Made by a program: the position numbers and the translations under genes. This document shows, in pieces, positions 1 through 59,970 of a stretch of DNA of 59,970 nt. The DNA comes from Candidatus Oscillochloris fontis. Lineage in GTDB: Bacteria > Chloroflexota > Chloroflexia > Chloroflexales > Chloroflexaceae. The stretch is taken from NCBI RefSeq assembly GCF_004138135.1, contig NZ_RYFD01000028.1, forward strand, positions 1 through 59,970, given 5' to 3'. Positions within the stretch are counted from its first letter, which is position 1, and the number at the start of each line of letters is the position of its first letter. Under the pieces are notes generated by a model. It ran no database searches. It was given only the letters and a program-made list of their open reading frames with translations, and was not told the origin of the DNA.

Positions 1-83
1 CGCTACGGGCGACGCAAGGAGCATGATCTGGCACGAAAGACCGTCTTTATCCGTACATACGTACTGCGTAAGGTGAGTTATAC

Positions 84-136
84 AAGATACCGCTTAGCAA
101 TACTGAACGAATAGCAGTGTGACTATGCGGTATCTT
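84..136. other. imperfect hairpin downstream of the first glycosyltransferase
   Basis: Ten-base arms AAGATACCGC (84-93) and GCGGTATCTT (127-136) form an inverted repeat with a 33-base loop; on the plus strand the second arm runs into a short T tract. It may be a terminator between the minus-strand sugar operon and whatever lies left of the window. The rest of 1-156 shows no gene that I can support. Confidence 0.3.
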
Positions 137-156
137 TTAGAAGAACTGGTAACACA

Positions 157-959
157 CTACTCAACCGAATGAGATAGTGAGTGTTTCTGCTCTGTTCGCG
201 AACGAGCAACCCACGGCTGAAATGACTCAGTGCGCGGTCGCCGATAATCGCCCTTGGTGAGCATATGTTCCAACCAGACATACAGCACAATGAAGAGGTA
301 ACGACTACCCTGTTCTTCAAGTTTGAGGCTACTCACGCCGGTTTTACGGTTGTGCCAACTGATCGGAATAACCTTATAGCTATAGCCACGCACAATCGCC
401 TTGAGCGGAATCTCGACGGTAAGATTAAAGTGGGGCGAGATTAGGGGTTGGCAACCCCGGATCACCTCAGCACGGTAGCCTTTGAAGGCGTTGGTTATAT
501 CATTGCTACGCAGGCGGAAGAGGGTCTTGATAAAGTGGTTCGCCAGCCGGTTGATCACCAACTTAAAACGCGGGTAATCATAGATCCGTCCACCACGTAC
601 AAAGCGTGAGCCAAAGACACATTCGGCCTCATCACGCAGGATATAGTAGTAGCGCACAATATCGTCGGGATTATCGGAGGCATCGGCCATGACGACCACC
701 ACCGCATCACCGGTGAAGCGTTCGAGGCCATAGCGCACTGCCCGGCCAAAGCCGTGGGCACCCAAGTTACGTTCGAGACGCACCCCCGGATCAGTTGCCG
801 CACGCTCCTCCACCACGGCGCAGGTTGCATCGCTACTCCCATCATCTACCACGAGGATTTCATAAGGGATCGCCGCTTGGCTCAGACGTGTTCGTAGACC
901 ATCAATCGTAGCTCCAATATTACCCGCTTCATTGCGCGCGGGGATGACTATTGATAGTT

Positions 960-963
<4 letters not shown>
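157..963 (-). CDS. glycosyltransferase family 2, dolichyl-phosphate-mannose-synthase-like
   Basis: This 268-residue protein has the GT-A fold layout of family 2: an N-terminal [13 protein letters not shown] segment (residues 4-16), VVDDGSSD (38-45) for nucleotide binding, and [10 protein letters not shown] (92-101) as the metal-binding acidic motif. The length and the [10 protein letters not shown] stretch fit polyprenyl-phosphate sugar transferases that load a sugar on an undecaprenyl carrier at the membrane (family knowledge). The ATG at 963 is chosen because it overlaps the stop of the upstream epimerase as ATGA, implying translational coupling; an in-frame extension to 1032 lies wholly inside that gene. 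It is the last gene of a three-gene minus-strand operon with two epimerases, so it probably transfers a sugar that they produce. The exact donor is not readable from sequence. Confidence 0.88.
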
Positions 964-2024
<1,061 letters not shown>

Positions 2025-2036
2025 CGTCACTATCCT

Positions 2037-3161
2037 TTATTTAATAATCCCGTGCGCCCGCAACTCCTGATCCGCTTGCTGGAAGGAGTCCTGCTGGGGG
2101 GCGGTCGCCGACCAGTTGATGATCTCGGTCAGGCTGGCTTCCCAATCGGTCTGGGGGGTAAAGCCGAGCGTGGTTTGGAGTTGGCTGATGTCGGCAAGGC
2201 AGTGGCGAATGTCGCCCTTGCGGAATTGTCCGCTGACGGTGGGGGCGATCTCGGCACGACCGAGCAGACGGGCGAGGGTGCTGGCAATCTCGGCAATCGT
2301 GCGGCCCTTCCCGGTGCCCACATTCAACACCATCCCATCACTCGCCGGGTTCTCAACGGCCAGCGCGGCGGCGCGTACTACATCATGCACCGAGACGAAG
2401 TCGCGGGTCTGCTGGCCATCCTCATACACCATCGGGGCATGCCCGGCCATGATCCGGCTGAGGAAGATGGCGAGCACGCCGGTGTAGGGGTTACTGAGCG
2501 ACTGGCGCGGCCCATAGACATTGAAGAGGCGCAGGCAGGTGGTGGGGATGCCATAGAACTCACCTAGGCTGAGGGCCAGTTCTTCCTGGTAGCGCTTGGA
2601 GAGCGCATAGACGTTTTTGGCCATGGGTGCGGCACGCTCGGGCGTGGGTGCTGCAACCAACACTTCACCGGTAGCCGGATCAACTGGTTCCCAGCCCCAA
2701 CGATCAATCTGCTCCTGGGTGCGCACATCTACGCGCAGCAGCGTACCATCGCTAGGGCGGCGATAGAACCCCTCGCCATAGCCAGTCATCGAGGTGAAGA
2801 CGATCAGCTTGCGCAGGTTCTGTTTGCGCTCGATTAAGACATCGAGCAGCGCCGCCGTACCACCCGCGTTGGTGTCTATGTAGTGCTGGACGCGATACAT
2901 TGACTGGCCCACCCCAACGGCGGCGGCGGCGTGGATCACCACATCCACGCCCTCAAGTGCACGCCGGAGCGCATCTTTATCGCGCACATCAGCGATGTGG
3001 AGATCAACATCGGCGGCGAGGTACTCCGGGCGGCCCTGGGGATGTACCTGAGGATCGAGATTATCGAGGATACGTACCGCTGCGCCTTGGGCAAGGTAGT
3101 AATCGGCAAGAAACGAGCCGATAAACCCGGCCCCGCCGGTGATGAGCACCCGATCTGACAT
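2037..3161 (-). CDS. NAD-dependent nucleotide-sugar epimerase/dehydratase (extended SDR)
   Basis: A 374-residue protein with the classical extended-SDR features: GGAGFIGS (residues 9-16) for NAD binding, an Asp at the end of strand 2 (ILDNLD), a Ser in VFTSMTGYG (about 124), and the catalytic pair Tyr185/Lys189 in YALSK. This is the UDP-glucose 4-epimerase type of fold; the insertion between residues 130 and 175 makes the exact substrate unclear. It is the first gene of the minus-strand operon with the second epimerase and a polyprenyl-type glycosyltransferase. A strong extended -10 promoter lies about 90 bases upstream, next to the end of the preceding glycosyltransferase gene. Confidence 0.88.
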   Translation of the reverse strand: MSDRVLITGGAGFIGSFLADYYLAQGAAVRILDNLDPQVHPQGRPEYLAADVDLHIADVRDKDALRRALEGVDVVIHAAAAVGVGQSMYRVQHYIDTNAGGTAALLDVLIERKQNLRKLIVFTSMTGYGEGFYRRPSDGTLLRVDVRTQEQIDRWGWEPVDPATGEVLVAAPTPERAAPMAKNVYALSKRYQEELALSLGEFYGIPTTCLRLFNVYGPRQSLSNPYTGVLAIFLSRIMAGHAPMVYEDGQQTRDFVSVHDVVRAAALAVENPASDGMVLNVGTGKGRTIAEIASTLARLLGRAEIAPTVSGQFRKGDIRHCLADISQLQTTLGFTPQTDWEASLTEIINWSATAPQQDSFQQADQELRAHGIIK

Positions 3162-3249
3162 AATAGCGCCTTTATCTGTGGTATATGTCTATTTTCAGAT
3201 AGTTTCTTACTACTGAGCATGAAAAATCAGTGAGGAAAAAAGCCGCGCT

Positions 3250-3258
3250 ATTATAGCA
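3250..3258 (-). promoter_or_regulatory. extended -10 promoter for the epimerase-glycosyltransferase operon
   Basis: The minus strand reads TGCTATAAT, a perfect extended -10 element, overlapping the stop codon of the upstream glycosyltransferase gene. A start site about 7 bases downstream gives a leader of roughly 82 bases before the ATG at 3161. No good -35 hexamer is visible, as expected for an extended -10 promoter. Confidence 0.6.
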
Positions 3259-4291
3259 CGGGGTTGTGATGGTGTTGGCGGCGATGCACCCATCCCCACG
3301 CGGCACTAAAGTGCGCGGCCAGACCGAGTGGAATGTGGTGTTCAACAAGGCTCAAGGGGAACTTGAGCATGCGTGGGCGCAGCCGCGCCAAGCTCCATGC
3401 ATAGGCCAGGTAGCGCAGTGCCTGCGCGGATTGTCCGTTCTGGGCCTCCAGGTTCGCCATGGCAGCGTAGATGTCAGCCAGAACTGCTGGACGTTCCCGT
3501 TGCAACTCGGACGGAGTGCGCGGGTCGGCAAAAAATGCCTCGGCCACGTCCAGCCACTCCTGGTAGAAGCCGCTGGTATGGGCGACCGTCTTGGAGGTAG
3601 CGTGGAGGCGGTAGGTCGCGACGAGGGCGGGAACATGAAGCAACGGAGCCAGATGGGCAATCCGCGCCCAGTAGTCGCTGTCCATACTGTAGCGGCGGGT
3701 CAGGCTAAGCGGGCCAACCTGAGCCACAATCTCACGGCGCAGGAAGACGGTTGGTTGGGCCGGGATTTCGAGCCGCAAGAGAGCCAGCGGGCTGTAGGGG
3801 CGCGCATAAATGCGGGTGAGAGGGGCACCAGCGGCGTTGATATACTGCGCATCGGCATAGACCGCTGCGACGCCAGGGTTGCGCAACAAAGCATGAACTT
3901 GGGTGGAGATTGCACCGGGCAAGTAGGTGTCGTCACTATTCAGCCAGGCCAGAAGCTGGCCGCGACTGCGTGCCCAGCCCATGTTGATCGCGTTACTCTG
4001 GCTGCGTTGGCCCGCAACGAGCCAGCGCAGACGCGGTTCGTGGGCATAGGAGCGCAGAATCGCGTGGCTCTCGTCATCGCTGCCATCATCAACAACAAGG
4101 TACTCCAGGTTCGGATAGTCCTGAGTTAGGACACTCTCGATGGTCGTGCGCAGGTAGCGCCCCTGGTTATACGAAGGGGTGATGACGCTGACGAGGGGCA
4201 GGTGCGGATCGCGCAGCAGCGGCAGCGGCGCGGATTCAACACGAGCATAGGCGGCCCATGCGGGTGCGGCGTGGGCAAGTGGCAGATGCAT
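3251..4291 (-). CDS. glycosyltransferase family 2
   Basis: A 346-residue GT2 protein: VSVITPSYNQGRYL near residue 36, LVVDDGSDDES for nucleotide binding about 40 residues later, and WLNSDDTYLPGA as the metal-binding motif. The C-terminal third (about 240-346) is helical with a tetratricopeptide-like look and no clear catalytic role. The ATG at 4291 is taken as start: a TTG 27 bases upstream is possible by frame only, but a perfect extended -10 element lies between the two, so transcription begins at or next to this ATG and the message is probably leaderless. The gene is separate from the epimerase operon downstream, which has its own promoter at the end of this gene. Confidence 0.85.
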   Translation of the reverse strand: MHLPLAHAAPAWAAYARVESAPLPLLRDPHLPLVSVITPSYNQGRYLRTTIESVLTQDYPNLEYLVVDDGSDDESHAILRSYAHEPRLRWLVAGQRSQSNAINMGWARSRGQLLAWLNSDDTYLPGAISTQVHALLRNPGVAAVYADAQYINAAGAPLTRIYARPYSPLALLRLEIPAQPTVFLRREIVAQVGPLSLTRRYSMDSDYWARIAHLAPLLHVPALVATYRLHATSKTVAHTSGFYQEWLDVAEAFFADPRTPSELQRERPAVLADIYAAMANLEAQNGQSAQALRYLAYAWSLARLRPRMLKFPLSLVEHHIPLGLAAHFSAAWGWVHRRQHHHNPVL

Positions 4292-4297
4292 AGGGCG

Positions 4298-4306
4298 ATT
4301 ATACCA
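4298..4306 (-). promoter_or_regulatory. extended -10 promoter giving a probably leaderless mRNA
   Basis: The minus strand reads TGGTATAAT (4306-4298), then six bases, then the ATG at 4291. With the usual 6-7 base distance from the -10 hexamer to the start site, transcription starts on the A of the ATG. Confidence 0.6.
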
Positions 4307-4358
4307 AGAACGCGGCAAAGTGGCGGGTACTCTGGTTTGTCTTGCGCAGCATTCAGCA

Positions 4359-5333
4359 TCATAGAGATGACAATGTCACTCCATTCGAGGCATAGGCAAG
4401 CGCTGCATGTATGTCACGCACGATGGTCAGTCTACCAAAATCGATCCTGAGTTCGACGAGGGTCTGGGCCACTTCACTGCGTATCCCAGCCAGCAGCACT
4501 TGGGTACCGAGCAGATTGACGGCATTGACCAGTACGATCAGCCGACGCGCCACATCGGTATCAACAACGGTGATTCCGGTCAAGTCAATGATCAGCGTGC
4601 TGACATGGCGCTCGTGGATCGTCTTGAGCGCACGCTCCTCGATAAACCCCAAGCGTTCGTTATCGAGTGTCCCAACGAGGGGTAACACCAATACTTGATC
4701 GGCAATTGGGAGCAGCGGGACGGTGAGATCGCGGATAGCATTGCGCTGCGCTGCATTCTCGACGAGCAAGGCGTGTAGTTCTTCATTCCGCTGGGCGAGC
4801 GCCTCGGCGCGTTGATCGGCTGCAACCCGCGCCTGGTTAGCGCGCTCGTTGGCCTCGCTCAGACGACGTGCAGTATCAACAGAGAGCCGACTGAGAACCA
4901 TACCGACAACGACCATCATGTAGGTTATGAGGTTATCAATTTCCAGATAGGTCGTTTCGCCGCCAGTGCGCAACCCGACGACCGTCAGTAGCAGCACACC
5001 AGTAGCAACGACCCAGATCGGCTCGGCGAGGATCAGCGCCACAACCGGCGGCAAGAAGATTTCGGGGGCCATGGACTGGGAGAGAAAGGGTTCTTGAAGA
5101 AAGCTCGCAACGAACCCCACCACTGTGATCACCGCAAGGTAGCGCGCTGGCTCCCAGCCACGCCAGTAGGCGATACATAGCACCAGTAAGATTATGCCAC
5201 CGATACCGAAGGCAATAATCTGATTCTGTCCGCCCTTGATAACAAAGATCAAGGCTTGGGCAAGACTGCTTACAGAGAGAAAGATCAGGAGACCAAGATT
5301 GATCTGACGCTGCGTCAGGGCGATTGTATTCAT
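4359..5333 (-). CDS. membrane-anchored STAS-domain regulator (RsbR-like)
   Basis: A 324-residue protein with six hydrophobic segments in residues 10-150, a coiled-coil-like linker rich in Ala/Arg/Glu (about 155-200), and a C-terminal STAS domain (about 215-320). The RsbR-type signature is readable: VLVLPLVGTLDNER, then TLIIDLTGITVVDTDVA around the position where Ser/Thr phosphorylation occurs in RsbR/RsbS proteins, and GTQVLLAGIRSEVAQTL. In this family the protein is a sensor part of a partner-switching (stressosome-like) system; the membrane N-terminus suggests it senses envelope or membrane state. It stands alone here; a SpoIIE-type phosphatase at 17832-19694 could be a partner but is not linked. 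A TATAAT (minus strand, 5375-5370) lies about 37 bases upstream of the ATG. Confidence 0.82.
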   Translation of the reverse strand: MNTIALTQRQINLGLLIFLSVSSLAQALIFVIKGGQNQIIAFGIGGIILLVLCIAYWRGWEPARYLAVITVVGFVASFLQEPFLSQSMAPEIFLPPVVALILAEPIWVVATGVLLLTVVGLRTGGETTYLEIDNLITYMMVVVGMVLSRLSVDTARRLSEANERANQARVAADQRAEALAQRNEELHALLVENAAQRNAIRDLTVPLLPIADQVLVLPLVGTLDNERLGFIEERALKTIHERHVSTLIIDLTGITVVDTDVARRLIVLVNAVNLLGTQVLLAGIRSEVAQTLVELRIDFGRLTIVRDIHAALAYASNGVTLSSL

Positions 5334-5420
5334 GAGTCACTCTGGATGTCTTTAGCAAGGTTATCATCCATTATACATGACTTATAACTTAATATACACT
5401 GCGCAGCCTAGAATGGTAGG

Positions 5421-5530
5421 GCATGGGCAAAGTCCTTGGGGCTGCGCCCCAAACTCCAATTTTTGGTGTATGTTGGCGGATTCGCCACCAACATACACCA
5501 AAAAATAGGGAGGCGGGTTTGCGTTTCAGG
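5421..5530. repeat. three-hairpin repeat, copy A (variable-arm palindrome family)
   Basis: The copy begins GGGCATGGGCAAAGTC, continues with a short CTTGGGGCTGCGCCCCAA hairpin, and has a long central hairpin with arms around GGTGTATGTTGGCG and CGCCACCAACATACACC, flanked by A/T tracts. It lies between the FmdB-like gene and the STAS gene (both minus) and could act as a terminator. The far end after 5515 is degenerate. Confidence 0.65.
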
Positions 5531-5570
5531 TGGAGGAGGGTTACGCGGTTCACGACCGCGAGGGGAAGCC

Positions 5571-5780
5571 TCAGCCAACCGGGCCGCAGGAGGCACCGGA
5601 GGAGGAGGAGGAGGAGGCCGAACCACCGCGTGGGCCAGAGGTGGCAAACATCGAGAGTATGCGCTCGGCCTGATCGCCGCCACATGTGGGGCAGACGACC
5701 TTAGGGGCCGATTCGGTGCTGCGCACGAGGCGCTCAAAGCGGCTTTCGCAATCGGGACATTGATATTCGTAAAGCGGCAT
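5571..5780 (-). CDS. FmdB-family zinc ribbon protein
   Basis: A 69-residue protein starting MPLYEYQCPDC, with a second CPTCGGDQAERILSMF motif: two CxxC pairs about 25 residues apart that form the zinc ribbon of the FmdB (putative regulatory protein) family. The C-terminus is a low-complexity Gly/Ser tail, common in this family. The start is secure because the family begins exactly with MPxYEYxC. It diverges from the SulP gene, with 118 bases between starts. Molecular function of the family is not established. Confidence 0.9.
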   Translation of the reverse strand: MPLYEYQCPDCESRFERLVRSTESAPKVVCPTCGGDQAERILSMFATSGPRGGSASSSSSSGASCGPVG

Positions 5781-5834
5781 ACGAAATGAACCTCCATGTG
5801 TGGGTTGTTTGTGGTTTAGATGCGTGGGGTGCGG

Positions 5835-5863
5835 TTGAGGTTACAGCGAGAGCATGCTACTAT
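5835..5863 (+). promoter_or_regulatory. probable promoter of the SulP-glpX operon
   Basis: TTGAGG at 5835-5840 and TACTAT at 5858-5863 are 17 bases apart, and TGC just before the second hexamer makes an extended -10. The ATG at 5899 follows with a GGAGG ribosome site at 5886-5890. Confidence 0.55.
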
Positions 5864-5898
5864 GAGCCACCCCAACCAGTATCTTGGAGGTGGTGGCC

Positions 5899-8025
5899 AT
5901 GCTGGCCTACATGCGTAGTACATCAACGCTCTTCACGCAGCCGCTCCGGCTTCTACGTGGCTATTCGATCCCCAACCTTCAGGCGGATCTGGTTGCTGGA
6001 GCCTCGGTGGGGGTGGTGTTACTGCCCCAAGCCCTAGCCTTCTCGCTCTTGGCTGGCTTGCCCCCCACCATGGGCCTCTATGCGGCGGTAGTGGCCGGGA
6101 TCATCGGGGCGCTCTGGGGTTCCTCCAGCCATTTGCATACTGGCCCCACCAATACCGCTTCGATCCTGGCTTTTTCGGTGCTGTTGCCGATTGCAGCACC
6201 AGGTAGCCCAGAATTTGTGGCTGCTGCGGGTCTGATCGCGGTGATGGCCGGGGTCTTTCGCTTGATCATGGGGCTGGCTCGGCTGGGCCTGTTGGTCAAT
6301 TTTGTCTCCGATTCGGTGGCAGTGGGCTTTACTGCTGGGGCTGGCATCCTGATTATGTCCAATCAGATCGAGCCGCTGCTGCGCATGAATCTAGCAGGCA
6401 ATGGCGGTCTACTCGCGACCCTACGCTCGACGGTGATCCAGATTCGCGAGTTGCATGCGCCTTCGATGCTGTTGGGGCTGGGGACGATTGCGCTCTTGGT
6501 GATGTTGCCCAAGTTGCAGCGCAAGTTGCCCGCTGTGCTACTGAGTGTGGTGATTGGCGGCTTGGTTTCGTGGGGGTTGGGGTTGGAGCATTGGGGTGTC
6601 GAGGTTCTGGGCGAGTTGCCGCGTAGCCTGCCGCCGCTGGCGCACCTGCCACTGCTCGATCTGCATCTGATTGGCCAGTTGGCGAATGGGGCTTTGGCGT
6701 TGGCTATGATTGGGTTGGTGGAGGCGGTGGCAATTGCGCGCGCGGTGGCAAGCCATTCACGCCAGCGCCTGGATAGTAACCAGGAGTTTGTTGGCCAAGG
6801 CTTGGCCAATATCGCCGCCGGGTTCTTCAGTGGCTACCCGGTGTCGGGGTCGTTTAATCGTTCAGCCTTGAGCTACCAGTCGGGGGCTAAGTCTGGGATG
6901 GCCAACGCCTTTTCGGGGCTGTTTGTGCTGCTCGCGATCTTTGTGCTAACGCCCTTCATCGCGCATCTGCCGCGTGCGGTGTTGGCGGGTACGCTGGTGG
7001 TGACCGCCTATAGTATGATTGACCGCCGAGCTATGCTGCGGATCTGGCGCGGGGCCAAGGGAGATACCGCGATTATGTTGGTGACGCTGGCGGCGACGCT
7101 GGTGCTGCCGTTGCAGTTTGCGGTGCTGACTGGGGTGTTGATGTCGCTGGGCTACTATCTGCTCAAGACGAGTATGCCCCAGGTGTTGGATGTGGTGCCC
7201 GATGAGAGCTTTCAGCATTGGGCGCACCAGCCGCAGCGCCCTAGTTGCCCGCAGTTGGCGGTGGTGGATCTGTTGGGCGATCTCTACTTTGGTGCAGCTA
7301 ATCACGTCGAGGAGAGTCTGTATACTATTCTCGCCCGCCAGCCCCACCAGCGCTTCCTGATGCTGCGCATGCATAGCGTCCAACACTGTGATATTAGTGG
7401 TATTCGGGCCTTGGAGAATGTCTTGCAGGTCTGCCGGGATCGCGGTGGCGGGATGTTTCTGGTGCGCGTGCGTGACCCGGTGCTGCGGGTGATGCAGCGC
7501 ACCGGGTTTGTGAAGTTGCTCGGTGAACAGGGCTTTTTGGATGAGGATGAGGCGATTAGCCGCATCTTCCACCGCGTGCTCGATCCGGCGGTTTGTATCT
7601 ATGAGTGTGAACTGCGGGTCTTCCGCGAGTGTCAGGATCTGCCCAAGCGTGAATTTCCGGGTGGTGTGGCGAGTCTGGCCGATTACGGGCCGTTGCCGAA
7701 GATTCCAGAGATCAATGTCCACGATCTGTGGCAACATCTGCGTAGTGAGACGCCGCCACTGGTGGTGGATGTGCGCGAGCCGCGTGAATATCGCCAGGGC
7801 CATATCCCAGAGGCGAAGTTGGTGCCGCTGCTCAATATTCTGCGCGACAGTGAGAATCTGCCGCGCTACCGCCAGATTGTGTTGGTGTGCCAGAGTGGAC
7901 GGCGGAGTATCCGGGCGGCGGCGCATCTGCACGCCAACGGCTACTATGATCTGACGATCCTTCATGGGGGGATGTTGTCCTGGGAAGCAGCGGCATTGTT
8001 AGAGGCAGTTGAGGTACCGGGATGA
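5899..8025 (+). CDS. SulP-family anion transporter with STAS and C-terminal rhodanese domains
   Basis: A 708-residue protein in three parts. Residues about 15-420 form the SulP transmembrane core, starting GYSIPNLQADLVAGASVGVV and including the AGLPPTMGLYAAVVA segment typical of sulfate permeases. A STAS domain follows (about 445-560, PQLAVVDLLGDLYFGAAN). The end (about 603-700) is a rhodanese domain with DVREPREYRQGHIP and the active-site loop CQSGRRS (Cys664), which can carry a persulfide. The family moves sulfate or bicarbonate across the inner membrane; coupling to a rhodanese suggests a sulfur-linked substrate or control. The ATG at 5899 is chosen for the GGAGG at 5886-5890; a TTG at 5884 overlaps that site. 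It overlaps the next gene as ATGA, so the two are cotranslated. Confidence 0.88.
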   Translation: MLAYMRSTSTLFTQPLRLLRGYSIPNLQADLVAGASVGVVLLPQALAFSLLAGLPPTMGLYAAVVAGIIGALWGSSSHLHTGPTNTASILAFSVLLPIAAPGSPEFVAAAGLIAVMAGVFRLIMGLARLGLLVNFVSDSVAVGFTAGAGILIMSNQIEPLLRMNLAGNGGLLATLRSTVIQIRELHAPSMLLGLGTIALLVMLPKLQRKLPAVLLSVVIGGLVSWGLGLEHWGVEVLGELPRSLPPLAHLPLLDLHLIGQLANGALALAMIGLVEAVAIARAVASHSRQRLDSNQEFVGQGLANIAAGFFSGYPVSGSFNRSALSYQSGAKSGMANAFSGLFVLLAIFVLTPFIAHLPRAVLAGTLVVTAYSMIDRRAMLRIWRGAKGDTAIMLVTLAATLVLPLQFAVLTGVLMSLGYYLLKTSMPQVLDVVPDESFQHWAHQPQRPSCPQLAVVDLLGDLYFGAANHVEESLYTILARQPHQRFLMLRMHSVQHCDISGIRALENVLQVCRDRGGGMFLVRVRDPVLRVMQRTGFVKLLGEQGFLDEDEAISRIFHRVLDPAVCIYECELRVFRECQDLPKREFPGGVASLADYGPLPKIPEINVHDLWQHLRSETPPLVVDVREPREYRQGHIPEAKLVPLLNILRDSENLPRYRQIVLVCQSGRRSIRAAAHLHANGYYDLTILHGGMLSWEAAALLEAVEVPG

Positions 8026-8999
8026 GTGAAGTCAAACTCTACCGTAATATGGGCTTGGATTTGGTGCGCACGACCGAGGCGGCGGCGATTAGTGCGGCGC
8101 GCTGGATGGGGTTGGGGCGTAGTGATGAGGCGGATCGGGCGGCAAGCGCGGCTATGTTGCGGGCGCTCGACCGACTGAAGATGAATGGCCAGATTGCAAT
8201 GGGTGAAGATAGCCGGGTGGGGATCGGGCTACCTGAGTTGCACGCGGGTCGGGCCGTCGGCACCGGGCGCGGCATTCCCACCGATGTGATGGTAGACCCG
8301 ATTGATGGGCGACGCCTCTTGGCCTATGGGCGCGCCGGGGCGATCTCGGTGGCGGCGGTGGCCACCCGTGGCTCGATGTGGTCGCCTAGCCCCGCCGCCT
8401 ACATGGAGAAGATGGTGGTCAACCGCACCGCCGCCGCCGCGCTGGTGCCGGAGTGTTTGGATGCCCCGGCAGCATGGACGTTGGCGCTGGTGGCGCGGGC
8501 GAAGGGCAAGGCAGTGCGCGACTTGGTCGTCTTTTTGTTGGATCGCCCCCGGCATCAGGATCTGCTGGAGGAGATTCGGGCCGCCGGGGCTAGGGTGATG
8601 CTCACCGATGATGGCGATATTTCGGGGGCGCTGTTGGCGGCGGCTCCAAATGGGCCGGTGGATCTGCTGATCGGCGTGGGTGGAGCCTCCGAGGGGTTGC
8701 TCTCGGCGTGCGCGGTGAAAGCGTTGGGCGGCGGGATGTTGGCGCGATTGGCCCCGCAGAGTGCCGAGGAGCGCGCTGCCTTGATCGAGGCGCGGGTTGA
8801 GACCAAGCGTATCTTCAATTGTGAGGATATGGTCGCCGGGGATCAGGTCTTTTTTGTGGCCACCGGAATCACCTCTGGGTTGCTGCTTGAGGGGGTCAGT
8901 TTTGAACATGATCGCGCCAGCACCAACTCGTTGATCCTGCGCTGCGAGACGCGCACCCGGCGCACTATTCAGGCCGAACATCTGATAACGGCGGTATAA
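8022..8999 (+). CDS. glpX: GlpX-family (class II) fructose-1,6-bisphosphatase homologue with altered active-site motifs
   Basis: A 325-residue protein with overall GlpX layout: RNMGLDLVRTTEAAAISAA at the N-terminus, MVDPIDGRR (90-98), GRAGAISVAAVA, and GVGGASEGLLSACAVKALGG near 220. Canonical GlpX carries GEGE and DPIEGTT metal/phosphate motifs; here they read GEDS (61-64) and DPIDGRR (92-98), so the Glu and Thr that E. coli GlpX uses (its residues 88 and 90) are Asp95 and Arg97. The later Glu (ASEG) is kept. The enzyme would hydrolyse fructose-1,6-bisphosphate or a related bisphosphate in gluconeogenesis if active. It overlaps the transporter gene by four bases and the next gene by one, so it is in one operon with them. 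Confidence 0.82.
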   Translation: MSEVKLYRNMGLDLVRTTEAAAISAARWMGLGRSDEADRAASAAMLRALDRLKMNGQIAMGEDSRVGIGLPELHAGRAVGTGRGIPTDVMVDPIDGRRLLAYGRAGAISVAAVATRGSMWSPSPAAYMEKMVVNRTAAAALVPECLDAPAAWTLALVARAKGKAVRDLVVFLLDRPRHQDLLEEIRAAGARVMLTDDGDISGALLAAAPNGPVDLLIGVGGASEGLLSACAVKALGGGMLARLAPQSAEERAALIEARVETKRIFNCEDMVAGDQVFFVATGITSGLLLEGVSFEHDRASTNSLILRCETRTRRTIQAEHLITAV

Positions 9000-10990
9000 T
9001 GAACGTGATGAAACGGATGCGCGATCTGGTTGTGGCGTTGTTGGGCATCTGGTTGCTCTGGCTCGCCGCCTACCAAGCGCCGCTCCAGATGGCCTGGGCA
9101 ATTGGTGGGGATGTGGCGAGCCAGCGGCGCATGGATGAGGATGCCTTCATCCGTGGGGCACATGCTTCAGAACCGCCGACCCGCACGGCATGCCTTGATG
9201 ACCCCAGCCAGACCTGCTGGTGGTGGGAAGTGTTGGCTCCGGGCGAGCGGCCCTACCGCTGGACTCAGGCGCAAACCCAGATCGCGCTGCATGGTGTGGG
9301 TGGCGGAGCCTACCGGGTGACGCTGAGTGGTCGCGGGCAGCCCGGCACGCAGCCGACGTTGAGCACGTGGCAAATGGGAGCGGTGGCGCTCCAGGTGGCG
9401 TTACCGGCCAATCAGGTGCGGCGCTTTCATATTCTGACGCAGGCTGATGCGGCGGGGAACCTGAACCTCAGCCTGCATACCGCCCCGTTTATTGCCGGGG
9501 GCGATCCGCGTGAACTAGGGTTTGTCTGGTATGAGTTGGGCATCGCCCAGCTTGGTGCGGGGCCGCGTAGCCCGGCGTGGCCGGTGTTGGGGTGGCTCAG
9601 CCTGAGCTTGATCGCGGTCTATGCCGGGGCACACCTGCTGACGAGCAGCCCCCGGCTGAATCTGGGGTTGCTGTGGGGGTTGGGGCTGGCGGGGGGGCTG
9701 GCGTTAGCACTGGCGCGCCTCGCCACAACGACCTTTGCGCCCACCCTGGCCGGAATAGCCGGAGTCGCGCTCGTGCTGGCCGGGATGGGTTGGCTGGCTA
9801 CGCGCAACCTCGGCAACCACCGTGCCTTTGTGCGCCAAGTCGTGGCGCTCAGCATCCTGGCGCTGGCGCTACGCAGCGGTGGGATGCTCCACCCGCATGC
9901 ACGCTACTCCGACTCGATGTTCCACGCCAACAAGCTCTTCGCGCTGAGCCTGGGCAACGTCTTCCAGAGCGCCGGGCTGCCGAGCGAGGCCGGGGGCGGG
10001 ATGGCTCCCTACCCAACCGGGATGTACATGCTGCTGCTGCCGGGGCAACTGCTGGTTGAGGATCGGCTGGCGCTGGTGCAGATCGGCACCGCCGCGCTGG
10101 ACAGCCTCGTGGTAGCCGGTATCGCCTTGTTGCTCGTGGCGTCCGGGTTGGGGCATGCCGCCGCGCTGTTGGGTGCGGCGTGCTATCTGCTGCCCATTCC
10201 GGTGCTCGAATCGCTTTCGGTGGGTGAGTTGGCGAATGTGGGCGGGCAGATCATCGCCTTTGGGTTTGTGGCGCTGGTGGTGGTCAGCGACAGGCGGGCG
10301 TGGTCGCAAGCCTGGCTGATCGGGGCAGTGGGGCTACTCAGCGCGGGGTTGCTGGCCCACTCTGGGGTAACGCTCTCGCTGGGGGCGTTTACGGCGGGGC
10401 TGTGGTTGTTGGCGTTGATCCGCTGGATTCGTGGCAAGCGTGATGCCGGGCTGATCGGGTTGCCGCACCTAACGCTGGTGGCGAGTGGTGCGCTGGGCTT
10501 GGTGCTGCTGATCTACTACAGCGCCCCGGTCTACCTGAATGGGATGCTGGAGCGAGTGGGGAGCAGCGACACCGGCGGAGGTGGCGGGCGACCGCTCGGC
10601 GCGATCATCGGGTGGACACTCGGCAGTATCGTGGGGGTACGCGCACCCGGCGGGCACCCGCTCCCACCACTCTTGGGCGTGGTTGCAGTGGCGGGGCTGG
10701 GGTGGCTGTGGAGGCAGCGCGAGGCGCAGATGACCGGGCTACGCATGGGGTTGGGGGGACTCTGGATCGGTATGGTGCTGAGCCAGGCGATCCTGCTCGT
10801 CGCTGATCAAGGGGTGCGCTGGGCGCTCTTCCTCTACCCTGGGCTGTGCCTGAGTGCCGGGGCGATGCTGGGGGTGCTGTGGCAACGCGGGCGGATGCAG
10901 CGGCTGGTCGCCCTCGGAACGCTGGCGATCATCATGGGGTACGGGCTGATGATCTGGATCATGCAGGTGCGGGACTACTTACATACTTAA
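8999..10990 (+). CDS. polytopic membrane protein, glycosyltransferase-like, function unknown
   Basis: A 663-residue protein with one N-terminal membrane segment (about 10-33), an extracytoplasmic part of about 170 residues rich in Trp and beta-prone sequence (YRWTQAQTQIALHG, GGAYRVTLSGRG), and then about eleven hydrophobic segments to the end. A similar N-terminal plan, including a YRWT motif, is seen in the protein at 29000-31156, so the two look like distant paralogues. That layout resembles membrane glycosyltransferases of the GT39/GT83 superfamily (GT-C fold), but no acidic catalytic motif can be assigned with confidence here. Its start overlaps the glpX stop (TAATG). The gene ends inside a 25-bp perfect inverted repeat that includes its own stop codon. 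Confidence 0.7.
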   Translation: MNVMKRMRDLVVALLGIWLLWLAAYQAPLQMAWAIGGDVASQRRMDEDAFIRGAHASEPPTRTACLDDPSQTCWWWEVLAPGERPYRWTQAQTQIALHGVGGGAYRVTLSGRGQPGTQPTLSTWQMGAVALQVALPANQVRRFHILTQADAAGNLNLSLHTAPFIAGGDPRELGFVWYELGIAQLGAGPRSPAWPVLGWLSLSLIAVYAGAHLLTSSPRLNLGLLWGLGLAGGLALALARLATTTFAPTLAGIAGVALVLAGMGWLATRNLGNHRAFVRQVVALSILALALRSGGMLHPHARYSDSMFHANKLFALSLGNVFQSAGLPSEAGGGMAPYPTGMYMLLLPGQLLVEDRLALVQIGTAALDSLVVAGIALLLVASGLGHAAALLGAACYLLPIPVLESLSVGELANVGGQIIAFGFVALVVVSDRRAWSQAWLIGAVGLLSAGLLAHSGVTLSLGAFTAGLWLLALIRWIRGKRDAGLIGLPHLTLVASGALGLVLLIYYSAPVYLNGMLERVGSSDTGGGGGRPLGAIIGWTLGSIVGVRAPGGHPLPPLLGVVAVAGLGWLWRQREAQMTGLRMGLGGLWIGMVLSQAILLVADQGVRWALFLYPGLCLSAGAMLGVLWQRGRMQRLVALGTLAIIMGYGLMIWIMQVRDYLHT

Positions 10991-11088
10991 TTGGGTGGTT
11001 GGTTAGCGGCTGTGCCGCTAACCAACCACCCAATTAAGATCTGCGGGGGCGGATTTGTTGCCTCCGCACCCCCACCGCAGGTGGGCGT
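10986..11088. repeat. three-hairpin repeat, copy B, acting as a convergent terminator
   Basis: Perfect 25-base arms (10986-11010 and 11014-11038) enclose the tip GGC-TGT-GCC; the left arm contains the TAA stop of the upstream gene. It continues as AAGATCTGCGGGGGCGG, the reversed flank seen in other copies. It separates two convergent genes (membrane protein and rpsT) and would terminate both. Confidence 0.75.
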
Positions 11089-11089
11089 A

Positions 11090-11359
11090 TTACACCGCGA
11101 CAGCAGCACCCTCGCCGAGCTTCTTGACCAAGCGCGACTTGCGGCGGGCGGCGTTGTTCTTGTGGATGATGCCCTTGACGGCGGCCTTGTCGAGCATGCT
11201 CAGCGCTGCACGAATGGTCTCCTGATCGGGCGTACCACTGAAGATTGTCTGCTCGGCCTTCTTGACCGCCGTCTTCACCTGTGAGCGGTACATCTGGTTG
11301 CGGGCATGCTTGCGGGCGTTGGTGCCAATGCGCTTCTGGGCCGACTTCGTGTTTGCCAA
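11090..11359 (-). CDS. rpsT: 30S ribosomal protein S20
   Basis: An 89-residue basic protein beginning [22 protein letters not shown] with the [11 protein letters not shown] and [16 protein letters not shown] segments diagnostic of S20, a primary 16S rRNA-binding protein of the small subunit. The start codon is TTG (11359-11357): the reading MANTKSAQ is the conserved family N-terminus and no ATG or GTG is nearby. Two GGAG motifs lie just upstream (GGAGGATCGGAGCC then TTG). E. coli rpsT also starts at UUG, and this is linked to autogenous control there. A sigma-70-type promoter at 11478-11506 overlaps the divergent murJ start. Confidence 0.96.
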
Positions 11360-11442
11360 GGCTCCGATCCTCCGATATGATCATCTATACGATAGTACAT
11401 GGTGAAGAGGGGTGTTGGGTAGCCGGTGCTGCCCTTGCCCCT

Positions 11443-11475
11443 CCCGCTTGCTCGCTGATGCGAGCCACTAGCGGG
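11443..11475 (-). other. structured rpsT leader hairpin
   Basis: An inner stem GCTCGC/GCGAGC with ATCA loop sits inside an outer stem CCCGCT/AGCGGG. It lies at the 5' end of the expected rpsT message (start site near 11471), so the outer stem may be incomplete in RNA. A role in S20 feedback control is only a guess. Confidence 0.35.
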
Positions 11476-11477
11476 AA

Positions 11478-11506
11478 ATTATAGCATAAGGACGCCTTGC
11501 GTGCAA
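11478..11506 (-). promoter_or_regulatory. rpsT promoter
   Basis: On the minus strand TTGCAC (11506-11501) and TATAAT (11483-11478) are 17 bases apart and TGC precedes the -10 hexamer. The -35 element overlaps the GTG start codon of murJ on the other strand. Confidence 0.65.
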
Positions 11507-13087
11507 CTTGTTTCTCTCTTCCGCCGTGCCCGTAGCGGAGCCTTGGGCAATAGCCTGATTGTGATGGGTGGCTTCGTGCTCAGCCGGATCACGGGGGTAC
11601 TGCGCGATGTGATCGCCTCCTACTTTTTCGGTACGAGCCCGGAGATGACCGCCTATCGTTCGGCGTTTCAGATTGTGGATCTGCTCTATTTGGTGATCAT
11701 CGGGGGAGCGCTGGGCAGCAGTTTCATCCCGGTCTTTATTCAGGTGTGGGAGCAGGATGGGGAAGAGCGGGCGTGGCGGTTGGCCGGGGCGGTGTTGAGT
11801 TGGGCCTTGCTGATCTTGACGGTGGCGAGTGGGCTGATCTTTCTGGCCGCGCCCTGGCTGGTGCAGGTAATCTATGGCGGGCAGGGCTTTGAGCCAGCGA
11901 CGCTCGAACTGACGACCCAACTGGCGCGGCTCTTTCTCTTTTCGCCACTGCTACTCGGCCTGGGCGGGCTGGCGATGGCGGCGCTGAATGCGCGGGATCG
12001 CTTTACGGCTCCGGCGCTCGCACCGACGATCTACAACCTGGGGATTATGCTGGGGGCACTAGCAGCGCCGTGGCTGGGGATCTGGGGCATGGGCTGGGGG
12101 GTGGTAATCGGGGCGCTCGGCTACCTGCTGGTGCAACTCCCGGCATTGCGTGGGATGGGGATGCGCCTCTATCTGAACCTGGGCCGTCAGATGGCCGAAG
12201 TGGGCACGGTGGCGCACCAGATGGGGCCGCGTGTGCTGGGGCAGGCCGCCGCGCATATCAGTATCGTGGCGACCTCGGCGCTGGCGGCGCGGTTGGTGGA
12301 TGGGGATGCGAAGGTGGCCGGGTTGATCTATGCCTACCAGTTGATGCTCTTGCCCTTCGGGGTCTTTTCGCTCAGCCTGAGTCAAGTCGCCTTTCCGCGT
12401 CTGGCGCGGCTGGTGGCCGAGGGGCGCTATGGCGAACTCGCCGCTGATGTGCGCCGCACGCTCGGTACGATCCTCTGGCTGACGCTGCCGGCGAGTGTGG
12501 CGCTGCTGGTGTTGGGTATGCCAACGGCGCGGGTGTTGTTTGAACGCGGTGCCTTCGATACGCTCTCGCTGCACTACACCACCCAGGCGTTGATTGGTTA
12601 TGCAGCCGCGCTACCCGCCTTCGCCGCTTCTGAGATTCTGATCCGCAGTTTCTATGCGCTGCAACGCACCTGGACGCCAGTGTTGGTGGGGTTGTTGCAG
12701 GTCGGCTTGAATATCGGTCTGGGAGCTTGGTTGCTCACCCGTGGTGGAGATATTGGAGCCTTGGCGTTAGCCTTCAGTTTGGCCAACAATATTGAGGCGC
12801 TGCTCCTCTTTGGGCTGCTGGGCATCGCCATCCCCGGTATGTGGCGCGATGTGAGCATGTGGCGCAGGCTGGCCGGGGCGGGCGGGGCGACCCTGCTGCT
12901 GGCGGGGTTCTTGCTACTGGCGCGGAGCCTAAGTATGGGGTTCCTGCCCGCTTTGGCGCTGGAGCACCCGTATATCTGGCAGCGCGAGATCCTGCCGCTC
13001 ACGCTCTGGCTGGGGCTGGTGGCGGGAGTGGGGGCGGGGGGGTATTATGGGATCAGTCGGGTGTTGCGGATTACGCACTTGGGGTAA
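11501..13087 (+). CDS. murJ: lipid II flippase MurJ (MviN family)
   Basis: A 528-residue polytopic protein of the MOP exporter superfamily. The N-terminus has the family signature GGFVLSRITGVLRDVIASYFFGTSPEMTAYRSAF split over residues 22-56, followed by GGALGSSFIPVF; about fourteen hydrophobic segments follow. MurJ flips lipid II across the cytoplasmic membrane for peptidoglycan synthesis. The GTG at 11501 has AAGGA at 11488-11492, eight bases upstream. Its start overlaps the -35 box of the divergent rpsT promoter, and I see no clear promoter of its own. The sequence downstream is a nest of MITE insertions, not a gene. Confidence 0.92.
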   Translation: MQLVSLFRRARSGALGNSLIVMGGFVLSRITGVLRDVIASYFFGTSPEMTAYRSAFQIVDLLYLVIIGGALGSSFIPVFIQVWEQDGEERAWRLAGAVLSWALLILTVASGLIFLAAPWLVQVIYGGQGFEPATLELTTQLARLFLFSPLLLGLGGLAMAALNARDRFTAPALAPTIYNLGIMLGALAAPWLGIWGMGWGVVIGALGYLLVQLPALRGMGMRLYLNLGRQMAEVGTVAHQMGPRVLGQAAAHISIVATSALAARLVDGDAKVAGLIYAYQLMLLPFGVFSLSLSQVAFPRLARLVAEGRYGELAADVRRTLGTILWLTLPASVALLVLGMPTARVLFERGAFDTLSLHYTTQALIGYAAALPAFAASEILIRSFYALQRTWTPVLVGLLQVGLNIGLGAWLLTRGGDIGALALAFSLANNIEALLLFGLLGIAIPGMWRDVSMWRRLAGAGGATLLLAGFLLLARSLSMGFLPALALEHPYIWQREILPLTLWLGLVAGVGAGGYYGISRVLRITHLG

Positions 13088-13131
13088 GCCGAACTTTTAG
13101 TTGACGCTAAGGCGCAAAGACGCAAAGATTT

Positions 13132-13402
13132 GTAACTGTTCACACTTGGGGTAAAAGAAACCTCGTTTTAACGCAAAGGCGCGAAGACGCAAAGGGTTGT
13201 TGCAGGCTTTGCGCCTTGGCGTCAAAACCTGGAGACTAGGTAACTGTTCACACTTGGGGTAAAAGAAACCTCGTGTTGACGCAAAGGCGCAAGGACGCAA
13301 AGGTTTTGTTGCCGGCTTTGCGCCTCTGCGTCTTGGCGTCAAAACCTGGAAGCTAGGAGAAGTGTGAACTGTTACGAGACTAGGAGAAGTGTGAACAGTT
13401 AC
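13132..13402. mobile_element. MITE copy inserted in the outer repeat, with 8-bp target duplication
   Basis: The element begins GTAACTGTTCACACTT and ends AAGTGTGAACAGTTAC, perfect 16-base terminal inverted repeats. It is flanked by AAAGATTT on both sides (13124-13131 and 13403-13410), an 8-bp target-site duplication. It is itself interrupted by another copy at 13240-13375. No transposase is encoded. Confidence 0.85.
13240..13375. mobile_element. innermost MITE copy, inserted in a MITE, with 8-bp target duplication
   Basis: A 136-bp copy running from GTAACTGTTCACACTT to AAGTGTGAACTGTTAC. It interrupts the right end of the middle copy and is flanked by GAGACTAG on both sides (13232-13239 and 13376-13383). 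The core is the usual GACGCAAAGGCGCAAGG / GCCTCTGCGTCTTGGCGTC palindrome. Confidence 0.85.
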
Positions 13403-13494
13403 AAAGATTTTGATGGAGACTTCTATTAGAGGCTCTGCGCCTTGGCGTCTTTGCGTCAAAAACGGAATACTCCTTGAGGTTTTAAGGTATTACT

Positions 13495-14757
13495 ATGACA
13501 CATTCTTTCACACTCGGTATGACCTACTGGCCGCGCCCGCGTGCGTCGGGGGTGGCGGTCTTAAATAGTTGGGGCGAATATGATGCAGGAGCAGTGCGCG
13601 AGGATCTGGCGCAGATTGCGGGGCTGGGTTGTGACAGTGTGCATCTCGATCTGCGTTGGGCGGAGGTGCAACCCGGCCAGACGCGCATCAGTACAGCGGT
13701 GCTGCGCGGGCTGGAACGGGGGCTAGAGGCGGTAGGCGCGGCGGGGTTGCAGGCGCATGTGGGGCTGATGGCGGGGACGCTGGCGGGCATCATGCAGATG
13801 CCAAGCTGGGCGGTGGGCTACCGCAATCCGCAGGAGGCGCTCCAGGCACAGAACCTGCCGCCACCGCCGCCGCTGCTGGTGGATAGTCGTTACCGCCACG
13901 AGCCAGCCCGCGACTTCTACACTGATCCCGATCTGCGCACGGCCACCCGGTATCTGTTGCGGGAAACCATCGGCAACTTTGCGAGTCACCCGGCGATTCA
14001 GGGTTGGCAACTTGGGGCCGGGTTGGGGCGGGTGCGGCGTGCCCACTCGCACGTGGTGGCGGGCCACTGGTGGGGCGATCTGGTGGAGCAGGCGCGGCGC
14101 TTGGAGGCGACCCGTATCAGCGGCGTGGTTGACGGTAGCGACCTGATGCGTACCGATAGCCTACGCCCCTCCCAGATTGCCCGCACGGGAGCCGACGTGG
14201 CGATCTCGGTAGCCACCTTCACTCCGCCGCATGTCGCACGGCCCTGGGAGATCAGTTATCCCTCGCTGCTACACGCCGTCACTTCGGCGCTGCTGCGCAC
14301 CGAGGGCTATTCAACACCGATCCGCATCACTGATTTGGGCTTGGCAACCGAAGTGGACGGACGAGCGGGCTGGGTCGCCAGCCACGCCTATGGTGAAAAG
14401 GCTCCCGCCTTCTTGGCCGACCAGGAGCGTCAGGCGGGCTTCCTGGAAGCGGCACTGAGGGCGCTGTGGCTGGCCGGGGCGGGCGGGGTGTGGCTGGCAG
14501 GCTACGCCGATCTGCCCGCGAGTCTGTGGGGGGCTACACCCGCAGATCGGGCTATCCCGGTGCGCAGTTGGGGTCTGAGTAGCGCCGATGGGCGCGAGAA
14601 GGTGGCGGCGGGCGTGGTGCGCCGTTTTGCCCACGCCGAGCGCGGCAGCCCCAATGGGCCACCGAGCATGCCGATAGACCCCGAACGCTACTGGCGCGAC
14701 CCGCAGGCCGCGCTGTTGACGATCATTGCCGATTGGGTTGAGGCGCGGGATGGGTAG
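13495..14757 (+). CDS. glycoside-hydrolase-fold protein (GH42/GH5-like), catalytic residues apparently missing
   Basis: A 420-residue protein whose N-terminus (GMTYWPRPRASGVA, then VREDLAQIAGLGCDSVHLDLRW) resembles the start of the TIM barrel in clan GH-A enzymes such as beta-galactosidase of family 42. In those enzymes the acid/base Glu follows Asn in a W-x-x-x-N-E motif and the nucleophile is the Glu of an ITEFG-like motif. Here the corresponding places read GWQLGAGLG (about 169-177) and RITDLGLAT (about 277-285), so neither expected Glu is present. It may therefore be an inactive relative or a binding protein. No signal peptide is visible. The ATG at 13495 follows a modest AAGG ribosome site. 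It is a single gene between repeat clusters. Confidence 0.62.
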   Translation: MTHSFTLGMTYWPRPRASGVAVLNSWGEYDAGAVREDLAQIAGLGCDSVHLDLRWAEVQPGQTRISTAVLRGLERGLEAVGAAGLQAHVGLMAGTLAGIMQMPSWAVGYRNPQEALQAQNLPPPPPLLVDSRYRHEPARDFYTDPDLRTATRYLLRETIGNFASHPAIQGWQLGAGLGRVRRAHSHVVAGHWWGDLVEQARRLEATRISGVVDGSDLMRTDSLRPSQIARTGADVAISVATFTPPHVARPWEISYPSLLHAVTSALLRTEGYSTPIRITDLGLATEVDGRAGWVASHAYGEKAPAFLADQERQAGFLEAALRALWLAGAGGVWLAGYADLPASLWGATPADRAIPVRSWGLSSADGREKVAAGVVRRFAHAERGSPNGPPSMPIDPERYWRDPQAALLTIIADWVEARDG

Positions 14758-14768
14758 GGAAGGAGTCT

Positions 14769-14799
14769 ACCGCAGAGGACACAGAGGTGCGCAGAGGAT
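14769..14799. repeat. half copy of the CAGAGGACACAGAGG repeat
   Basis: CCGCAGAGGACACAGAGGTG followed by CGCAGAGGATG matches one arm of the paired elements near 44100-44205 and 53249-53346. Only one arm is present here, so it is a fragment. Confidence 0.6.
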
Positions 14800-14819
14800 G
14801 AAAAATGATCCCCAACCCC

Positions 14820-14849
14820 TTGACATACTAAGTACATACGTGCTAAAGT
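14820..14849 (+). promoter_or_regulatory. sigma-70-type promoter of the Uma2-family gene
   Basis: A perfect TTGACA (14820-14825) is followed after 18 bases by TAAAGT (14844-14849). The gene's ATG is at 14884 with AAGGA just upstream. Confidence 0.6.
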
Positions 14850-14883
14850 ACATCCAGCAACCAGACCGGGAAGGAACACACCT

Positions 14884-15504
14884 ATGGTCACGACCAAACA
14901 GGCACTGAATCCAGAACTGCGCATCGTTGACCAGCACAACCAACTCATCATTGATTTCGACCAGTTACAGGGCCACTGGTCGGAGGAGATGTATCTGCGG
15001 CTCACGGATCATACCAAGCGCATGATCGAGTTCACCGATGGGTATCTGGATGTACTCCCTATGCCAACTCGCAAACACCAAGCGATTTCGCTCTTCCTCT
15101 TGCTCAAGCTGTTGGCCTACATCCGTCCACTAGGTGTCGTCTACTATGCACCGTTGCGGCTTCAGATACGGGCGGGGAAGTTCCGTGAACCCGATCTCCT
15201 CGTGCTGCGTGATGCGCACGATCCGCGTAACCAGAACAGCTACTGGCTCGGTGCTGATCTCGTGGTCGAGATCGTCAGCCCGGATGCGCCAGATCGGGAT
15301 CTGATCCAGAAAGTGAACGACTATGCTGAGGCGGGTATCCCTGAGTATTGGATCGTCAACCCCGTAGTGGAAACGATAACCGTGTTGCGCCTAGAGGGCA
15401 CAGCGTATCTCAACCACGGGGTGTTTGGGCGCGATGAGGTGGCAACCTCGGTGTTGCTCACTGGTTTCGCGGTCGAGGTGAGTACAGTATTGGATGCTGA
15501 ATAG
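14884..15504 (+). CDS. Uma2-family protein (DUF820, PD-(D/E)XK nuclease-like)
   Basis: A 206-residue protein with the conserved Uma2 features: an early Glu in RMIEFTDGYLDVLPMPTRKH, then FREPDLLVL, LVVEIVSPDAPDRD, and the K-x-x-DYAEAGIPEYWIVNP segment. Together the Glu, Asp and Glu-x-Val plus Lys fit a PD-(D/E)XK nuclease core. Such genes are strongly amplified in cyanobacteria and Chloroflexota; their biological role is not known. The ATG at 14884 has AAGGA about 8 bases upstream and its own promoter. It is followed at once by a MITE-core repeat. Confidence 0.85.
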   Translation: MVTTKQALNPELRIVDQHNQLIIDFDQLQGHWSEEMYLRLTDHTKRMIEFTDGYLDVLPMPTRKHQAISLFLLLKLLAYIRPLGVVYYAPLRLQIRAGKFREPDLLVLRDAHDPRNQNSYWLGADLVVEIVSPDAPDRDLIQKVNDYAEAGIPEYWIVNPVVETITVLRLEGTAYLNHGVFGRDEVATSVLLTGFAVEVSTVLDAE

Positions 15505-15505
15505 A

Positions 15506-15592
15506 TCACGCCAAGACGCCAAGGCGCAAAGCCAGCAACAAAACCTTTGCGTCTTGGCGCCTTGGCGTCAATCAAGGGCTGTTGTTTACCCC
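15506..15592. repeat. core of a MITE copy between two convergent genes
   Basis: The arms CACGCCAAGACGCCAAGGCG and the reverse GTCTTGGCGCCTTGGCGTCA frame a short loop. The right flank keeps TTTACCCC from the element's terminal region, but the terminal GTAACTG repeat is absent. It fills the space between the converging Uma2-type and aminotransferase genes. Confidence 0.6.
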
Positions 15593-15593
15593 A

Positions 15594-16754
15594 TCACGCC
15601 AGCGCCTTGCGCATTCGCTCTAGCCCCTCCAGCAAGACCGAGCGCGGGCAGGCGAAGTTGAGGCGCACGAAGTTGCCCCAGTTGGCCCCGAAGGTCACAC
15701 CGTCCGAGAGTGCGACTTTGCCGCGCTCCAGGAAGAATGTGGCCGGGCTGCCGATGATCCCGGCCTGACTGCAATCAATCCAAGCCAGATAGGTCGAATC
15801 GGGCACGGTGGTACGCAACTGGGGCAGGTGTTCGGCAAGGTAGCGCCGCAGCGTGTTGCGGTTCTCGCTCAGGTAGGCCAGCACCGCCTCCAGCCACGGG
15901 CCACCCTCGCGGTAGGCCGCCAGCGCTCCCGTGTAGCCAAAGGCGGTGACGTGGGGCACAATGCCCATGGCGGCACGCACAAGTTGGTGGCGCAATTCGG
16001 GGTTCTGGACAATCGCGATCCCACAGCCCAGGCCGGGAACATTAAAGGTCTTACTGGGGGCCAGCAACGTGACGGTGTTGGCGGCAATCTCCGGCGAGAG
16101 CGCGGCGGCGGGAATGTGGGGTGTGCCATCGAGCATCAGATCACAGTGGATCTCGTCGGAGCAGAAGACAATCCCGCGCTCCAGACAGATCTGAGCCAAG
16201 CCAGTGAGAGTCTCGCGGTCGTAGGCCATGCCGATCGGGTTGTGCGGATTGCTCATCAGCAGTAGGCGGGTTTGGGGGTGCAGGCTGGCCGCGAAAGCAT
16301 CCAGATCGAGGCGATAACTGAGCGTTCCATCGCCGTGATCAATCTGGGTCATATCGAAGGTATCGCAGACCCGGCCCTGGTTGAGCGGAGCACTGAGGAA
16401 CGGCATATAGGCCGGCGTGAGCGTTGCCACATGGTCGCCGGGTGTGCCAATGGCGTGGCAGAGCAGATTGATCGCCGTGACCAGACCGGGGAGGAAGAGC
16501 ACCTCATCGGAGGCAACGTGCCAGCCATAGAGGCGCTGCATTCGCTCGCAGATCGTCGTGACCAACTCGTGGGGTGGCATCGCATAGCCAAAGATGCCAT
16601 GCTCGGCACGCTCGTGCAGCGCACGGATGACCGGCTCCGGGGAGCGGAAATCCATATCGGCCACCCACATGGGCAGCACGTCTTCAGGATAGGCGGCCCA
16701 CTTCATGCTGTCGGTGCCGCGCCGGGGGATGATCGTGTCAAAATCGAAGATCAT
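15594..16754 (-). CDS. PatB/MalY-type PLP-dependent aminotransferase / cystathionine beta-lyase
   Basis: A 386-residue fold-type I PLP enzyme. MIFDFDTIIPRRGTDSMKW and LPMWVADMDFRSPEPV are the typical MalY/PatB N-terminus; SNPHNPIGMAYDRETL, FCSDEIHCDLM and APSKTFNVPGLGC (PLP-binding Lys in SKTFN) follow in the right order. The family cleaves cystathionine or cysteine C-S bonds. Length is normal. The ATG at 16754 overlaps the stop of the EamA permease gene as ATGA, so transporter and lyase are coupled; this suggests that the permease handles a related amino acid or sulfur metabolite. Confidence 0.9.
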   Translation of the reverse strand: MIFDFDTIIPRRGTDSMKWAAYPEDVLPMWVADMDFRSPEPVIRALHERAEHGIFGYAMPPHELVTTICERMQRLYGWHVASDEVLFLPGLVTAINLLCHAIGTPGDHVATLTPAYMPFLSAPLNQGRVCDTFDMTQIDHGDGTLSYRLDLDAFAASLHPQTRLLLMSNPHNPIGMAYDRETLTGLAQICLERGIVFCSDEIHCDLMLDGTPHIPAAALSPEIAANTVTLLAPSKTFNVPGLGCGIAIVQNPELRHQLVRAAMGIVPHVTAFGYTGALAAYREGGPWLEAVLAYLSENRNTLRRYLAEHLPQLRTTVPDSTYLAWIDCSQAGIIGSPATFFLERGKVALSDGVTFGANWGNFVRLNFACPRSVLLEGLERMRKALA

Positions 16755-17665
16755 GGGTTCAGGTTACCTTTCTTCGTGCGTGTAGCGGGGCGCTCTGCGA
16801 GTACCGTGGCCCCAATCCCAATCAGCAAAAGCAGACCGCCCGCCATTTGCAACGGCATCAGCGGTTGTTCAAAGAAGAAGATCGCCATCAGTGCAGAGCC
16901 AATCGGCTCACCCAGAATCGCCACCGTCACCAGCGTGGGTGAGAGATACTTGATCACCCAGTTGAACGCGGTGTGGCCGAGCAGTTGCGGCCCTAGCGCC
17001 AAGCCGAGGATGAGCAGGTAGCCGAGCGGCGGCAGGCCGATCAGCGAGTGACCGAGGAGTGTCGCCAAGAGCAGCAAGGCCAGCGCAGCGGTACTATAGA
17101 CGATCCAGATGTAGGGTAGCAGACTAATACGGCTACGCAGATGGCGGCCAAGCAGAAAATAGCCAGAGACAGTCATTGCACCCATGAGCGCCAACAGATC
17201 GCCCAACAGTGGGTTACTCCCACTCCCCGAACGATCACTAAGCGCAATCAGACCCGACCCCAGCACCGTGATCAGCACACCCAGCCATGTCCCCCAGGCC
17301 AGCCGTTCACGGAAGACCAGCCACGTCACTAGCGCGACAAAGACCGGGTTGGTGGTGACGAGCGCGGTAGATGAGGCGACCGAGGTATAGGCGAGCGAAC
17401 TGATCCATGTCGCAAAGTGGGCGGCCAGACAGATGCCGGAGAGGGCTGCGAGCATGAGATCGCGTTGGCTGATACGCCGCAACTCATCACGCGAACGGAG
17501 CAACACAATCGGGGTAATGATCAGCGCGGCCAGGGTGATGCGCCCCGCCGCCACACTGAGCGGGGCCACCCCCAGGTTGATCGCGGCGGTAATCAGGATG
17601 GCCGAGGTTGAAGCGATCAGGACGCCGATAAAGAGCACGATGTAGGGTAGGACGGGACGTTTCAC
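16751..17665 (-). CDS. EamA/DMT-family transporter
   Basis: A 304-residue protein with ten hydrophobic segments arranged as two EamA repeats (about 8-140 and 150-290). Characteristic stretches are VAPLSVAAGRITLAALII in the first half and GEPIGSALMAIFFFEQPLMP in the second. Members export amino acids or other metabolites. The start codon is GTG (17665) with AAGGAAG seven bases upstream. It is the first gene of a two-gene operon with the PatB-like lyase. Substrate cannot be told from sequence. Confidence 0.88.
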   Translation of the reverse strand: MKRPVLPYIVLFIGVLIASTSAILITAAINLGVAPLSVAAGRITLAALIITPIVLLRSRDELRRISQRDLMLAALSGICLAAHFATWISSLAYTSVASSTALVTTNPVFVALVTWLVFRERLAWGTWLGVLITVLGSGLIALSDRSGSGSNPLLGDLLALMGAMTVSGYFLLGRHLRSRISLLPYIWIVYSTAALALLLLATLLGHSLIGLPPLGYLLILGLALGPQLLGHTAFNWVIKYLSPTLVTVAILGEPIGSALMAIFFFEQPLMPLQMAGGLLLLIGIGATVLAERPATRTKKGNLNP

Positions 17666-17685
17666 GAAGAGGCTTCCTTCAAACA

Positions 17686-17830
17686 GTAACTGTTCACATT
17701 GCTCCTAGCATCCAGGTTTTGACGCAAAGACGCCAAGGCGCAAAGCCTTCAAGATAGACACCAATCACAACCTTTGCGTCTTTGCGCCTTGGCGTCAATA
17801 AAGAAGCTTCGTGTAGGAGTGGGCAATTCC
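17686..17830. repeat. MITE copy, one end intact
   Basis: The left end GTAACTGTTCACATTGCTCC is recognisable, followed by the GACGCAAAGACGCC core and its inverted partner. The right end stops at TTTACCC and abuts the stop codon of the SpoIIE-type gene, so the right terminal repeat has been lost. Confidence 0.65.
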
Positions 17831-17831
17831 T

Positions 17832-19694
17832 TTACCCTAGTGGATTGCGTTTCAACACCACCATCGTAATATCATCCGATTGAGCCTGGCCAGCGGCAAA
17901 CTCCGTAACCGCCGCTAAGACCGCATTGATGATCTCGTGGGGTGAACGCTGGGCATGGGCGTGGAGCAGCGCGTGGAGCCGCTCATCGCCAAAGAGTTCG
18001 CGGGCGGGATTCATCGCCTCGGTCACACCATCGGTATAGAGCAACACCACATCCCCCACTTGGAGCATCAGTTCATGCTGCTCAAACTGCGGATCAGGCA
18101 CAATCCCCAACACAATCCCGCGTGCGCGGAGCGGCTGCACCTGGCCAGTCGCAGTCGCATAGTGTAACGGATAATTGTGCCCACCGTTGGCATAGGTGAG
18201 GTGGCCACTCGCCGTCTCCAGGGTCAAGTAGAAACAGGTAACAAAGAGGCCGGAGCGCGAATCGGCCAGAATGAGGCGGTTGGCACGTTGCAGCACCTCA
18301 GCCGGTTGGCGGCCATCAATGGCGGTGGCGCGCAGCAGCGTGCGCGAGAGCGCCATGAAGAGGGCCGCCGGTACGCCCTTGTCGGTGACATCGGCGATGA
18401 CGATTCCCAAGCGTTGCGCCGAGGAGAGATCCTGCGGATCGGGAGCCACCAGCCGCCCGGCGCGAAAGACAGTCTCCCCGCGCCGCGGCGGGCTACCCGG
18501 CGCGGTCGGCGCACTACCGGGGGGCGGCGGAAGCTCAATGAAGTCGTAGAAATCCCCGCCGACCTGCCGCGCAGCGCGGTAGTAGGCCGCGATCTGATAG
18601 CCGGGGAGGCTGGGGCAGCAGTGAGGCAAAAAGCTGGCCTGAATCTCACGCGCCAGATCAAGTTCCTGCTCCAAGCGTTGGCGCGCCAGCGCCTCTTGGT
18701 GCAACCGTTCACGCTCTAAGGTCTGAGCGAGTTGGTTGGCGAGCAGCCCCAGCAACTGGACCTCATCATCAAGAAACTGGCGCGGCACACGGCTATTCAC
18801 CATGAGCGTCCCCACCGGAGCGCCACCCAGATCAACCGCCAGCCCCAGATGGCCGTGGAAGCCCTGGCTGGCCAGCAGCGGCGGGAGGGGTGTCAGTGAC
18901 TCATCGGCGAGTATACTGGTACGCTCCGGCAGATACCAGAGGTGCGGGCTGGCGGGATCAAGCGCCAGCGGCCATGGCAGATTGGCGGGCAGATTCCAGC
19001 CAAACGCGGCGCGCAAGACCGCCCGCCCGGCCAACTCATCAGCCTCGACAAACGCGCAGGCATCGGCGTCCAGCAGGCGCGCCCCGACGCGGGCGAGGCG
19101 TTGGAGCGCCGGTTCGAGATCTTCGCTGACCAACAGATCCTGCGAGAGCGCCAGCAGGGTACGCTGCTCCTGCACGCGGCGCACCTTCACATGGGCGTAG
19201 AGTTGGGCACGTGCAATCGCCGTTCCCAGCAACCAACCAATTGCCGAGAGCAATTGCAGTTCGGGGGCCGCGATGCGTCCCCACTGGGTGGTCGCCACAT
19301 TCAGAATCCCCAGCACCTCATCGCCACTGCGCAGCGGCACCGAGGCATGCTGCATCAAGCCCCACTTATCGCCCACAGCCTCGCGCAGCCGCGAACAGCG
19401 CACCATCTGCACCGCCTTATCCAGCGGTACCGCCGCACACTGCGTCTGACAGTCGCAACGCTCATCCCAGGCCGGGCCGGGGTAACTGAGCGCGGGCGGG
19501 AGTTGATGGCGCGCCGCCAGAAGGAACGTATCCGCCTCACCACGCAAAAAGATCCAGGCCGTATCCAGGCCGATCAGATGACAGATCTGCACCAAGGCCG
19601 CATCAAGCGCCTCACGCAGATCGAGCGTCTGATTAAGCGTCTGCGCCAGTAGATTGAGATCGGCAATGCGCTGTTGTAAATCAGGAGCGGGCAT
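17832..19694 (-). CDS. SpoIIE/RsbU-type PP2C serine phosphatase with GAF domains
   Basis: A 620-residue protein. Two GAF-like sensor domains occupy about 10-165 (DTAWIFLRG, SVPLRSGDEVLGILNVAT) and 180-335; a short linker RQRLEQELDLAREIQASFLP leads into the C-terminal SpoIIE domain (about 360-617) with QVGGDFYDFIEL, IADVTDKGVPAALFM, YANGGHNYPL and LLYTDGVTEAMNP, which carry the metal-binding Asp residues. Such phosphatases dephosphorylate anti-sigma-factor antagonists or STAS proteins in stress signalling. The ATG at 19694 is taken because an extended -10 (TGCTACAAT, 19744-19736) would place transcription start downstream of the longer GTG candidate at 19745. No partner kinase or STAS gene is adjacent. 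Confidence 0.88.
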   Translation of the reverse strand: MPAPDLQQRIADLNLLAQTLNQTLDLREALDAALVQICHLIGLDTAWIFLRGEADTFLLAARHQLPPALSYPGPAWDERCDCQTQCAAVPLDKAVQMVRCSRLREAVGDKWGLMQHASVPLRSGDEVLGILNVATTQWGRIAAPELQLLSAIGWLLGTAIARAQLYAHVKVRRVQEQRTLLALSQDLLVSEDLEPALQRLARVGARLLDADACAFVEADELAGRAVLRAAFGWNLPANLPWPLALDPASPHLWYLPERTSILADESLTPLPPLLASQGFHGHLGLAVDLGGAPVGTLMVNSRVPRQFLDDEVQLLGLLANQLAQTLERERLHQEALARQRLEQELDLAREIQASFLPHCCPSLPGYQIAAYYRAARQVGGDFYDFIELPPPPGSAPTAPGSPPRRGETVFRAGRLVAPDPQDLSSAQRLGIVIADVTDKGVPAALFMALSRTLLRATAIDGRQPAEVLQRANRLILADSRSGLFVTCFYLTLETASGHLTYANGGHNYPLHYATATGQVQPLRARGIVLGIVPDPQFEQHELMLQVGDVVLLYTDGVTEAMNPARELFGDERLHALLHAHAQRSPHEIINAVLAAVTEFAAGQAQSDDITMVVLKRNPLG

Positions 19695-19735
19695 AGGTCG
19701 GGTACCATCTTTTGGTTCAGAACAACCCACGGGTG

Positions 19736-19744
19736 ATTGTAGCA
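19736..19744 (-). promoter_or_regulatory. extended -10 promoter of the SpoIIE-type phosphatase
   Basis: The minus strand reads TGCTACAAT, giving a start site near 19729 and a leader of about 35 bases before the ATG at 19694. Confidence 0.5.
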
Positions 19745-19747
19745 CAC

Positions 19748-19876
19748 GTAGCTAGCCACACTTCTCCATGTATGCCGATTTTGACGCCAAGATGCAACGT
19801 CTATAACAAAACCTTCGCGGCTTCGCGCCTTCGCGTGAACAATAAGGTTTCTTTTACCCCAAGTGTGAACAGTTAC
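19748..19876. repeat. decayed MITE copy between the phosphatase and the thi riboswitch
   Basis: The right end AAGTGTGAACAGTTAC is intact (19861-19876); the left end reads GTAGCTAGCCACACTTCTCC, a mutated version of the terminal repeat. Core arms TTTTGACGCCAAGATGC and CGCGCCTTCGCGTGAA are degraded. Flanks TAGCACAC and TACACACT could be a decayed duplication. Confidence 0.6.
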
Positions 19877-19944
19877 TACACACTCCCCAATTGACGCCAC
19901 GCAACGCCTGTGCTACCATGCCGCCCGTCACCGAACTGATAACG

Positions 19945-20035
19945 CTCGGGGGGCCGGGGTAGCCTGGCTGAGATAGCGACCATTTACGTCGCTGACCCGT
20001 GGAACCTGACCTGGGTTATTCCAGCGTAGGGAAGC
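19945..20035 (+). promoter_or_regulatory. TPP riboswitch (THI element)
   Basis: The conserved bases of the TPP aptamer are all in order: CTCGGGG (P1/P2 side), GGCTGAGA (19966-19973), ACCCGT (19995-20000), GAACCTGA (20002-20009), CTGGGTTATTCCAGCG and TAGGGAA (20027-20033). It binds thiamine pyrophosphate in the nascent RNA. A terminator hairpin follows at 20051-20085, so control is by premature termination ahead of thiB. Confidence 0.95.
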
Positions 20036-20050
20036 AACCGCAGCCTTTTG

Positions 20051-20085
20051 GCCGCCGTACCTCCCCACAGGTCGGTGGCTTTTTT
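20051..20085 (+). terminator. riboswitch-controlled intrinsic terminator
   Basis: GCCGCCG and ACCT (20051-20062, one bulged T) pair with AGGTCGGTGGC (20069-20079), followed by six T residues. It is the expression platform of the TPP riboswitch. Confidence 0.85.
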
Positions 20086-20112
20086 GTTGTTGGTGTTGAA
20101 CAAGGAGTTCCT

Positions 20113-21306
20113 ATGAAGCGTTTGATCGCCCTGCTCACCCTGACGCTGCTGCTCACTGCGTGTGGCCAGAGCGCCGCCACGCCGACGCCGGTGCCCAGCG
20201 CAACGGCGGCAGCTTACCCGGCAGCTTCCGATGCCCCCACCAGTATCCCCGCCTACCCCGTCGCTACCGATGCCCCCACCAGCGTCCCCGCCTACCCCGT
20301 CGCTACCGATGCCCCGGCCTCTGCGGGCCAGACCCTGGTGATCATGACTCACGATAGTTTTAGTGTTAGTGAAGAGGTGCTGGCCGCCTTCACCGCCCAG
20401 ACCGGTATTCTGGTGCAGGTGCTCAAGGCGGGCGATGCCGGAACGGTGCTGAACCAGGCGATCCTCAGTAAGAATGCGCCACTGGCCGATCTGCTGTTTG
20501 GGGTAGACAATACCTTCCTCAGCCGGGCGTTGGAGGCCGACATCTTCCTGTCCTATGACTCCCCGGCGCTGGCGGCTATCCCCGCCGAGTTGCGCCTGGA
20601 TGCCAGCAATCGCCTGTTGCCGGTGGATTATGGCTATGTGACGATCAACTACGATACGGCGACGCTGGAGAGTGCCGGGCTGACCCCGCCGACCAGCCTG
20701 GAGGATCTGACTAAGCCGGAGTGGCGCGGTAAGCTGGTGGTGGAAGACCCCAGCACTTCTTCGCCCGGTCTGGCCTTCTTACTGGCCACAATCAGCCACT
20801 TTGGTGAGGAGGGCGACTATACCTGGAAGGAGTACTGGCGCGATCTGCGTGCCAATGAGGTCTTTGTGAGCAGCGGCTGGAGCGACGCCTACTACACTCA
20901 GTTCAGTGGCAGCAGCGGCGCGGGTGCTTATCCGCTGGTGGTCAGCTACGCCACCAGCCCGGCGGCTGAGGTCTATTTTAGTGAAGGGGCACTGAGCGCG
21001 CCACCCACGGGCAACCTGTTGGTGCCGGGGGGCAGCTTCCGCCAGATCGAGTTTGTCGGGATTCTCAAGGGTACCCAGCATGAAGATCTAGCACGCCAGT
21101 TTGTGGACTTTATGTTGAGTGAGACCTTCCAGGCCGACATCCCCTTGCAGATGTTTGTCTACCCGGCGCTGCCGAGTGCCCCCCAGCCTGAGGTCTTCAC
21201 CCAGTTTGCTGAGGTGCCCAGCCAGCCCGCTGGCCTCACCCCGGAGCAGATCGAGGCGGGCCGGGAGATCTGGCTCAGCGAGTGGATGGAGATTGTGCTG
21301 CGGTAA
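20113..21306 (+). CDS. thiB: thiamine ABC transporter substrate-binding lipoprotein
   Basis: A 397-residue lipoprotein: signal MKRLIALLTLTLLLTACG with lipobox LTAC (Cys17), then a linker of near-identical SDAPTSIPAYPVATDAP-type repeats (about 35-70) and the periplasmic-binding-protein fold starting TLVIMTHDSFSVSEEVL. The latter matches the TbpA/ThiB N-terminal signature, and PTSLEDLTKPEWRGKLVVEDPSTSSPGLAFL is typical of the family. It captures thiamine or its phosphates for import. The ATG at 20113 has AAGGAG at 20103-20108; reading further upstream would run through the riboswitch. The TPP riboswitch upstream confirms the thiamine assignment. Confidence 0.92.
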   Translation: MKRLIALLTLTLLLTACGQSAATPTPVPSATAAAYPAASDAPTSIPAYPVATDAPTSVPAYPVATDAPASAGQTLVIMTHDSFSVSEEVLAAFTAQTGILVQVLKAGDAGTVLNQAILSKNAPLADLLFGVDNTFLSRALEADIFLSYDSPALAAIPAELRLDASNRLLPVDYGYVTINYDTATLESAGLTPPTSLEDLTKPEWRGKLVVEDPSTSSPGLAFLLATISHFGEEGDYTWKEYWRDLRANEVFVSSGWSDAYYTQFSGSSGAGAYPLVVSYATSPAAEVYFSEGALSAPPTGNLLVPGGSFRQIEFVGILKGTQHEDLARQFVDFMLSETFQADIPLQMFVYPALPSAPQPEVFTQFAEVPSQPAGLTPEQIEAGREIWLSEWMEIVLR

Positions 21307-21319
21307 ACAACAACCCTTG

Positions 21320-21533
21320 GTTGACGCAAAGGCGCAACGCCACAAAGGTTTTGATGGAGGTAACTGTTCACACTTGGGGTAAAAGAAACCTCGTTTTGAC
21401 GCCAAGGGTTGTTGCAGGCTTTGCGCCTTGGCGTCTTTGCGTCAAAACCTGGAGGCAAGGAGTAGTGTGAACAGTTACTGGTGGGGGGCATATTGTGAAG
21501 ACTCTGCGCCTTAGCGTCTTAGCGTCAAAACCT
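21320..21533. repeat. outer GACGCAAAG repeat split by a MITE and running into the thiP start
   Basis: The left half (TTGACGCAAAGGCGCAACGCC, 21321-21341) and the right half (CTCTGCGCCTTAGCGTC, from 21502) belong to one inverted-repeat element, separated by the copy at 21360-21478. The right half lies inside the coding region of the next gene. Confidence 0.7.
21360..21478. mobile_element. MITE copy nested in an older repeat
   Basis: It runs from GTAACTGTTCACACTT to AGTGTGAACAGTTAC. The flanks TGATGGAG (21352-21359) and TGGTGGGG (21479-21486) match in six of eight positions, a decayed target duplication. It sits between thiB and thiP, in the middle of what should be one operon. Confidence 0.75.
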
Positions 21534-23198
21534 ATACGGCTACTCCCAGGTGGTTTGGCGCTGGCCTTCCTGCTGGTCTTCTTCTTCTACCCGCTGGGGG
21601 CCATCCTGGGCCTGAGTTTTGCCGAGGGGCTGGCGGGGTTTTGGGCGGTGCTGCGCGATGACTATACCTGGCGCGTGCTGGGATTTAGCGCCGCGCAGGC
21701 CGCGCTCTCCACCCTGCTGACCCTGCTGGTGGGGCTGCCGGGAGCCTATGTCTTTGCGCGCTACCACTTCCCTGGCCGCGAGGTGTTGCGTGCCGTGGCC
21801 GGGGTACCCTTTGTCATGCCCACGGTGGTGGTGGCGGCGGCGTTGGGGGCACTGCTTGGCCCGCGTGGGCTGATCAATCTGGGGCTGCAAGCACTGTTTG
21901 ATCTGCCCCAACCACCACTACGCATCCCCAACGGACTCGGTCTGGTGCTGCTGGCCCACACCTTCTACAACTACACGGTGGTGCTGCGCATGGTCGGCGG
22001 CTTCTGGGCCAACCTCGATCCGCGTCTCGAACAGGCCGCCGCGCTGCTGGGCGCCTCGCGCTGGCGGGCGATCCGCGAGGTGACACTGCCACTGCTCGCG
22101 CCCGCGATTGGGGCCGCCGCACTGCTGATCTTCATCTTCACCTTCACCAGCTTCGGGGTGGTTATGATCCTGGGCGGGCCACGCATGGCGACGCTCGAAG
22201 TGGTGATCTACCGCCAAACCGCCCAACTGCTGCGGCTCGATCTTGCCGCCACGTTGGCGCTGCTGCAAGCCGGATGCACCCTGCTGCTCAGCCTGATCTA
22301 CACCCGGCTGGCGGCGCGCAGCGCCATCCCGCTCGACCGACTCCCGCGCACGGCGGTGGCCCGACGCCCGCAGGGGGTTGCGCAACACCTGCTGGTAGGC
22401 GCGAACGTGTTGGTGATCCTGGTGCTGCTGGCGACACCGCTGGTGGCGTTGGTGGTACGCTCGCTGCTTGGCCCGGAGGGGCTGAGCCTCGGTTACTACC
22501 TCGCGTTAGGTGAAAACCGCAGCAACTCGGCCTTCTTTGTCGCACCACTCACCGCACTGAGCAACTCGCTACGCATCGCCAGCGCCACGGCAATCATCGC
22601 GCTGCTGGTGGGCATTCCCGCCGCCTACCTGCTAGGCAACGCGCCATGCAAGCAGCCGCGATCATGGTGTGGGGCGATCTTCAACCTGATAGACGCGCTC
22701 TTCATGCTCCCGCTGGGCACAAGTGCGGTCACGCTGGGGCTAGGCTACCTGGTGGCACTGAGCACCCCACAACTCGCGGGGCTACGCAGTTGGCCCTGGC
22801 TCATCCCACTGGCCCACAGCTTAGTGGCGTTACCGTTTGTCATCCGTGCGCTACTCCCCACCCTACGCGGGCTAAACCCGCGCCTCGCCGAAGCAGCCGC
22901 ACTGCTGGGAGCCAGCCCGTGGCGCACCTGGCTGTGGATCGAGTTACCCCTGATCATGCCCGCGATCATCACCGGGGCCGTCTTCGCCTTCACCGTCTCG
23001 CTAGGCGAGTTTGGAGCCTCGTTGTTACTGGTGCGCCCCGACGCCCCCACCCTCCCAGTCATGATCTTCCGGCTGCTCGGCCAGCCGGGGGCCATCAACT
23101 ACGGGCAGGCGCTGGCCATGAGCAGCATCCTCATGCTGACCACGGCAGTCAGTTTTATTGCCCTGGAGCGCATCAGGCCACCCGGAGCGGAGATGTAG
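21495..23198 (+). CDS. thiP: thiamine ABC transporter permease
   Basis: A 567-residue ABC permease with two homologous halves and about twelve hydrophobic segments. Each half has an EAA loop: RLEQAAALLGASRWRAIREVTLPLL (around residue 180) and RLAEAAALLGASPWRTWLWIELPLI (around 465), split here only for description. The double-length layout and adjacency to thiB behind a TPP riboswitch point to ThiP. The start is a GTG (21495) with only a GGGGGG tract as ribosome site; the first about 13 residues (MKTLRLSVLASKP) are encoded by the end of a GACGCAAAG repeat. No in-frame start further downstream leaves room for the first membrane helix. No ATPase gene (thiQ) follows; the next gene is convergent, six bases away. 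Confidence 0.85.
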   Translation: MKTLRLSVLASKPIRLLPGGLALAFLLVFFFYPLGAILGLSFAEGLAGFWAVLRDDYTWRVLGFSAAQAALSTLLTLLVGLPGAYVFARYHFPGREVLRAVAGVPFVMPTVVVAAALGALLGPRGLINLGLQALFDLPQPPLRIPNGLGLVLLAHTFYNYTVVLRMVGGFWANLDPRLEQAAALLGASRWRAIREVTLPLLAPAIGAAALLIFIFTFTSFGVVMILGGPRMATLEVVIYRQTAQLLRLDLAATLALLQAGCTLLLSLIYTRLAARSAIPLDRLPRTAVARRPQGVAQHLLVGANVLVILVLLATPLVALVVRSLLGPEGLSLGYYLALGENRSNSAFFVAPLTALSNSLRIASATAIIALLVGIPAAYLLGNAPCKQPRSWCGAIFNLIDALFMLPLGTSAVTLGLGYLVALSTPQLAGLRSWPWLIPLAHSLVALPFVIRALLPTLRGLNPRLAEAAALLGASPWRTWLWIELPLIMPAIITGAVFAFTVSLGEFGASLLLVRPDAPTLPVMIFRLLGQPGAINYGQALAMSSILMLTTAVSFIALERIRPPGAEM

Positions 23199-23204
23199 GA
23201 GAAA

Positions 23205-24110
23205 CTACTGCAACCCGAACAAGCGGCTTACCCAACTCTCCAACTCCACCCACCACTGCGCGAGGCTGGTGCTATTGGAGAGCCGCGAGAGCGCCTCCAG
23301 TTGGCCACTGGCAAGCAGCACCCCCATCAAGACCATCAGCAAACCACTGATCAGGCTGGTGCTGTGCAGAAAGAGACTCTGACCAAAGAGCTTCACCTCG
23401 AAGCCCTTGCCCCGGATCATCTGCCAGAACTTCGAGCCATTACCCAGGCGGTTAAAGAAAGTTGAAAGCAGGATGAGTGGTGTCCCCAGCCCCAGCGCGT
23501 AGATGAAAGCCAGAACGGCACCTTGAATAATCGCCACCCCACTCGTGGCCGCCAACAACGTGAGCAGTGCGCCCAAGATCGGCCCCACACAGGCCGTCCA
23601 GCCCAGGGCGAAGGTCGCCCCGTAGACGTAAGAGCCGAAGAGGGTGGCGGCGGGGCGCTCCTGGATCTGCGGGCCAGCGAAGCCCTTACCCACCATCCCC
23701 ATCAAGCCAAAAATGATCACCACCACCCCACCCCAAAAGGTGAGCGCCTGACGATTCGCGAAGATCAGCCCGCTCAGTGCGGTGGCACTCGCCCCCAAGA
23801 GCGTCAGCGTAGTGGCGAGGCCAAAAAAGAAGGCCACACTCATCAGAAAGACCCCGTGCCGCCCGGCTTGGAAGGTGAAGGCGAAGTAGGCCGGGAGGAT
23901 GGGCAGGGTACACGGTGAGAGAAAACTGAGTATTCCGGCCAAAAAGGCGGGGAATGCAAGAACCAACAGGCTCGATCCACCCGTCAAGTAACTGACATCC
24001 TGGCCACTATTGAGCGAGAGCAAGACGAGGGCGATCAGAATGATGATCGCGCCAACCGCCATGATCAGACGGCGGGAGATTGGTTGTGCCTGGCTAGGTG
24101 GAACAGACAT
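23205..24110 (-). CDS. CcdA-like cytochrome c biogenesis / thiol transport membrane protein
   Basis: A 301-residue DsbD/CcdA-family membrane protein. The two redox cysteines are in the expected motifs LSFLSPCTLPILPAYF and GWTACVGPILGALL; seven to eight hydrophobic segments are present including one N-terminal to the core. CcdA carries electrons from cytoplasmic thioredoxin to extracytoplasmic thiol proteins. The C-terminal about 60 residues (KLFGQSLFLHSTSLISG onwards) extend beyond the minimal CcdA and add one helix and an amphipathic tail. The ATG at 24110 begins the protein proper; a longer reading to 24191 crosses an extended -10 promoter. It converges on thiP. Confidence 0.85.
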   Translation of the reverse strand: MSVPPSQAQPISRRLIMAVGAIIILIALVLLSLNSGQDVSYLTGGSSLLVLAFPAFLAGILSFLSPCTLPILPAYFAFTFQAGRHGVFLMSVAFFFGLATTLTLLGASATALSGLIFANRQALTFWGGVVVIIFGLMGMVGKGFAGPQIQERPAATLFGSYVYGATFALGWTACVGPILGALLTLLAATSGVAIIQGAVLAFIYALGLGTPLILLSTFFNRLGNGSKFWQMIRGKGFEVKLFGQSLFLHSTSLISGLLMVLMGVLLASGQLEALSRLSNSTSLAQWWVELESWVSRLFGLQ

Positions 24111-24155
24111 CGTGTAGCGCTTTCTTGTACCTAGGATCGGATACCTCTGGGGGGT

Positions 24156-24164
24156 AGTATAGCA
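24156..24164 (-). promoter_or_regulatory. extended -10 promoter of the ccdA-like gene
   Basis: The minus strand reads TGCTATACT, 46 bases upstream of the ATG at 24110. Confidence 0.5.
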
Positions 24165-24198
24165 CCTTCGGTATTTGCCATACCCTAACAATTATCCA

Positions 24199-24227
24199 TT
24201 GACGCCCCCCACCCCTATTGCTATAAT
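24199..24227 (+). promoter_or_regulatory. strong promoter of prkA
   Basis: TTGACG (24199-24204) and TATAAT (24222-24227) are exactly 17 bases apart and TGC precedes the -10 hexamer. The start site near 24234 leaves an untranslated leader of about 265 bases before the prkA ATG. Confidence 0.7.
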
Positions 24228-24234
24228 AATTATA

Positions 24235-24500
24235 CTTGTACTGAACAGGTACTCCTCATCCCGAATCCCTCGAAGCTGTATAGAACATGACCTACGGCGG
24301 ATTGTTCAGCGCCATGCGCACTGAGCAGAGCGTCAGATCATCCGCACACCTCATGATCACACCTGCACGTTAGCAATACCGCTCGCTGAATCTCAATCTG
24401 AACCGTCAGATTGATGGCGTACCCAGTGCGGCGGTTATTTGTCCCATTCACAATCACTTGATTGCGAAGCAAGACCACCCTCAGCAGGAGGCTACCCGAT
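24235..24500 (+). other. long prkA leader without a recognisable gene
   Basis: About 265 bases lie between the promoter and the ATG. Small hairpins are visible (for example ATCTGA/TCAGAT near 24395-24412), but I recognise no known riboswitch and no ORF with a ribosome site. The region ends with AGCAGGAGGCT, the prkA ribosome-binding site (24484-24493). Confidence 0.4.
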
Positions 24501-27500
24501 ATGACTACGACCGGCTCATCGCTGATGCAGTTCCTCGGTGAATTACAGGATCGCAAGCAGTTTCGCCAACTCAATTGGCGCGGCACGTTTGTCGAATATC
24601 TCGATCTGGTTGCGCAAGACCCGAAGGTGACGCGCAACGCTTTCCAGCGAGTCTATGACATGATCATGGACTATGGAACCGAGGAGTTTATTGATGCTAA
24701 GAAGCGGCTGATCCGCTACAAGTTCTTTTCGGATGCGACCTTTGATGGCAATGATGCGATCTATGGTCTTGAGATCCCGCTGATGCGGTTGGTCAACTTC
24801 TTTAAGGGTGCGGCCAAGGGTTATGGCACCGAGAAGCGTGTGTTGTTGCTGCATGGCCCGGTTGGCTCTTCCAAGTCTACGATTGTGCGCCGCTTGAAGA
24901 AGGGCATGGAGCACTACTCGAAGACTGATGCCGGGGCTGTCTATACCTACGATTGGTATCTGGGGCCGATTGATGATCCCGCCAGCTTCGATCCGCTGAA
25001 GGTGCCCGAAGTTGAGTGGGAGAAGTGCCCCATGCACGAGGAGCCGCTGCACCTTGTGCCGATGGATCTGCGCGAGCAGATGCTGGAACGGATGAACGAT
25101 GGCCGCCCCAGCGAGGAGCATGTGCGCATCGTTGGCGACCTCTGCCCGGTCTGTCGCTACCACTTCCGCGAACTGATGCGCCGCTATGATGGCGATTGGA
25201 GCCGGGTGACGCAGCATATCCGCGTGCGTCGCCTGCTCTTTAGTGAGCAGGATCGGGTCGGGATCGGTACCTTCCAGCCCAAGGATGAGAAGAACCAGGA
25301 TAGTACCGAGCTGACTGGCGATATTAACTATCGCAAGATTGCGATCTATGGTTCGGATTCTGATCCGCGTGCCTTCAACTTTGATGGTGAGTTCAATATT
25401 GCTAACCGAGGTATCATCGAGTTTGTCGAGATGCTCAAGCTGGATGTGGCCTTCCTCTACGATCTACTGGGGGCGTCGCAGGAGCATCGCATCAAGTCGA
25501 AGAAGTTCGCCCAAACCGATATTGATGAGGTCATCGTTGGGCATAGTGTGGCGGGTGATACGCCCATTCCCTATCGCTACCGGGGTACGGTGCAGTGGGC
25601 GACGCTGGAGCGCATGCATGAGACCTTCGCCGCCTCCGCTGAGGGCCTCGAAGTGCTCGCCTACGACTTTGAGCGCCAGCAGGTGCAGTGGACACCGGTC
25701 AAGTCGGTCTTTCGCCACCGCTTCACGGGCGATATGTACACCTCCTCACAGAAGTGGGGGGTGATCGAGACGACGCCGAACCACTCGATCTATGATCGGA
25801 CAGGCCACACCTTCTACCCGGAAGATCGGCACGAGATGATGGCCTTACGCCGCTTTGATGCGGCCTTCGAGGCTGATGGCGATGCTGCGCTGATTGATGT
25901 GGTGGCCGAGATTGCGGGCTTTATCGGCAGTGAGGCGCGCACCTTCGCCGATGGCCAGCCGATCACGCGGCCATGCCAGCCCGGTTGGGCGCGGCTCGAT
26001 CTGCCACGCCACGCGACGGCGATTCGTAGCCAGTACCATCCGTTGGCTGATGCCGAGGCGTTGAAGGATCTCATCACGGTGCTAGTCTGGTATGCCACCG
26101 AGGGCCATGTGAATGGACAGAATGGCGGCATCGTGATTAGTCAGGCGGATCGTGAGGAGCTTGAGCGGGTGCGGGCAGCATACTCGCGGATCTCTACCGC
26201 TGATGGCTCGATTGATGCTGGGGCCAAGACCGATTCGGCGTGGCGGCTCTACTTGGGGTCGCAGGCGATTGCACGCTTGGCGGTGCATCATTGTGGTGAG
26301 GGCGCGGCCCAAAAGCGCCTGCCCGATTTCCTCTTTGGCCTGCCATCCGATCTGCTCCAGCATGCCTTCGATGAACTGATGCGTACCGATGGCTCGCGCA
26401 AGCTGAGTGCGCAGCTTACCCGCACGGCTTCGCCTACCTACCGCGAGCAGTTCTTTGAGTATAAGAGCATCTCGCCCATGCTGGCGGCGCAGGTGGGTAC
26501 GCTGGCGACGATGCTGGGCTATGACTATAGCGTCTATGCGGCTGAACGCCCGGAGCGCGAGCCGGCCTATCGCATCCGCTTTGTCTCTGGTGAGGGTAAG
26601 CGCGGCGGTCGCCATGATCGCTTCGAGGCGCGCCTGCATAGCCGTGCGGTTGATGATCTCTGGGTATATGACATCGAGTGCGTCGGCCTGCACAACTTTG
26701 TGTGTGGGGTCGGCAATGTGGTCTGCCACAACACCAACGAGCCTGAGTATCGCCGCCTCGAAAACAACGAATTCATGGAGGCACTCAAGGATCGCACTGT
26801 GCGCATTGACATCCCCTATGTCACGCGCTTGCGCGATGAGGTGCGGATCTATGAGCGCGACTTCAACAATCGTAAGGTGCGCGTGCATATCGCGCCACAT
26901 ACCCTTGAGGTCGCGGCGATGTGGGCAGTGCTGACGCGCCTGGAAGATCCGAAGAAGCCCAATCTGACCATGCTTCAGAAGTTGAAGCTCTATAACGGTA
27001 AGACCCTGCCGGGCTTCACCGAGGATAACATCAAGGAGTTGCGCAAGGAGGCCATGCGCGAGGGCATGGAGGGCATTTCGGCGCGCTATATTCAGGATAA
27101 GATCTCGAATGCGCTGGTGAGTAATCAGGAAGAGGGCTATATCAACCCCTTCATGGTGCTCAACGAGTTGGAGAGTGGCCTCAAGAACCACGCCCTGATT
27201 AGTAATGAGGAAGATCGCAAACGCTACCGCGATCTCTTGGCGACGGTGCGCGAGGAGTATACCGAGATCGTCAAGAACGAGGTGCAGCGCGCCATCTCCG
27301 CCGATGAGGAGGCGATTAAGCGTCTGGCGGGCAACTATATTGACAACATCAAAGCCTATACCCAGCGCGAGAAGGTGCGTAACCGCTATACCGGCCAGTA
27401 CGAGGAACCCGATGAGCGTCTGATGCGTAGTATTGAGGAGAAGATTGACATCCCCGAATCGCGCAAGGACGATTTCCGCCGCGAGATCATGAACTACATC

Positions 27501-27773
27501 GGCGCGTTGGCAGTTGAGGGCAAGACCTTCAACTATCGCACCAACGAGCGGCTGCACAAGGCACTCGAACTCAAGCTCTTTGAGGATCAGAAGGACAGTA
27601 TCAAGCTCACCTCGCTCGTCTCGCGGGTGATTGACCAGGACACCCAAGAGAAGATTGATGTGGTCAAGGCGCGCCTCATCCGCGATTTTGGCTACAATGA
27701 GCAGAGCGCCACCGATGTGCTCAACTATGTGGCCTCGATCTTTGCACGTGGTGATACGCGGGGGAGTTATTAG
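24501..27773 (+). CDS. prkA: PrkA serine protein kinase (AAA+) interrupted by an in-frame intein
   Basis: The 1090-residue reading consists of a PrkA of 694 residues with a 396-residue intein inside. N-terminal extein: Walker [10 protein letters not shown] (118-126), Cys/His-rich zinc-like segment around 175-235, and Walker B region [10 protein letters not shown] (about 302-311). The host protein is cut between EVIVGH (ending at His348) and TNEPEYRR, the sensor-1 strand that in uninterrupted PrkA reads ...HTNE. The C-terminal extein carries the kinase-like part ([17 protein letters not shown] onward). PrkA, YhbH (YeaH) and SpoVR (YcgB) form a conserved stress/starvation module, and both partners are downstream here. 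The ATG at 24501 has GGAGG eight bases upstream; a TTG at 24462 overlaps the leader. Confidence 0.93.
25545..26732 (+). other. PrkA intein with LAGLIDADG-type homing endonuclease
   Basis: Residues 349-744 of the precursor. Splicing blocks are all present: N-terminal Ser1 ([14 protein letters not shown]), block [10 protein letters not shown] with the Thr-x-x-His pair, block [16 protein letters not shown], and block G VVCHN ending His-Asn, followed by Thr as +1 residue. The central part has two degenerate dodecapeptide motifs, [16 protein letters not shown] (about 26067-26114) and [17 protein letters not shown] (about 26352-26402), the mark of LAGLIDADG endonucleases that spread inteins. It sits in the most conserved part of the AAA+ site, next to sensor 1, so unspliced PrkA should be inactive. 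All splice-site residues look functional. Confidence 0.93.
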
Positions 27774-27782
27774 TACAGGGGA

Positions 27783-27870
27783 GATCTTAGGTGTTGGTGT
27801 TTGGCGGCTACGCCGCCAAACACCAACACCTAAGATCCTGCGGGGGCGGCGCAGCCGCCCCCGCCCCCCC
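27783..27870. repeat. three-hairpin repeat, copy C
   Basis: Perfect 26-base arms (27783-27808, 27812-27837) with tip GGC-TAC-GCC are followed by CCTGCGGGGGCGGC / GCCGCCCCCGC, the second hairpin of the family in reversed orientation. It lies 10 bases after the prkA stop and probably terminates or attenuates transcription into yhbH, which has its own promoter just beyond. Confidence 0.8.
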
Positions 27871-27881
27871 ACTGGCATGGA

Positions 27882-27887
27882 TACAAT
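27882..27887 (+). promoter_or_regulatory. -10 element giving a probably leaderless yhbH mRNA
   Basis: TACAAT is followed by exactly six bases and the ATG at 27894, the same spacing as at the 4291 gene. No ribosome-binding site is present between the repeat and the ATG, consistent with a leaderless start. Confidence 0.45.
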
Positions 27888-27893
27888 AAACCT

Positions 27894-29003
27894 ATGTCAA
27901 TGAAACGTGTTGACCGCGACCTGAACCGTTTTCGGCAGATTGTGCGCGGTAAAATCAAGAAGGATCTGCGTAAGTACATGTCGCACGGCGAGATGATCGG
28001 GCGGCAAGGCAAGCGCTTGGTCAGCATCCCCTTGCCTTCGATTGACCTACCCCAGTTCCGCTACGGGGCCAAACAGGGCGGCGGGGTGGGGCAGGGCGAG
28101 GGCGATGTGGGCGACCCGGTGGGTCAGGGTGATCCGCAGCCGGGCCAGGGTGAAGCCGGAGCGGAGCCGGGGCAGCATGTGCTCGAAGTAGATATGACGT
28201 TGGAGGAACTGGCGGCGATTCTGGGTGAGGAGCTGCAACTGCCCAACATCCAGCCCAAGGGGCGCAAGAACCTGATCAGCGAGAAGGATCGCTATGTCGG
28301 CATCCGCCGCACTGGCCCCAACTCGCTGCGCCACTTCAAGCGAACCTACCGCGAAGCCCTGCGCCGCCAGATCTCGTCGGGGGAGTATGATCAGGCCGAT
28401 CCGATTGTGGTGCCCATCCGTGAGGATATGCGCTATCGCTCCTGGAAGGAGACGCTGCAACCAGAGAGTAACGCGGTTATCATCTATATTATGGATGTCT
28501 CTGGCTCGATGGGCACCGAACAGAAGGAGTTGGTGCGCATCACCGCCTTCTGGATCGAGACCTGGTTGCGCTCGCAGTACAAGGAGATCGAGATCCGCTA
28601 TATTGTCCACGATGCGGCGGCTAAGGAGGTGGATCATGAGACCTTCTACCACATCCGCGAGGGTGGCGGCACCAAGATCTCCTCGGCCTATAAGCTCTGC
28701 AACCGCCTGATTGATGAGCGCTACCCGGCGAGTGAGTGGAATATCTACCCTTTCCACTTCTCCGATGGTGATAACTGGGGTGGCGGCGATACCCGCGAGT
28801 GTGTCGAGTTGCTCAGGAATGAGATCCTACCCAAAGTCAACCAGTTCTGCTATGGGCAGGTACGCTCGCTCTACGGCTCTGGCCGCTTTGCGCATGATCT
28901 TGAGGAGTTGTTGGGGGTTGATGAGCGCGTAGTGGTGAGTGAGATCGCCGAACGCGATGACATCTATGATACGATCAAAGATTTTTTAGGCAAGGGTAAG
29001 TGA
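27894..29003 (+). CDS. yhbH: YhbH/YeaH family protein (DUF444, VWA-like)
   Basis: A 369-residue DUF444 protein. [26 protein letters not shown] at the N-terminus, a Gly/Gln-rich linker (about 60-95), and a C-terminal von Willebrand A-like domain with the MIDAS motif DVSGSMG (about 200) and a later [13 protein letters not shown] segment. It works with PrkA and SpoVR in a stationary-phase/stress module whose biochemistry is incompletely known. A second ATG two codons in (MKRVDRD) is an alternative start. There is no usable ribosome site; a TACAAT hexamer six bases before the ATG suggests a leaderless message. The stop overlaps the start of the next gene (GTGA). Confidence 0.93.
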
Positions 29004-31156
29004 AGTCGCTCTTTCATACCGATCCACCATGGCGCATCCTGCCACCACTGTTCTTGGGTCTGTGTACCCTGGTGTTGACTCTGGTCTACTATGGTGGTGC
29101 CTACCGCACACAGGTGCGGGCCGAGGATCGCTTTCGTGACATCTTCGTTGGCTTTCAGTCTCTAGAGGGTGGCACCGAGCTACCCTATCGCTGGACGAAG
29201 GGCGAGGGTGTCGTCTGTTTGCCCGCTGCCGGAGCGACCCGCCCGCTCGGTATGTTGCGTCTGGATCTGGTAGGTAGCTCCTTCTCTGGCATTGCCGATC
29301 TGGAGTTGCGTATGGTCGGGGTGAGTCTGCCCCTCCAACTCGCCCCGGATCACCGGCGCTACCACCTACTCATCCCGCCCGACCCTAGCCCCGGCGCACT
29401 CTGCCTACACATGCTGAGTGAAGTCTTTGTGCCAGGGAATGGCCGGGTGGCCGGAGTTGGCTTGCGGGTGGCCGAGTTCCGCCTGCTTGTCCCCGCCTTC
29501 CCGCCATGGGGCCAACTCAGCGTGAATCTCTGGCTGAGTGTGGGCGGCTACTGGCTATTGCGGCGGCTGCGTGTAGCGTGGTGGTTGGGGTTAGGGGCGG
29601 TGCTGCTGCTGCTGCTCCTGATCGGGCTAGGAGTGATCCAAGGGCATCTGCGGGTGGCCCCCAACCTGCCCTTTTGGAGCGCCTTTGCCGCGCTGGCGCT
29701 GGCGGCCAGTATGGCCGCGCTGCTACTCTACCAGGGTGTCGCTCCGCGTTTGCGTATCTGGCAGCGCGAGCTAACCGGGGTGACGCTGATCAGCATGTTG
29801 CTGGGGGTGGGGTGGTACCAGTTGGCGCATCTCCCCGGCTATATCTGGCCCTTCCCGCTGATGGCGCGTGGTGGCACGATGCTCACATGGATGGCCATCT
29901 GGCCCACCCTGGGTGCCGCGCTCTTCATCGCGCTGGTGCTCTTCTGGCTGCGGCGTGAAACACCGCCCCATGCGGCGCTGGTGGTTGGGAGTAGCTGGCT
30001 GGCCGCCTTCAGCCTGCCAGTGATGCTCAAAGCCAGCGTGCGCGGCTGGGATACGCTCTTCCAGACCTTTGCGCTGCAAGAGGGCGACTATATCCGCGAT
30101 GTGCCGCTGGTTGCCAACGATCCGCTGGCCTTTGTGCGTGGCTACGTGGCGCAGATGCCCGATCTGGTGCTGCATAACAAGACCCACCCACCCGGTAATA
30201 CGCTCTTCCTCTGGGTGGTCGAGCGCATCTTCGGCGCGGGGCCAGAACCCGCCACCTGGGTGGTGGTTGCCATTGCGGCGCTGGCGGTGTGGCCCACCTA
30301 CCTGCTGGCGCGGCGCATCAGCGGCTGGCGGGCGGGTATCCTGGCGGCGGCGATCACCACCCTGTTGCCCGCCGCGATGGCCTACAATGTGGTTTCGATG
30401 GATGCACTATTGGCAACCCTCTTGGCCTGGGCGATCTACGCGCTCTATGTGGCCTTCGCCCCGATGGGTGACAATGCCGAACGTGCCGCACTGGTTGCGG
30501 GGCTACTCCTCGCACTGGGGCTTTTCTTCAGCTTTACCACGCTAATGGTGGCGTTGGTTGCGGCGGCGCTGCTGCTCTGGCAACTCTGGCAGCGGCCCTA
30601 CGACCCGGCGGCGCTGCGCCGCTGGGTCGGGTTGGCAGTGCGGGTGCTGGCCATGATGCTGCTGGTACACCTGGGGCTGTGGATCTTCACTGGCTATAAC
30701 AGCCTGGATGCCTTCGTTATGGGCACGGCCAACAATACCATTGATGTCAGTAACCGCATCTCGCCGCTAGGACTCTCCAGCTACCTCTTCTTCTTGGCGG
30801 TCAACGCGGTATCTTATGGCTGGTTCCTGGGGCCATGGCCACTCTATCGGCTGCTGAACAGTGCCAACCAAGCGGTTGGGCGGCTTGGCAACCCGGCCAC
30901 AGCCGCGCAGCAGAACAATGCGCTCGGCCTGGGGATGCTGCTGCTTATTGGTGGGATGCTTGGGTCGGGACTCTTCTTCCGCGAGATTGAACGTATCTGG
31001 CTCTTTAGCCATATTCTCATCGCCACAACCCTAGCTAGTGGTATCATGGATGAAGAACGAGGGCGACGCACCCAGATTGTCGTGGCTGGGTTGCTGCTAA
31101 CCACCCTCTTCGTCCACAGTCTCATCTTCCGCAGCATCCTGCGTATCTCGTGGTGA
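29000..31156 (+). CDS. GT-C-fold membrane glycosyltransferase-like protein
   Basis: A 718-residue protein with an N-terminal membrane segment, an extracytoplasmic domain of about 130 residues with a [14 protein letters not shown] stretch, and then about twelve hydrophobic segments. A loop reading [13 protein letters not shown] after a TM segment resembles the acceptor/donor loop of GT39/GT83-type enzymes that use polyprenyl-linked sugars. It shares the N-terminal plan with the protein at 8999-10990. The GTG start overlaps the yhbH stop by four bases, so it is cotranslated with the stress module. It originally stood only about 15 bases from spoVR before a MITE inserted there. Its role in that module is unknown. 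Confidence 0.75.
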
Positions 31157-31159
31157 GAG

Positions 31160-31309
31160 GTAACTGTTCACCGTTCTCCTAGCATTCAGGTTTTGACGCA
31201 AAGACGCCAAGGCGCAAAGCCTTCACGAGAGAGTCCAATCACAATCTTTGCGTCTTTGCGCCTTGGCGTCAACACGAGAATTCTGTTTACCCCAAGTGTG
31301 AATAGTTAT
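31160..31309. mobile_element. MITE copy with 8-bp target duplication between the membrane gene and spoVR
   Basis: The 150-bp element starts GTAACTGTTCACCG and ends AAGTGTGAATAGTTAT. GGTGAGAG stands on both sides (31152-31159 and 31310-31317); the left copy includes the TGA stop of the upstream gene and the right copy is next to the spoVR ribosome site. The core is GACGCAAAGACGCCAAGG and its inverse. Confidence 0.88.
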
Positions 31310-31327
31310 GGTGAGAGAGGGGGTTCT

Positions 31328-32824
31328 ATGCGCAACACCCGCCTACCTGCCAACCTAGAGGCCGCCCGCGAAGAGATCGAGACCCATGCGCGTGCCTATG
31401 GCCTCGATTTCTTCCCCATCATCTATGAAGTGTTGGATTACCGCACGCTCTATGAGACGGCGGCGATGGGCGGTTTTCCGACGCGCTACCCGCATTGGCG
31501 CTTCGGCATGGATTTTGACCAGTTGATGAAGGGCCATATCTGGCAGGGTTCAACAATCTATGAGATGGTGATCAATACCAACCCCTCCTACGCCTATTTG
31601 CTGGAGGGCAACGAAGATGTGACCCAGAAGATGGTCATGGCGCATGTGACCGGGCATGTGGACTTCTTCAAACACAATATGTGGTTTGCCCACACCAACC
31701 GCAAGATGCTTGATGCCATGGCCAACCATGCCACACGCATCCAGCGCATCATTGATCGGATTGGCTATGATGTAGTTGAGGAGTTCATTGACACCTGCCT
31801 CTCGCTCGAAAACCTGATTGACTACCACTCGCCCTACATCAAGCGCCCCGACTCCCACACCCCCCAGCCGCTGGTGGGCGAAGAGGAGCCACAGGTGGCG
31901 CAGGGCTTGCGGGTAGAGCGCGACTATATGCGCGATTACATCAATCCGCCGGAGTATCTGGCCGCGCAGCGCCAGAAGATCGAGGAAGAACGGGCCAAAC
32001 AGCGCCGCTTCCCCGAACATCCGCAGCGCGATATTCTGCTCTTCCTCTTGAATTATGCGCCGCTGGAGCGTTGGCAACATACGGTGCTAGAGATTGTGCG
32101 CGATGAAGCCTACTACTTTGCGCCCCAGGGCATGACCAAGATTCTGAATGAGGGTTGGGCCAGTTACTGGCACAGCATGATCATGACCCGCAAGGTGGCG
32201 ACAGCGGCGGAGATCGTCGCGTTTGCTGATCTGCATAGTGGGGTGGTGGCGACGGGCGGCGGGCGGCTGAATCCGTACAAGCTGGGGCTGGAACTGCTGC
32301 GCGATGTGGAAGATCGCTGGAACCGGGGCCGCTTCGGCAAGGAGTACGAGGAGTGTGACGACATCGCCGCCAAGCGTACCTGGGATCGCCAGTTGGGCCT
32401 GGGGCGACAGAAGATCTTTGAGATCCGCAAGCTGTATAATGATGTCACCTTTATTGATGAGTTCCTCACCCCGGAGTTTGTGATCGAGAACAAACTCTTC
32501 TCCTTCCGCTACAACCGCGACACCGACCTCTACGAGATCGCCTCGCGTGAGTTTCAGGAGATCAAGCAGAAGTTGCTCTTCCGGCTCACCAACTTTGGCC
32601 AACCCTTCATTGCAATTGAAGATGGTAATTATAATAATCGCGGCGAAATCTACCTACGCCATCGCCACGAAGGCGTGGATCTGAAGATGGACTACGCCCG
32701 CGACACGATTCGCAATCTGCATCACATCTGGTCACGCCCGATACACTTGGAGACCCGTATTGATGACAAGAAGCGCCTGCTCTCATTTGATGGCAGTGAC
32801 TTCACTGAACGGCGGATAGATTAG
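31328..32824 (+). CDS. spoVR: SpoVR family protein (YcgB-like)
   Basis: A 498-residue SpoVR protein of normal length. Conserved stretches include [46 protein letters not shown]-type (here [18 protein letters not shown]), and [15 protein letters not shown], a histidine-rich set shared by the family. SpoVR is the third component of the PrkA-YhbH-SpoVR module; its activity is not settled. The ATG at 31328 with the purine-rich GAGAGAGGGGG in front is the right start; an in-frame extension to 31193 reads through the MITE and is spurious. The operon link to yhbH and the membrane gene is now interrupted by that insertion. Confidence 0.94.
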
Positions 32825-32836
32825 GAACCAGCCGGA

Positions 32837-32902
32837 GGGCGAAGCATCGCTCATCATGGGGTCTGGAGAACACGACCTGGGTTGCATGGCGATGCTTCGC
32901 CC
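32837..32902. repeat. GCGAAGCATCGC inverted repeat
   Basis: GGGCGAAGCATCGC (32837-32850) pairs with GCGATGCTTCGCCC (32889-32902) around a 38-base loop. The same arms form a repeat at 45868-45940. It lies between spoVR and prmC and can be mistaken for an N-terminal extension of prmC. Confidence 0.75.
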
Positions 32903-32924
32903 CTACAAGTATGAACAGGTACCA

Positions 32925-33767
32925 GTGATCCTCCTTCATCTCATCAACCTCGCCACCACACGCCTCGTGGTCACCAGTACCACCCCGCGCCTGGATGCAG
33001 AGCTACTCCTCACCCACCTACTCGGCTGGTCGCGGGCTAGGCTGTTGGCCGAGCGCGATGCGCCGATCCCGCCGCAGGTGGCCGAGGCGTTCATGGCGCT
33101 GGTCGAGCGCCGCGCAAGTGGAGAGCCAGTGGCCTATCTGGTGGGCCACAAGGAGTTCTACGGCTACGAGCTACTGGTAGATCGGCGCGTGCTGGTGCCC
33201 CGCCCAGAGACCGAACTGCTGGTGGAGGTGGCGCTGGCCATGCTGGGCGATCATACAGCCGCGTGGCGCATTGCCGACCTCGGCAGCGGCAGCGGGGCGA
33301 TAGCGATAGCCTTGGGGCTACAGCTCCCCCACGCGCAGATCGAGGCGGTGGATCTCTCCCCCGCTGCCCTGGAGGTGGCGGCGGCCAATGTAGAGCGCCA
33401 CGCGCTCAGCGGGCGGGTGCGGCTGGTGCTGGGCGATCTCTGCGCACCCTTGGCCGGGCAGTACGACCTGATCGTCAGTAACCCGCCCTACACCATCCTC
33501 GCCGAAGTCGAGCCGAATGTCCTGGCCCACGAACCCCACCTAGCCCTGGAGGGTGGCGGCGCAGATGGGGCCGACCTCTACCGGCGTATCTTTGCGGCTG
33601 CCCCCAGGTATCTGCGGGCTGGCGGTAGCGTGTTGTGCGAGATCGGCGCGTGGCAGGGCGAGATCGTGAGCGCATTGGCACAGGCCGCCTTCCCCATGGC
33701 CGAGGTGCGCCTCTTCCATGATCTGGCCGGACATCCACGGGTGGTGCGCGTGGCCACCGCAACGTAA
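32925..33767 (+). CDS. prmC: release factor glutamine methyltransferase
   Basis: A 280-residue class I methyltransferase. The N-terminal helical domain has [18 protein letters not shown]; the SAM-binding core reads [15 protein letters not shown] and [16 protein letters not shown]; the catalytic motif NPPYT (in [11 protein letters not shown]) is the one that positions the glutamine of release factors RF1/RF2. [12 protein letters not shown] is also typical of PrmC. The start is uncertain: GTG at 32925 gives the usual PrmC length and an AGGT in front, while ATGs further upstream lie in or just after a repeat. It follows spoVR by 100 bases, without a shared function. Confidence 0.9.
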
Positions 33768-33840
33768 TCCACCTGTCATCCATAGCCGTAGTCAACGGCG
33801 CAGCCTCTTCCTATACTAGCAATAGGTAGGAGGAGGATCT

Positions 33841-34482
33841 ATGACAGCACTCTTTGTTGCACTCGGCATTGCCGTTATCACATTGCTCGCCCTGTTGCTC
33901 TGGTTTGTGCCGCACCTGCTCCACCAGCAGGCGCTGCGCAGTTCCGACGAGGCCGCGAAGTTGCGGGATATGTTGCTCGATATGCTCAATGAACAGGAAG
34001 CGGTGACGATGCGCCAATCACAGCTTGGATCATCCATCGCCTACCTGCAAGAACAACTTGAGCAGATGGTGAACCAAGCGCACACAGCGGGAGAGCGTGG
34101 GGCAGGCCCGCGTAGCGCCGCCGATGAGGCCGCGTTGCATCAACTTGAAGATCGGATTAGCGCCTTGCAGGCCCAGATCCAGGGTTGGCTCGATACACGC
34201 GGCAAGGCGCAGCGTGTCGCGAGTACGCAGGATAATGAATCCTGGGCCTATCTGATGAGTCTGCTGGCCGCGATCCAGGAGCGGGTGGGCCAGATCTCGG
34301 TGGATCACGGTAATGTGCAGGTAAGTGTGCATGCGCGGGCGCTGCTCGATGAATTGGAGCAAGAGATGTCCCAACTACGCGGTATCTCCGAGGATATTTC
34401 GACGCTCCAATGGCGCTTGCGGCGTTCGCTGCACGAACGCGAGAGCAACATCCCCTCGCTGCGGGCGCGCACCAGTCCGTAG
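33841..34482 (+). CDS. membrane-anchored coiled-coil protein, function unknown
   Basis: A 213-residue protein: one N-terminal membrane helix (about 3-26), then an almost entirely helical, charged part with heptad-like Leu/Ile spacing (LRDMLLDMLNEQEAV, SSIAYLQEQLEQM, LHQLEDRISALQAQI), a Gly/Ser break near 85-95 and a short basic tail. This resembles many small membrane-bound coiled-coil scaffolds; no catalytic motif is visible. The ATG at 33841 has a very strong AGGAGGAGG ribosome site, and a TATACT hexamer (33812-33817) may be the promoter. I do not recognise a family. Confidence 0.75.
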   Translation: MTALFVALGIAVITLLALLLWFVPHLLHQQALRSSDEAAKLRDMLLDMLNEQEAVTMRQSQLGSSIAYLQEQLEQMVNQAHTAGERGAGPRSAADEAALHQLEDRISALQAQIQGWLDTRGKAQRVASTQDNESWAYLMSLLAAIQERVGQISVDHGNVQVSVHARALLDELEQEMSQLRGISEDISTLQWRLRRSLHERESNIPSLRARTSP

Positions 34483-34498
34483 ATGGCCCGCTGGGCCC

Positions 34499-34618
34499 AG
34501 GGCATGTGCAAGGTCTCCTCCGGTGGGGGTTCGGGGGCGGCGGAAACCGCCCCCGAAAATCTTTTTGGGGGTTTGGGACGCAGCCCCAAGGACTTTGCAC
34601 ATGTTCTGCTGCCGGGCC
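34499..34618. repeat. three-hairpin repeat, copy D, central hairpin missing
   Basis: It begins GGGCATGTGCAAGGTC and ends GGACTTTGCACATG, so both conserved ends are present. The first hairpin (GGGGGCGGCGGAAACCGCCCCC) and the last (GGGACGCAGCCCC-like) are kept, but the variable-arm palindrome is absent. This copy defines the family's ends. Confidence 0.75.
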
Positions 34619-34720
34619 TACAGTCCGGTTTCAACCGGCCCAATCCAAAACCGTTATATACTTACGTTATTATGGATATACGACTGGTAAGATTCGCCCA
34701 CGTAGCGTTAGCAGACTCCT

Positions 34721-35545
34721 ATGAGCATCGTTGTCATTGACAATCAAGCGGTTCACTATGAGGCATTCGGTCGAGGTCGCCCGGTGCTCTTCTTGCACGG
34801 GTGGCTCGGCAGTTGGCGCTACTGGTTCCCCACCATGGAGGTGGTCTCCGATCACTTCCGTACCTACTCCTTTGACTTCTGGGGATTTGGCGATTCGCGC
34901 CGCAAGCTGACCCAAGAGAGTATCCAGAGCTATTCGGATCAGGTGATTCGCTTCCTCGATGCCCTCGGTATTGATCGCGTGCAACTGGTGGGCCACTCGA
35001 TGGGTGGGATGGTCGCGCTCAAGACGGCGATTAGCTACCCCAACCGGATTCAGCGTGTGGCGACCGTAGGTGCCCCGATTGATGGCGACTCGCTCTCGTG
35101 GCTCCTCAAACTCACCGACCGCCCCTTCTTCGCCGATGCCTTTGCGCGTATGCCCTGGCTGCGCCGCCGCCTCTTCCGCTTCTTCCTGGGCGAAACCAGC
35201 GACCACGCGATCAGCGAGATGATTGATGACAGTGTCAAGTCGAGCGCGGTCTCGCTACGCCGAGCCGTCAGTTCGATGTGGCGCACCGACCTGCGTCCAG
35301 AGTTGGGGCGGCTCAAGGTGCCCGCGCTGATCGTCCACGGTGGCCGCGACGACATTGTCAACCCCAACCAAGCCGATCTCTTCGATCATGTGCCGATGGC
35401 CGAGGTGGTGATGATGCCACGCAGTCGCCACTTCCCCTTCCTCGACGAAGCCACGCTCTTCAATGATGTCTTGCTGCGCTTCCTGCGCGCCCAAGCCGCG
35501 CCCGTCGGAGTCAAACCAACGCTGATCAGTTGTGAGACTTCTTAA
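34721..35545 (+). CDS. alpha/beta hydrolase
   Basis: A 274-residue alpha/beta-fold hydrolase. The oxyanion stretch FLHGWLGSWRYW, the nucleophile elbow GHSMGG (Ser93), the acid in VHGGRDDIVN (about 208-217) and the His in PRSRHFPFLDE give a complete Ser-Asp-His triad; a helical lid of about 60 residues sits between strands 6 and 7. Substrate cannot be inferred; esterase, haloalkane or C-C hydrolase relatives share this plan. A related protein is at 50367-51269. A perfect 23-bp hairpin terminator follows 15 bases after the stop. The region 34619-34720 holds only the promoter area. Confidence 0.86.
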   Translation: MSIVVIDNQAVHYEAFGRGRPVLFLHGWLGSWRYWFPTMEVVSDHFRTYSFDFWGFGDSRRKLTQESIQSYSDQVIRFLDALGIDRVQLVGHSMGGMVALKTAISYPNRIQRVATVGAPIDGDSLSWLLKLTDRPFFADAFARMPWLRRRLFRFFLGETSDHAISEMIDDSVKSSAVSLRRAVSSMWRTDLRPELGRLKVPALIVHGGRDDIVNPNQADLFDHVPMAEVVMMPRSRHFPFLDEATLFNDVLLRFLRAQAAPVGVKPTLISCETS

Positions 35546-35560
35546 ACGTTGCTTGCGCTC

Positions 35561-35616
35561 CACACGGAGGCCGTTTTCTGCATTAGGATGCAGAAAACGG
35601 CCTCCGTGTGTTTGTG
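35561..35616 (+). terminator. intrinsic terminator with 23-bp stem
   Basis: Arms 35561-35583 and 35588-35610 are perfectly complementary with a TAGG loop, followed by TTTGTGT. It lies just after the alpha/beta hydrolase gene. Confidence 0.8.
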
Positions 35617-35740
35617 TAATCCGAACATACATATCAAACAAATGTACTAAAATTTCATGGCTTTGCAATGCCCTAAAACCGAGTTGGAAATTCTGAAAGG
35701 CGCTCTAGGGCTTCTATATCACTTAAGGGTCTTGACAAGC

Positions 35741-35752
35741 GCAGTATACTGC
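35741..35752. promoter_or_regulatory. 12-bp palindrome over the -10 region of the HU gene
   Basis: GCAGTATACTGC is a perfect palindrome that contains a TATACT hexamer (35745-35750). TTGACA lies just upstream (35732-35737) but too close to serve as its -35. Either an operator or a coincidence; the HU ATG is 54 bases downstream of the palindrome. Confidence 0.4.
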
Positions 35753-35805
35753 ATTCTGAAGGGAAATACGTCGTACAAACATACCAACTAGGGAGGACTG
35801 CACCC

Positions 35806-36081
35806 ATGCAGAAGACTGATTTTATTAAGGCAGTGGCTGAGAAGGCGGGCGTCTCGCAGAAGGAGACCAAACTCGTCGTCGATTCAGCGCTGGACGTGAT
35901 TACCGAGGCATTGGCGCGGGGCGAGAAGGTGACCTTGACCGGTTTTGGAACCTTTGAGGTTCGCTCGCGCCGGGCGCGTGAGGGTGTCAACCCGCAGACC
36001 CGCGACAAGATTCATATTCCTGAGACCAAGACCCCCGGTTTCAGCGCCAGCAGCACATTGAAGGATGCGGTGAAGGGGTAA
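35806..36081 (+). CDS. hup: HU family DNA-binding protein
   Basis: A 91-residue nucleoid protein of normal HU length. MQKTDFIKAVAEKAGVSQKE, LTGFGTFEVRSRRAREGVNPQTRD (the beta-arm region, read in two parts) and PGFSASSTLKDAV are the family signature. The arm has the Pro that intercalates in DNA shifted to an Asn-Pro (VNPQT) pair, as in most HU proteins. GGGAGG 12 bases before the ATG is the ribosome site. It is monocistronic, between a terminator and an inverted repeat, with a palindrome over its probable promoter. Confidence 0.96.
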   Translation: MQKTDFIKAVAEKAGVSQKETKLVVDSALDVITEALARGEKVTLTGFGTFEVRSRRAREGVNPQTRDKIHIPETKTPGFSASSTLKDAVKG

Positions 36082-36110
36082 GGCCAATGCCGCAGTAGAG
36101 CAGAAGGAAT

Positions 36111-36193
36111 GTGGTCACCCTGAGTGGAGCCATAGACGCAGCGAAGGGTTCCGGTTGGAGACGCTTCCTCTTCGCTCCACTCAGCGTGACCAT
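36111..36193. repeat. GGTCACCCTGAGTGGAGC inverted repeat
   Basis: The arms GTGGTCACCCTGAGTGGAGC (36111-36130) and GCTCCACTCAGCGTGACCAT (36174-36193) are complementary except for few bases, with a 43-base loop rich in GAAGGGTTCC/GAGACGCTTCC. It may terminate both hup and the convergent NYN gene. Confidence 0.65.
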
Positions 36194-36249
36194 ACGGTAG
36201 TTTTAGGCGAAGAGTATAGGTAAAACCCCTCACACCCATCGAGCCATCT

Positions 36250-36753
36250 CTACGGCTGCTGCTGCTCCTCCTCCTCCTCCACGATCCCAAACAAACGCAT
36301 CCACTCGGCAATCTCGGCGGGGCTGAGCGGGCGGTCGTTGCGCTTCTCGCGGATGGAGACCGTAGGCTTGGGAGCATTCAACACTTCCAGACGGTGCGCA
36401 AACTGCTGCGAACTAATCACCGTCAACCCCTTGGCTCGCGCCTCACCGATCACCACACGGTCGGAACTCACCACCTGCCACTCATCGCGGCGCTTCACCG
36501 CCCGAATACGGCGGATCAATTCGCTATCTGCATCGCTAGGCGACTTCGCAAAGCGCGCCTCAACCCCATAGCCATTCAGATTGTCGGGATGGCCATACAC
36601 CCCACCATCAAAGATAACCACCACACGCCGCCCGCGCTTAGCAGTGGCATAGCGGCGCAGCAACATCACCAACTGCGCCTCATCGTCAGGATCAGCCAGA
36701 CTCACCCCGTGTAAGTGCCCGATCAGGTTGTGGCCATCAATAAGGATGGGCAT
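36250..36753 (-). CDS. NYN-domain (YacP-like) putative RNA nuclease
   Basis: A 167-residue protein with the PIN-like NYN fold: MPILIDGHNLIGH (Asp6 and Asn9), VVVIFDGGVYG (acidic cluster), SDADSELIRRI and VVSSDRVVIGEA (further Asp residues). This matches the YacP/PF05991 group, thought to cleave RNA. The C-terminus is a low-complexity EEEEEQQQP tail. The ATG at 36753 follows AAGGGAGA by about 9 bases; a longer reading to 36885 runs into repeat DNA and is rejected. No operon partner. Confidence 0.85.
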   Translation of the reverse strand: MPILIDGHNLIGHLHGVSLADPDDEAQLVMLLRRYATAKRGRRVVVIFDGGVYGHPDNLNGYGVEARFAKSPSDADSELIRRIRAVKRRDEWQVVSSDRVVIGEARAKGLTVISSQQFAHRLEVLNAPKPTVSIREKRNDRPLSPAEIAEWMRLFGIVEEEEEQQQP

Positions 36754-36807
36754 GGTGATCATCTCCCTTGGATTGTGCCTAATGCCATCGTACCATTTTT
36801 TGACGCT

Positions 36808-36935
36808 GCTGCGTCCGCAAAACCACCGCCGGTGGGGTTCCAGTTTTTGGTGTTTTTTGGCGGCTGTGCCGCCAAAAAACACCAAAAAAGATCTTCTGGG
36901 GCGACGAAGTCGCCCCCCAGAAAGTTGACACCTCC
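36808..36935. repeat. three-hairpin repeat, copy E
   Basis: Central arms 36844-36864 and 36868-36888 (TTTTTGGTGTTTTTTGGCGGC and its complement) flank the tip TGT. It is followed by AGATCTTCTGGGGCGACGAAGTCGCC, the reversed neighbouring hairpin. It lies between the divergent NYN and metallopeptidase genes, and its right edge carries the TTGACA of the latter's promoter. Confidence 0.75.
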
Positions 36936-36953
36936 ACTACCTCGTGGTATAAG
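36925..36953 (+). promoter_or_regulatory. promoter of the secreted metallopeptidase
   Basis: TTGACA (36925-36930), 17 bases, then TATAAG (36948-36953) with TGG in front: a near-consensus promoter with extended -10. The start codon is at 37027. Confidence 0.65.
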
Positions 36954-37026
36954 CATACCGTCTCTCTACAAACTATCGCAGTGCTCTTTGCGATCACCCC
37001 GTGGTGTGCCGCAGGAGGTTGACTCA

Positions 37027-37971
37027 GTGTCACGACATAAAAGCGCCCTGATCGCGCTCATCATAACCGCCACCCTGATCACTCTGATCGGGTTGACCGG
37101 TGCTGGCTTACCTTCAACTACGGCCAACCATGCCGCTATCCATACCGCCCTGAACCAGGAATCCACCCCAACCCTCCCCACTGAGACCCCACCCCCCACC
37201 GCAACCCTGGCTCGGCGTGACTTCAACGAAGGTGATGGGATCAAGTTTGTGCCAACGGTCTATCTACCGGGGCGCGGGCCAACCCTACCTGGTGAGATGG
37301 TCTTTAGTGGCCGCCGTCTGGATGTGTATGTGGGAAGCAGCACCTTCTCGGCTGAGGAAGTGGCTGATTTGGGGGTCAAAGCCGAATGGGCGGTGAGTTA
37401 TATCCAGAAACGCTTCGACGCCCAACTCACCGAGCGGGTCTCGGTAGGTGTCTATCACACCAGCCAAGCGCCGGGGCGTGGAACGCGGGGCATTGCCTAC
37501 ACCTATGGCAATACCAATGTGCGTATCTACTACCAAGCCGGTGAAGACAAGCATAACGCGCTAGTGATCCTTGTCCACGAACTCTCCCACGCCCTTCAGG
37601 CGGCAGCCTATGGGAAAGAAGAACAAGCACGTGTCGATCTGGTATTGCTGGAAGGGCTGGCCTGCTGGATCTCTGGTGAGTATTGGTTGAGCCTCTCCGA
37701 GTCACCTTCGTTCCAAGCACGCGCCAGTGAACTCTACCGATCTGGCATTAGAGGTAACTTGGCCGCTCTCGGCAAGACGACCAGTATTGATAATGCCTAT
37801 GATATGTGGGCCGGATTTGTGGATTACCTCGCCCGCACGTATGGCTGGGAGAAGTTTAACCTGCTCTACACCACCGGGAATGGGCGTGCGCCGGGTTCGG
37901 CCAACTATGAAGGCATCTACGGGAAGACGTTCGAGGAATTATATACCGATTGGTATAGCACATTAGAGTAG
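37027..37971 (+). CDS. secreted gluzincin-type metallopeptidase (MA-like)
   Basis: A 314-residue protein with an N-terminal hydrophobic helix (ALIALIITATLITLIGL, about 6-22), a Thr/Pro-rich stalk (about 45-65), and a catalytic domain with HELSH (184-188) as HExxH and a downstream LLEGLACW (Glu about 208) as third zinc ligand, the pattern of peptidase-MA-like gluzincins. It is anchored or secreted outside the membrane. The GTG at 37027 is supported by AGGAGG (37012-37017) and the promoter at 36925-36953; the longer in-frame reading to 36715 passes through the repeat. A 14-bp hairpin terminator follows. Confidence 0.82.
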   Translation: MSRHKSALIALIITATLITLIGLTGAGLPSTTANHAAIHTALNQESTPTLPTETPPPTATLARRDFNEGDGIKFVPTVYLPGRGPTLPGEMVFSGRRLDVYVGSSTFSAEEVADLGVKAEWAVSYIQKRFDAQLTERVSVGVYHTSQAPGRGTRGIAYTYGNTNVRIYYQAGEDKHNALVILVHELSHALQAAAYGKEEQARVDLVLLEGLACWISGEYWLSLSESPSFQARASELYRSGIRGNLAALGKTTSIDNAYDMWAGFVDYLARTYGWEKFNLLYTTGNGRAPGSANYEGIYGKTFEELYTDWYSTLE

Positions 37972-37995
37972 CGGGTAGCACTTCTCTGTGTGTAT

Positions 37996-38030
37996 AAACA
38001 CGGCCTGCAATGCAGGCCGTGTTTGTGTTT
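37996..38030 (+). terminator. intrinsic terminator
   Basis: AAACACGGCCTGCA (37996-38009) and TGCAGGCCGTGTTT (38011-38024) are perfectly complementary, then GTGTTT. It lies 25 bases after the metallopeptidase stop. The following 38035-38085 holds a fragment of the three-hairpin repeat (GGGGGTTCGGGGGCGTAACC). Confidence 0.75.
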
Positions 38031-38169
38031 CCACCTCCAATGGGGGTTCGGGGGCGTAACCCCAAGAACTTTACCCCTGCCCTACTTCTATGGCTCCTAA
38101 ACCTACAAAAAGGCTCGTTTATGCTGTAAACTAGACTTTGGTGATGCAGATCAACCATCAAGAATACCT

Positions 38170-39087
38170 ATGATTATACGAATTTGGGGAACCCGTGGCT
38201 CCTATCCGGTGGCTCGTGCGGAGATGCTGCGTTATGGTGGCAACACCACCTGTGTCGAAGTACGAGTCGGCGAGATCTGTGTCATTCTCGATGCTGGCAC
38301 CGGGCTACGCCCACTCGGTGAAGCCTTAAGCCGCGAAGCGAACCCACCCGACACCATCAACCTCCTGATCACCCATACCCATTGGGATCATATTATTGGC
38401 TTTCCCTTCTTTGCGCCGATCTTCAATCCGCACAAACGCATCGAGATCTATGGCCTTCAACGCACACAATCAAGCCTACGCACCACCATCGCCAATGCGC
38501 TGAGTGACCCATTGATGCCGATTAGTTTAGAGGATTTGCGGGCCGAAATGAATTTCCACGAAATTCATGATGAGGTAGAGTTTGAGATTGGAGGACAGGT
38601 ACGCATCTCAACCGCCCAAGCCAACCATCCCTATCGGGCACTCGCCTACCGCATCGAAAGTGATGCGGGTGCGCTGGTCTTCATCCCCGATACGGGGCCG
38701 TTCCACACCATTCTCTTTGGTGATGAACGCATTGCATGGACGGGGCGACCCTTGCCGAATACAGAAGAAGAGCTATCTATCCTCGCCGATATGCGGGCGA
38801 AGATCGTGGCCTTGGCGCAAGGGGCGGATTGGATGATCTATGACTCGCAGTTTACGGATGAGCAGTATGCCCGCTTCCCGCACTGGGGCCACAGCACCCC
38901 TGGGCAGGCACGCGAGATCGCCGAGGCGGCGGGGGTGAAGCACCTGCTCCTCTTCCACCACGATCCGCACCATACCGATGCGCAGATTGATGCTATGCTG
39001 GCTGCCCAACAGACTCCCCCCAACCCCAACCTGAGGATCAGCGCAGCCTTCGAGGGCATGGAGTTGCGCAAGGGAGTTGCGTTATGA
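38170..39087 (+). CDS. metallo-beta-lactamase-fold hydrolase
   Basis: A 305-residue MBL-fold protein related to RNase Z/PhnP-type enzymes. The metal motif is intact: THTHWDH (His69, His71, Asp73, His74), with GGNTTCVEV at the start, the ligand His in AQANHPY, the Asp in FIPDTG and the C-terminal LLFHHDPHHTD. These would bind two metal ions and hydrolyse a phosphodiester or similar bond. It overlaps the next gene, its paralogue, by four bases (ATGA). No strong ribosome site precedes the ATG at 38170. Confidence 0.87.
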   Translation: MIIRIWGTRGSYPVARAEMLRYGGNTTCVEVRVGEICVILDAGTGLRPLGEALSREANPPDTINLLITHTHWDHIIGFPFFAPIFNPHKRIEIYGLQRTQSSLRTTIANALSDPLMPISLEDLRAEMNFHEIHDEVEFEIGGQVRISTAQANHPYRALAYRIESDAGALVFIPDTGPFHTILFGDERIAWTGRPLPNTEEELSILADMRAKIVALAQGADWMIYDSQFTDEQYARFPHWGHSTPGQAREIAEAAGVKHLLLFHHDPHHTDAQIDAMLAAQQTPPNPNLRISAAFEGMELRKGVAL

Positions 39088-39926
39088 GACTACAGTTTTG
39101 GGGGGTGCGTGGCTATGTGCCGACGCCGGGCGCAGAGTATCTGCGCTATGGCGGGAATACCTGCTGTACCGCGCTCACGGGGGCCAATGGCGAGTTGGTG
39201 GTGATTGATACCGGCACCGGCTTTTGTCAGTTTGGCGATGCGTTGGTGGGACGCGAGTTTGGCCGTGGTGGCGGCGAGATGACCCTGCTGATTAGCCATA
39301 CCTATTGGGATCATATCTTGGGGTTGCCCTTTCCGGCTCTCGTACATATCCCCGGCAACCGCCTGCATATCTATGGCCCCGATAGTACCCGTGGTTCGTT
39401 GCAGATGGTCTACGATGGGATGCTCTCGCCCGTCTATTCGCCCGTCTATGGCCTTGCGCATATCGGGGCAACCCACAGTTTCCAGCCCATCTCGACCACG
39501 CCGTTTATGGTGGGCGGGTTGCGGATTAGTGCCATGCCGCTCTCACAGCGCAAACACTCGCCGATCTGGGCCTACCGGATCGAGGAGGGCAGTCGCTCAG
39601 TCGTCTACATCACCGATGTGCGCTACACCAACGATCAGATCTGGCAGCAGGCGTTGCATTTTGCCGACCGGGCCAGCATCCTGGTGCATAGTGCGCCCTA
39701 TACGCGCCACGAGCAGGTGCAGGATTATGGTCATAGCCGGGTGGAGGATGCGATTGAGTTGAGCCAGAAGGCGCGGGCGGAACAGTTGATGATCTTCCAC
39801 CACGCGCCAACCCGTACCGATGCGCAGTTGGACGCGATTGTGAGGCACTATCAGGATCGCCTAGTGGCGCAGGGGAGTCCGTTGTTGTTTGATGCGGCGC
39901 GTGAGGGTGAGGAGATTGAGGTGTAA
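39084..39926 (+). CDS. metallo-beta-lactamase-fold paralogue with a changed metal ligand
   Basis: A 280-residue protein clearly related to the preceding one (LRYGGNT, GHSR, LMIFHHAPTRTDAQLDAI). The metal motif reads SHTYWDH: His72, Tyr74, Asp76, His77, so the second His of HxHxDH is Tyr; later the FHHDP of the neighbour is FHHAP. It may bind one metal, work as a non-catalytic partner, or have a different substrate. It starts by overlapping its paralogue and ends in a 24-bp hairpin that includes its stop codon. Confidence 0.85.
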   Translation: MRLQFWGVRGYVPTPGAEYLRYGGNTCCTALTGANGELVVIDTGTGFCQFGDALVGREFGRGGGEMTLLISHTYWDHILGLPFPALVHIPGNRLHIYGPDSTRGSLQMVYDGMLSPVYSPVYGLAHIGATHSFQPISTTPFMVGGLRISAMPLSQRKHSPIWAYRIEEGSRSVVYITDVRYTNDQIWQQALHFADRASILVHSAPYTRHEQVQDYGHSRVEDAIELSQKARAEQLMIFHHAPTRTDAQLDAIVRHYQDRLVAQGSPLLFDAAREGEEIEV

Positions 39927-39975
39927 TCGGTTTGCTCATACTGGCGGCTTCGCCGCCAGTATGAGCAAACCGATT
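39925..39975. terminator. variable-arm palindrome, copy G (bidirectional terminator)
   Basis: 24-base perfect arms (39925-39948, 39952-39975) with tip GGC-TTC-GCC start within the stop codon of the MBL paralogue and end 12 bases before the stop of the convergent small gene. The flanking hairpins of the family are absent; only the palindrome remains. Confidence 0.75.
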
Positions 39976-39986
39976 GTGTGCGGATA

Positions 39987-40208
39987 TTATGGCTTGAGGC
40001 GATCTTTGGTCTGGCGCAGGACACGAGCGATGTCCTTGCCAAACTTGCGCGAGTCCTGGCGGCGCTGGAGCGCGACCGGGTTGATCGGGCGGCGATCATC
40101 GCGCTCATTCCCGCGTTCTTCACTTGGGTTGATCTGATCCACTTCGTCCATCAGGTCGAACTCGTCCAGTGCGCTCATATCGCGCAGGTTGATGCGTAGA
40201 CGGGGCAT
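39987..40208 (-). CDS. small charged protein downstream of rsgA
   Basis: A 73-residue protein, MPRLRINLRDMSALDEFDL..., very rich in Asp, Glu and Arg, with a basic C-terminus (KFGKDIARVLRQTKDRLKP). The ATG at 40208 has GAGGAAG 4-9 bases upstream and begins 28 bases after the rsgA stop on the same strand, so it belongs to the rsgA operon. No domain is recognised; the charge pattern could suit a ribosome- or RNA-bound protein, but that is a guess. Confidence 0.65.
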   Translation of the reverse strand: MPRLRINLRDMSALDEFDLMDEVDQINPSEERGNERDDRRPINPVALQRRQDSRKFGKDIARVLRQTKDRLKP

Positions 40209-40236
40209 GTTCTTCCTCTTTTGATGTTGTGACCTA

Positions 40237-41199
40237 CTACCTGGCCTCTGCCTCGCCGGTGCGTAAGCGAGTGTAGCTCTCATACCGAACGGGATCGATC
40301 TGCCCATGACTGACTGCCGCACGCACCGCGCAGTCGGGTTCATGAACGTGGGTACACCCGGCGTAGTAGCACTGGCCCAGAAATGGGCGCAGTTCGCGGA
40401 AACACCAGTCGAGATCTTCGGGCGGCAGGTTCCACAGCCCGATCTCGCGGATGCCGGGGGTGTCGGCGACATACCCACCACCTTCCAGATCTACGGGGTG
40501 CAGTTCGGCGACGGTGGTGGTGTGGCGGCCCTTGCCGAGCAGTGTCGAGACGGCACTGGTGGCGAGGTTTAGGCCGGGGAGGACGGCGTTGAGCAGGCTG
40601 CTCTTGCCGACCCCGGATTTGCCGGTGACGACGCTGATCTGACCAACTAGGCGCTGGTGGATTTCCGCAAGCCCCTGGCCGGTGTGGGTGCTGGCGTAGA
40701 TGACCGGATAGCCGATGCGCTCGTAGGGAGCCAGCATGGCCTGGGCGGCCTCGGCACTGACCAGATCGACTTTGGTGGCGATGATCAGTGGTTCGAGGCC
40801 ACTATGCTCGCAGATCACCAAGTAACGATCCAGCATGCGCGGGGTGAAGGCGGGTTGGGCACAGGCGAAGATCAGCAACACCTGGCTGACATTGGCCACC
40901 ATGACATCCTCGGCATCACGGGTGCCAGCGGCGCGCCGCGCTAAGCGCGAGCGACGCGGCAGCACCTCCTCCACCGCGCCGTGGCCGGGGCTGACAATAC
41001 TGATCGCAACATCATCACCGATGACGGCAATGTCGCTGCGCTGGCGTTCGCGCTTGAGCCGCCCGCGTAGACGGCACTCGATCACGCCTTGCGCGGTCTG
41101 TACCCAGAAGAAGCCGCTCTGGGCACGCAGGATAACCCCGTTGATCGTGTCGGGCTTTGTGGCACTAGGAGCGGACAACTTAGCGTTTCTGGGGCTCAT
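40237..41199 (-). CDS. rsgA: ribosome small subunit-dependent GTPase A
   Basis: A 320-residue circularly permuted GTPase. After an OB-fold N-terminus come the motifs in permuted order: ATKVDLV (G4), VVTGKSGVGKSSLLNAV (G1), GKGRHTTT (G2-like) and VADTPGIRE (G3); the C-terminal zinc knuckle is CYYAGCTHVHEPDC. RsgA helps mature the 30S subunit and responds to ppGpp in other bacteria. Its start overlaps the upstream 97-residue protein gene by 20 bases, and a small charged protein follows. A leader with a tiny ORF and attenuator-like hairpins precedes the operon. Confidence 0.95.
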   Translation of the reverse strand: MSPRNAKLSAPSATKPDTINGVILRAQSGFFWVQTAQGVIECRLRGRLKRERQRSDIAVIGDDVAISIVSPGHGAVEEVLPRRSRLARRAAGTRDAEDVMVANVSQVLLIFACAQPAFTPRMLDRYLVICEHSGLEPLIIATKVDLVSAEAAQAMLAPYERIGYPVIYASTHTGQGLAEIHQRLVGQISVVTGKSGVGKSSLLNAVLPGLNLATSAVSTLLGKGRHTTTVAELHPVDLEGGGYVADTPGIREIGLWNLPPEDLDWCFRELRPFLGQCYYAGCTHVHEPDCAVRAAVSHGQIDPVRYESYTRLRTGEAEAR

Positions 41200-41473
41200 A
41201 GATGCGTACCTCTAGATTGCGAATCCCCAGAATATCGCAGGCAAAATCGAGCACGCGCTCAATCATGGAAGGGGCCGGTTGACCAGCCTCAAGATCGGCA
41301 GGGAGTTCAACCCGTGCGCGATGTATGTTCTTTGGTGCTATATCTGTTGCAGAATGGCTGATGGTGCCATCGCGTTCAAGAATAATCAAGGTCGTGTTCC
41401 TCTCGCAGGTAGGCTGCAAATCTGACGACGGCGGCAGATGGGTGACCCCGACCGATTGTTCGATGTGTATCAT
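41180..41473 (-). CDS. small protein of unknown function upstream of rsgA
   Basis: A 97-residue protein, MIHIEQSVGVTHLPPSS... ending IRNLEVRIYEPQKR. The centre (RARVELPADLEAG) and helical MIERVLDFACDILG give an alpha/beta look; no motif is recognised. AAAGGAACC precedes the ATG (41473) by about 7 bases. It overlaps rsgA by 20 bases, which suggests coupled translation. Confidence 0.68.
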   Translation of the reverse strand: MIHIEQSVGVTHLPPSSDLQPTCERNTTLIILERDGTISHSATDIAPKNIHRARVELPADLEAGQPAPSMIERVLDFACDILGIRNLEVRIYEPQKR

Positions 41474-41543
41474 TTCACGGTTCCTTTACTGAATTCATTA
41501 CTTCCGAACGATGCGATCACTGCGACGCCCTGCGAGAGAACAC

Positions 41544-41630
41544 AAAAAGGCTGTGGTCGCCTTGATGGGACGCCACAGCCTCATGGAAACAGTTGAGGCT
41601 GTGGGTACCTCTTGGTTCCCCACAGCCTCA
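41544..41630 (-). terminator. attenuator-like tandem hairpins with a terminator ahead of the rsgA operon
   Basis: On the minus strand four segments follow each other: 1 TGAGGCTGTGGG (41630-41619), 2 CCCACAGCCTCA (41605-41594), 3 TGAGGCTGTGG (41583-41573), 4 CCACAGCCT (41556-41548), then TTTTT. Pairings 1:2 and 3:4 give two hairpins with the second a terminator; 2:3 is an equally good 11-bp alternative with a 10-base loop that would dissolve the terminator. The rsgA operon begins 70 bases downstream. Confidence 0.7.
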
Positions 41631-41652
41631 TACTCACTAAATGGAGTTGTGT

Positions 41653-41778
41653 TCAACTCCTGAGTAGGTGCAAAGGGAGACCAGGCTCATCATCGCGAGC
41701 GTTGATGCGGCGCACAACACGGGCTGCGTAGCCCGCGCCGGTGCAACCGGCGGTGTTGTTGTAGGCTGTCAAGTTCAT
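41653..41778 (-). CDS. 41-residue peptide, candidate leader peptide
   Basis: The ORF reads MNLTAYNNTAGCTGAGYAAR then VVRRINARDDEPGLPLHLLRS. GAGGAG (41791-41786) stands seven bases before the ATG at 41778; an in-frame ATG at 41784 is too close to it. A TTGACA promoter with an extended -10 lies just upstream, and tandem hairpins with a T run follow, so the transcription unit has all parts of a small expressed gene. No modification or export gene is adjacent, so I read it as a leader peptide and not as a peptide product precursor. Confidence 0.6.
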   Translation of the reverse strand: MNLTAYNNTAGCTGAGYAARVVRRINARDDEPGLPLHLLRS

Positions 41779-41819
41779 CAACATACTCCTCTGCGGCTAA
41801 GCCCGGATATCTAGCGGTT

Positions 41820-41849
41820 AGGATAGCATAGGGTGGTGTGGGTTGTCAA
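41820..41849 (-). promoter_or_regulatory. strong promoter of the leader peptide / rsgA operon
   Basis: On the minus strand TTGACA (41849-41844), 18 bases, and TATCCT (41825-41820) preceded by TGC. The start site near 41813 gives a leader of about 34 bases before the small ORF. Confidence 0.7.
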
Positions 41850-41863
41850 TATCGAAATAGGCT

Positions 41864-41998
41864 GTAACTGTTCACACTTGGGGTAAAGGAAGCTTCTGAT
41901 TGACGCAAAGGCGCGAAGACGCAAAGGGTTGTTGCAGGCTTTGCGCCTTGGCGTCTTTGCGTCAAAGCCTGGAGGCTAGGAGAAGTGTGAACAGTTAC
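41864..41998. mobile_element. intact MITE copy with 8-bp target duplication
   Basis: A 135-bp element with ends GTAACTGTTCACACTT and AAGTGTGAACAGTTAC and the standard core. AATAGGCT flanks it on both sides (41856-41863 and 41999-42006). It lies 15 bases upstream of the rsgA-leader promoter. Confidence 0.9.
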
Positions 41999-42013
41999 AA
42001 TAGGCTAGTACCA

Positions 42014-42046
42014 GGGCATGTGCAAAGTCACCTGCGGTGGGGGTTC
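42014..42046. repeat. left-end fragment of the three-hairpin repeat, copy H
   Basis: GGGCATGTGCAAAGTCACCT and GCGGTGGGGGTTC match the family's left end; the rest is missing. The remaining 42047-42149 holds the htpG leader with a TACAAT hexamer (about 42099) and the ribosome site AAAGGAG. Confidence 0.6.
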
Positions 42047-42149
42047 TAACACACCTTTTGCGCTCCGCTAACGAGAATCTAATACTGGTCATGTATCGTA
42101 CAATGCAGCATGATTGGGTACACGATAAGCAACAAAGGAGCTTGCCACG

Positions 42150-44039
42150 ATGACGACCGACCAGGAGACGATGCCACCGCCGGAGGCGATGTCCTTCCGT
42201 GCTGAGGTACAGCAGGTTCTACATATTCTGGCCCATTCGCTCTATACCGACCGCGATGTCTTTCTGCGTGAGTTGATCTCGAATGCCTCTGATGCGATCA
42301 ACCGCTTGCAGTTTGAGATGCTCACCAACCAGAACGTGCTCAATCCTGAAGCCGAGTTGGGGATCTGGATCGAGGTGGATAAAGAGGCCAAGACGATCAC
42401 CGTGCGCGATACGGGTACCGGTCTAACCCGCCAGGAGATGATTGACCACCTGGGGACGATTGCGCAATCGAGTGCGCGCGCCTTTGTGCAGCAGGCCAAG
42501 GAGCAGCAGGCCAGCGCGAGTGAGATTATCGGCCAGTTTGGCGTCGGCTTCTACTCGGTCTTTATGGTGGCGGATAAGGTCTCGGTGGTGTCGCGCTCCT
42601 TCCACCCCGATGCGGAAGCGGCGGTGTGGGAGTCTACGGGGGGCAACAGCTTTACGTTGGGGGTGGCCGAGCGCGCCGAGCGCGGCACGAGTATCACGCT
42701 GCACCTCAAGGATGATGCGGCTGAGTTCGCCAACGATTGGAAGTTGGAGCAGATCATCAAGCGCCACTCCGACTTTGTCTCGTTCCCGATCTATATGGGC
42801 GAGCGCCAGGTCAATCAGCAGAAGGCGCTCTGGCGGCGTGCGCCGCGTGAGGTGGAGGCCGAGCAATATAAGAGCCTCTACCAGCAGATGACGATGGATT
42901 ATGATGAGCCGCTGCATAAGCTACATCTCTCCACTGATGTGCCGATTGATCTGCATAGCATTCTGTTTGTTCCGACGAAACGTGAGCGTGGGCTGATCGA
43001 GCGTCGTATCGAGGGCAAGATCAAGCTCTACTCGCGCAAGGTGCTCATCCAGGAGGATGCCAAGGATCTGCTGCCGAACTACTTCCGCTTCATCGAGGGC
43101 GTGGTGGATAGCGAAGATCTGCCGCTGAACGTCTCGCGTGAGGGTGTGCAGAGTAACGTCGGGGCCAATATTCAGTCGCCGGTGCAGCAGCGCATCCGCA
43201 AGACCCTCACCGGACGCATGCACCGCGAACTGAACGAACTGGCCGACAAGGAGCCGGAGAAGTTCGCTGCCTTCTGGAAGGAGTTCGGTGTCTTTATTAA
43301 GGAGGGCGTGGCCACCGATTATGAGCAGCGCGAGGAGTTGCTCAAGCTGTTGCGCTTTAACAGCACGACGAGCGGCGATGACCTGATCACACTGGCGGAC
43401 TACAAGGGGCGTATGGTCGAGGGCCAGCAGGAGATCTATTATGTGATGGGCGGCAGCCTGGAGGCGGCGCGCACCAGCCCGCACCTCGACCCCTTCACGG
43501 CGCGTGGGATTGAAGTGTTACTCTTCGGCGAACTGATGGATGGCTTCATGCTCTCCGGGCTGCGCGAGTATGAGGGGCTGAAGCTGCGCAACGTGGACGA
43601 GGCCGATCTTGAGTTGCCGGGTGAGGTAGATGCGCCCGAATCGCGCCTGAGCGATGCCGAGTTCAGCACGTTGGCCGAGCAGTTGGCGGCCATCCTGGGC
43701 GAGGAGATCAAGGAGATCCGCGCCTCCAAGGTGCTACGTGACAACCCGGTGCGCCTCGTCAGCGATGATGACGGGCCAGGGCGCGAGATGCAGCGCATCC
43801 AGCAGATGTTGGGGCGCGAGACAATCAACCTGCCGCGAGTCCTCGAACTCAACCCGTCCCACCCGCTGATTGTCTCGCTGGCCCACCGGGCTGCCGCCGA
43901 CCCCAACGACCCGATTCTGGCGGCGGCGGCGGAGCAACTCTACGACAACGCGCTGTTGTTGGAGGGCTTGCACCAGAACCCGGCCACGATGGTGCCGCGT
44001 ATTCTGCGACTGCTGGAGGCAGCGGCCCGGACGGAGTAG
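42150..44039 (+). CDS. htpG: molecular chaperone HtpG (Hsp90)
   Basis: A 629-residue Hsp90 protein. The N-terminal GHKL ATPase has ELISNASDAINRL, VRDTGTGLTRQEMIDHLGTIAQS and IGQFGVGFYSVFMVAD; the middle domain follows (WRRAPREVEAEQYK, LPLNVSREGVQSN); the C-terminal dimerisation part ends near 625. Length matches bacterial HtpG. It folds and remodels client proteins in the cytosol under stress. AAAGGAG lies 11 bases before the ATG at 42150. It is monocistronic; no CIRCE element or other heat-shock operator is seen in the leader. Confidence 0.97.
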   Translation: MTTDQETMPPPEAMSFRAEVQQVLHILAHSLYTDRDVFLRELISNASDAINRLQFEMLTNQNVLNPEAELGIWIEVDKEAKTITVRDTGTGLTRQEMIDHLGTIAQSSARAFVQQAKEQQASASEIIGQFGVGFYSVFMVADKVSVVSRSFHPDAEAAVWESTGGNSFTLGVAERAERGTSITLHLKDDAAEFANDWKLEQIIKRHSDFVSFPIYMGERQVNQQKALWRRAPREVEAEQYKSLYQQMTMDYDEPLHKLHLSTDVPIDLHSILFVPTKRERGLIERRIEGKIKLYSRKVLIQEDAKDLLPNYFRFIEGVVDSEDLPLNVSREGVQSNVGANIQSPVQQRIRKTLTGRMHRELNELADKEPEKFAAFWKEFGVFIKEGVATDYEQREELLKLLRFNSTTSGDDLITLADYKGRMVEGQQEIYYVMGGSLEAARTSPHLDPFTARGIEVLLFGELMDGFMLSGLREYEGLKLRNVDEADLELPGEVDAPESRLSDAEFSTLAEQLAAILGEEIKEIRASKVLRDNPVRLVSDDDGPGREMQRIQQMLGRETINLPRVLELNPSHPLIVSLAHRAAADPNDPILAAAAEQLYDNALLLEGLHQNPATMVPRILRLLEAAARTE

Positions 44040-44075
44040 GGATGATCTAGGGGGGGCGTGTTGGCATAGGCATTC

Positions 44076-44225
44076 GGTTACGGAGGGCATCACATATCAA
44101 CCGCAGAGGACACAGAGGTACGCAGAGGGATGGATTTTGCGCTACCTGTGGTTACGACCTCTGGTTCTTCCTCTGCGTTCCTCTGCGTTCTCTGCGGTCA
44201 ACAACCGGGACGCAAGAGGACGCTT
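44076..44225. repeat. paired CAGAGGACACAGAGG repeat element
   Basis: Left arm ACCGCAGAGGACACAGAGG with following TACGCAGAGG (44100-44129) and right arm CCTCTGCGTTCCTCTGCG with TTCTCTGCGGT (44170-44198) are complementary. The outer flanks GGCATTCGGTTA (left) and GACGCTTAACCGAACGCC (right) look like terminal inverted repeats. A second copy in the opposite orientation is at 53213-53350. Confidence 0.65.
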
Positions 44226-44239
44226 AACCGAACGCCAAT

Positions 44240-44274
44240 GGGGCGTGTTGGCGGCTTTGCCGCCAACACGCCCC
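44240..44274. terminator. variable-arm palindrome, copy I
   Basis: 16-base perfect arms (44240-44255, 44259-44274), GGGGCGTGTTGGCGGC and its complement around TTT, end 5 bases before the stop of the convergent amidase gene. Likely a terminator. Confidence 0.7.
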
Positions 44275-44279
44275 CTGGA

Positions 44280-45839
44280 TCATGCCTCCAACACCATCGC
44301 CACCCGCAACAACTCGGCTTCTTCCCACGGACGCGCCACCAACTGCACCGCCAGCGGCAAGCCCTCGCGGCTAAACCCGGCGGGGATGCTGATCGCGGGC
44401 CAGCCCAGACAGTTGAAGGGGCCGGTGAAGGTGGTCGCGGTGATCACGCCCAAGGGCGGGGCGGGGTGGGGAACGACCGGCAGCACCAGGATGTCAATCT
44501 GCTCAAAGAGTGCCGTCATGCGCTGGCGTAGCACCGCCCGCGCCTGTTGGGCCTGCACGAAGGTGGCCGGGCCATAGACGAAGCTGGCGAGGATGCGCTG
44601 GCGCATAAATTCGGCGTAGTCGTTGAGCCGCGTGCGCAGGTTGGGCAGGTGTAAGGCCGCCGCCTCCATGGCCAGAATGACCGGGTTGAGCAGGCGTAGC
44701 GCCTCGATTTCAGCCACGTCCACTTCTGCCACCTCAGCCCCGGCAGCGCGCAACTGCGCCCCCGCGCTACGTACCACCGCCAACGTCTCCGGGTCGGCCT
44801 GGGGTGCGCCACTGCCATCCGCACCCAACACGCCCACGCGGATTCCGCGTGCAAGTGGCTGGAGTCCATTGGCGTGGAAGGGCGGCACCGAGCGCAGCGT
44901 GCGTCCGTCATGCCCGTCGGGGCCAGCGAGTACCTCCAGCATGATCGCGGTGTCGCTGACAGATCGCGTCAGTGGCCCCAGGTGATCGAGTGACCAGGAG
45001 AGCGTAACTGCCCCGGCGAGACTGGTGCGCCCGTGGGTGGGCTTGAGGCCCACGATGCCACACTGGGCGGCGGGAATGCGGATCGAGCCGCCGGTGTCGG
45101 TGCCGAGTGCCGCCGCCACAATCCCCGCCGCGACGGCGGCTGCCGAGCCACTACTCGATCCCCCACTGTCCCGTTCGGGGTTGTGGGGGTTGGCGGTTGG
45201 CCCGTAGTGGCCGTTATTGGAACCGGGCGAGTAGGCAAACTCGGACATGCGCGTCTTGCCAATGATGATCGCACCGGCTTGGCGTAACAGGGCCACGCTG
45301 GTCGCATCCTGGCTGGGGTAGTGGTCGGCGAGGATCTTTGAGCCGGCGGTGGTGGGAGTTCCCATCAGATCGAGCAGATCCTTGACCGCCACGGGAACCC
45401 CGTGCAGGGGGCCACGGTACTCCCCGGCACTGATCGCGGCCTCAGCCGCCTGCGCATCGGCAAGTGCCTGCTCGGCCAGCACAAGCTGAAAAGCGTTCAG
45501 GTGCGGGTCGTGCGCGGCCAGCAGATCGAGTGCCTGACGGGTCAGTTCCACCGGCGAGAGGCGGCCAGTGCGCAATTGGGGTGCCAGCGCGGTGATGGTG
45601 TTGGCAGGCGGGATACTTGTCATCGGTTGCGGGCTGGCCAGCGCCGTATCCGCCACCGGCAAGACATCAATATCGAGATAATCGGGCAAGGTAGCACTGG
45701 AAAAACTCTCAAGCAGGCGCTCAACATCGGCCACCCGGCTCAGAAAGCCCTTCGCGCTCATGCCCTCCAGATCCGCAACACTCACCGGGATATTCGCAGC
45801 GCGCAGGTTGGTGCGCAGACGGTCAAGCAGGTTGGTCAT
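44280..45839 (-). CDS. amidase signature family protein (GatA-like)
   Basis: A 519-residue amidase. The Ser-cisSer-Lys triad is readable: Lys in PVAVKDLLDLMG, the Gly/Ser-rich motif GGSSSGSAAAVAAG and the catalytic Ser in GTDTGGSIRIPAAQCGIVG. An N-terminal extension of about 75 residues (RLRTNLRAANIPVSVADLEG and following) precedes the amidase fold and resembles a small helical GatC/AtzG-like domain, but this is tentative. No gatB or gatC is near, so it is more likely a free amidase than the tRNA-dependent amidotransferase subunit. AGAGGAAT precedes the ATG at 45839. Confidence 0.86.
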   Translation of the reverse strand: MTNLLDRLRTNLRAANIPVSVADLEGMSAKGFLSRVADVERLLESFSSATLPDYLDIDVLPVADTALASPQPMTSIPPANTITALAPQLRTGRLSPVELTRQALDLLAAHDPHLNAFQLVLAEQALADAQAAEAAISAGEYRGPLHGVPVAVKDLLDLMGTPTTAGSKILADHYPSQDATSVALLRQAGAIIIGKTRMSEFAYSPGSNNGHYGPTANPHNPERDSGGSSSGSAAAVAAGIVAAALGTDTGGSIRIPAAQCGIVGLKPTHGRTSLAGAVTLSWSLDHLGPLTRSVSDTAIMLEVLAGPDGHDGRTLRSVPPFHANGLQPLARGIRVGVLGADGSGAPQADPETLAVVRSAGAQLRAAGAEVAEVDVAEIEALRLLNPVILAMEAAALHLPNLRTRLNDYAEFMRQRILASFVYGPATFVQAQQARAVLRQRMTALFEQIDILVLPVVPHPAPPLGVITATTFTGPFNCLGWPAISIPAGFSREGLPLAVQLVARPWEEAELLRVAMVLEA

Positions 45840-45867
45840 GGATTAGATTCCTCTCGGTATGGGCGTA

Positions 45868-45940
45868 GTAGGGGCGAAGCATCGCCCTCCATGCAGCAGG
45901 GGAACCCGAACGAAGTTGGCGGGCGATGCTTCGCCCCTAC
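45868..45940. repeat. GCGAAGCATCGC inverted repeat overlapping a stop codon
   Basis: Perfect 20-base arms: 45868-45887 (GTAGGGGCGAAGCATCGCCC) and 45921-45940. The right arm contains the TAG stop (45939-45937) of the GT4 gene. A relative lies at 32837-32902. Confidence 0.8.
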
Positions 45941-47052
45941 GGAATAATTCCAGCATAGATCGCCTCAATGCGGTCAAGCATACGGGTATGATCAAACTCC
46001 ATCAGCGCCCGTTGGCGTCCGGCGGCTCCCCATGCCCGCGCCAAGCCGGGGTTCTCCAGAATGACCCGCATGGCCCGTGCCAGCGCGCGTGGGTCGGCGG
46101 GTGGCACCACAATGCCGGTCTGCCCGTGCTGAGTAACATAGCTGGTACCGGTGCCCAATTCGCTGGTGATCACCGGCAGTGCAGCGGCCTGGGCTTCGAT
46201 CTGAACGATGCCGAAGGCTTCACTTCGTTCAACTGAGGGTAGCACGAAGAGATCGGCGGCATGAAAATAGGCCCGCAGCGCGGCGTCATCTTCTGCTTGC
46301 AGAAAGTGAACCCGCTCGGCCACCCCCACCTGCTGGGCTAGGCATTGCAGATCGGCGCGGCGCACCGTCGCGTCGGCCCCGATGATCAGGGCATGGCCGG
46401 GGGCATGGGCCATGGCGCGTACCAGATACTCAACGCCCTTATAGTAGCGCAAACGCCCGACAAAGAGGCTGAGCGGGCCGGGGTAGCGGGCGCGGATGGC
46501 CGCCACTTTAGCCGGATCGGCATGGGCAAAACGCGACAGATCGATCCCATATGGCACCACCACGCAACGATCCTGGTGCGCAGCCAGGAAGGGCGAACTG
46601 CGCTTGTAGGCCGGGCTTGAGGCGATAATGCGCGTGGCGCGGCGCAATGTGCGGCGCAGCAGCGGTGCGTAGAGTTGGAGCAAACGGCGCTGGCGCACAA
46701 TATCGCTGTGGTAGGAGACCACCAACGGAGTGCGCGGCCCCGCCAGGGCGAGCGCCAGATCGCCGGTAGGATCGGGCATGTGCAGGTGGACGAGATCAGG
46801 ACGTTGGCGCACCATCTGCACGAGCAGCGCCGGGCTGAGTGGCGCAGAGGCCAGCGTCGCCAGCCGCCCCACCGCCACCACCCGCACCCCGCCAACCTCA
46901 TACTCCCCACCTCGCCCATCCAGCGCGTTGGTCAGCACCGTCACCCGATGGCCACGCGCCACCAAGCCCTCGGCGAGTAGGCGCAGATGATTTTCGATTC
47001 CCCCAATCACGGGGTAATAGTCTTTGTAGATATGGAGGATGTGCCAGAGCAT
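45937..47052 (-). CDS. glycosyltransferase family 4
   Basis: A 371-residue GT-B glycosyltransferase. The N-terminal domain reads HIYKDYYPVIGGIENHLRLLAEGL; the C-terminal nucleotide-binding domain has LFVGRLRYYKGVEYLVRAM and the family-4 signature LPSVERSEAFGIVQIEAQAAALPVI with the EX7E acidic pair. It transfers a sugar from a nucleotide donor, probably for a surface glycan. The ATG at 47052 and its ribosome site GGAGGTG (47067-47061, eight bases away) both lie within the end of a three-hairpin repeat, and the stop lies within another repeat, so repeats define both ends of the gene. Confidence 0.88.
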   Translation of the reverse strand: MLWHILHIYKDYYPVIGGIENHLRLLAEGLVARGHRVTVLTNALDGRGGEYEVGGVRVVAVGRLATLASAPLSPALLVQMVRQRPDLVHLHMPDPTGDLALALAGPRTPLVVSYHSDIVRQRRLLQLYAPLLRRTLRRATRIIASSPAYKRSSPFLAAHQDRCVVVPYGIDLSRFAHADPAKVAAIRARYPGPLSLFVGRLRYYKGVEYLVRAMAHAPGHALIIGADATVRRADLQCLAQQVGVAERVHFLQAEDDAALRAYFHAADLFVLPSVERSEAFGIVQIEAQAAALPVITSELGTGTSYVTQHGQTGIVVPPADPRALARAMRVILENPGLARAWGAAGRQRALMEFDHTRMLDRIEAIYAGIIP

Positions 47053-47200
47053 GTGTAAATCACCTCCGGTGGGGGTTTGGAGGCGGCTGCGCCGCCCCCG
47101 AAGATCTTTTGTGTTGTTTTTTGGCGGCTACGCCGCCAAAAAACAACACAAATTGGGGTTTGGGGCGTAGCCCCAAGAACGATGCACATGCCCTTGAGGA
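47050..47200. repeat. three-hairpin repeat, copy J, complete
   Basis: From GCATGTGTAAATCACCTCCG to AACGATGCACATG. It contains the first hairpin (GGAGGCGGCTGCGCCGCCCCCG), then AAGATCTTTT, the central palindrome with 21-base arms (47108-47128, 47132-47152) around TAC, and the last hairpin (TTTGGGGCGTAGCCCCAAG). Its left end is the start region of the GT4 gene; its right end is the upstream region of carA. Confidence 0.85.
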
Positions 47201-47234
47201 TGTGCATAGTACCTGATTATAAATCGTCTATCCA

Positions 47235-47243
47235 TGCTACAAT
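47235..47243 (+). promoter_or_regulatory. extended -10 promoter of carA
   Basis: TGCTACAAT at 47235-47243; start site near 47250 and a leader of about 36 bases to the ATG at 47286, with AGGGAG as ribosome site. Confidence 0.55.
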
Positions 47244-47285
47244 AGCCAGCCGATGATGATCGGCAACATGGAAAATAGGGAGTCT

Positions 47286-48410
47286 ATGGACGCAGTGCTT
47301 GTACTTGAGGATGGTCGAGTCTTCGCAGGGCGCTCGTTTGGCGCGGCTGGCGAACGGATCGGCGAGGTGGTCTTTAATACCGGGATGACCGGCTACCAAG
47401 AGATCCTGACCGACCCTTCGTACTGCGGCCAGTTGGTAACGATGACCGCGCCGCATATCGGGAATACCGGGGTGAATGAGTTTGACCCCGAATCGTTCCG
47501 CCCGCAGGTGGCGGGGTTTATTGTGCGCTCCTACAGCGAGGAGTATAGCTCGTGGCGTTCGCGGGGCAGTCTGGCCCAACTATTGCGCGATTACCAGATC
47601 GTGGCGATCAGTGATGTGGATACACGGGCGCTGACGCGCCACATCCGCACCGCCGGGGCAATGCGCGGCATCATCTCCACCACCGGCGAGTCGGTGGAGA
47701 GCCTGATCGAGAAGGCGCGCTCGGCCCCGCCTATGGAGGGCCAAGATCTGACGCGGGTAGTCAGTTGCACGACTCCCTACGAATGGGATGAGAACAGCCT
47801 ACCCTTCAGCCCGCCCTACTCCTACGGCATTGCCCGCTCCACCCAATTCCATGTGGTGGCCTACGACTTTGGCCTCAAGCGCACGATCCTGCGCCGCCTG
47901 GTGGATCATGGTTGCCGGGTGACGGTCGTGCCGGGTTCGACCAGCGCCGAAGAGGTGCTGGCGCTCAAGCCGGATGGCGTCTTCTACTCGAACGGGCCGG
48001 GCGACCCGGCGGCGACAGTGTATGCCTTCGAGAACCTGCGCGGCCTCTTGGGCAAGACGGTGGTCTTCGGCATTTGCTTGGGCCACCAGTTGATGGGTCT
48101 GGCGCTGGGTGGACAGACCTTCAAACTGCCTTTTGGGCACCACGGCGTGAATCACCCGGTGCGCCACATCCCCACTGGGCGGGTGGAGATCACCTCGCAG
48201 AACCATGGCTTTGCGGTGGACCCGGAGAGCCTGCCGCCGGAGGTGGAGATCACCCACATCAACCTGAACGACCAGACGGTGGAAGGGCTACGCCACGTGG
48301 GGATGGGATGCTTCAGCGTGCAGTACCACCCCGAAGCCGGGCCGGGGCCGCACGACGCCAGCTACCTCTTCCACGAGTTCACCCAGATGATGGCGGCGCG
48401 GCGGAGTTAG
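47286..48410 (+). CDS. carA: carbamoyl-phosphate synthase small (glutaminase) subunit
   Basis: A 374-residue CarA. The N-terminal domain has [15 protein letters not shown] and [19 protein letters not shown]; the C-terminal class I glutamine amidotransferase domain has SNGPGDP, the nucleophile GICLGHQ (Cys264) and the His-Glu pair in [12 protein letters not shown]. It supplies ammonia to CarB for carbamoyl phosphate (pyrimidine and arginine synthesis). Start: ATG 47286 with AGGGAG 4 bases upstream; a longer reading to 47253 overlaps the promoter's leader. carB is not adjacent; the gene is followed by a repeat and an unrelated protein. Confidence 0.95.
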
Positions 48411-48418
48411 GTTGTGCG

Positions 48419-48513
48419 CCTTTTGACGCAAAGGCGCAGAGACGCAAAGGTTTGTCATTGGTCATACTATTCAAGCCTTTGCGCCTTTGCGCCTTTGCGT
48501 CTTTGCGTCAATA
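48419..48513. repeat. MITE core copy without terminal repeats
   Basis: TTTTGACGCAAAGGCGCAGAG and the inverse CTTTGCGTCTTTGCGTCAA flank a 45-base centre. The GTAACTG ends are absent. It fills the gap between carA and the HEPN-CBS gene. Confidence 0.65.
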
Positions 48514-48541
48514 CTGAATCCTCCACCCTTCAGAGGTGATC

Positions 48542-49276
48542 ATGAGCGAGCACTCGATCATCGGCAGTTTTGCCCGCCGCCTCGCCCACCTGCGCGGGCT
48601 GCTGGCGCGTGATGCGGCGGAGGCCGGGGATCAGGGTCTCAAGCTGCTTGAGGAGTACCTGGAGTACGAGGCGGTTGAGGTAGGCTACCACCAAGAACAT
48701 GGCAGCATCGGGCGCTACGCCAGTTGGCTGCGGCGGCGCGGGCCGATCCCTGATGCGTTGCTGGATCGCGCCGAAGTCTACGCCCAGGTGCGCAACTGCC
48801 TCGCCCACTCCTACGGGCTACAAACTAGCCCCGACCTCGCCGCCGAGGTGATCGAGTTTCTGGGGGTACTCATCCAGCAAGAGGCCAACACCGCCGCCCA
48901 GATGATGAGCCGCCACATCCGCAGTATTGATGAAACATCGCGCCTTGTTGATGCCCGCGACACCATGCTGCGCGAGGGCTTTGGGCGGCTGCCCGTGCTG
49001 CGCAAGGAGACCGTCGTGGCACTACTGAGTGAGCGCGACCTTGTCGTTGCTGACCTCATCCCCGGCGGCAAAGCCGACGGCATGACGGTGGCCGAGGCAC
49101 TGACACCCCAGTCGCGCCGCCGCTTCGGGGTCATCGCCGCCGACGCCAGCCAACCCGCCGTCGTCGAGGCGCTGCGGCGTCCCGGCATTGACGCCCTGAT
49201 CGTCACTCGTGACGGGCAGCGCGACCAACCGCCGTTGGGGATCATCACCCATGCGGATGTGTTGTACCGGATGTAG
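48542..49276 (+). CDS. HEPN-like domain fused to a CBS pair
   Basis: A 244-residue protein. Residues 1-115 are helical and end with QVRNCLAHSYG: Arg84-Asn85-x3-His89 is the R[N/D]xxxH signature of HEPN RNase domains. Residues about 118-244 form two CBS repeats (HIRSIDETSRLVDARDTM, LPVLRKETVVALLSERDLV, then MTVAEALTPQSRRRFGVIAAD and ALIVTRDGQRDQPPLGIITHADV), which usually bind adenine nucleotides. So a potential RNA-cleaving domain is tied to a nucleotide sensor. The ATG at 48542 has GAGGTGAT just upstream. No antitoxin-like (MNT) partner gene is adjacent. Family membership of the first domain is an inference from the motif. Confidence 0.72.
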   Translation: MSEHSIIGSFARRLAHLRGLLARDAAEAGDQGLKLLEEYLEYEAVEVGYHQEHGSIGRYASWLRRRGPIPDALLDRAEVYAQVRNCLAHSYGLQTSPDLAAEVIEFLGVLIQQEANTAAQMMSRHIRSIDETSRLVDARDTMLREGFGRLPVLRKETVVALLSERDLVVADLIPGGKADGMTVAEALTPQSRRRFGVIAADASQPAVVEALRRPGIDALIVTRDGQRDQPPLGIITHADVLYRM

Positions 49277-49277
49277 T

Positions 49278-49380
49278 GTGGGGGTTCGGGGGTGGCTGCG
49301 CCACCCCCGAAGATACTGTTTGGTGGTGTTTGGCGGCTGCGCCGCCAAACACCACCAAACATTTAGGTTTGGGATGTATC
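49278..49380. repeat. three-hairpin repeat, copy K
   Basis: GGGGGTGGCTGCGCCACCCCC (first hairpin, with a compensating C-G to T-A change in the stem), GAAGATACTG, then a central palindrome with arms 49317-49337 and 49341-49361 around TGC. It begins directly after the HEPN-CBS stop. Confidence 0.8.
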
Positions 49381-49425
49381 CCATGCCTTGACGCAGTCCC
49401 TCTGAAGCCTTGTCGAAAGCCGACC

Positions 49426-50274
49426 ATGGATGATGCGCAAGAAGAACCAACCCGGATCGACCCACGCAACCGGCTGAACGACCTGAGCGGGCGCGAGTGG
49501 ACCTACGCGCTACGTTCGGTGATCAGCACACGCTACCCCACCCGTGGCCCCGAAGCCTACGCGCATCATCTGCGGCGCTTGCACCCCTCGCCCAAGCCGC
49601 CCCAACTCATGGCCGAGTTGGTACGCTTCTTCACCAAACGCGGCGGCCATGTGCTCGATCCCTTTGCGGGCGTGGGCGGCACCCTGCTCGCCTGTTCGCT
49701 AGAGGGCCGCAGCGCCATCGGCGTGGATCTCTCCGAAGTGTACGCCGCTTGCTACAGCGAAGTATGTGCCACATTGGAGATCGCACCGCAACCCTACATC
49801 ATTGGCGACTCGCGCCACCTGCACAGCTACCCGGCCATCACCGCACAGCCCTTCGACCTGATCCTGACCGATCCGCCCTACGCGCAGATGCTGGCCAAAC
49901 CGAAGACCGGCGAGCGCAAGAAGCGCGGGCAGGGTGAGGCAACCCCGTTTACCGACTCGGCAGATGATCTAGGCAACCTGGGCTATTGGGAATTCCTGAG
50001 CGCCCTGCGCGACCTCTTCGCCAACGCGATCCCCCTGTTGCGCCCCGGCGGCCACCTCGTCCTCTTCACCAAAGACCTGCAACCTAGCCCCGACCACCAC
50101 AACATGCTCCACGCCGACATCGTGGCCAACCTGCGCGACCTGCCCGGCTTGGAGTATCGGGGCTACCAGATCTGGCACGACCAGAGCCAGAACCTCTACC
50201 CCTTCGGCTACCCCTTCGCCTTTGTGTCCAACCAGATGCATCAATTCATTCTGATCTTTCGTTATCGGCCCTAA
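49426..50274 (+). CDS. DNA methyltransferase (N6-adenine / N4-cytosine type)
   Basis: A 282-residue methylase with VLDPFAGVGGTLLA (SAM motif, about 74-88) and LILTDPPYAQM (catalytic DPPY) in that order, followed by LRPGGHLVLFTKDL and an aromatic-rich C-terminus (LYPFGYPFAFVSNQMHQ). The DPPY motif fits amino-methyltransferases acting on adenine N6 or cytosine N4, but an RNA-directed role cannot be excluded because no target-recognition domain is obvious. It is an orphan: no restriction gene nearby. The ATG at 49426 has a weak ribosome site; longer readings start inside the repeat. Confidence 0.82.
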   Translation: MDDAQEEPTRIDPRNRLNDLSGREWTYALRSVISTRYPTRGPEAYAHHLRRLHPSPKPPQLMAELVRFFTKRGGHVLDPFAGVGGTLLACSLEGRSAIGVDLSEVYAACYSEVCATLEIAPQPYIIGDSRHLHSYPAITAQPFDLILTDPPYAQMLAKPKTGERKKRGQGEATPFTDSADDLGNLGYWEFLSALRDLFANAIPLLRPGGHLVLFTKDLQPSPDHHNMLHADIVANLRDLPGLEYRGYQIWHDQSQNLYPFGYPFAFVSNQMHQFILIFRYRP

Positions 50275-50312
50275 AATTCTTTGCAAAACCAGTGCAAAAA
50301 CTTTGCAACTTG

Positions 50313-50321
50313 TGGTATGCT
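50313..50321 (+). promoter_or_regulatory. extended -10 promoter of the alpha/beta hydrolase
   Basis: TGGTATGCT at 50313-50321, preceded by three TTGCAAA/GTGCAAA/TTTGCAA direct repeats (50281-50309) that could be a regulator site. The ATG is 46 bases downstream, with AAGGATA in front. Confidence 0.45.
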
Positions 50322-50366
50322 AGAAGGGAACACCAAACACCCAAGCCTATTGCAAGGATACCAACC

Positions 50367-51269
50367 ATGTCAACCACAACATCTGATACACCCACCACCC
50401 CGATGAGCGAGCATGGCACCAGCATCTACCAAGACTGGCTCCAGGGCGAACACGGCCCGATGCGCTACTGGGTTTCGGAACCCAAACGAGGCGTGCCGGT
50501 CGTCTTTATCCACGGCTATGCCGCCATGGTCGAACATTGGAAACGCATCGCACTCCAAGTGGCCCGCAGCCACACCTTCTACGCCCTCGATCTCTACGGC
50601 TTTGGCGAATCGGCGCGGCCACGCGGCGAACCCAGCCGTGAGCGCTGGGCGGCCCAGGTAGCCACCTTCATCCGCGAAGTGGTGGGCGAACCGGCGGTGG
50701 TGGTCGGGCACTCGATGGGCGGCGTGGTCGCCACCGAGGTGGCGCGCAGCTACCCCGATCTGACCCGTGCGCTGGTGCTGGTGAATAGTTCTGGCATGCA
50801 GATGTACGAGCGCCCGCCCACCTTCTTCGATACAGTCATGATGAATGCGCTCAGTTTGCCGATCCTGGGCGAAGCTGTAACCTGTGCCTTCACCAACCCG
50901 TGTACCCTAGAGTACAGCGTGCGCCAGGGCTTGCTCTCGGCCTACCACAACAAAGAGCGCGTCACCCCGAAATTGGTGCAGACCTTCACTGCGCCGTTGC
51001 GCAAGTATGGGGCGAGTTCCTACCTGGCAGCATCGCGCAACTTCCGGGGGCTGACGTTGGAGGCATTCCCCGGTGATGTGCGCGCGCCCACGCTGCTGAT
51101 CTGGGGGGCGGAAGACCGCTCCATCCCGCCGTCGGATGCCGAGGCGATCAAGGCGCATCTCATCCCCCAAGCCGAGATTGTGGTGCTCCCCGCTACGGGC
51201 CACTGCCCCTTCGACGAGACGCCGGAGGCGTTCTGTCAGGCGTTTTTGCCTTGGGTGGATCGGGTGTAG
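50367..51269 (+). CDS. alpha/beta hydrolase
   Basis: A 300-residue alpha/beta-fold hydrolase: VFIHGYAAMVEHW (oxyanion), GHSMGG (Ser116), LLIWGAEDRSIPP (acid) and PATGHCPFDETPE (His). A helical cap (about 150-215) includes two Cys (VTCAFTNPC). Related in plan to the hydrolase at 34721-35545. The first 20 residues are Thr/Ser-rich and probably flexible. The ATG at 50367 is supported by AAGGATA and the upstream promoter. No operon partner. Confidence 0.86.
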   Translation: MSTTTSDTPTTPMSEHGTSIYQDWLQGEHGPMRYWVSEPKRGVPVVFIHGYAAMVEHWKRIALQVARSHTFYALDLYGFGESARPRGEPSRERWAAQVATFIREVVGEPAVVVGHSMGGVVATEVARSYPDLTRALVLVNSSGMQMYERPPTFFDTVMMNALSLPILGEAVTCAFTNPCTLEYSVRQGLLSAYHNKERVTPKLVQTFTAPLRKYGASSYLAASRNFRGLTLEAFPGDVRAPTLLIWGAEDRSIPPSDAEAIKAHLIPQAEIVVLPATGHCPFDETPEAFCQAFLPWVDRV

Positions 51270-51276
51270 CACATTG

Positions 51277-51370
51277 GGGCGGCTTCGCCGCCCCCGAAGA
51301 TCTTTTTTGTTGTGTTTTGGCGGCTTCGCCGCCAAAACACAACAAGAATTGGAGTTGGGGGCGCTGCCCC
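51277..51370. repeat. three-hairpin repeat, copy L
   Basis: GGGGCGGCTTCGCCGCCCC (first hairpin), GAAGATCTTTTT, a central palindrome with 18-base arms (51307-51324, 51328-51345) around TTC, then GAATTGGAGTTGGGGGCGCTGCCCC. It follows the hydrolase stop by 8 bases and is oriented so that its first hairpin could terminate it. Confidence 0.8.
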
Positions 51371-51395
51371 TGAATATTCGCCGATTGCACAAATC

Positions 51396-51439
51396 AAAAA
51401 CATCAGGTATCCTTACTATCAGGATACCTGATGTTTTTT
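51396..51439. promoter_or_regulatory. perfect inverted repeat upstream of marR (operator and/or terminator)
   Basis: Arms 51396-51413 (AAAAACATCAGGTATCCT) and 51421-51438 are complementary over 18 bases around a 7-base centre TACTATC. A tract on one side and T tract on the other make it look like a bidirectional terminator; its position 23 bases before the marR ATG also suits a MarR operator. Confidence 0.6.
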
Positions 51440-51461
51440 GTTTCGTGCGAAGGGCCGCCCC

Positions 51462-51899
51462 ATGTCTGCTGAAGCTGCCAGCATTGCCCAGATGCTGCTC
51501 GACATGCTGCCGTTACTCAACCGCGCCGTGCTCACCACCATTCAGGTGGATGAACCAGATGCGCTCACCATGCCCCAGTTCCGCGTCTTGGCCCACCTGA
51601 GTGACGGGCCAAAGACGGTGAGTGAACTTGCCCGCCGCCGCCGGGTGACTCTGGCCTCCATGGGTCAACTCGCGCAAGCGCTGGTCGAGCGCGGCTTGGT
51701 TGAGCGGCGTCCCGATCCGCAAGACCGCCGCCAGTACCAACTCTCCCTCAGTCTTGCCGGTCAGGAGCGCTACGCCGCTACCTATGCACTGGCGCTGCGC
51801 CAACTCGCCACGTTGCTGGCTGAACGTCTCAGCAGTTCCGATCTGGCCACGCTTCAGACAACCCTGCCACTACTCCACCACGCCCTCGCCGATCAATAA
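51462..51899 (+). CDS. MarR-family transcriptional regulator
   Basis: A 145-residue winged-helix regulator: TMPQFRVLAHLSDGPKTVSELAR (helix-turn-helix start), RRRVTLASMGQLAQALVERGLVERRPDPQDRRQYQLSLS (recognition helix and wing with the DxRxx motif). Members bind palindromic operators and release DNA upon binding small aromatic ligands. AAGGG precedes the ATG at 51462. The MFS exporter gene follows after 10 bases, so this is a typical regulator-efflux pair, probably repressing its own operon at the palindrome 51396-51439. Confidence 0.9.
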   Translation: MSAEAASIAQMLLDMLPLLNRAVLTTIQVDEPDALTMPQFRVLAHLSDGPKTVSELARRRRVTLASMGQLAQALVERGLVERRPDPQDRRQYQLSLSLAGQERYAATYALALRQLATLLAERLSSSDLATLQTTLPLLHHALADQ

Positions 51900-51909
51900 G
51901 GGAATCACT

Positions 51910-53166
51910 ATGTCAACCACACCTGCTACTCCGCGCCCACCGAGCCGCCTGCTCCGTGGCTTCAGTGCGCTGCGCGTGCGTAACTACCGCCTCTACTGGT
52001 TCGGTCAACTGGTCTCCATGACCGGCTCGTGGGTGCAGGCCACCGCCCAGGCGCTGCTGGTGCTGCAACTCACCAGCGAGCCACTTGCAGTCGGCTTGGT
52101 GGCCACCTTCCAGTTCTTGCCGGTAATGCTCTTCTCGCTCTTTGGCGGGGTCATCGCCGACCGCGTGCCACGTTACCGGATGATCTTGAGTACCCAGGTA
52201 ATTGCGATGACTCTCGCGATCATCTTTGGCAGTCTGGTGGCATTGGATCTGATCCAACTCTGGCAGGTCTACCTGCTGGCGCTGTTACAGGGTTTCGTGA
52301 ACGCGCTGGATGCGCCGGTGCGCCAGGCGTTTGCGATAGAGTTGGTGGGTAAGGAGGATCGCCCCAATGCGGTGGCGCTTAACTCGATTGTCTTTAATGG
52401 CTCGCGTATCATCGGCCCGGCCATGGCGGGCATCCTGATCGGCCCGCTGGGTATCGCCACGATGCTCTATATGAATGCGGCCAGCTTCATGGCCATGCTG
52501 ATCGGCCTGCTGCTGATGGACACGCGCCTGATCAAGAATGAACAGCGCCCCCCGCAGCCGGTGCTACGCCAACTGCGCGAGGGTTTAGCCTATACGTGGC
52601 GCACACCAGAGGTGTTGCTGGTGATGATCCTGATGGCCGCGATTGGCACCTTCGGCTATAACTTTAGTGTGACGATGCCCCTAATCGGCGGCTTTGTCCT
52701 GCATACCGATGCGGTCAGCTATGGCATGCTCGGTGCCTTCCTAGGGCTGGGTTCACTCGCGGCGGCGCTGGCCAACGCCTATATGCGCACCTTCACCCCG
52801 CTACGCATGATCATCTCGGCGGCGGCCTTCAGCCTGTTGCTGGGGGCGCTGGCACTCACAACATGGTTGCCGCTGGCCTTTGGGCTGCTCTTCGCCCTCG
52901 GCTTCGCCGGCATCAGCTTCACCACCGCCGCCAACACCAGCATCCAACTGCGCGTCCCCGACCAACTGCGTGGTCGGGTGAGTAGCCTCTACTTCACGCT
53001 CTTTGCGGGCAGTACGCCGATTGGTGGCTTGCTCATCGGGGGGGCGGCGAATGTGATCGGGGTGCCCAACACGTTGTTGATGTGTGCAACCCTGTGTCTG
53101 CTGGGGGTGGGGATCGGGACGCTCTATCAGCGTCATACGCTGCACTTGCAGGTGGCGCATTCGTAA
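51910..53166 (+). CDS. MFS transporter (EntS-like, MFS_3)
   Basis: A 418-residue transporter with twelve hydrophobic segments and an EntS-like N-terminus (FSALRVRNYRLYWFGQLVSMTGSW). LFGGVIADRVPRYRMIL is the loop-2 MFS signature, and NAVALNSIVFNGSRIIGPAMAG is conserved in this group. It is expected to export a siderophore, drug or related small molecule. The gene is 10 bases after marR and shares its operon; GGAATC is the only ribosome site, so translational coupling is likely. Confidence 0.88.
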   Translation: MSTTPATPRPPSRLLRGFSALRVRNYRLYWFGQLVSMTGSWVQATAQALLVLQLTSEPLAVGLVATFQFLPVMLFSLFGGVIADRVPRYRMILSTQVIAMTLAIIFGSLVALDLIQLWQVYLLALLQGFVNALDAPVRQAFAIELVGKEDRPNAVALNSIVFNGSRIIGPAMAGILIGPLGIATMLYMNAASFMAMLIGLLLMDTRLIKNEQRPPQPVLRQLREGLAYTWRTPEVLLVMILMAAIGTFGYNFSVTMPLIGGFVLHTDAVSYGMLGAFLGLGSLAAALANAYMRTFTPLRMIISAAAFSLLLGALALTTWLPLAFGLLFALGFAGISFTTAANTSIQLRVPDQLRGRVSSLYFTLFAGSTPIGGLLIGGAANVIGVPNTLLMCATLCLLGVGIGTLYQRHTLHLQVAHS

Positions 53167-53212
53167 CTGTGAGCCTCCCGTCGGGGGTTCGGGGGAGGCA
53201 AAGCCTTATGGG

Positions 53213-53350
53213 CATTCGGTTAAGCGTCCTCTTGCGCCCTGGTTGTTGACCGCAGAGGACGCAGAGGAACGCAGAGGAAGAACCATGGGTTGTAACCCCA
53301 AAGCGCGAGCCCCATCCCTCTGCGTACCTCTGTGTCCTCTGCGGTTGATA
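53213..53350. repeat. paired CAGAGGAC repeat element, opposite orientation to the 44076 copy
   Basis: It begins GGCATTCGGTTAAGCGTCC, then TTGACCGCAGAGGACGCAGAGG and the inverse CCTCTGTGTCCTCTGCGG near its end (53330-53346). The stretch 53167-53480 otherwise holds fragments of the three-hairpin repeat (GTCGGGGGTTCGGGGG; TTTGGGGCGCAGCCCCAAG) and the lutA promoter, and no gene. Confidence 0.65.
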
Positions 53351-53435
53351 GGGTGTACCACCGAGGATGATGCCCTCCTTCTTACGAGAAAAAAGCGGGT
53401 TTGGGGCGCAGCCCCAAGCATAGATACCTGATTCT

Positions 53436-53444
53436 GGTATAATC
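53436..53444 (+). promoter_or_regulatory. extended -10 promoter of lutABC
   Basis: TGGTATAAT at 53436-53444, with a start site near 53451 and the GTG of lutA 30 bases later (AGGAG ribosome site). Confidence 0.6.
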
Positions 53445-53480
53445 CCACTACCTACCGCCTTCCCACCTAGGAGTGCCGCC

Positions 53481-54230
53481 GTGACAAAGAAGCCCGGCCG
53501 CCGTGTTACGCTGTTTGTTACCTGTATCGTGGATCAGGTCTACCCTGGGATCGGCTTTGCCACGGCCAAGCTGCTCCAAGCCCAGGGGATCGAGGTGCAT
53601 GTTCCGCGTGGCCTCACCTGCTGCGGCCAGATGGCCTTTAATGCCGGGTTCCGCGACGAGGCATACGCGGTGGCCGCCCGCACTATTGAGGTGCTGCGTG
53701 GCCAGGGTGATGTGGTCATCCCTTCGGGTTCCTGCACCGCCATGATTCGCCACCTCTACCCCGAACTCTTCCAGCGTAGCCCCTACGCCGATCCGGCTGC
53801 CGATCTGATCGCCCGCACCTATGAGATTAGCGAGTACCTGGTGGATGTGCTCGGTGTGGAAGATGTCGGCGCGCGTTTCCAGGGCAGCCTCGCCTACCAC
53901 GACTCGTGCCACGGGCTGCGTTACCTCGGCCTCGGTCGCCAAGCGCGTACCCTGCTTGGCCATGTGGCCCAGGCTGACGTTCGCCCGCTCCCCAGCCACG
54001 ACCAATGCTGTGGCTTTGGTGGCCTCTTCGCGGTCAAGCAGGCAGCGATCTCGGAGGCGATGCTCAAGAATAAGCTCACCGATATTGAAGCCACCGACCC
54101 CGATCTCGTCGTGATGGGCGATGCTTCCTGTATGACCCAGATCGGCGGCGGGTTGAGCCGTCAGGGTCGCCGCACCCGTGCCCGCCATCTGGTTGAGGTG
54201 CTGGCGAATATGACCAACGAACGCCCGTAG
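53481..54230 (+). CDS. lutA: lactate utilization protein A (CCG-domain Fe-S protein)
   Basis: A 249-residue protein with two cysteine-rich CCG domains: TCIVDQ...TCCGQMAF in the first half and HDSCHGLR...QCCGFGGLF in the second, which bind the catalytic or electron-transfer cluster of heterodisulfide-reductase-like and LutA proteins. With LutB and LutC it oxidises L-lactate to pyruvate. The GTG at 53481 follows AGGAG by 8 bases. lutB begins 15 bases after its stop. Gene order lutA-lutB-lutC is the standard one. Confidence 0.93.
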   Translation: MTKKPGRRVTLFVTCIVDQVYPGIGFATAKLLQAQGIEVHVPRGLTCCGQMAFNAGFRDEAYAVAARTIEVLRGQGDVVIPSGSCTAMIRHLYPELFQRSPYADPAADLIARTYEISEYLVDVLGVEDVGARFQGSLAYHDSCHGLRYLGLGRQARTLLGHVAQADVRPLPSHDQCCGFGGLFAVKQAAISEAMLKNKLTDIEATDPDLVVMGDASCMTQIGGGLSRQGRRTRARHLVEVLANMTNERP

Positions 54231-54245
54231 TCAAAGGAAGCCTGT

Positions 54246-55652
54246 ATGCCTAGTCAGTCCATCTCCTTCTATAATCGGGTCGCTACGGCGCTTGATGATA
54301 CCTCGCTGAAGACGGCGCTGAGCCGGGCGACCGGGCGCTTTGTGGGCAATCGCGCCGGGGCGCTGCGGGCATTGAGTGATGCCGATGGGCTACGCGATAC
54401 GGCGCGGGCCATCCGCGCCGGGGCGTTGGCGCAACTCGATACCCTTTTGGTGCAACTGGCGGAACGGGTCGAAGCACGCGGCGGGCATGTCTGTTGGGCC
54501 AGCGACGCCGCCGAAGCCCAGCACTATATCGTCAACTTGGCCCAGGCGCGCCAGGTGCGGAGCATCGTCAAATCCAAGTCTATGGCCTCCGAGGAGATCC
54601 ATCTCAACCAGGCGCTCGAAGCCGCCGATTTGGAGGTGATCGAGACCGACCTCGGCGAGTATATCATCCAGTTGGCGGGCGAGACCCCCTCGCACATCCT
54701 GGCCCCTTCCATCCACAAAACCCGCGAGCAGGTGAGTGATCTCTTCCACCAACACCTGGGCGTGCCACCCACCGACGACATCCCCACCATGACCCAGACT
54801 GCGCGGCGTGCGCTGCGGCAGCGCTTCCTCCAGGCCGACATGGGGATTAGCGGGGTCAATTTTGGCGTCGCCGACGAGGGCGCGGTAGTGATTGTGGAGA
54901 ATGAGGGCAATGCGCGCCTCTCCACGAGTGTACCGCGCATCCATGTCGCCATTATGGGCATCGAACGGATCGTAGCGCGCATGGACGATCTAGGGGTGAT
55001 GCTGCAAGTACTGGCACGTTCCGCCACGGGCCAGAAACTGAGCGTCTACACCAGCATCATCAACGGCCCGGCGCGCCCCGGCGAGGCCGACGGGCCAGAG
55101 GAGTTCCACCTGGTTCTGCTCGACAACGGGCGCTCCAAGATGTTGGGCAGCCAATACGCCGAAGCGCTACTCTGCATCCGCTGCGGAGCCTGCCTCAACG
55201 CCTGCCCGGTCTACCAGGCGATTGGCGGCCACGCCTACGGCGGGGTCTACTCCGGCCCCATCGGGGCGGTGCTTACCCCCATCCTGCAACCCGATCTGCC
55301 CGATGTGCATCTATTACCCCAGGCTAGCTCGCTCTGCGGCGCGTGCCAAGAGGTCTGCCCGGTGCGAATCGCCCTCCCCGATCTGCTGCTACGCCACCGC
55401 GCCGACGCAGTCAAGGCGGGCAAAGCCCACCCCATCGAACAGGCCGCGATGAGCAGCTACAAGCGCATGATGACCAACCCCTTCCTCTACCGCGCCGCCG
55501 GACGCGCCGCCCGCAACGGCAGCCGCCTACTGGGGCGCAAAGGGCGCATCCGGCGCTTACCGCCACCCCTGCACCCATGGAGCCGGGAGCGCGATTTCCC
55601 CACCCTCCCCGCCAAAAGTTTTAGCGAGATGTGGGAAGAGGAACCCGAATGA
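54246..55652 (+). CDS. lutB: lactate utilization protein B (4Fe-4S protein)
   Basis: A 468-residue protein. The N-terminal LUD domain (about 65-300) contains VKSKSMASEEIHLN and NEGNARLSTSVPRIHV; the C-terminal part has two 4Fe-4S motifs, CIRCGACLNACPV (about 310) and CGACQEVCPV (about 360). It links LutA to electron acceptors at the membrane. The ATG at 54246 has AAAGGAAG upstream; its stop overlaps lutC as ATGA. Confidence 0.94.
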   Translation: MPSQSISFYNRVATALDDTSLKTALSRATGRFVGNRAGALRALSDADGLRDTARAIRAGALAQLDTLLVQLAERVEARGGHVCWASDAAEAQHYIVNLAQARQVRSIVKSKSMASEEIHLNQALEAADLEVIETDLGEYIIQLAGETPSHILAPSIHKTREQVSDLFHQHLGVPPTDDIPTMTQTARRALRQRFLQADMGISGVNFGVADEGAVVIVENEGNARLSTSVPRIHVAIMGIERIVARMDDLGVMLQVLARSATGQKLSVYTSIINGPARPGEADGPEEFHLVLLDNGRSKMLGSQYAEALLCIRCGACLNACPVYQAIGGHAYGGVYSGPIGAVLTPILQPDLPDVHLLPQASSLCGACQEVCPVRIALPDLLLRHRADAVKAGKAHPIEQAAMSSYKRMMTNPFLYRAAGRAARNGSRLLGRKGRIRRLPPPLHPWSRERDFPTLPAKSFSEMWEEEPE

Positions 55653-56341
55653 CCCGCAGCCAGATCCTCGCCAACCTCCACACCAGCCTCGCCTCGAACC
55701 GCCCCTGGCTCGAAAGCGTGGCCAACAGTGCGCCGCACACCATTCCGCCCTACGTCATGCCCGCCGCTGATGATCTGGTGGAACAGTTCGCGGCGGAACT
55801 GCGCACCATTGCGGGCAAGGTCTACGTGGTAGCCGACGAGCGCGCCGCCCTAAATCAGATCGCAGCCCTCCTCGCAGAGCGCCCCAGCCCGCAGATCATC
55901 GCCTGGGACGTGGAGCAGATCGGCCTCGCGGGGCTACCCGCACTGCTCGAAGCGCACGGGGTAACGCTCGCCGCAAGCGACCTGCACGGAGCCAGCCGCA
56001 GTGCCCACCTCCAGAACATGGAGCCGCTGGCGATCTGCATCTCTGGAGTCGAGGCGGGGATTGCCGAGAGCGGCAGCCTCGTACTGCGCCACGGCCCCGG
56101 AAGGCCCCGGCTGGCCTCACTTCTCGCCCCGTGCCACATCGCCATCCTGCGCCGCAGCCAACTGGTGCGCGGGCTAGGCGAGGCGCTGGCGCTGCTGCGC
56201 AACCGCTACGATGAAGCGATCTTCACCACCACCAGCAACCTCACCCTCATCACCGGCCCCTCGCGCACCGCCGACATCGAGATGACATTGTCGTTGGGCA
56301 TCCACGGGCCACCAGAGGTGCATGTTATTTTGGTGGGGTGA
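55649..56341 (+). CDS. lutC: lactate utilization protein C (LUD domain)
   Basis: A 230-residue LUD-domain protein: VYVVADERAALNQIAALL, GVEAGIAESGSLVLRHGPG and LTLITGPSRTADIEMTLSLGIHGP are diagnostic (stretches read separately). The ATG at 55649 overlaps the lutB stop; an in-frame GTG further upstream lies in lutB. It completes the LutABC complex. A VapB-like antitoxin gene begins 20 bases after its stop, so the toxin-antitoxin pair may be read from the same message. Confidence 0.92.
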   Translation: MTRSQILANLHTSLASNRPWLESVANSAPHTIPPYVMPAADDLVEQFAAELRTIAGKVYVVADERAALNQIAALLAERPSPQIIAWDVEQIGLAGLPALLEAHGVTLAASDLHGASRSAHLQNMEPLAICISGVEAGIAESGSLVLRHGPGRPRLASLLAPCHIAILRRSQLVRGLGEALALLRNRYDEAIFTTTSNLTLITGPSRTADIEMTLSLGIHGPPEVHVILVG

Positions 56342-56361
56342 TAAACGAAGGGAGCCACAAT

Positions 56362-56604
56362 ATGTCTTTAGCAACCTATGACATCCTGCTCCATGCTGCA
56401 CGTCACTTATCGCTTGCTGATCGGTTACGACTCGCGAGTGCGCTTGTCAGTGAGGCTGTGAGCGAAGTACCTGAGCCAGCCCGCCGACCGAGAATGAGCC
56501 ATGAAGAAGCCTACGCCACCCTCGATGCGGTACGTGCTCATTTTGCGGCTCAAGGGCCAGTCTCACCGACTATCGCTGAAGATCTTGCGGCATCACGCCG
56601 CTAG
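56362..56604 (+). CDS. probable antitoxin of a VapBC-type pair
   Basis: An 80-residue protein: helical N-terminus (LLHAARHLSLADRLRLASALV), Pro-rich middle and an acidic C-terminus, as in antitoxins that wrap around a PIN toxin. It has no recognisable AbrB or ribbon-helix-helix motif, so the DNA-binding type is open. GAAGGGAG precedes the ATG. The PIN gene begins 18 bases after its stop. The assignment rests on this pairing. Confidence 0.7.
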   Translation: MSLATYDILLHAARHLSLADRLRLASALVSEAVSEVPEPARRPRMSHEEAYATLDAVRAHFAAQGPVSPTIAEDLAASRR

Positions 56605-56622
56605 AACGGGAGGCGATTGCCA

Positions 56623-57048
56623 ATGTATACCCTTGATGCAAACATTTATGCTCGCGACATTGACCCAAACGATCCCAACTTTGAGGATTGTCACGCTTTG
56701 CTTGAGCGCCTCAAGCGAGGGGATGTGTCAATTATCGTGCCAACCCTCTTGTTAGCTGAACTCGCCGCTTCCATTAGTCGGGTACGTCGCGATCCCATTC
56801 GCGCACGCTTAGTTGTTGATGCACTACAGAGCCTGCCCTTTATGGAGTTTGTTGACCTTGACCGCACATTGGGACAGGCAGCAGCAGACATTGCGGCTGA
56901 TCGAGCAGTCAAAGGTGCTGATGCCGTCTATATCGCAGTTGCCCATAGATATGGTTGCACGTTGGTGACGCTTGATCAGGAACAAGCCAAACGTGCTGCA
57001 CCTATAGTCACAGTTATGACACCGCAGGATGTATTGCGAGTCCTGTAA
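56623..57048 (+). CDS. PIN-domain toxin (VapC-like)
   Basis: A 141-residue PIN protein: YTLDANIYARD (Asp5), LLLAELAASI (Glu), KGADAVYIAVA (Asp) and LVTLDQEQ (Asp) supply the four acidic residues that bind Mg2+ in these RNases, which cut tRNA or rRNA. GGGAGG stands eight bases before the ATG at 56623. It pairs with the small gene just upstream. A 28-bp palindrome follows its stop. Confidence 0.85.
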   Translation: MYTLDANIYARDIDPNDPNFEDCHALLERLKRGDVSIIVPTLLLAELAASISRVRRDPIRARLVVDALQSLPFMEFVDLDRTLGQAAADIAADRAVKGADAVYIAVAHRYGCTLVTLDQEQAKRAAPIVTVMTPQDVLRVL

Positions 57049-57053
57049 AGCCC

Positions 57054-57081
57054 GTAGCGACGCAAGATCTTGCGTCGCTAC
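57054..57081. terminator. perfect 28-bp palindrome after the PIN gene
   Basis: GTAGCGACGCAAGA (57054-57067) is followed directly by its complement (57068-57081) with no loop. It is a common type of bacterial intergenic repeat and may terminate both this gene and the convergent one at 57092. Confidence 0.55.
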
Positions 57082-57091
57082 AATGGCATGC

Positions 57092-57310
57092 TTAGTTCCT
57101 ACGCACCGGGTGGTGCACAACATCCACCGGATCGATCAACCGCCCAAACCATGTAGCAAGCATGAGAGCATGAATATAGCGTGGCTCATTGACTAGGGTT
57201 GGCGGCTGGGGGGCAACCGAGAAGCGAGTATGGACTGGGGCTTCAGCTATCTCTGCAACAGAGGTGTCGCTCTGGTTCAGTTGCTCATAATGTTTTTTGT
57301 TCGACACCAT
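57092..57310 (-). CDS. small hypothetical protein
   Basis: A 72-residue protein, MVSNKKHYEQLNQSDTSVAE..., with a Pro-rich middle and a C-terminal ALMLATWFGRLIDPVDVVHH segment. No domain is recognised and no signal peptide is present. GAAGGTGG lies five bases before the ATG (57310). It stands alone; only the ribosome site and codon use support it. Confidence 0.5.
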   Translation of the reverse strand: MVSNKKHYEQLNQSDTSVAEIAEAPVHTRFSVAPQPPTLVNEPRYIHALMLATWFGRLIDPVDVVHHPVRRN

Positions 57311-57441
57311 AACGCCACCTTCTTTCTGTGGTACAGTGTCAACAGCCGTTACTATGAGCATAGCACAAGAGACCCGACGATACTAGGGAGAAATCACCCC
57401 GCTGGGGTGCGAGAATCGTTCCTTACCTGAAGGTAGACCCC

Positions 57442-58992
57442 ATGAACCGCCCCCTATTCAGCCTACTTCTCCTATGCAGCCTCTTCCTCAGCGGATGTAG
57501 CGTATCAACGATAAGTGCCTGGATACCGCTTGATCGCTTCATTGCCCCTCGTGTGAGTCCCACCCCTACCCCCGAACCCACACTGCCACCCGCAGTCGCC
57601 GCCCAAGCCGCCGCGCTCCGCCCCGATGCAGTGGACGATCTTGAGTCCACCGAGGCATGGGATCACTACCAGATCATCGCCGCACTCAACCCCAGCGACC
57701 TGAGCATCAGCGGGACGGTCACGCTCGATCTGCGCAACCGCACCGGGGTAGCCCTGGATCGCCTCTACTTCCACCTCTACCCCAACCATCCCGATTTTGG
57801 CGGTGGCCTCACTGTCACCAGCGCGACGGTCAACGGGCAAGCGGTGGCCTCGGAGGTGCAGTACAGCGACACGCTCCTCGCCCTGAAGCTCGAATCGCCA
57901 CTCGAACCAGATGCGAGCGCCCAGGTAATCCTCGGCTTTCGCGCCCAAACTCCGCGTGCAGCCAGCAAAAAGACCTTCGGAGCCTTCAATTTTGAGGCCG
58001 GGGTCTGGTCTATGGCCAACTTCTACCCGATCCTAGCGCGCTACTTCCCCGAAACCGGCTGGGACACGCGCCCGATTGTGTCACGCGGCGACTTTACGGT
58101 ATCGAGCGTGGCGCTCTACGATGTGACGATAGATGCGCCCCAAGGCTGGACGCTGATCAGCAGCGGCGTGACCATCAGCGACACTGAGGTAAACGAAGCG
58201 ATCCACCGCCAGCGCTTCGTGAGCGGGCCACAGCGCGAATTCTACTTGGCGGCGCTCCAGGGGCTGCAAGCTGTGGAGAGCGTGGTGGATGGCACCCGCA
58301 TCGTGAGCTACTTCCAACCGCGCATGGCCGAGGCGGGCCAGATGAGCCTCGAAGTGGCCGAGCAATCACTCCGCGCCTTCAACAACCGCTACGGCCCCTA
58401 CCCCCTCGCCGAGTTGGAGGTCGTCCAGAGTGCGCTCACCCAGTTCTATGGGATGGAATACCCCGGCGTGGTACTGATCGAACAGAGCCTCTACACACGC
58501 CCAGGCGATGACTTTGAGACCACCATCGCCCACGAGATTGCCCACCAATGGTGGTACAGCCAAGTCGGCAACGATGCGCAGAGCGAGGCGTGGCTGGATG
58601 AAGGGTTAGCCAGCTATGCCCAGGTCATCTACTACGAAGAGATCGGACAACCCGACGCGGTGGAGGGGGAATTGCAACACTTCCGCAGCACCTTCCACAA
58701 CGCACGGGCAGCGGGCCGCGATGCCCCACTCGACACACCCGCCTCCGAGTTGGGCGGCGGGCGCTACTACCCGCTCAACTACGCCAAAGCGCCGCTCTTC
58801 TTCCACGCACTGCGCCGCCAGATCGGCGATGCAGGCTTCACCCAGTTCCTGCAAAACTACTACGCGGCCTACCGCTACCAGGACGTAACGGGCGCAGATC
58901 TGCTGCAAGTCGCCGAACAGACCTGCGGCTGCGAGCTGGATACGCTCTACCACGACTGGGTGGAAACGAGTACCAAGGTGGGGATACCGTAG
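57442..58992 (+). CDS. M1-family aminopeptidase-like lipoprotein
   Basis: A 516-residue protein. The lipoprotein signal MNRPLFSLLLLCSLFLSGC (Cys19) is followed by a Pro/Thr linker, a beta-rich N-domain (about 60-270) and the gluzincin domain: HEIAH (364-368) and Glu387 in WLDEGLASYA, spaced as in M1 peptidases. The GxMEN exopeptidase motif reads FYGMEYPG, so the specificity loop is kept in changed form. It is expected to act on peptides outside the membrane. The ATG at 57442 is the only start compatible with the lipobox. It is convergent with the RelE-like gene. Confidence 0.9.
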   Translation: MNRPLFSLLLLCSLFLSGCSVSTISAWIPLDRFIAPRVSPTPTPEPTLPPAVAAQAAALRPDAVDDLESTEAWDHYQIIAALNPSDLSISGTVTLDLRNRTGVALDRLYFHLYPNHPDFGGGLTVTSATVNGQAVASEVQYSDTLLALKLESPLEPDASAQVILGFRAQTPRAASKKTFGAFNFEAGVWSMANFYPILARYFPETGWDTRPIVSRGDFTVSSVALYDVTIDAPQGWTLISSGVTISDTEVNEAIHRQRFVSGPQREFYLAALQGLQAVESVVDGTRIVSYFQPRMAEAGQMSLEVAEQSLRAFNNRYGPYPLAELEVVQSALTQFYGMEYPGVVLIEQSLYTRPGDDFETTIAHEIAHQWWYSQVGNDAQSEAWLDEGLASYAQVIYYEEIGQPDAVEGELQHFRSTFHNARAAGRDAPLDTPASELGGGRYYPLNYAKAPLFFHALRRQIGDAGFTQFLQNYYAAYRYQDVTGADLLQVAEQTCGCELDTLYHDWVETSTKVGIP

Positions 58993-59025
58993 GTGATCAA
59001 GTTATGCTGCGATACTAATTCGTAT

Positions 59026-59346
59026 TTATACACCTTCAACGAGTTCACTCAGATCACCATAGTCATAGGGTGGGCGCTTTTGGATGGTAAGCACATCAAT
59101 AATCTGTTCCGTTTTTGACACTCCATAGACCACTCGCCACCGATCAATCCGCAGACGACGGAGTTTACAACCCTCTGGTATATCCAAATCTGTATCTGGC
59201 AGAAGCTTCAACGCCTTGCTATGTGGTGGGTGAGGGTTGTGAGCTAGACTGTCAATATCATGGCGGATACGCTGTCGCATATGACCAGGCAGTGCCTTCG
59301 CTTCACGCCAAGCCCGAGGTGTGATGAAAATCTCGTACTGCTTCAT
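59026..59346 (-). CDS. RelE/ParE-family toxin
   Basis: A 106-residue protein of RelE type: YEIFITPRAWREAKALPGHM (N-terminal strand and helix), RRLRIDRWRVVYGVSKTEQIIDVLTI (the core strands with conserved Arg) and a short C-terminal KRPPYDYGD segment. RelE-type toxins cut mRNA in the ribosome. The ATG at 59346 overlaps the antitoxin stop as ATGA. Order antitoxin-toxin is the usual one. Confidence 0.85.
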   Translation of the reverse strand: MKQYEIFITPRAWREAKALPGHMRQRIRHDIDSLAHNPHPPHSKALKLLPDTDLDIPEGCKLRRLRIDRWRVVYGVSKTEQIIDVLTIQKRPPYDYGDLSELVEGV

Positions 59347-59570
59347 ACCAGATCATCCATCACATCAGACCATTTGAGCCAACCAGCTTTTAGCCGATCT
59401 CCTCCGACCGCATGGAGATCAGAGAGCGCATCTTTGACGATAGCGTTGTCCTCAAGTGTCTCTAACCACTCGATGAGGCTCTCCCAATCCTCCGCATGGA
59501 GTACCGCCAACCGTCTGCCCTTAACGGTAACAAACTGGACGGATTGCAGTGCTTCGCTTCCGGTAGTCAT
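59343..59570 (-). CDS. antitoxin, Phd/YefM-like
   Basis: A 75-residue protein: VQFVTVKGRRLAVLHAEDWESLIEWLETLEDN resembles the N-terminal Phd/YefM DNA-binding fold (strand-strand-helix with the W-x-SLxEtl motif) and the acidic C-terminus ends in WSDVMDDLV. AGGAG lies six bases before the ATG at 59570. It overlaps the RelE-like toxin and is preceded by a TGCTATAAT promoter about 40 bases upstream. Confidence 0.75.
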   Translation of the reverse strand: MTTGSEALQSVQFVTVKGRRLAVLHAEDWESLIEWLETLEDNAIVKDALSDLHAVGGDRLKAGWLKWSDVMDDLV

Positions 59571-59609
59571 TGCATGCTCCTGATTATGGAAAAATGTCAT
59601 GCTGGAATG

Positions 59610-59618
59610 ATTATAGCA
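59610..59618 (-). promoter_or_regulatory. extended -10 promoter of the RelE-type pair
   Basis: The minus strand reads TGCTATAAT; start site near 59603, about 33 bases before the antitoxin ATG. Confidence 0.55.
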
Positions 59619-59648
59619 CCGGAAGGAACGAAAGTGCTATACTAGCTA

Positions 59649-59657
59649 TGCTATAAT
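59649..59657 (+). promoter_or_regulatory. extended -10 promoter of the last gene
   Basis: TGCTATAAT at 59649-59657, 33 bases before the ATG at 59691; GAGGT at 59682-59686 is the ribosome site. It diverges from the minus-strand promoter at 59610-59618. Confidence 0.6.
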
Positions 59658-59690
59658 TCCACCGATCTCCCCCCTACCTGCGAGGTAACA

Positions 59691-59970
59691 ATGGCTGACT
59701 GGCTGCTCTACACCATCGTTGGCGCTGCGGTCGTGTTGGTGCTCCTGCTGGTTGTTCTCATGCTCAAAGGCAAAATTGTTATCGGTGAGATTGAGCTTGG
59801 CTGGCCGCCAACGATTAAGTTGGTTCCGAAAACCGGTGCGTCTGCGGATCTTGGTTCGCATAACCAGATTAGGACGGCAGATGCGGCCAAGGTGGCGGGT
59901 GTCGAGTTTGAAAGCAAACTGCCCGGTCTGAGTATTGATGCCCGTGGTACGAGCGAGGTTTCGCAGATCA
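59691..59970 (+). CDS. membrane protein, truncated by the window end
   Basis: 93 residues are visible: one membrane helix (LLYTIVGAAVVLVLLLVVLML, residues 5-25) right after MADW, then a polar part reading KIVIGEIELGWPPTIKLVPK and ...KVAGVEFESKLPGL. The open frame continues beyond 59970. No family is recognised from this part. Promoter and ribosome site are good, so the gene is real. Confidence 0.6.
   Translation, partial: MADWLLYTIVGAAVVLVLLLVVLMLKGKIVIGEIELGWPPTIKLVPKTGASADLGSHNQIRTADAAKVAGVEFESKLPGLSIDARGTSEVSQI

Follow-up and report, generated by a model that had tools for sequence, protein, structure and literature searches.

The prkA gene of Candidatus Oscillochloris fontis carries a long in-frame insert. 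It lies on contig NZ_RYFD01000028.1 (assembly GCF_004138135.1); the window is the whole stretch of 59,970 nt that was analysed, and all coordinates are those of this stretch, forward strand. A single open frame of 1103 codons occupies 24462-27773, with ATG 24501 as the likely start of a 1090-aa product (Table 1). Its two flanks are PrkA, matching PF08298 and PF06798 with E about 1e-89, and both also match the solved PrkA 9xip, whose sequence GHTNEPEYR is continuous across the insertion point. The insert sits between ...DEVIVGH and TNEPEYRR..., and 1090-396 leaves 694 aa. Searched with the whole precursor, the Ca. O. fontis genome showed a single prkA. When the insert was shuffled 2000 times by mononucleotide, every shuffle had at least one in-frame stop. 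Downstream the module continues with yhbH and spoVR; a PMT_2-type membrane glycosyltransferase-like gene (29000-31156) lies between them.

An earlier note on this DNA had read a 396-residue in-frame intein at 25545-26732, its splicing blocks falling between the His and Thr of HTNE, and had stated that its removal restores a 694-residue PrkA. The placement is exact to the base, and the length agrees, with PF08298 and PF06798 on the flanks. The note had also put the insertion at sensor-1. HTNE lies about 38 residues downstream of ANRGIIEF, which we take to be Walker B, and from this order of motifs a sensor-1 position is plausible; in a profile search bearing on this placement, matches beyond 9xip were weak, and the AAA+ ones lay around the P-loop.

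Table 1. Features of the prkA locus in the window
Feature	Position	Strand	Basis or remark
prkA precursor gene	24501..27773	+	ATG start; 1090 aa, predicted 694 aa after splicing
PrkA N-extein, 348 aa, AAA+ domain to ...VIVGH	24501..25544	+	PF08298/9xip sequence match
Intein, 396 aa (product residues 349-744)	25545..26732	+	blocks, junctions, predicted fold
Ser1, predicted N-terminal splicing nucleophile	25545..25547	+	Ser in 37/37 complete copies
Block B TTPNH, residues 76-80	25770..25784	+	identical in 37/37 complete copies
LAGLIDADG-like motif 1, residues 176-190	26070..26114	+	acidic Glu186 at 26100-26102
LAGLIDADG-like motif 2, residues 268-286	26346..26402	+	Asp282 at 26388-26390
C-terminal splicing blocks including F, residues 373-396	26661..26732	+	end is His395-Asn396
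Thr+1, C-extein residue 1, expected second nucleophile	26733..26735	+	sequence, junction comparison
PrkA C-extein: remaining AAA+ domain and PrkA C-terminal domain	26733..27773	+	PF06798/9xip sequence match
YhbH/DUF444 gene, next gene of the module, without interruption	27894..29003	+	neighbour-gene annotation
spoVR, uninterrupted in Ca. O. fontis	31193..32824	+	neighbour-gene annotation

Blocks, profiles and predicted fold of the insert

The Ca. O. fontis insert begins with Ser, contains TTPNH, ends in CHN and is followed by Thr, which are the blocks of a class 1 intein. We compared 37 complete copies, a set that (like the trees below) leaves out one copy cut at a contig end (L091) and one Thermus intein with a broken frame (L120, genome G462); Ser1, TTPNH and the terminal Asn are present in every copy, and the penultimate His in 32. 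Class 3 inteins have no nucleophile at position 1 and carry a WCT motif; a class 3 assignment was ruled out by Ser1 in all 37 copies.

Profile scores depended on how the insert was presented. LAGLIDADG_3 gave 25.0 bits with the insert alone and 21.3 with the whole ORF (cut-off 22.5), and TIGR01443 (intein_Cterm) scored above its cut-off of 15.6 both ways (18.5 on the insert, 15.9 on the whole ORF). Two further profiles stayed below their cut-offs, Intein_splicing (PF14890) with 22.6 against 35.8 and TIGR01445 with 20.1 against 24.5. The acidic LAGLIDADG residues Glu186 and Asp282 are both present in Ca. O. fontis, and Asp282 in 25 of 30 compared rows; from their position in the motifs, these would be the catalytic residues.

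A structure model of the intein, built from 30 aligned sequences (Ca. O. fontis and 29 relatives), was predicted with a mean pLDDT of 90.6 and a pTM of 0.91. Its top Foldseek match was PI-PkoII (2cw7; E 1.0e-19), followed by TliVMA (7qss, 7qsu), PhoVMA (7qst), PI-PfuI (1dq3) and PI-SceI (1vde); VIA aligned the model to 2cw7 over 355 residues with Z 29.5 and rmsd 4.3. Mini-inteins among the matches listed align to the splicing part over 118-164 residues (VIA Z 13.4-18.6), and matches to the nuclease fold include I-DmoI, I-Tsp061I and full inteins. The prediction thus shows a Hint fold and a LAGLIDADG nuclease fold within the insert, and the homing-endonuclease motifs claimed by the earlier note are borne out by two LAGLIDADG-like motifs, by Glu186 and Asp282 and by this predicted fold. 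The solved proteins just named are archaeal or yeast class 1 LAGLIDADG inteins; the PrkA intein is predicted to share with them a Hint fold with an inserted LAGLIDADG nuclease, in alignments spanning residues 1-396. Unlike them, it is bacterial, has another host and pairs Ser1 with Thr+1, and its identity to them is 14-20% by VIA and 10-15% by Foldseek.

We also modelled the whole precursor. The intein was mostly well predicted there, and much of the AAA+ core near the site had pLDDT <40; this model came from a shallow alignment and had no intein-free control, and is therefore not evidence of an inactive precursor.

Distribution at the PrkA site

In 61 relatives, Ca. O. fontis included, we found the insert in 13 and an uninterrupted site in 41, with 7 unscorable; the insert is thus absent from PrkA in most relatives, where the earlier note had raised the contrary case of an insertion common to all. 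On a host-protein tree of 53 of the 61 there are at least nine changes of intein state. That the insert might be an ordinary lineage-specific domain of PrkA would suit its being in frame and maintained, but the intein blocks, the predicted Hint/LAGLIDADG fold and its precise absence in close relatives refute this reading, to which we give next to no probability. A Chloroflexota sample of 400 genomes yielded nine matches to the intein profile, seven of them in PrkA. The two weaker ones (L068, L069) have other hosts, namely an anaerobic ribonucleotide reductase and a frame that contains a DNA-methylase domain, and we rejected both as alleles of the PrkA intein.

A scan of public genomes, with patterns biased towards similar copies, gave 30 loci, which overlap the genomes of the 61-relative set so that the counts are not additive. 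These orthologues share one insertion site, a point that the earlier note had left to such a comparison: the N-side junction is identical in 30/30 loci and the C-side junction in 29/30, L091 ending with its contig. Named hosts are Oscillochloris-labelled lake MAGs, Herpetosiphon geysericola, H. llansteffanensis, Thermus caliditerrae and T. tenuipuniceus; other MAGs are labelled Herpetosiphonaceae, Chloroflexaceae, Planctomycetota, Acidobacteria (Acidobacteriota), Myxococcota, Ardenticatenales, Anaerolineales, Latescibacterota, Proteobacteria and Gracilibacteria. Such labels are fallible: the Gracilibacteria copy (L075) shares its reading frame with a contig of G021, a genome of the Ca. O. fontis family. 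This identity of site, together with patchy presence over several phyla, resembles a travelling selfish element.

Two groups were sampled more broadly. The 27 Thermus genomes comprise nine with the intein in an open frame, one with a broken copy, 13 with an uninterrupted gene and four with no full PrkA. The frame of L120 is broken in both the intein and the C-extein, through decay or assembly error. In 119 Planctomycetota genomes there was a PrkA-type match in 69 (some partial) and an insert in the seed genome alone, and the intein is therefore rare there. Six intein-free relatives (L011, L019, L020, L054, L055, L056) have GHTNSPE in place of GHTNEPE after the site; the pattern used in the flank comparison left out these six uninterrupted rows, and the 49 rows taken as empty in it include L120, L034 and L122 (the last two broken genes).

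Movement, selection and decay of the intein

Distances of the intein and of its host protein disagree. Identity of the intein to the Ca. O. fontis copy is 70% for Thermus and 64-65% for Herpetosiphon, a member of the same order; the corresponding PrkA values are 64% and 78%. Over 31 taxa (L099, L100, L079, L077, L085 and L087 left out), the intein:extein distance ratio within groups is 2.36 for the Ca. O. fontis group (15 pairs), 2.32 for Planctomycetota (10 pairs) and 4.26 for Thermus (36 pairs), and 2.24 to 9.3 in four smaller groups with 1 to 3 pairs each. Between groups it is 0.97 for the Ca. O. fontis group with Thermus (54 pairs), 1.01 for the same group with Planctomycetota (30 pairs) and 0.98 for Planctomycetota with Thermus (45 pairs); all other between-group ratios lie between 0.92 and 1.99, the highest being that of Herpetosiphon with the Ca. 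O. fontis group. In addition, Thermus holds two inteins, with 58% and 56% identity to the Ca. O. fontis copy, that are distinct from its set at 69-71%.

Synonymous distances were compared in 31 within-group pairs, which share members. In 19 pairs the bootstrap interval of intein dS lies clear of that of extein dS (intein higher in 17, lower in 2), and the two are not distinguishable in the other 12. The dS of the Ca. O. fontis intein is not clearly different from that of its extein in any of the three comparisons with intein-bearing congeners (G001, G002, G004), and this copy may therefore have been inherited vertically inside its genus.

Could the whole distribution then go back to an ancient intein, inherited vertically, lost very many times and never transferred between phyla? 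The dS agreement within the Ca. O. fontis genus is in keeping with this, as are the between-group ratios that exceed 1 and the tests made on the intein tree for one host clade at a time (L099 and L100 left out), none of which rejected vertical grouping (p 0.573, 0.124, 0.278, 0.124). Because these single-clade tests are non-significant, the case for transfer rests on the distances and dS: ratios near 1 among Chloroflexota, Thermus and Planctomycetota as against 2.24-9.3 within groups, dS discordance in Herpetosiphon and Thermus, and the two intein lineages of Thermus (56-58% and 69-71%). Whole-tree AU tests, run under a simpler model (LG+G4+F), reject congruence in both directions, the host data on the intein tree and the reverse (p 4.4e-8 and 9.3e-5). 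We consider purely vertical descent very unlikely.

Direct traces of a transfer event were sought in several places. In Herpetosiphon, an intein-free genome (G038) and an intein-bearing one (G050) are 91-100% identical in 90-base steps on either side of the site, with no dip in DNA identity typical of co-conversion beside it. Viral contigs gave three pattern matches, none of them a relative, and plasmid and phage records gave no match to the intein at E 1e-5; no transfer vehicle was therefore found in these collections.

Both parts of the intein are under purifying selection. The dN/dS of the splicing part is 0.02-0.18 in 18 pairs, and that of the nuclease part is 0.006-0.20 in 17 of these; the exception is a Myxococcota pair with Glu in place of Asp282, where the nuclease part reaches 0.337 and the splicing part 0.069. 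Decayed copies also occur. In two copies from Herpetosiphonaceae MAGs (338 and 302 residues) parts of the nuclease are missing, among them the second acidic residue, and the splicing ends are retained; the 338-residue copy has Lys-Asn at its C terminus. Five of the 37 complete copies have another residue in place of the penultimate His (Lys in three and Ser in two; L087, L088, L090, L094, L099), which could point to a slowed or changed cyclisation of Asn. The third-last residue, Cys394, is kept in 31/37 and replaced in 6/37, and four of the five copies without the penultimate His also lack this preceding Cys. Another cysteine, Cys250 (26292-26294), is present in all 30 aligned copies, including those with a decayed nuclease.

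One might suppose that splicing has been lost in Ca. O. fontis, leaving prkA a null allele. A prkA deletion mutant of one species grows normally when unstressed, according to the available part of PMC13001217, so that loss of prkA could be tolerated, and the genome search found no second prkA. Yet Ser1, TTPNH, His395, Asn396 and Thr+1 are all kept in Ca. O. fontis, both intein parts are under purifying selection and the exteins are conserved, and we regard a null allele as extremely unlikely.

From the discordant distances, the patchy occupation of the site, the selection on the nuclease and the decayed copies we conclude that this is a horizontally moving family of homing inteins, and that the Ca. 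O. fontis insert is very probably a bifunctional class 1 member of it residing in PrkA. We propose the following course. After translation, the Hint domain would form an ester at Ser1, the chain would move to Thr+1, and cyclisation of Asn396 would release spliced 694-residue PrkA from the intein. The freed endonuclease would cut intein-free prkA at the DNA coding DEVI.GH/TNEPEYR (slash, insertion point), and repair of the cut allele would copy the intein in. The family would cycle from empty to occupied with an active nuclease and on to occupied with a decayed nuclease, and could pass species and phylum borders via its conserved target, because that target encodes nearly invariant residues. 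Such a homing cycle would be expected to leave just the kinds of allele seen at this site: empty, occupied and nuclease-decayed.

Host protein, the SpoVR intein and conditional splicing

The earlier note had called PrkA a stress kinase and had suggested that its splicing could act as a switch on the PrkA-YhbH-SpoVR module. The kinase label is questionable: in the available part of PMC13001217, one PrkA is described as an AAA+ ATPase for which autophosphorylation could not be detected and the kinase and protease activities were negligible. The same source does describe PrkA as acting under stress.

SpoVR has an intein of its own, like that of PrkA in belonging to the same gene module and in being patchy in Chloroflexales and other phyla. 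It differs in having Cys1 and Ser+1 and another site (EGWA/C...HN/SYWHS in the copies read, e.g. L123, L126, L133, L125), and its identity to the PrkA intein is weak and local, 17-23% in the longer matches and mostly in the nuclease part. InBase lists a SpoVR intein under the name 'Cau SpoVR'. An intein-like insertion is present in SpoVR of 28 of the 57 relatives with that gene (a few from cut frames), as well as in other phyla; for G014, G020, G022, G052 and G532 the state was deduced from frames that are cut or split. Ca. O. fontis itself has a second intein, in a dCTP deaminase-like gene (L060, 1165-2403; contig C56 near 190999), with an HNH-like stretch, judged by eye, and not LAGLIDADG.

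If splicing were conditional, the insert could switch PrkA in response to stress (redox or temperature) and, jointly with the SpoVR intein, control the whole module. The insertion site in the ATPase core and the activity of PrkA under stress (PMC13001217, same part) fit this, as do Cys250 in 30/30 aligned copies and Cys394 in 31/37. SpoVR insertions accompany the PrkA intein in eight of 20 genomes, with two more ambiguous, and in Planctomycetota they are present in three of the five examined PrkA-intein genomes vs four of 67 other sampled SpoVR-bearing genomes. One of those four was inferred over two contigs, L085 and L087 fall outside the five and kinship is uncontrolled, so that this co-occurrence is only a lead. 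Against a switch, SpoVR insertions in Chloroflexales are found in 5/13 genomes with the PrkA intein and in 22/40 without it (Fisher p 0.35), and independent pairs within that order gave no association of the two inteins either; Cys394 is replaced in 6/37 copies; and a selfish element would itself produce such a patchy pattern of gain and loss. The module switch of the earlier note thus goes unsupported, given a patchy, mobile-like distribution and no co-occurrence with SpoVR inteins in Chloroflexales. Present results do not favour conditional splicing over a selfish element; as an account of the insert, a stress switch seems to us very improbable. That the PrkA and the independent SpoVR inteins have their splicing tuned by cell state, for example via Cys250 or Cys394, we hold to be quite improbable; if true, what began as a mobile element would, in several phyla, now gate a dispensable stress module after translation.

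A homing intein remains our preferred reading, and it has a parallel among mycobacteriophages. Inteins of their terminase P-loop ATPases also lie in an ATPase domain near a conserved motif, are sporadic and have been transferred horizontally; they occupy Walker A, Walker B, the C motif and other places, whereas the PrkA intein lies downstream of the presumed Walker B (PMC5050341, available part, for the terminases). In the titles and abstract openings of the open-licence papers listed, we found no report of an intein in microbial PrkA, which agrees with the earlier note's remark that PrkA is not a well-known intein host, and no paper joining intein and SpoVR. In the genome paper of T. aquaticus (PMC4605624) both prkA and spoVR are mentioned, and the accessible part of its text does not contain the word 'intein'.

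Most discussion of inteins concerns proteins of replication and nucleotide metabolism. As far as the open-licence literature was searched, the PrkA intein adds a new host and a new family of alleles to a mobile element of well-known kind. The new host, a bacterial stress protein of the AAA+ type, can be dispensed with in the absence of stress in one species (PMC13001217, available part). Its empty, occupied and nuclease-decayed alleles form a compact natural series at one site, cultured Thermus and Herpetosiphon included, which allows a direct test of the homing cycle.
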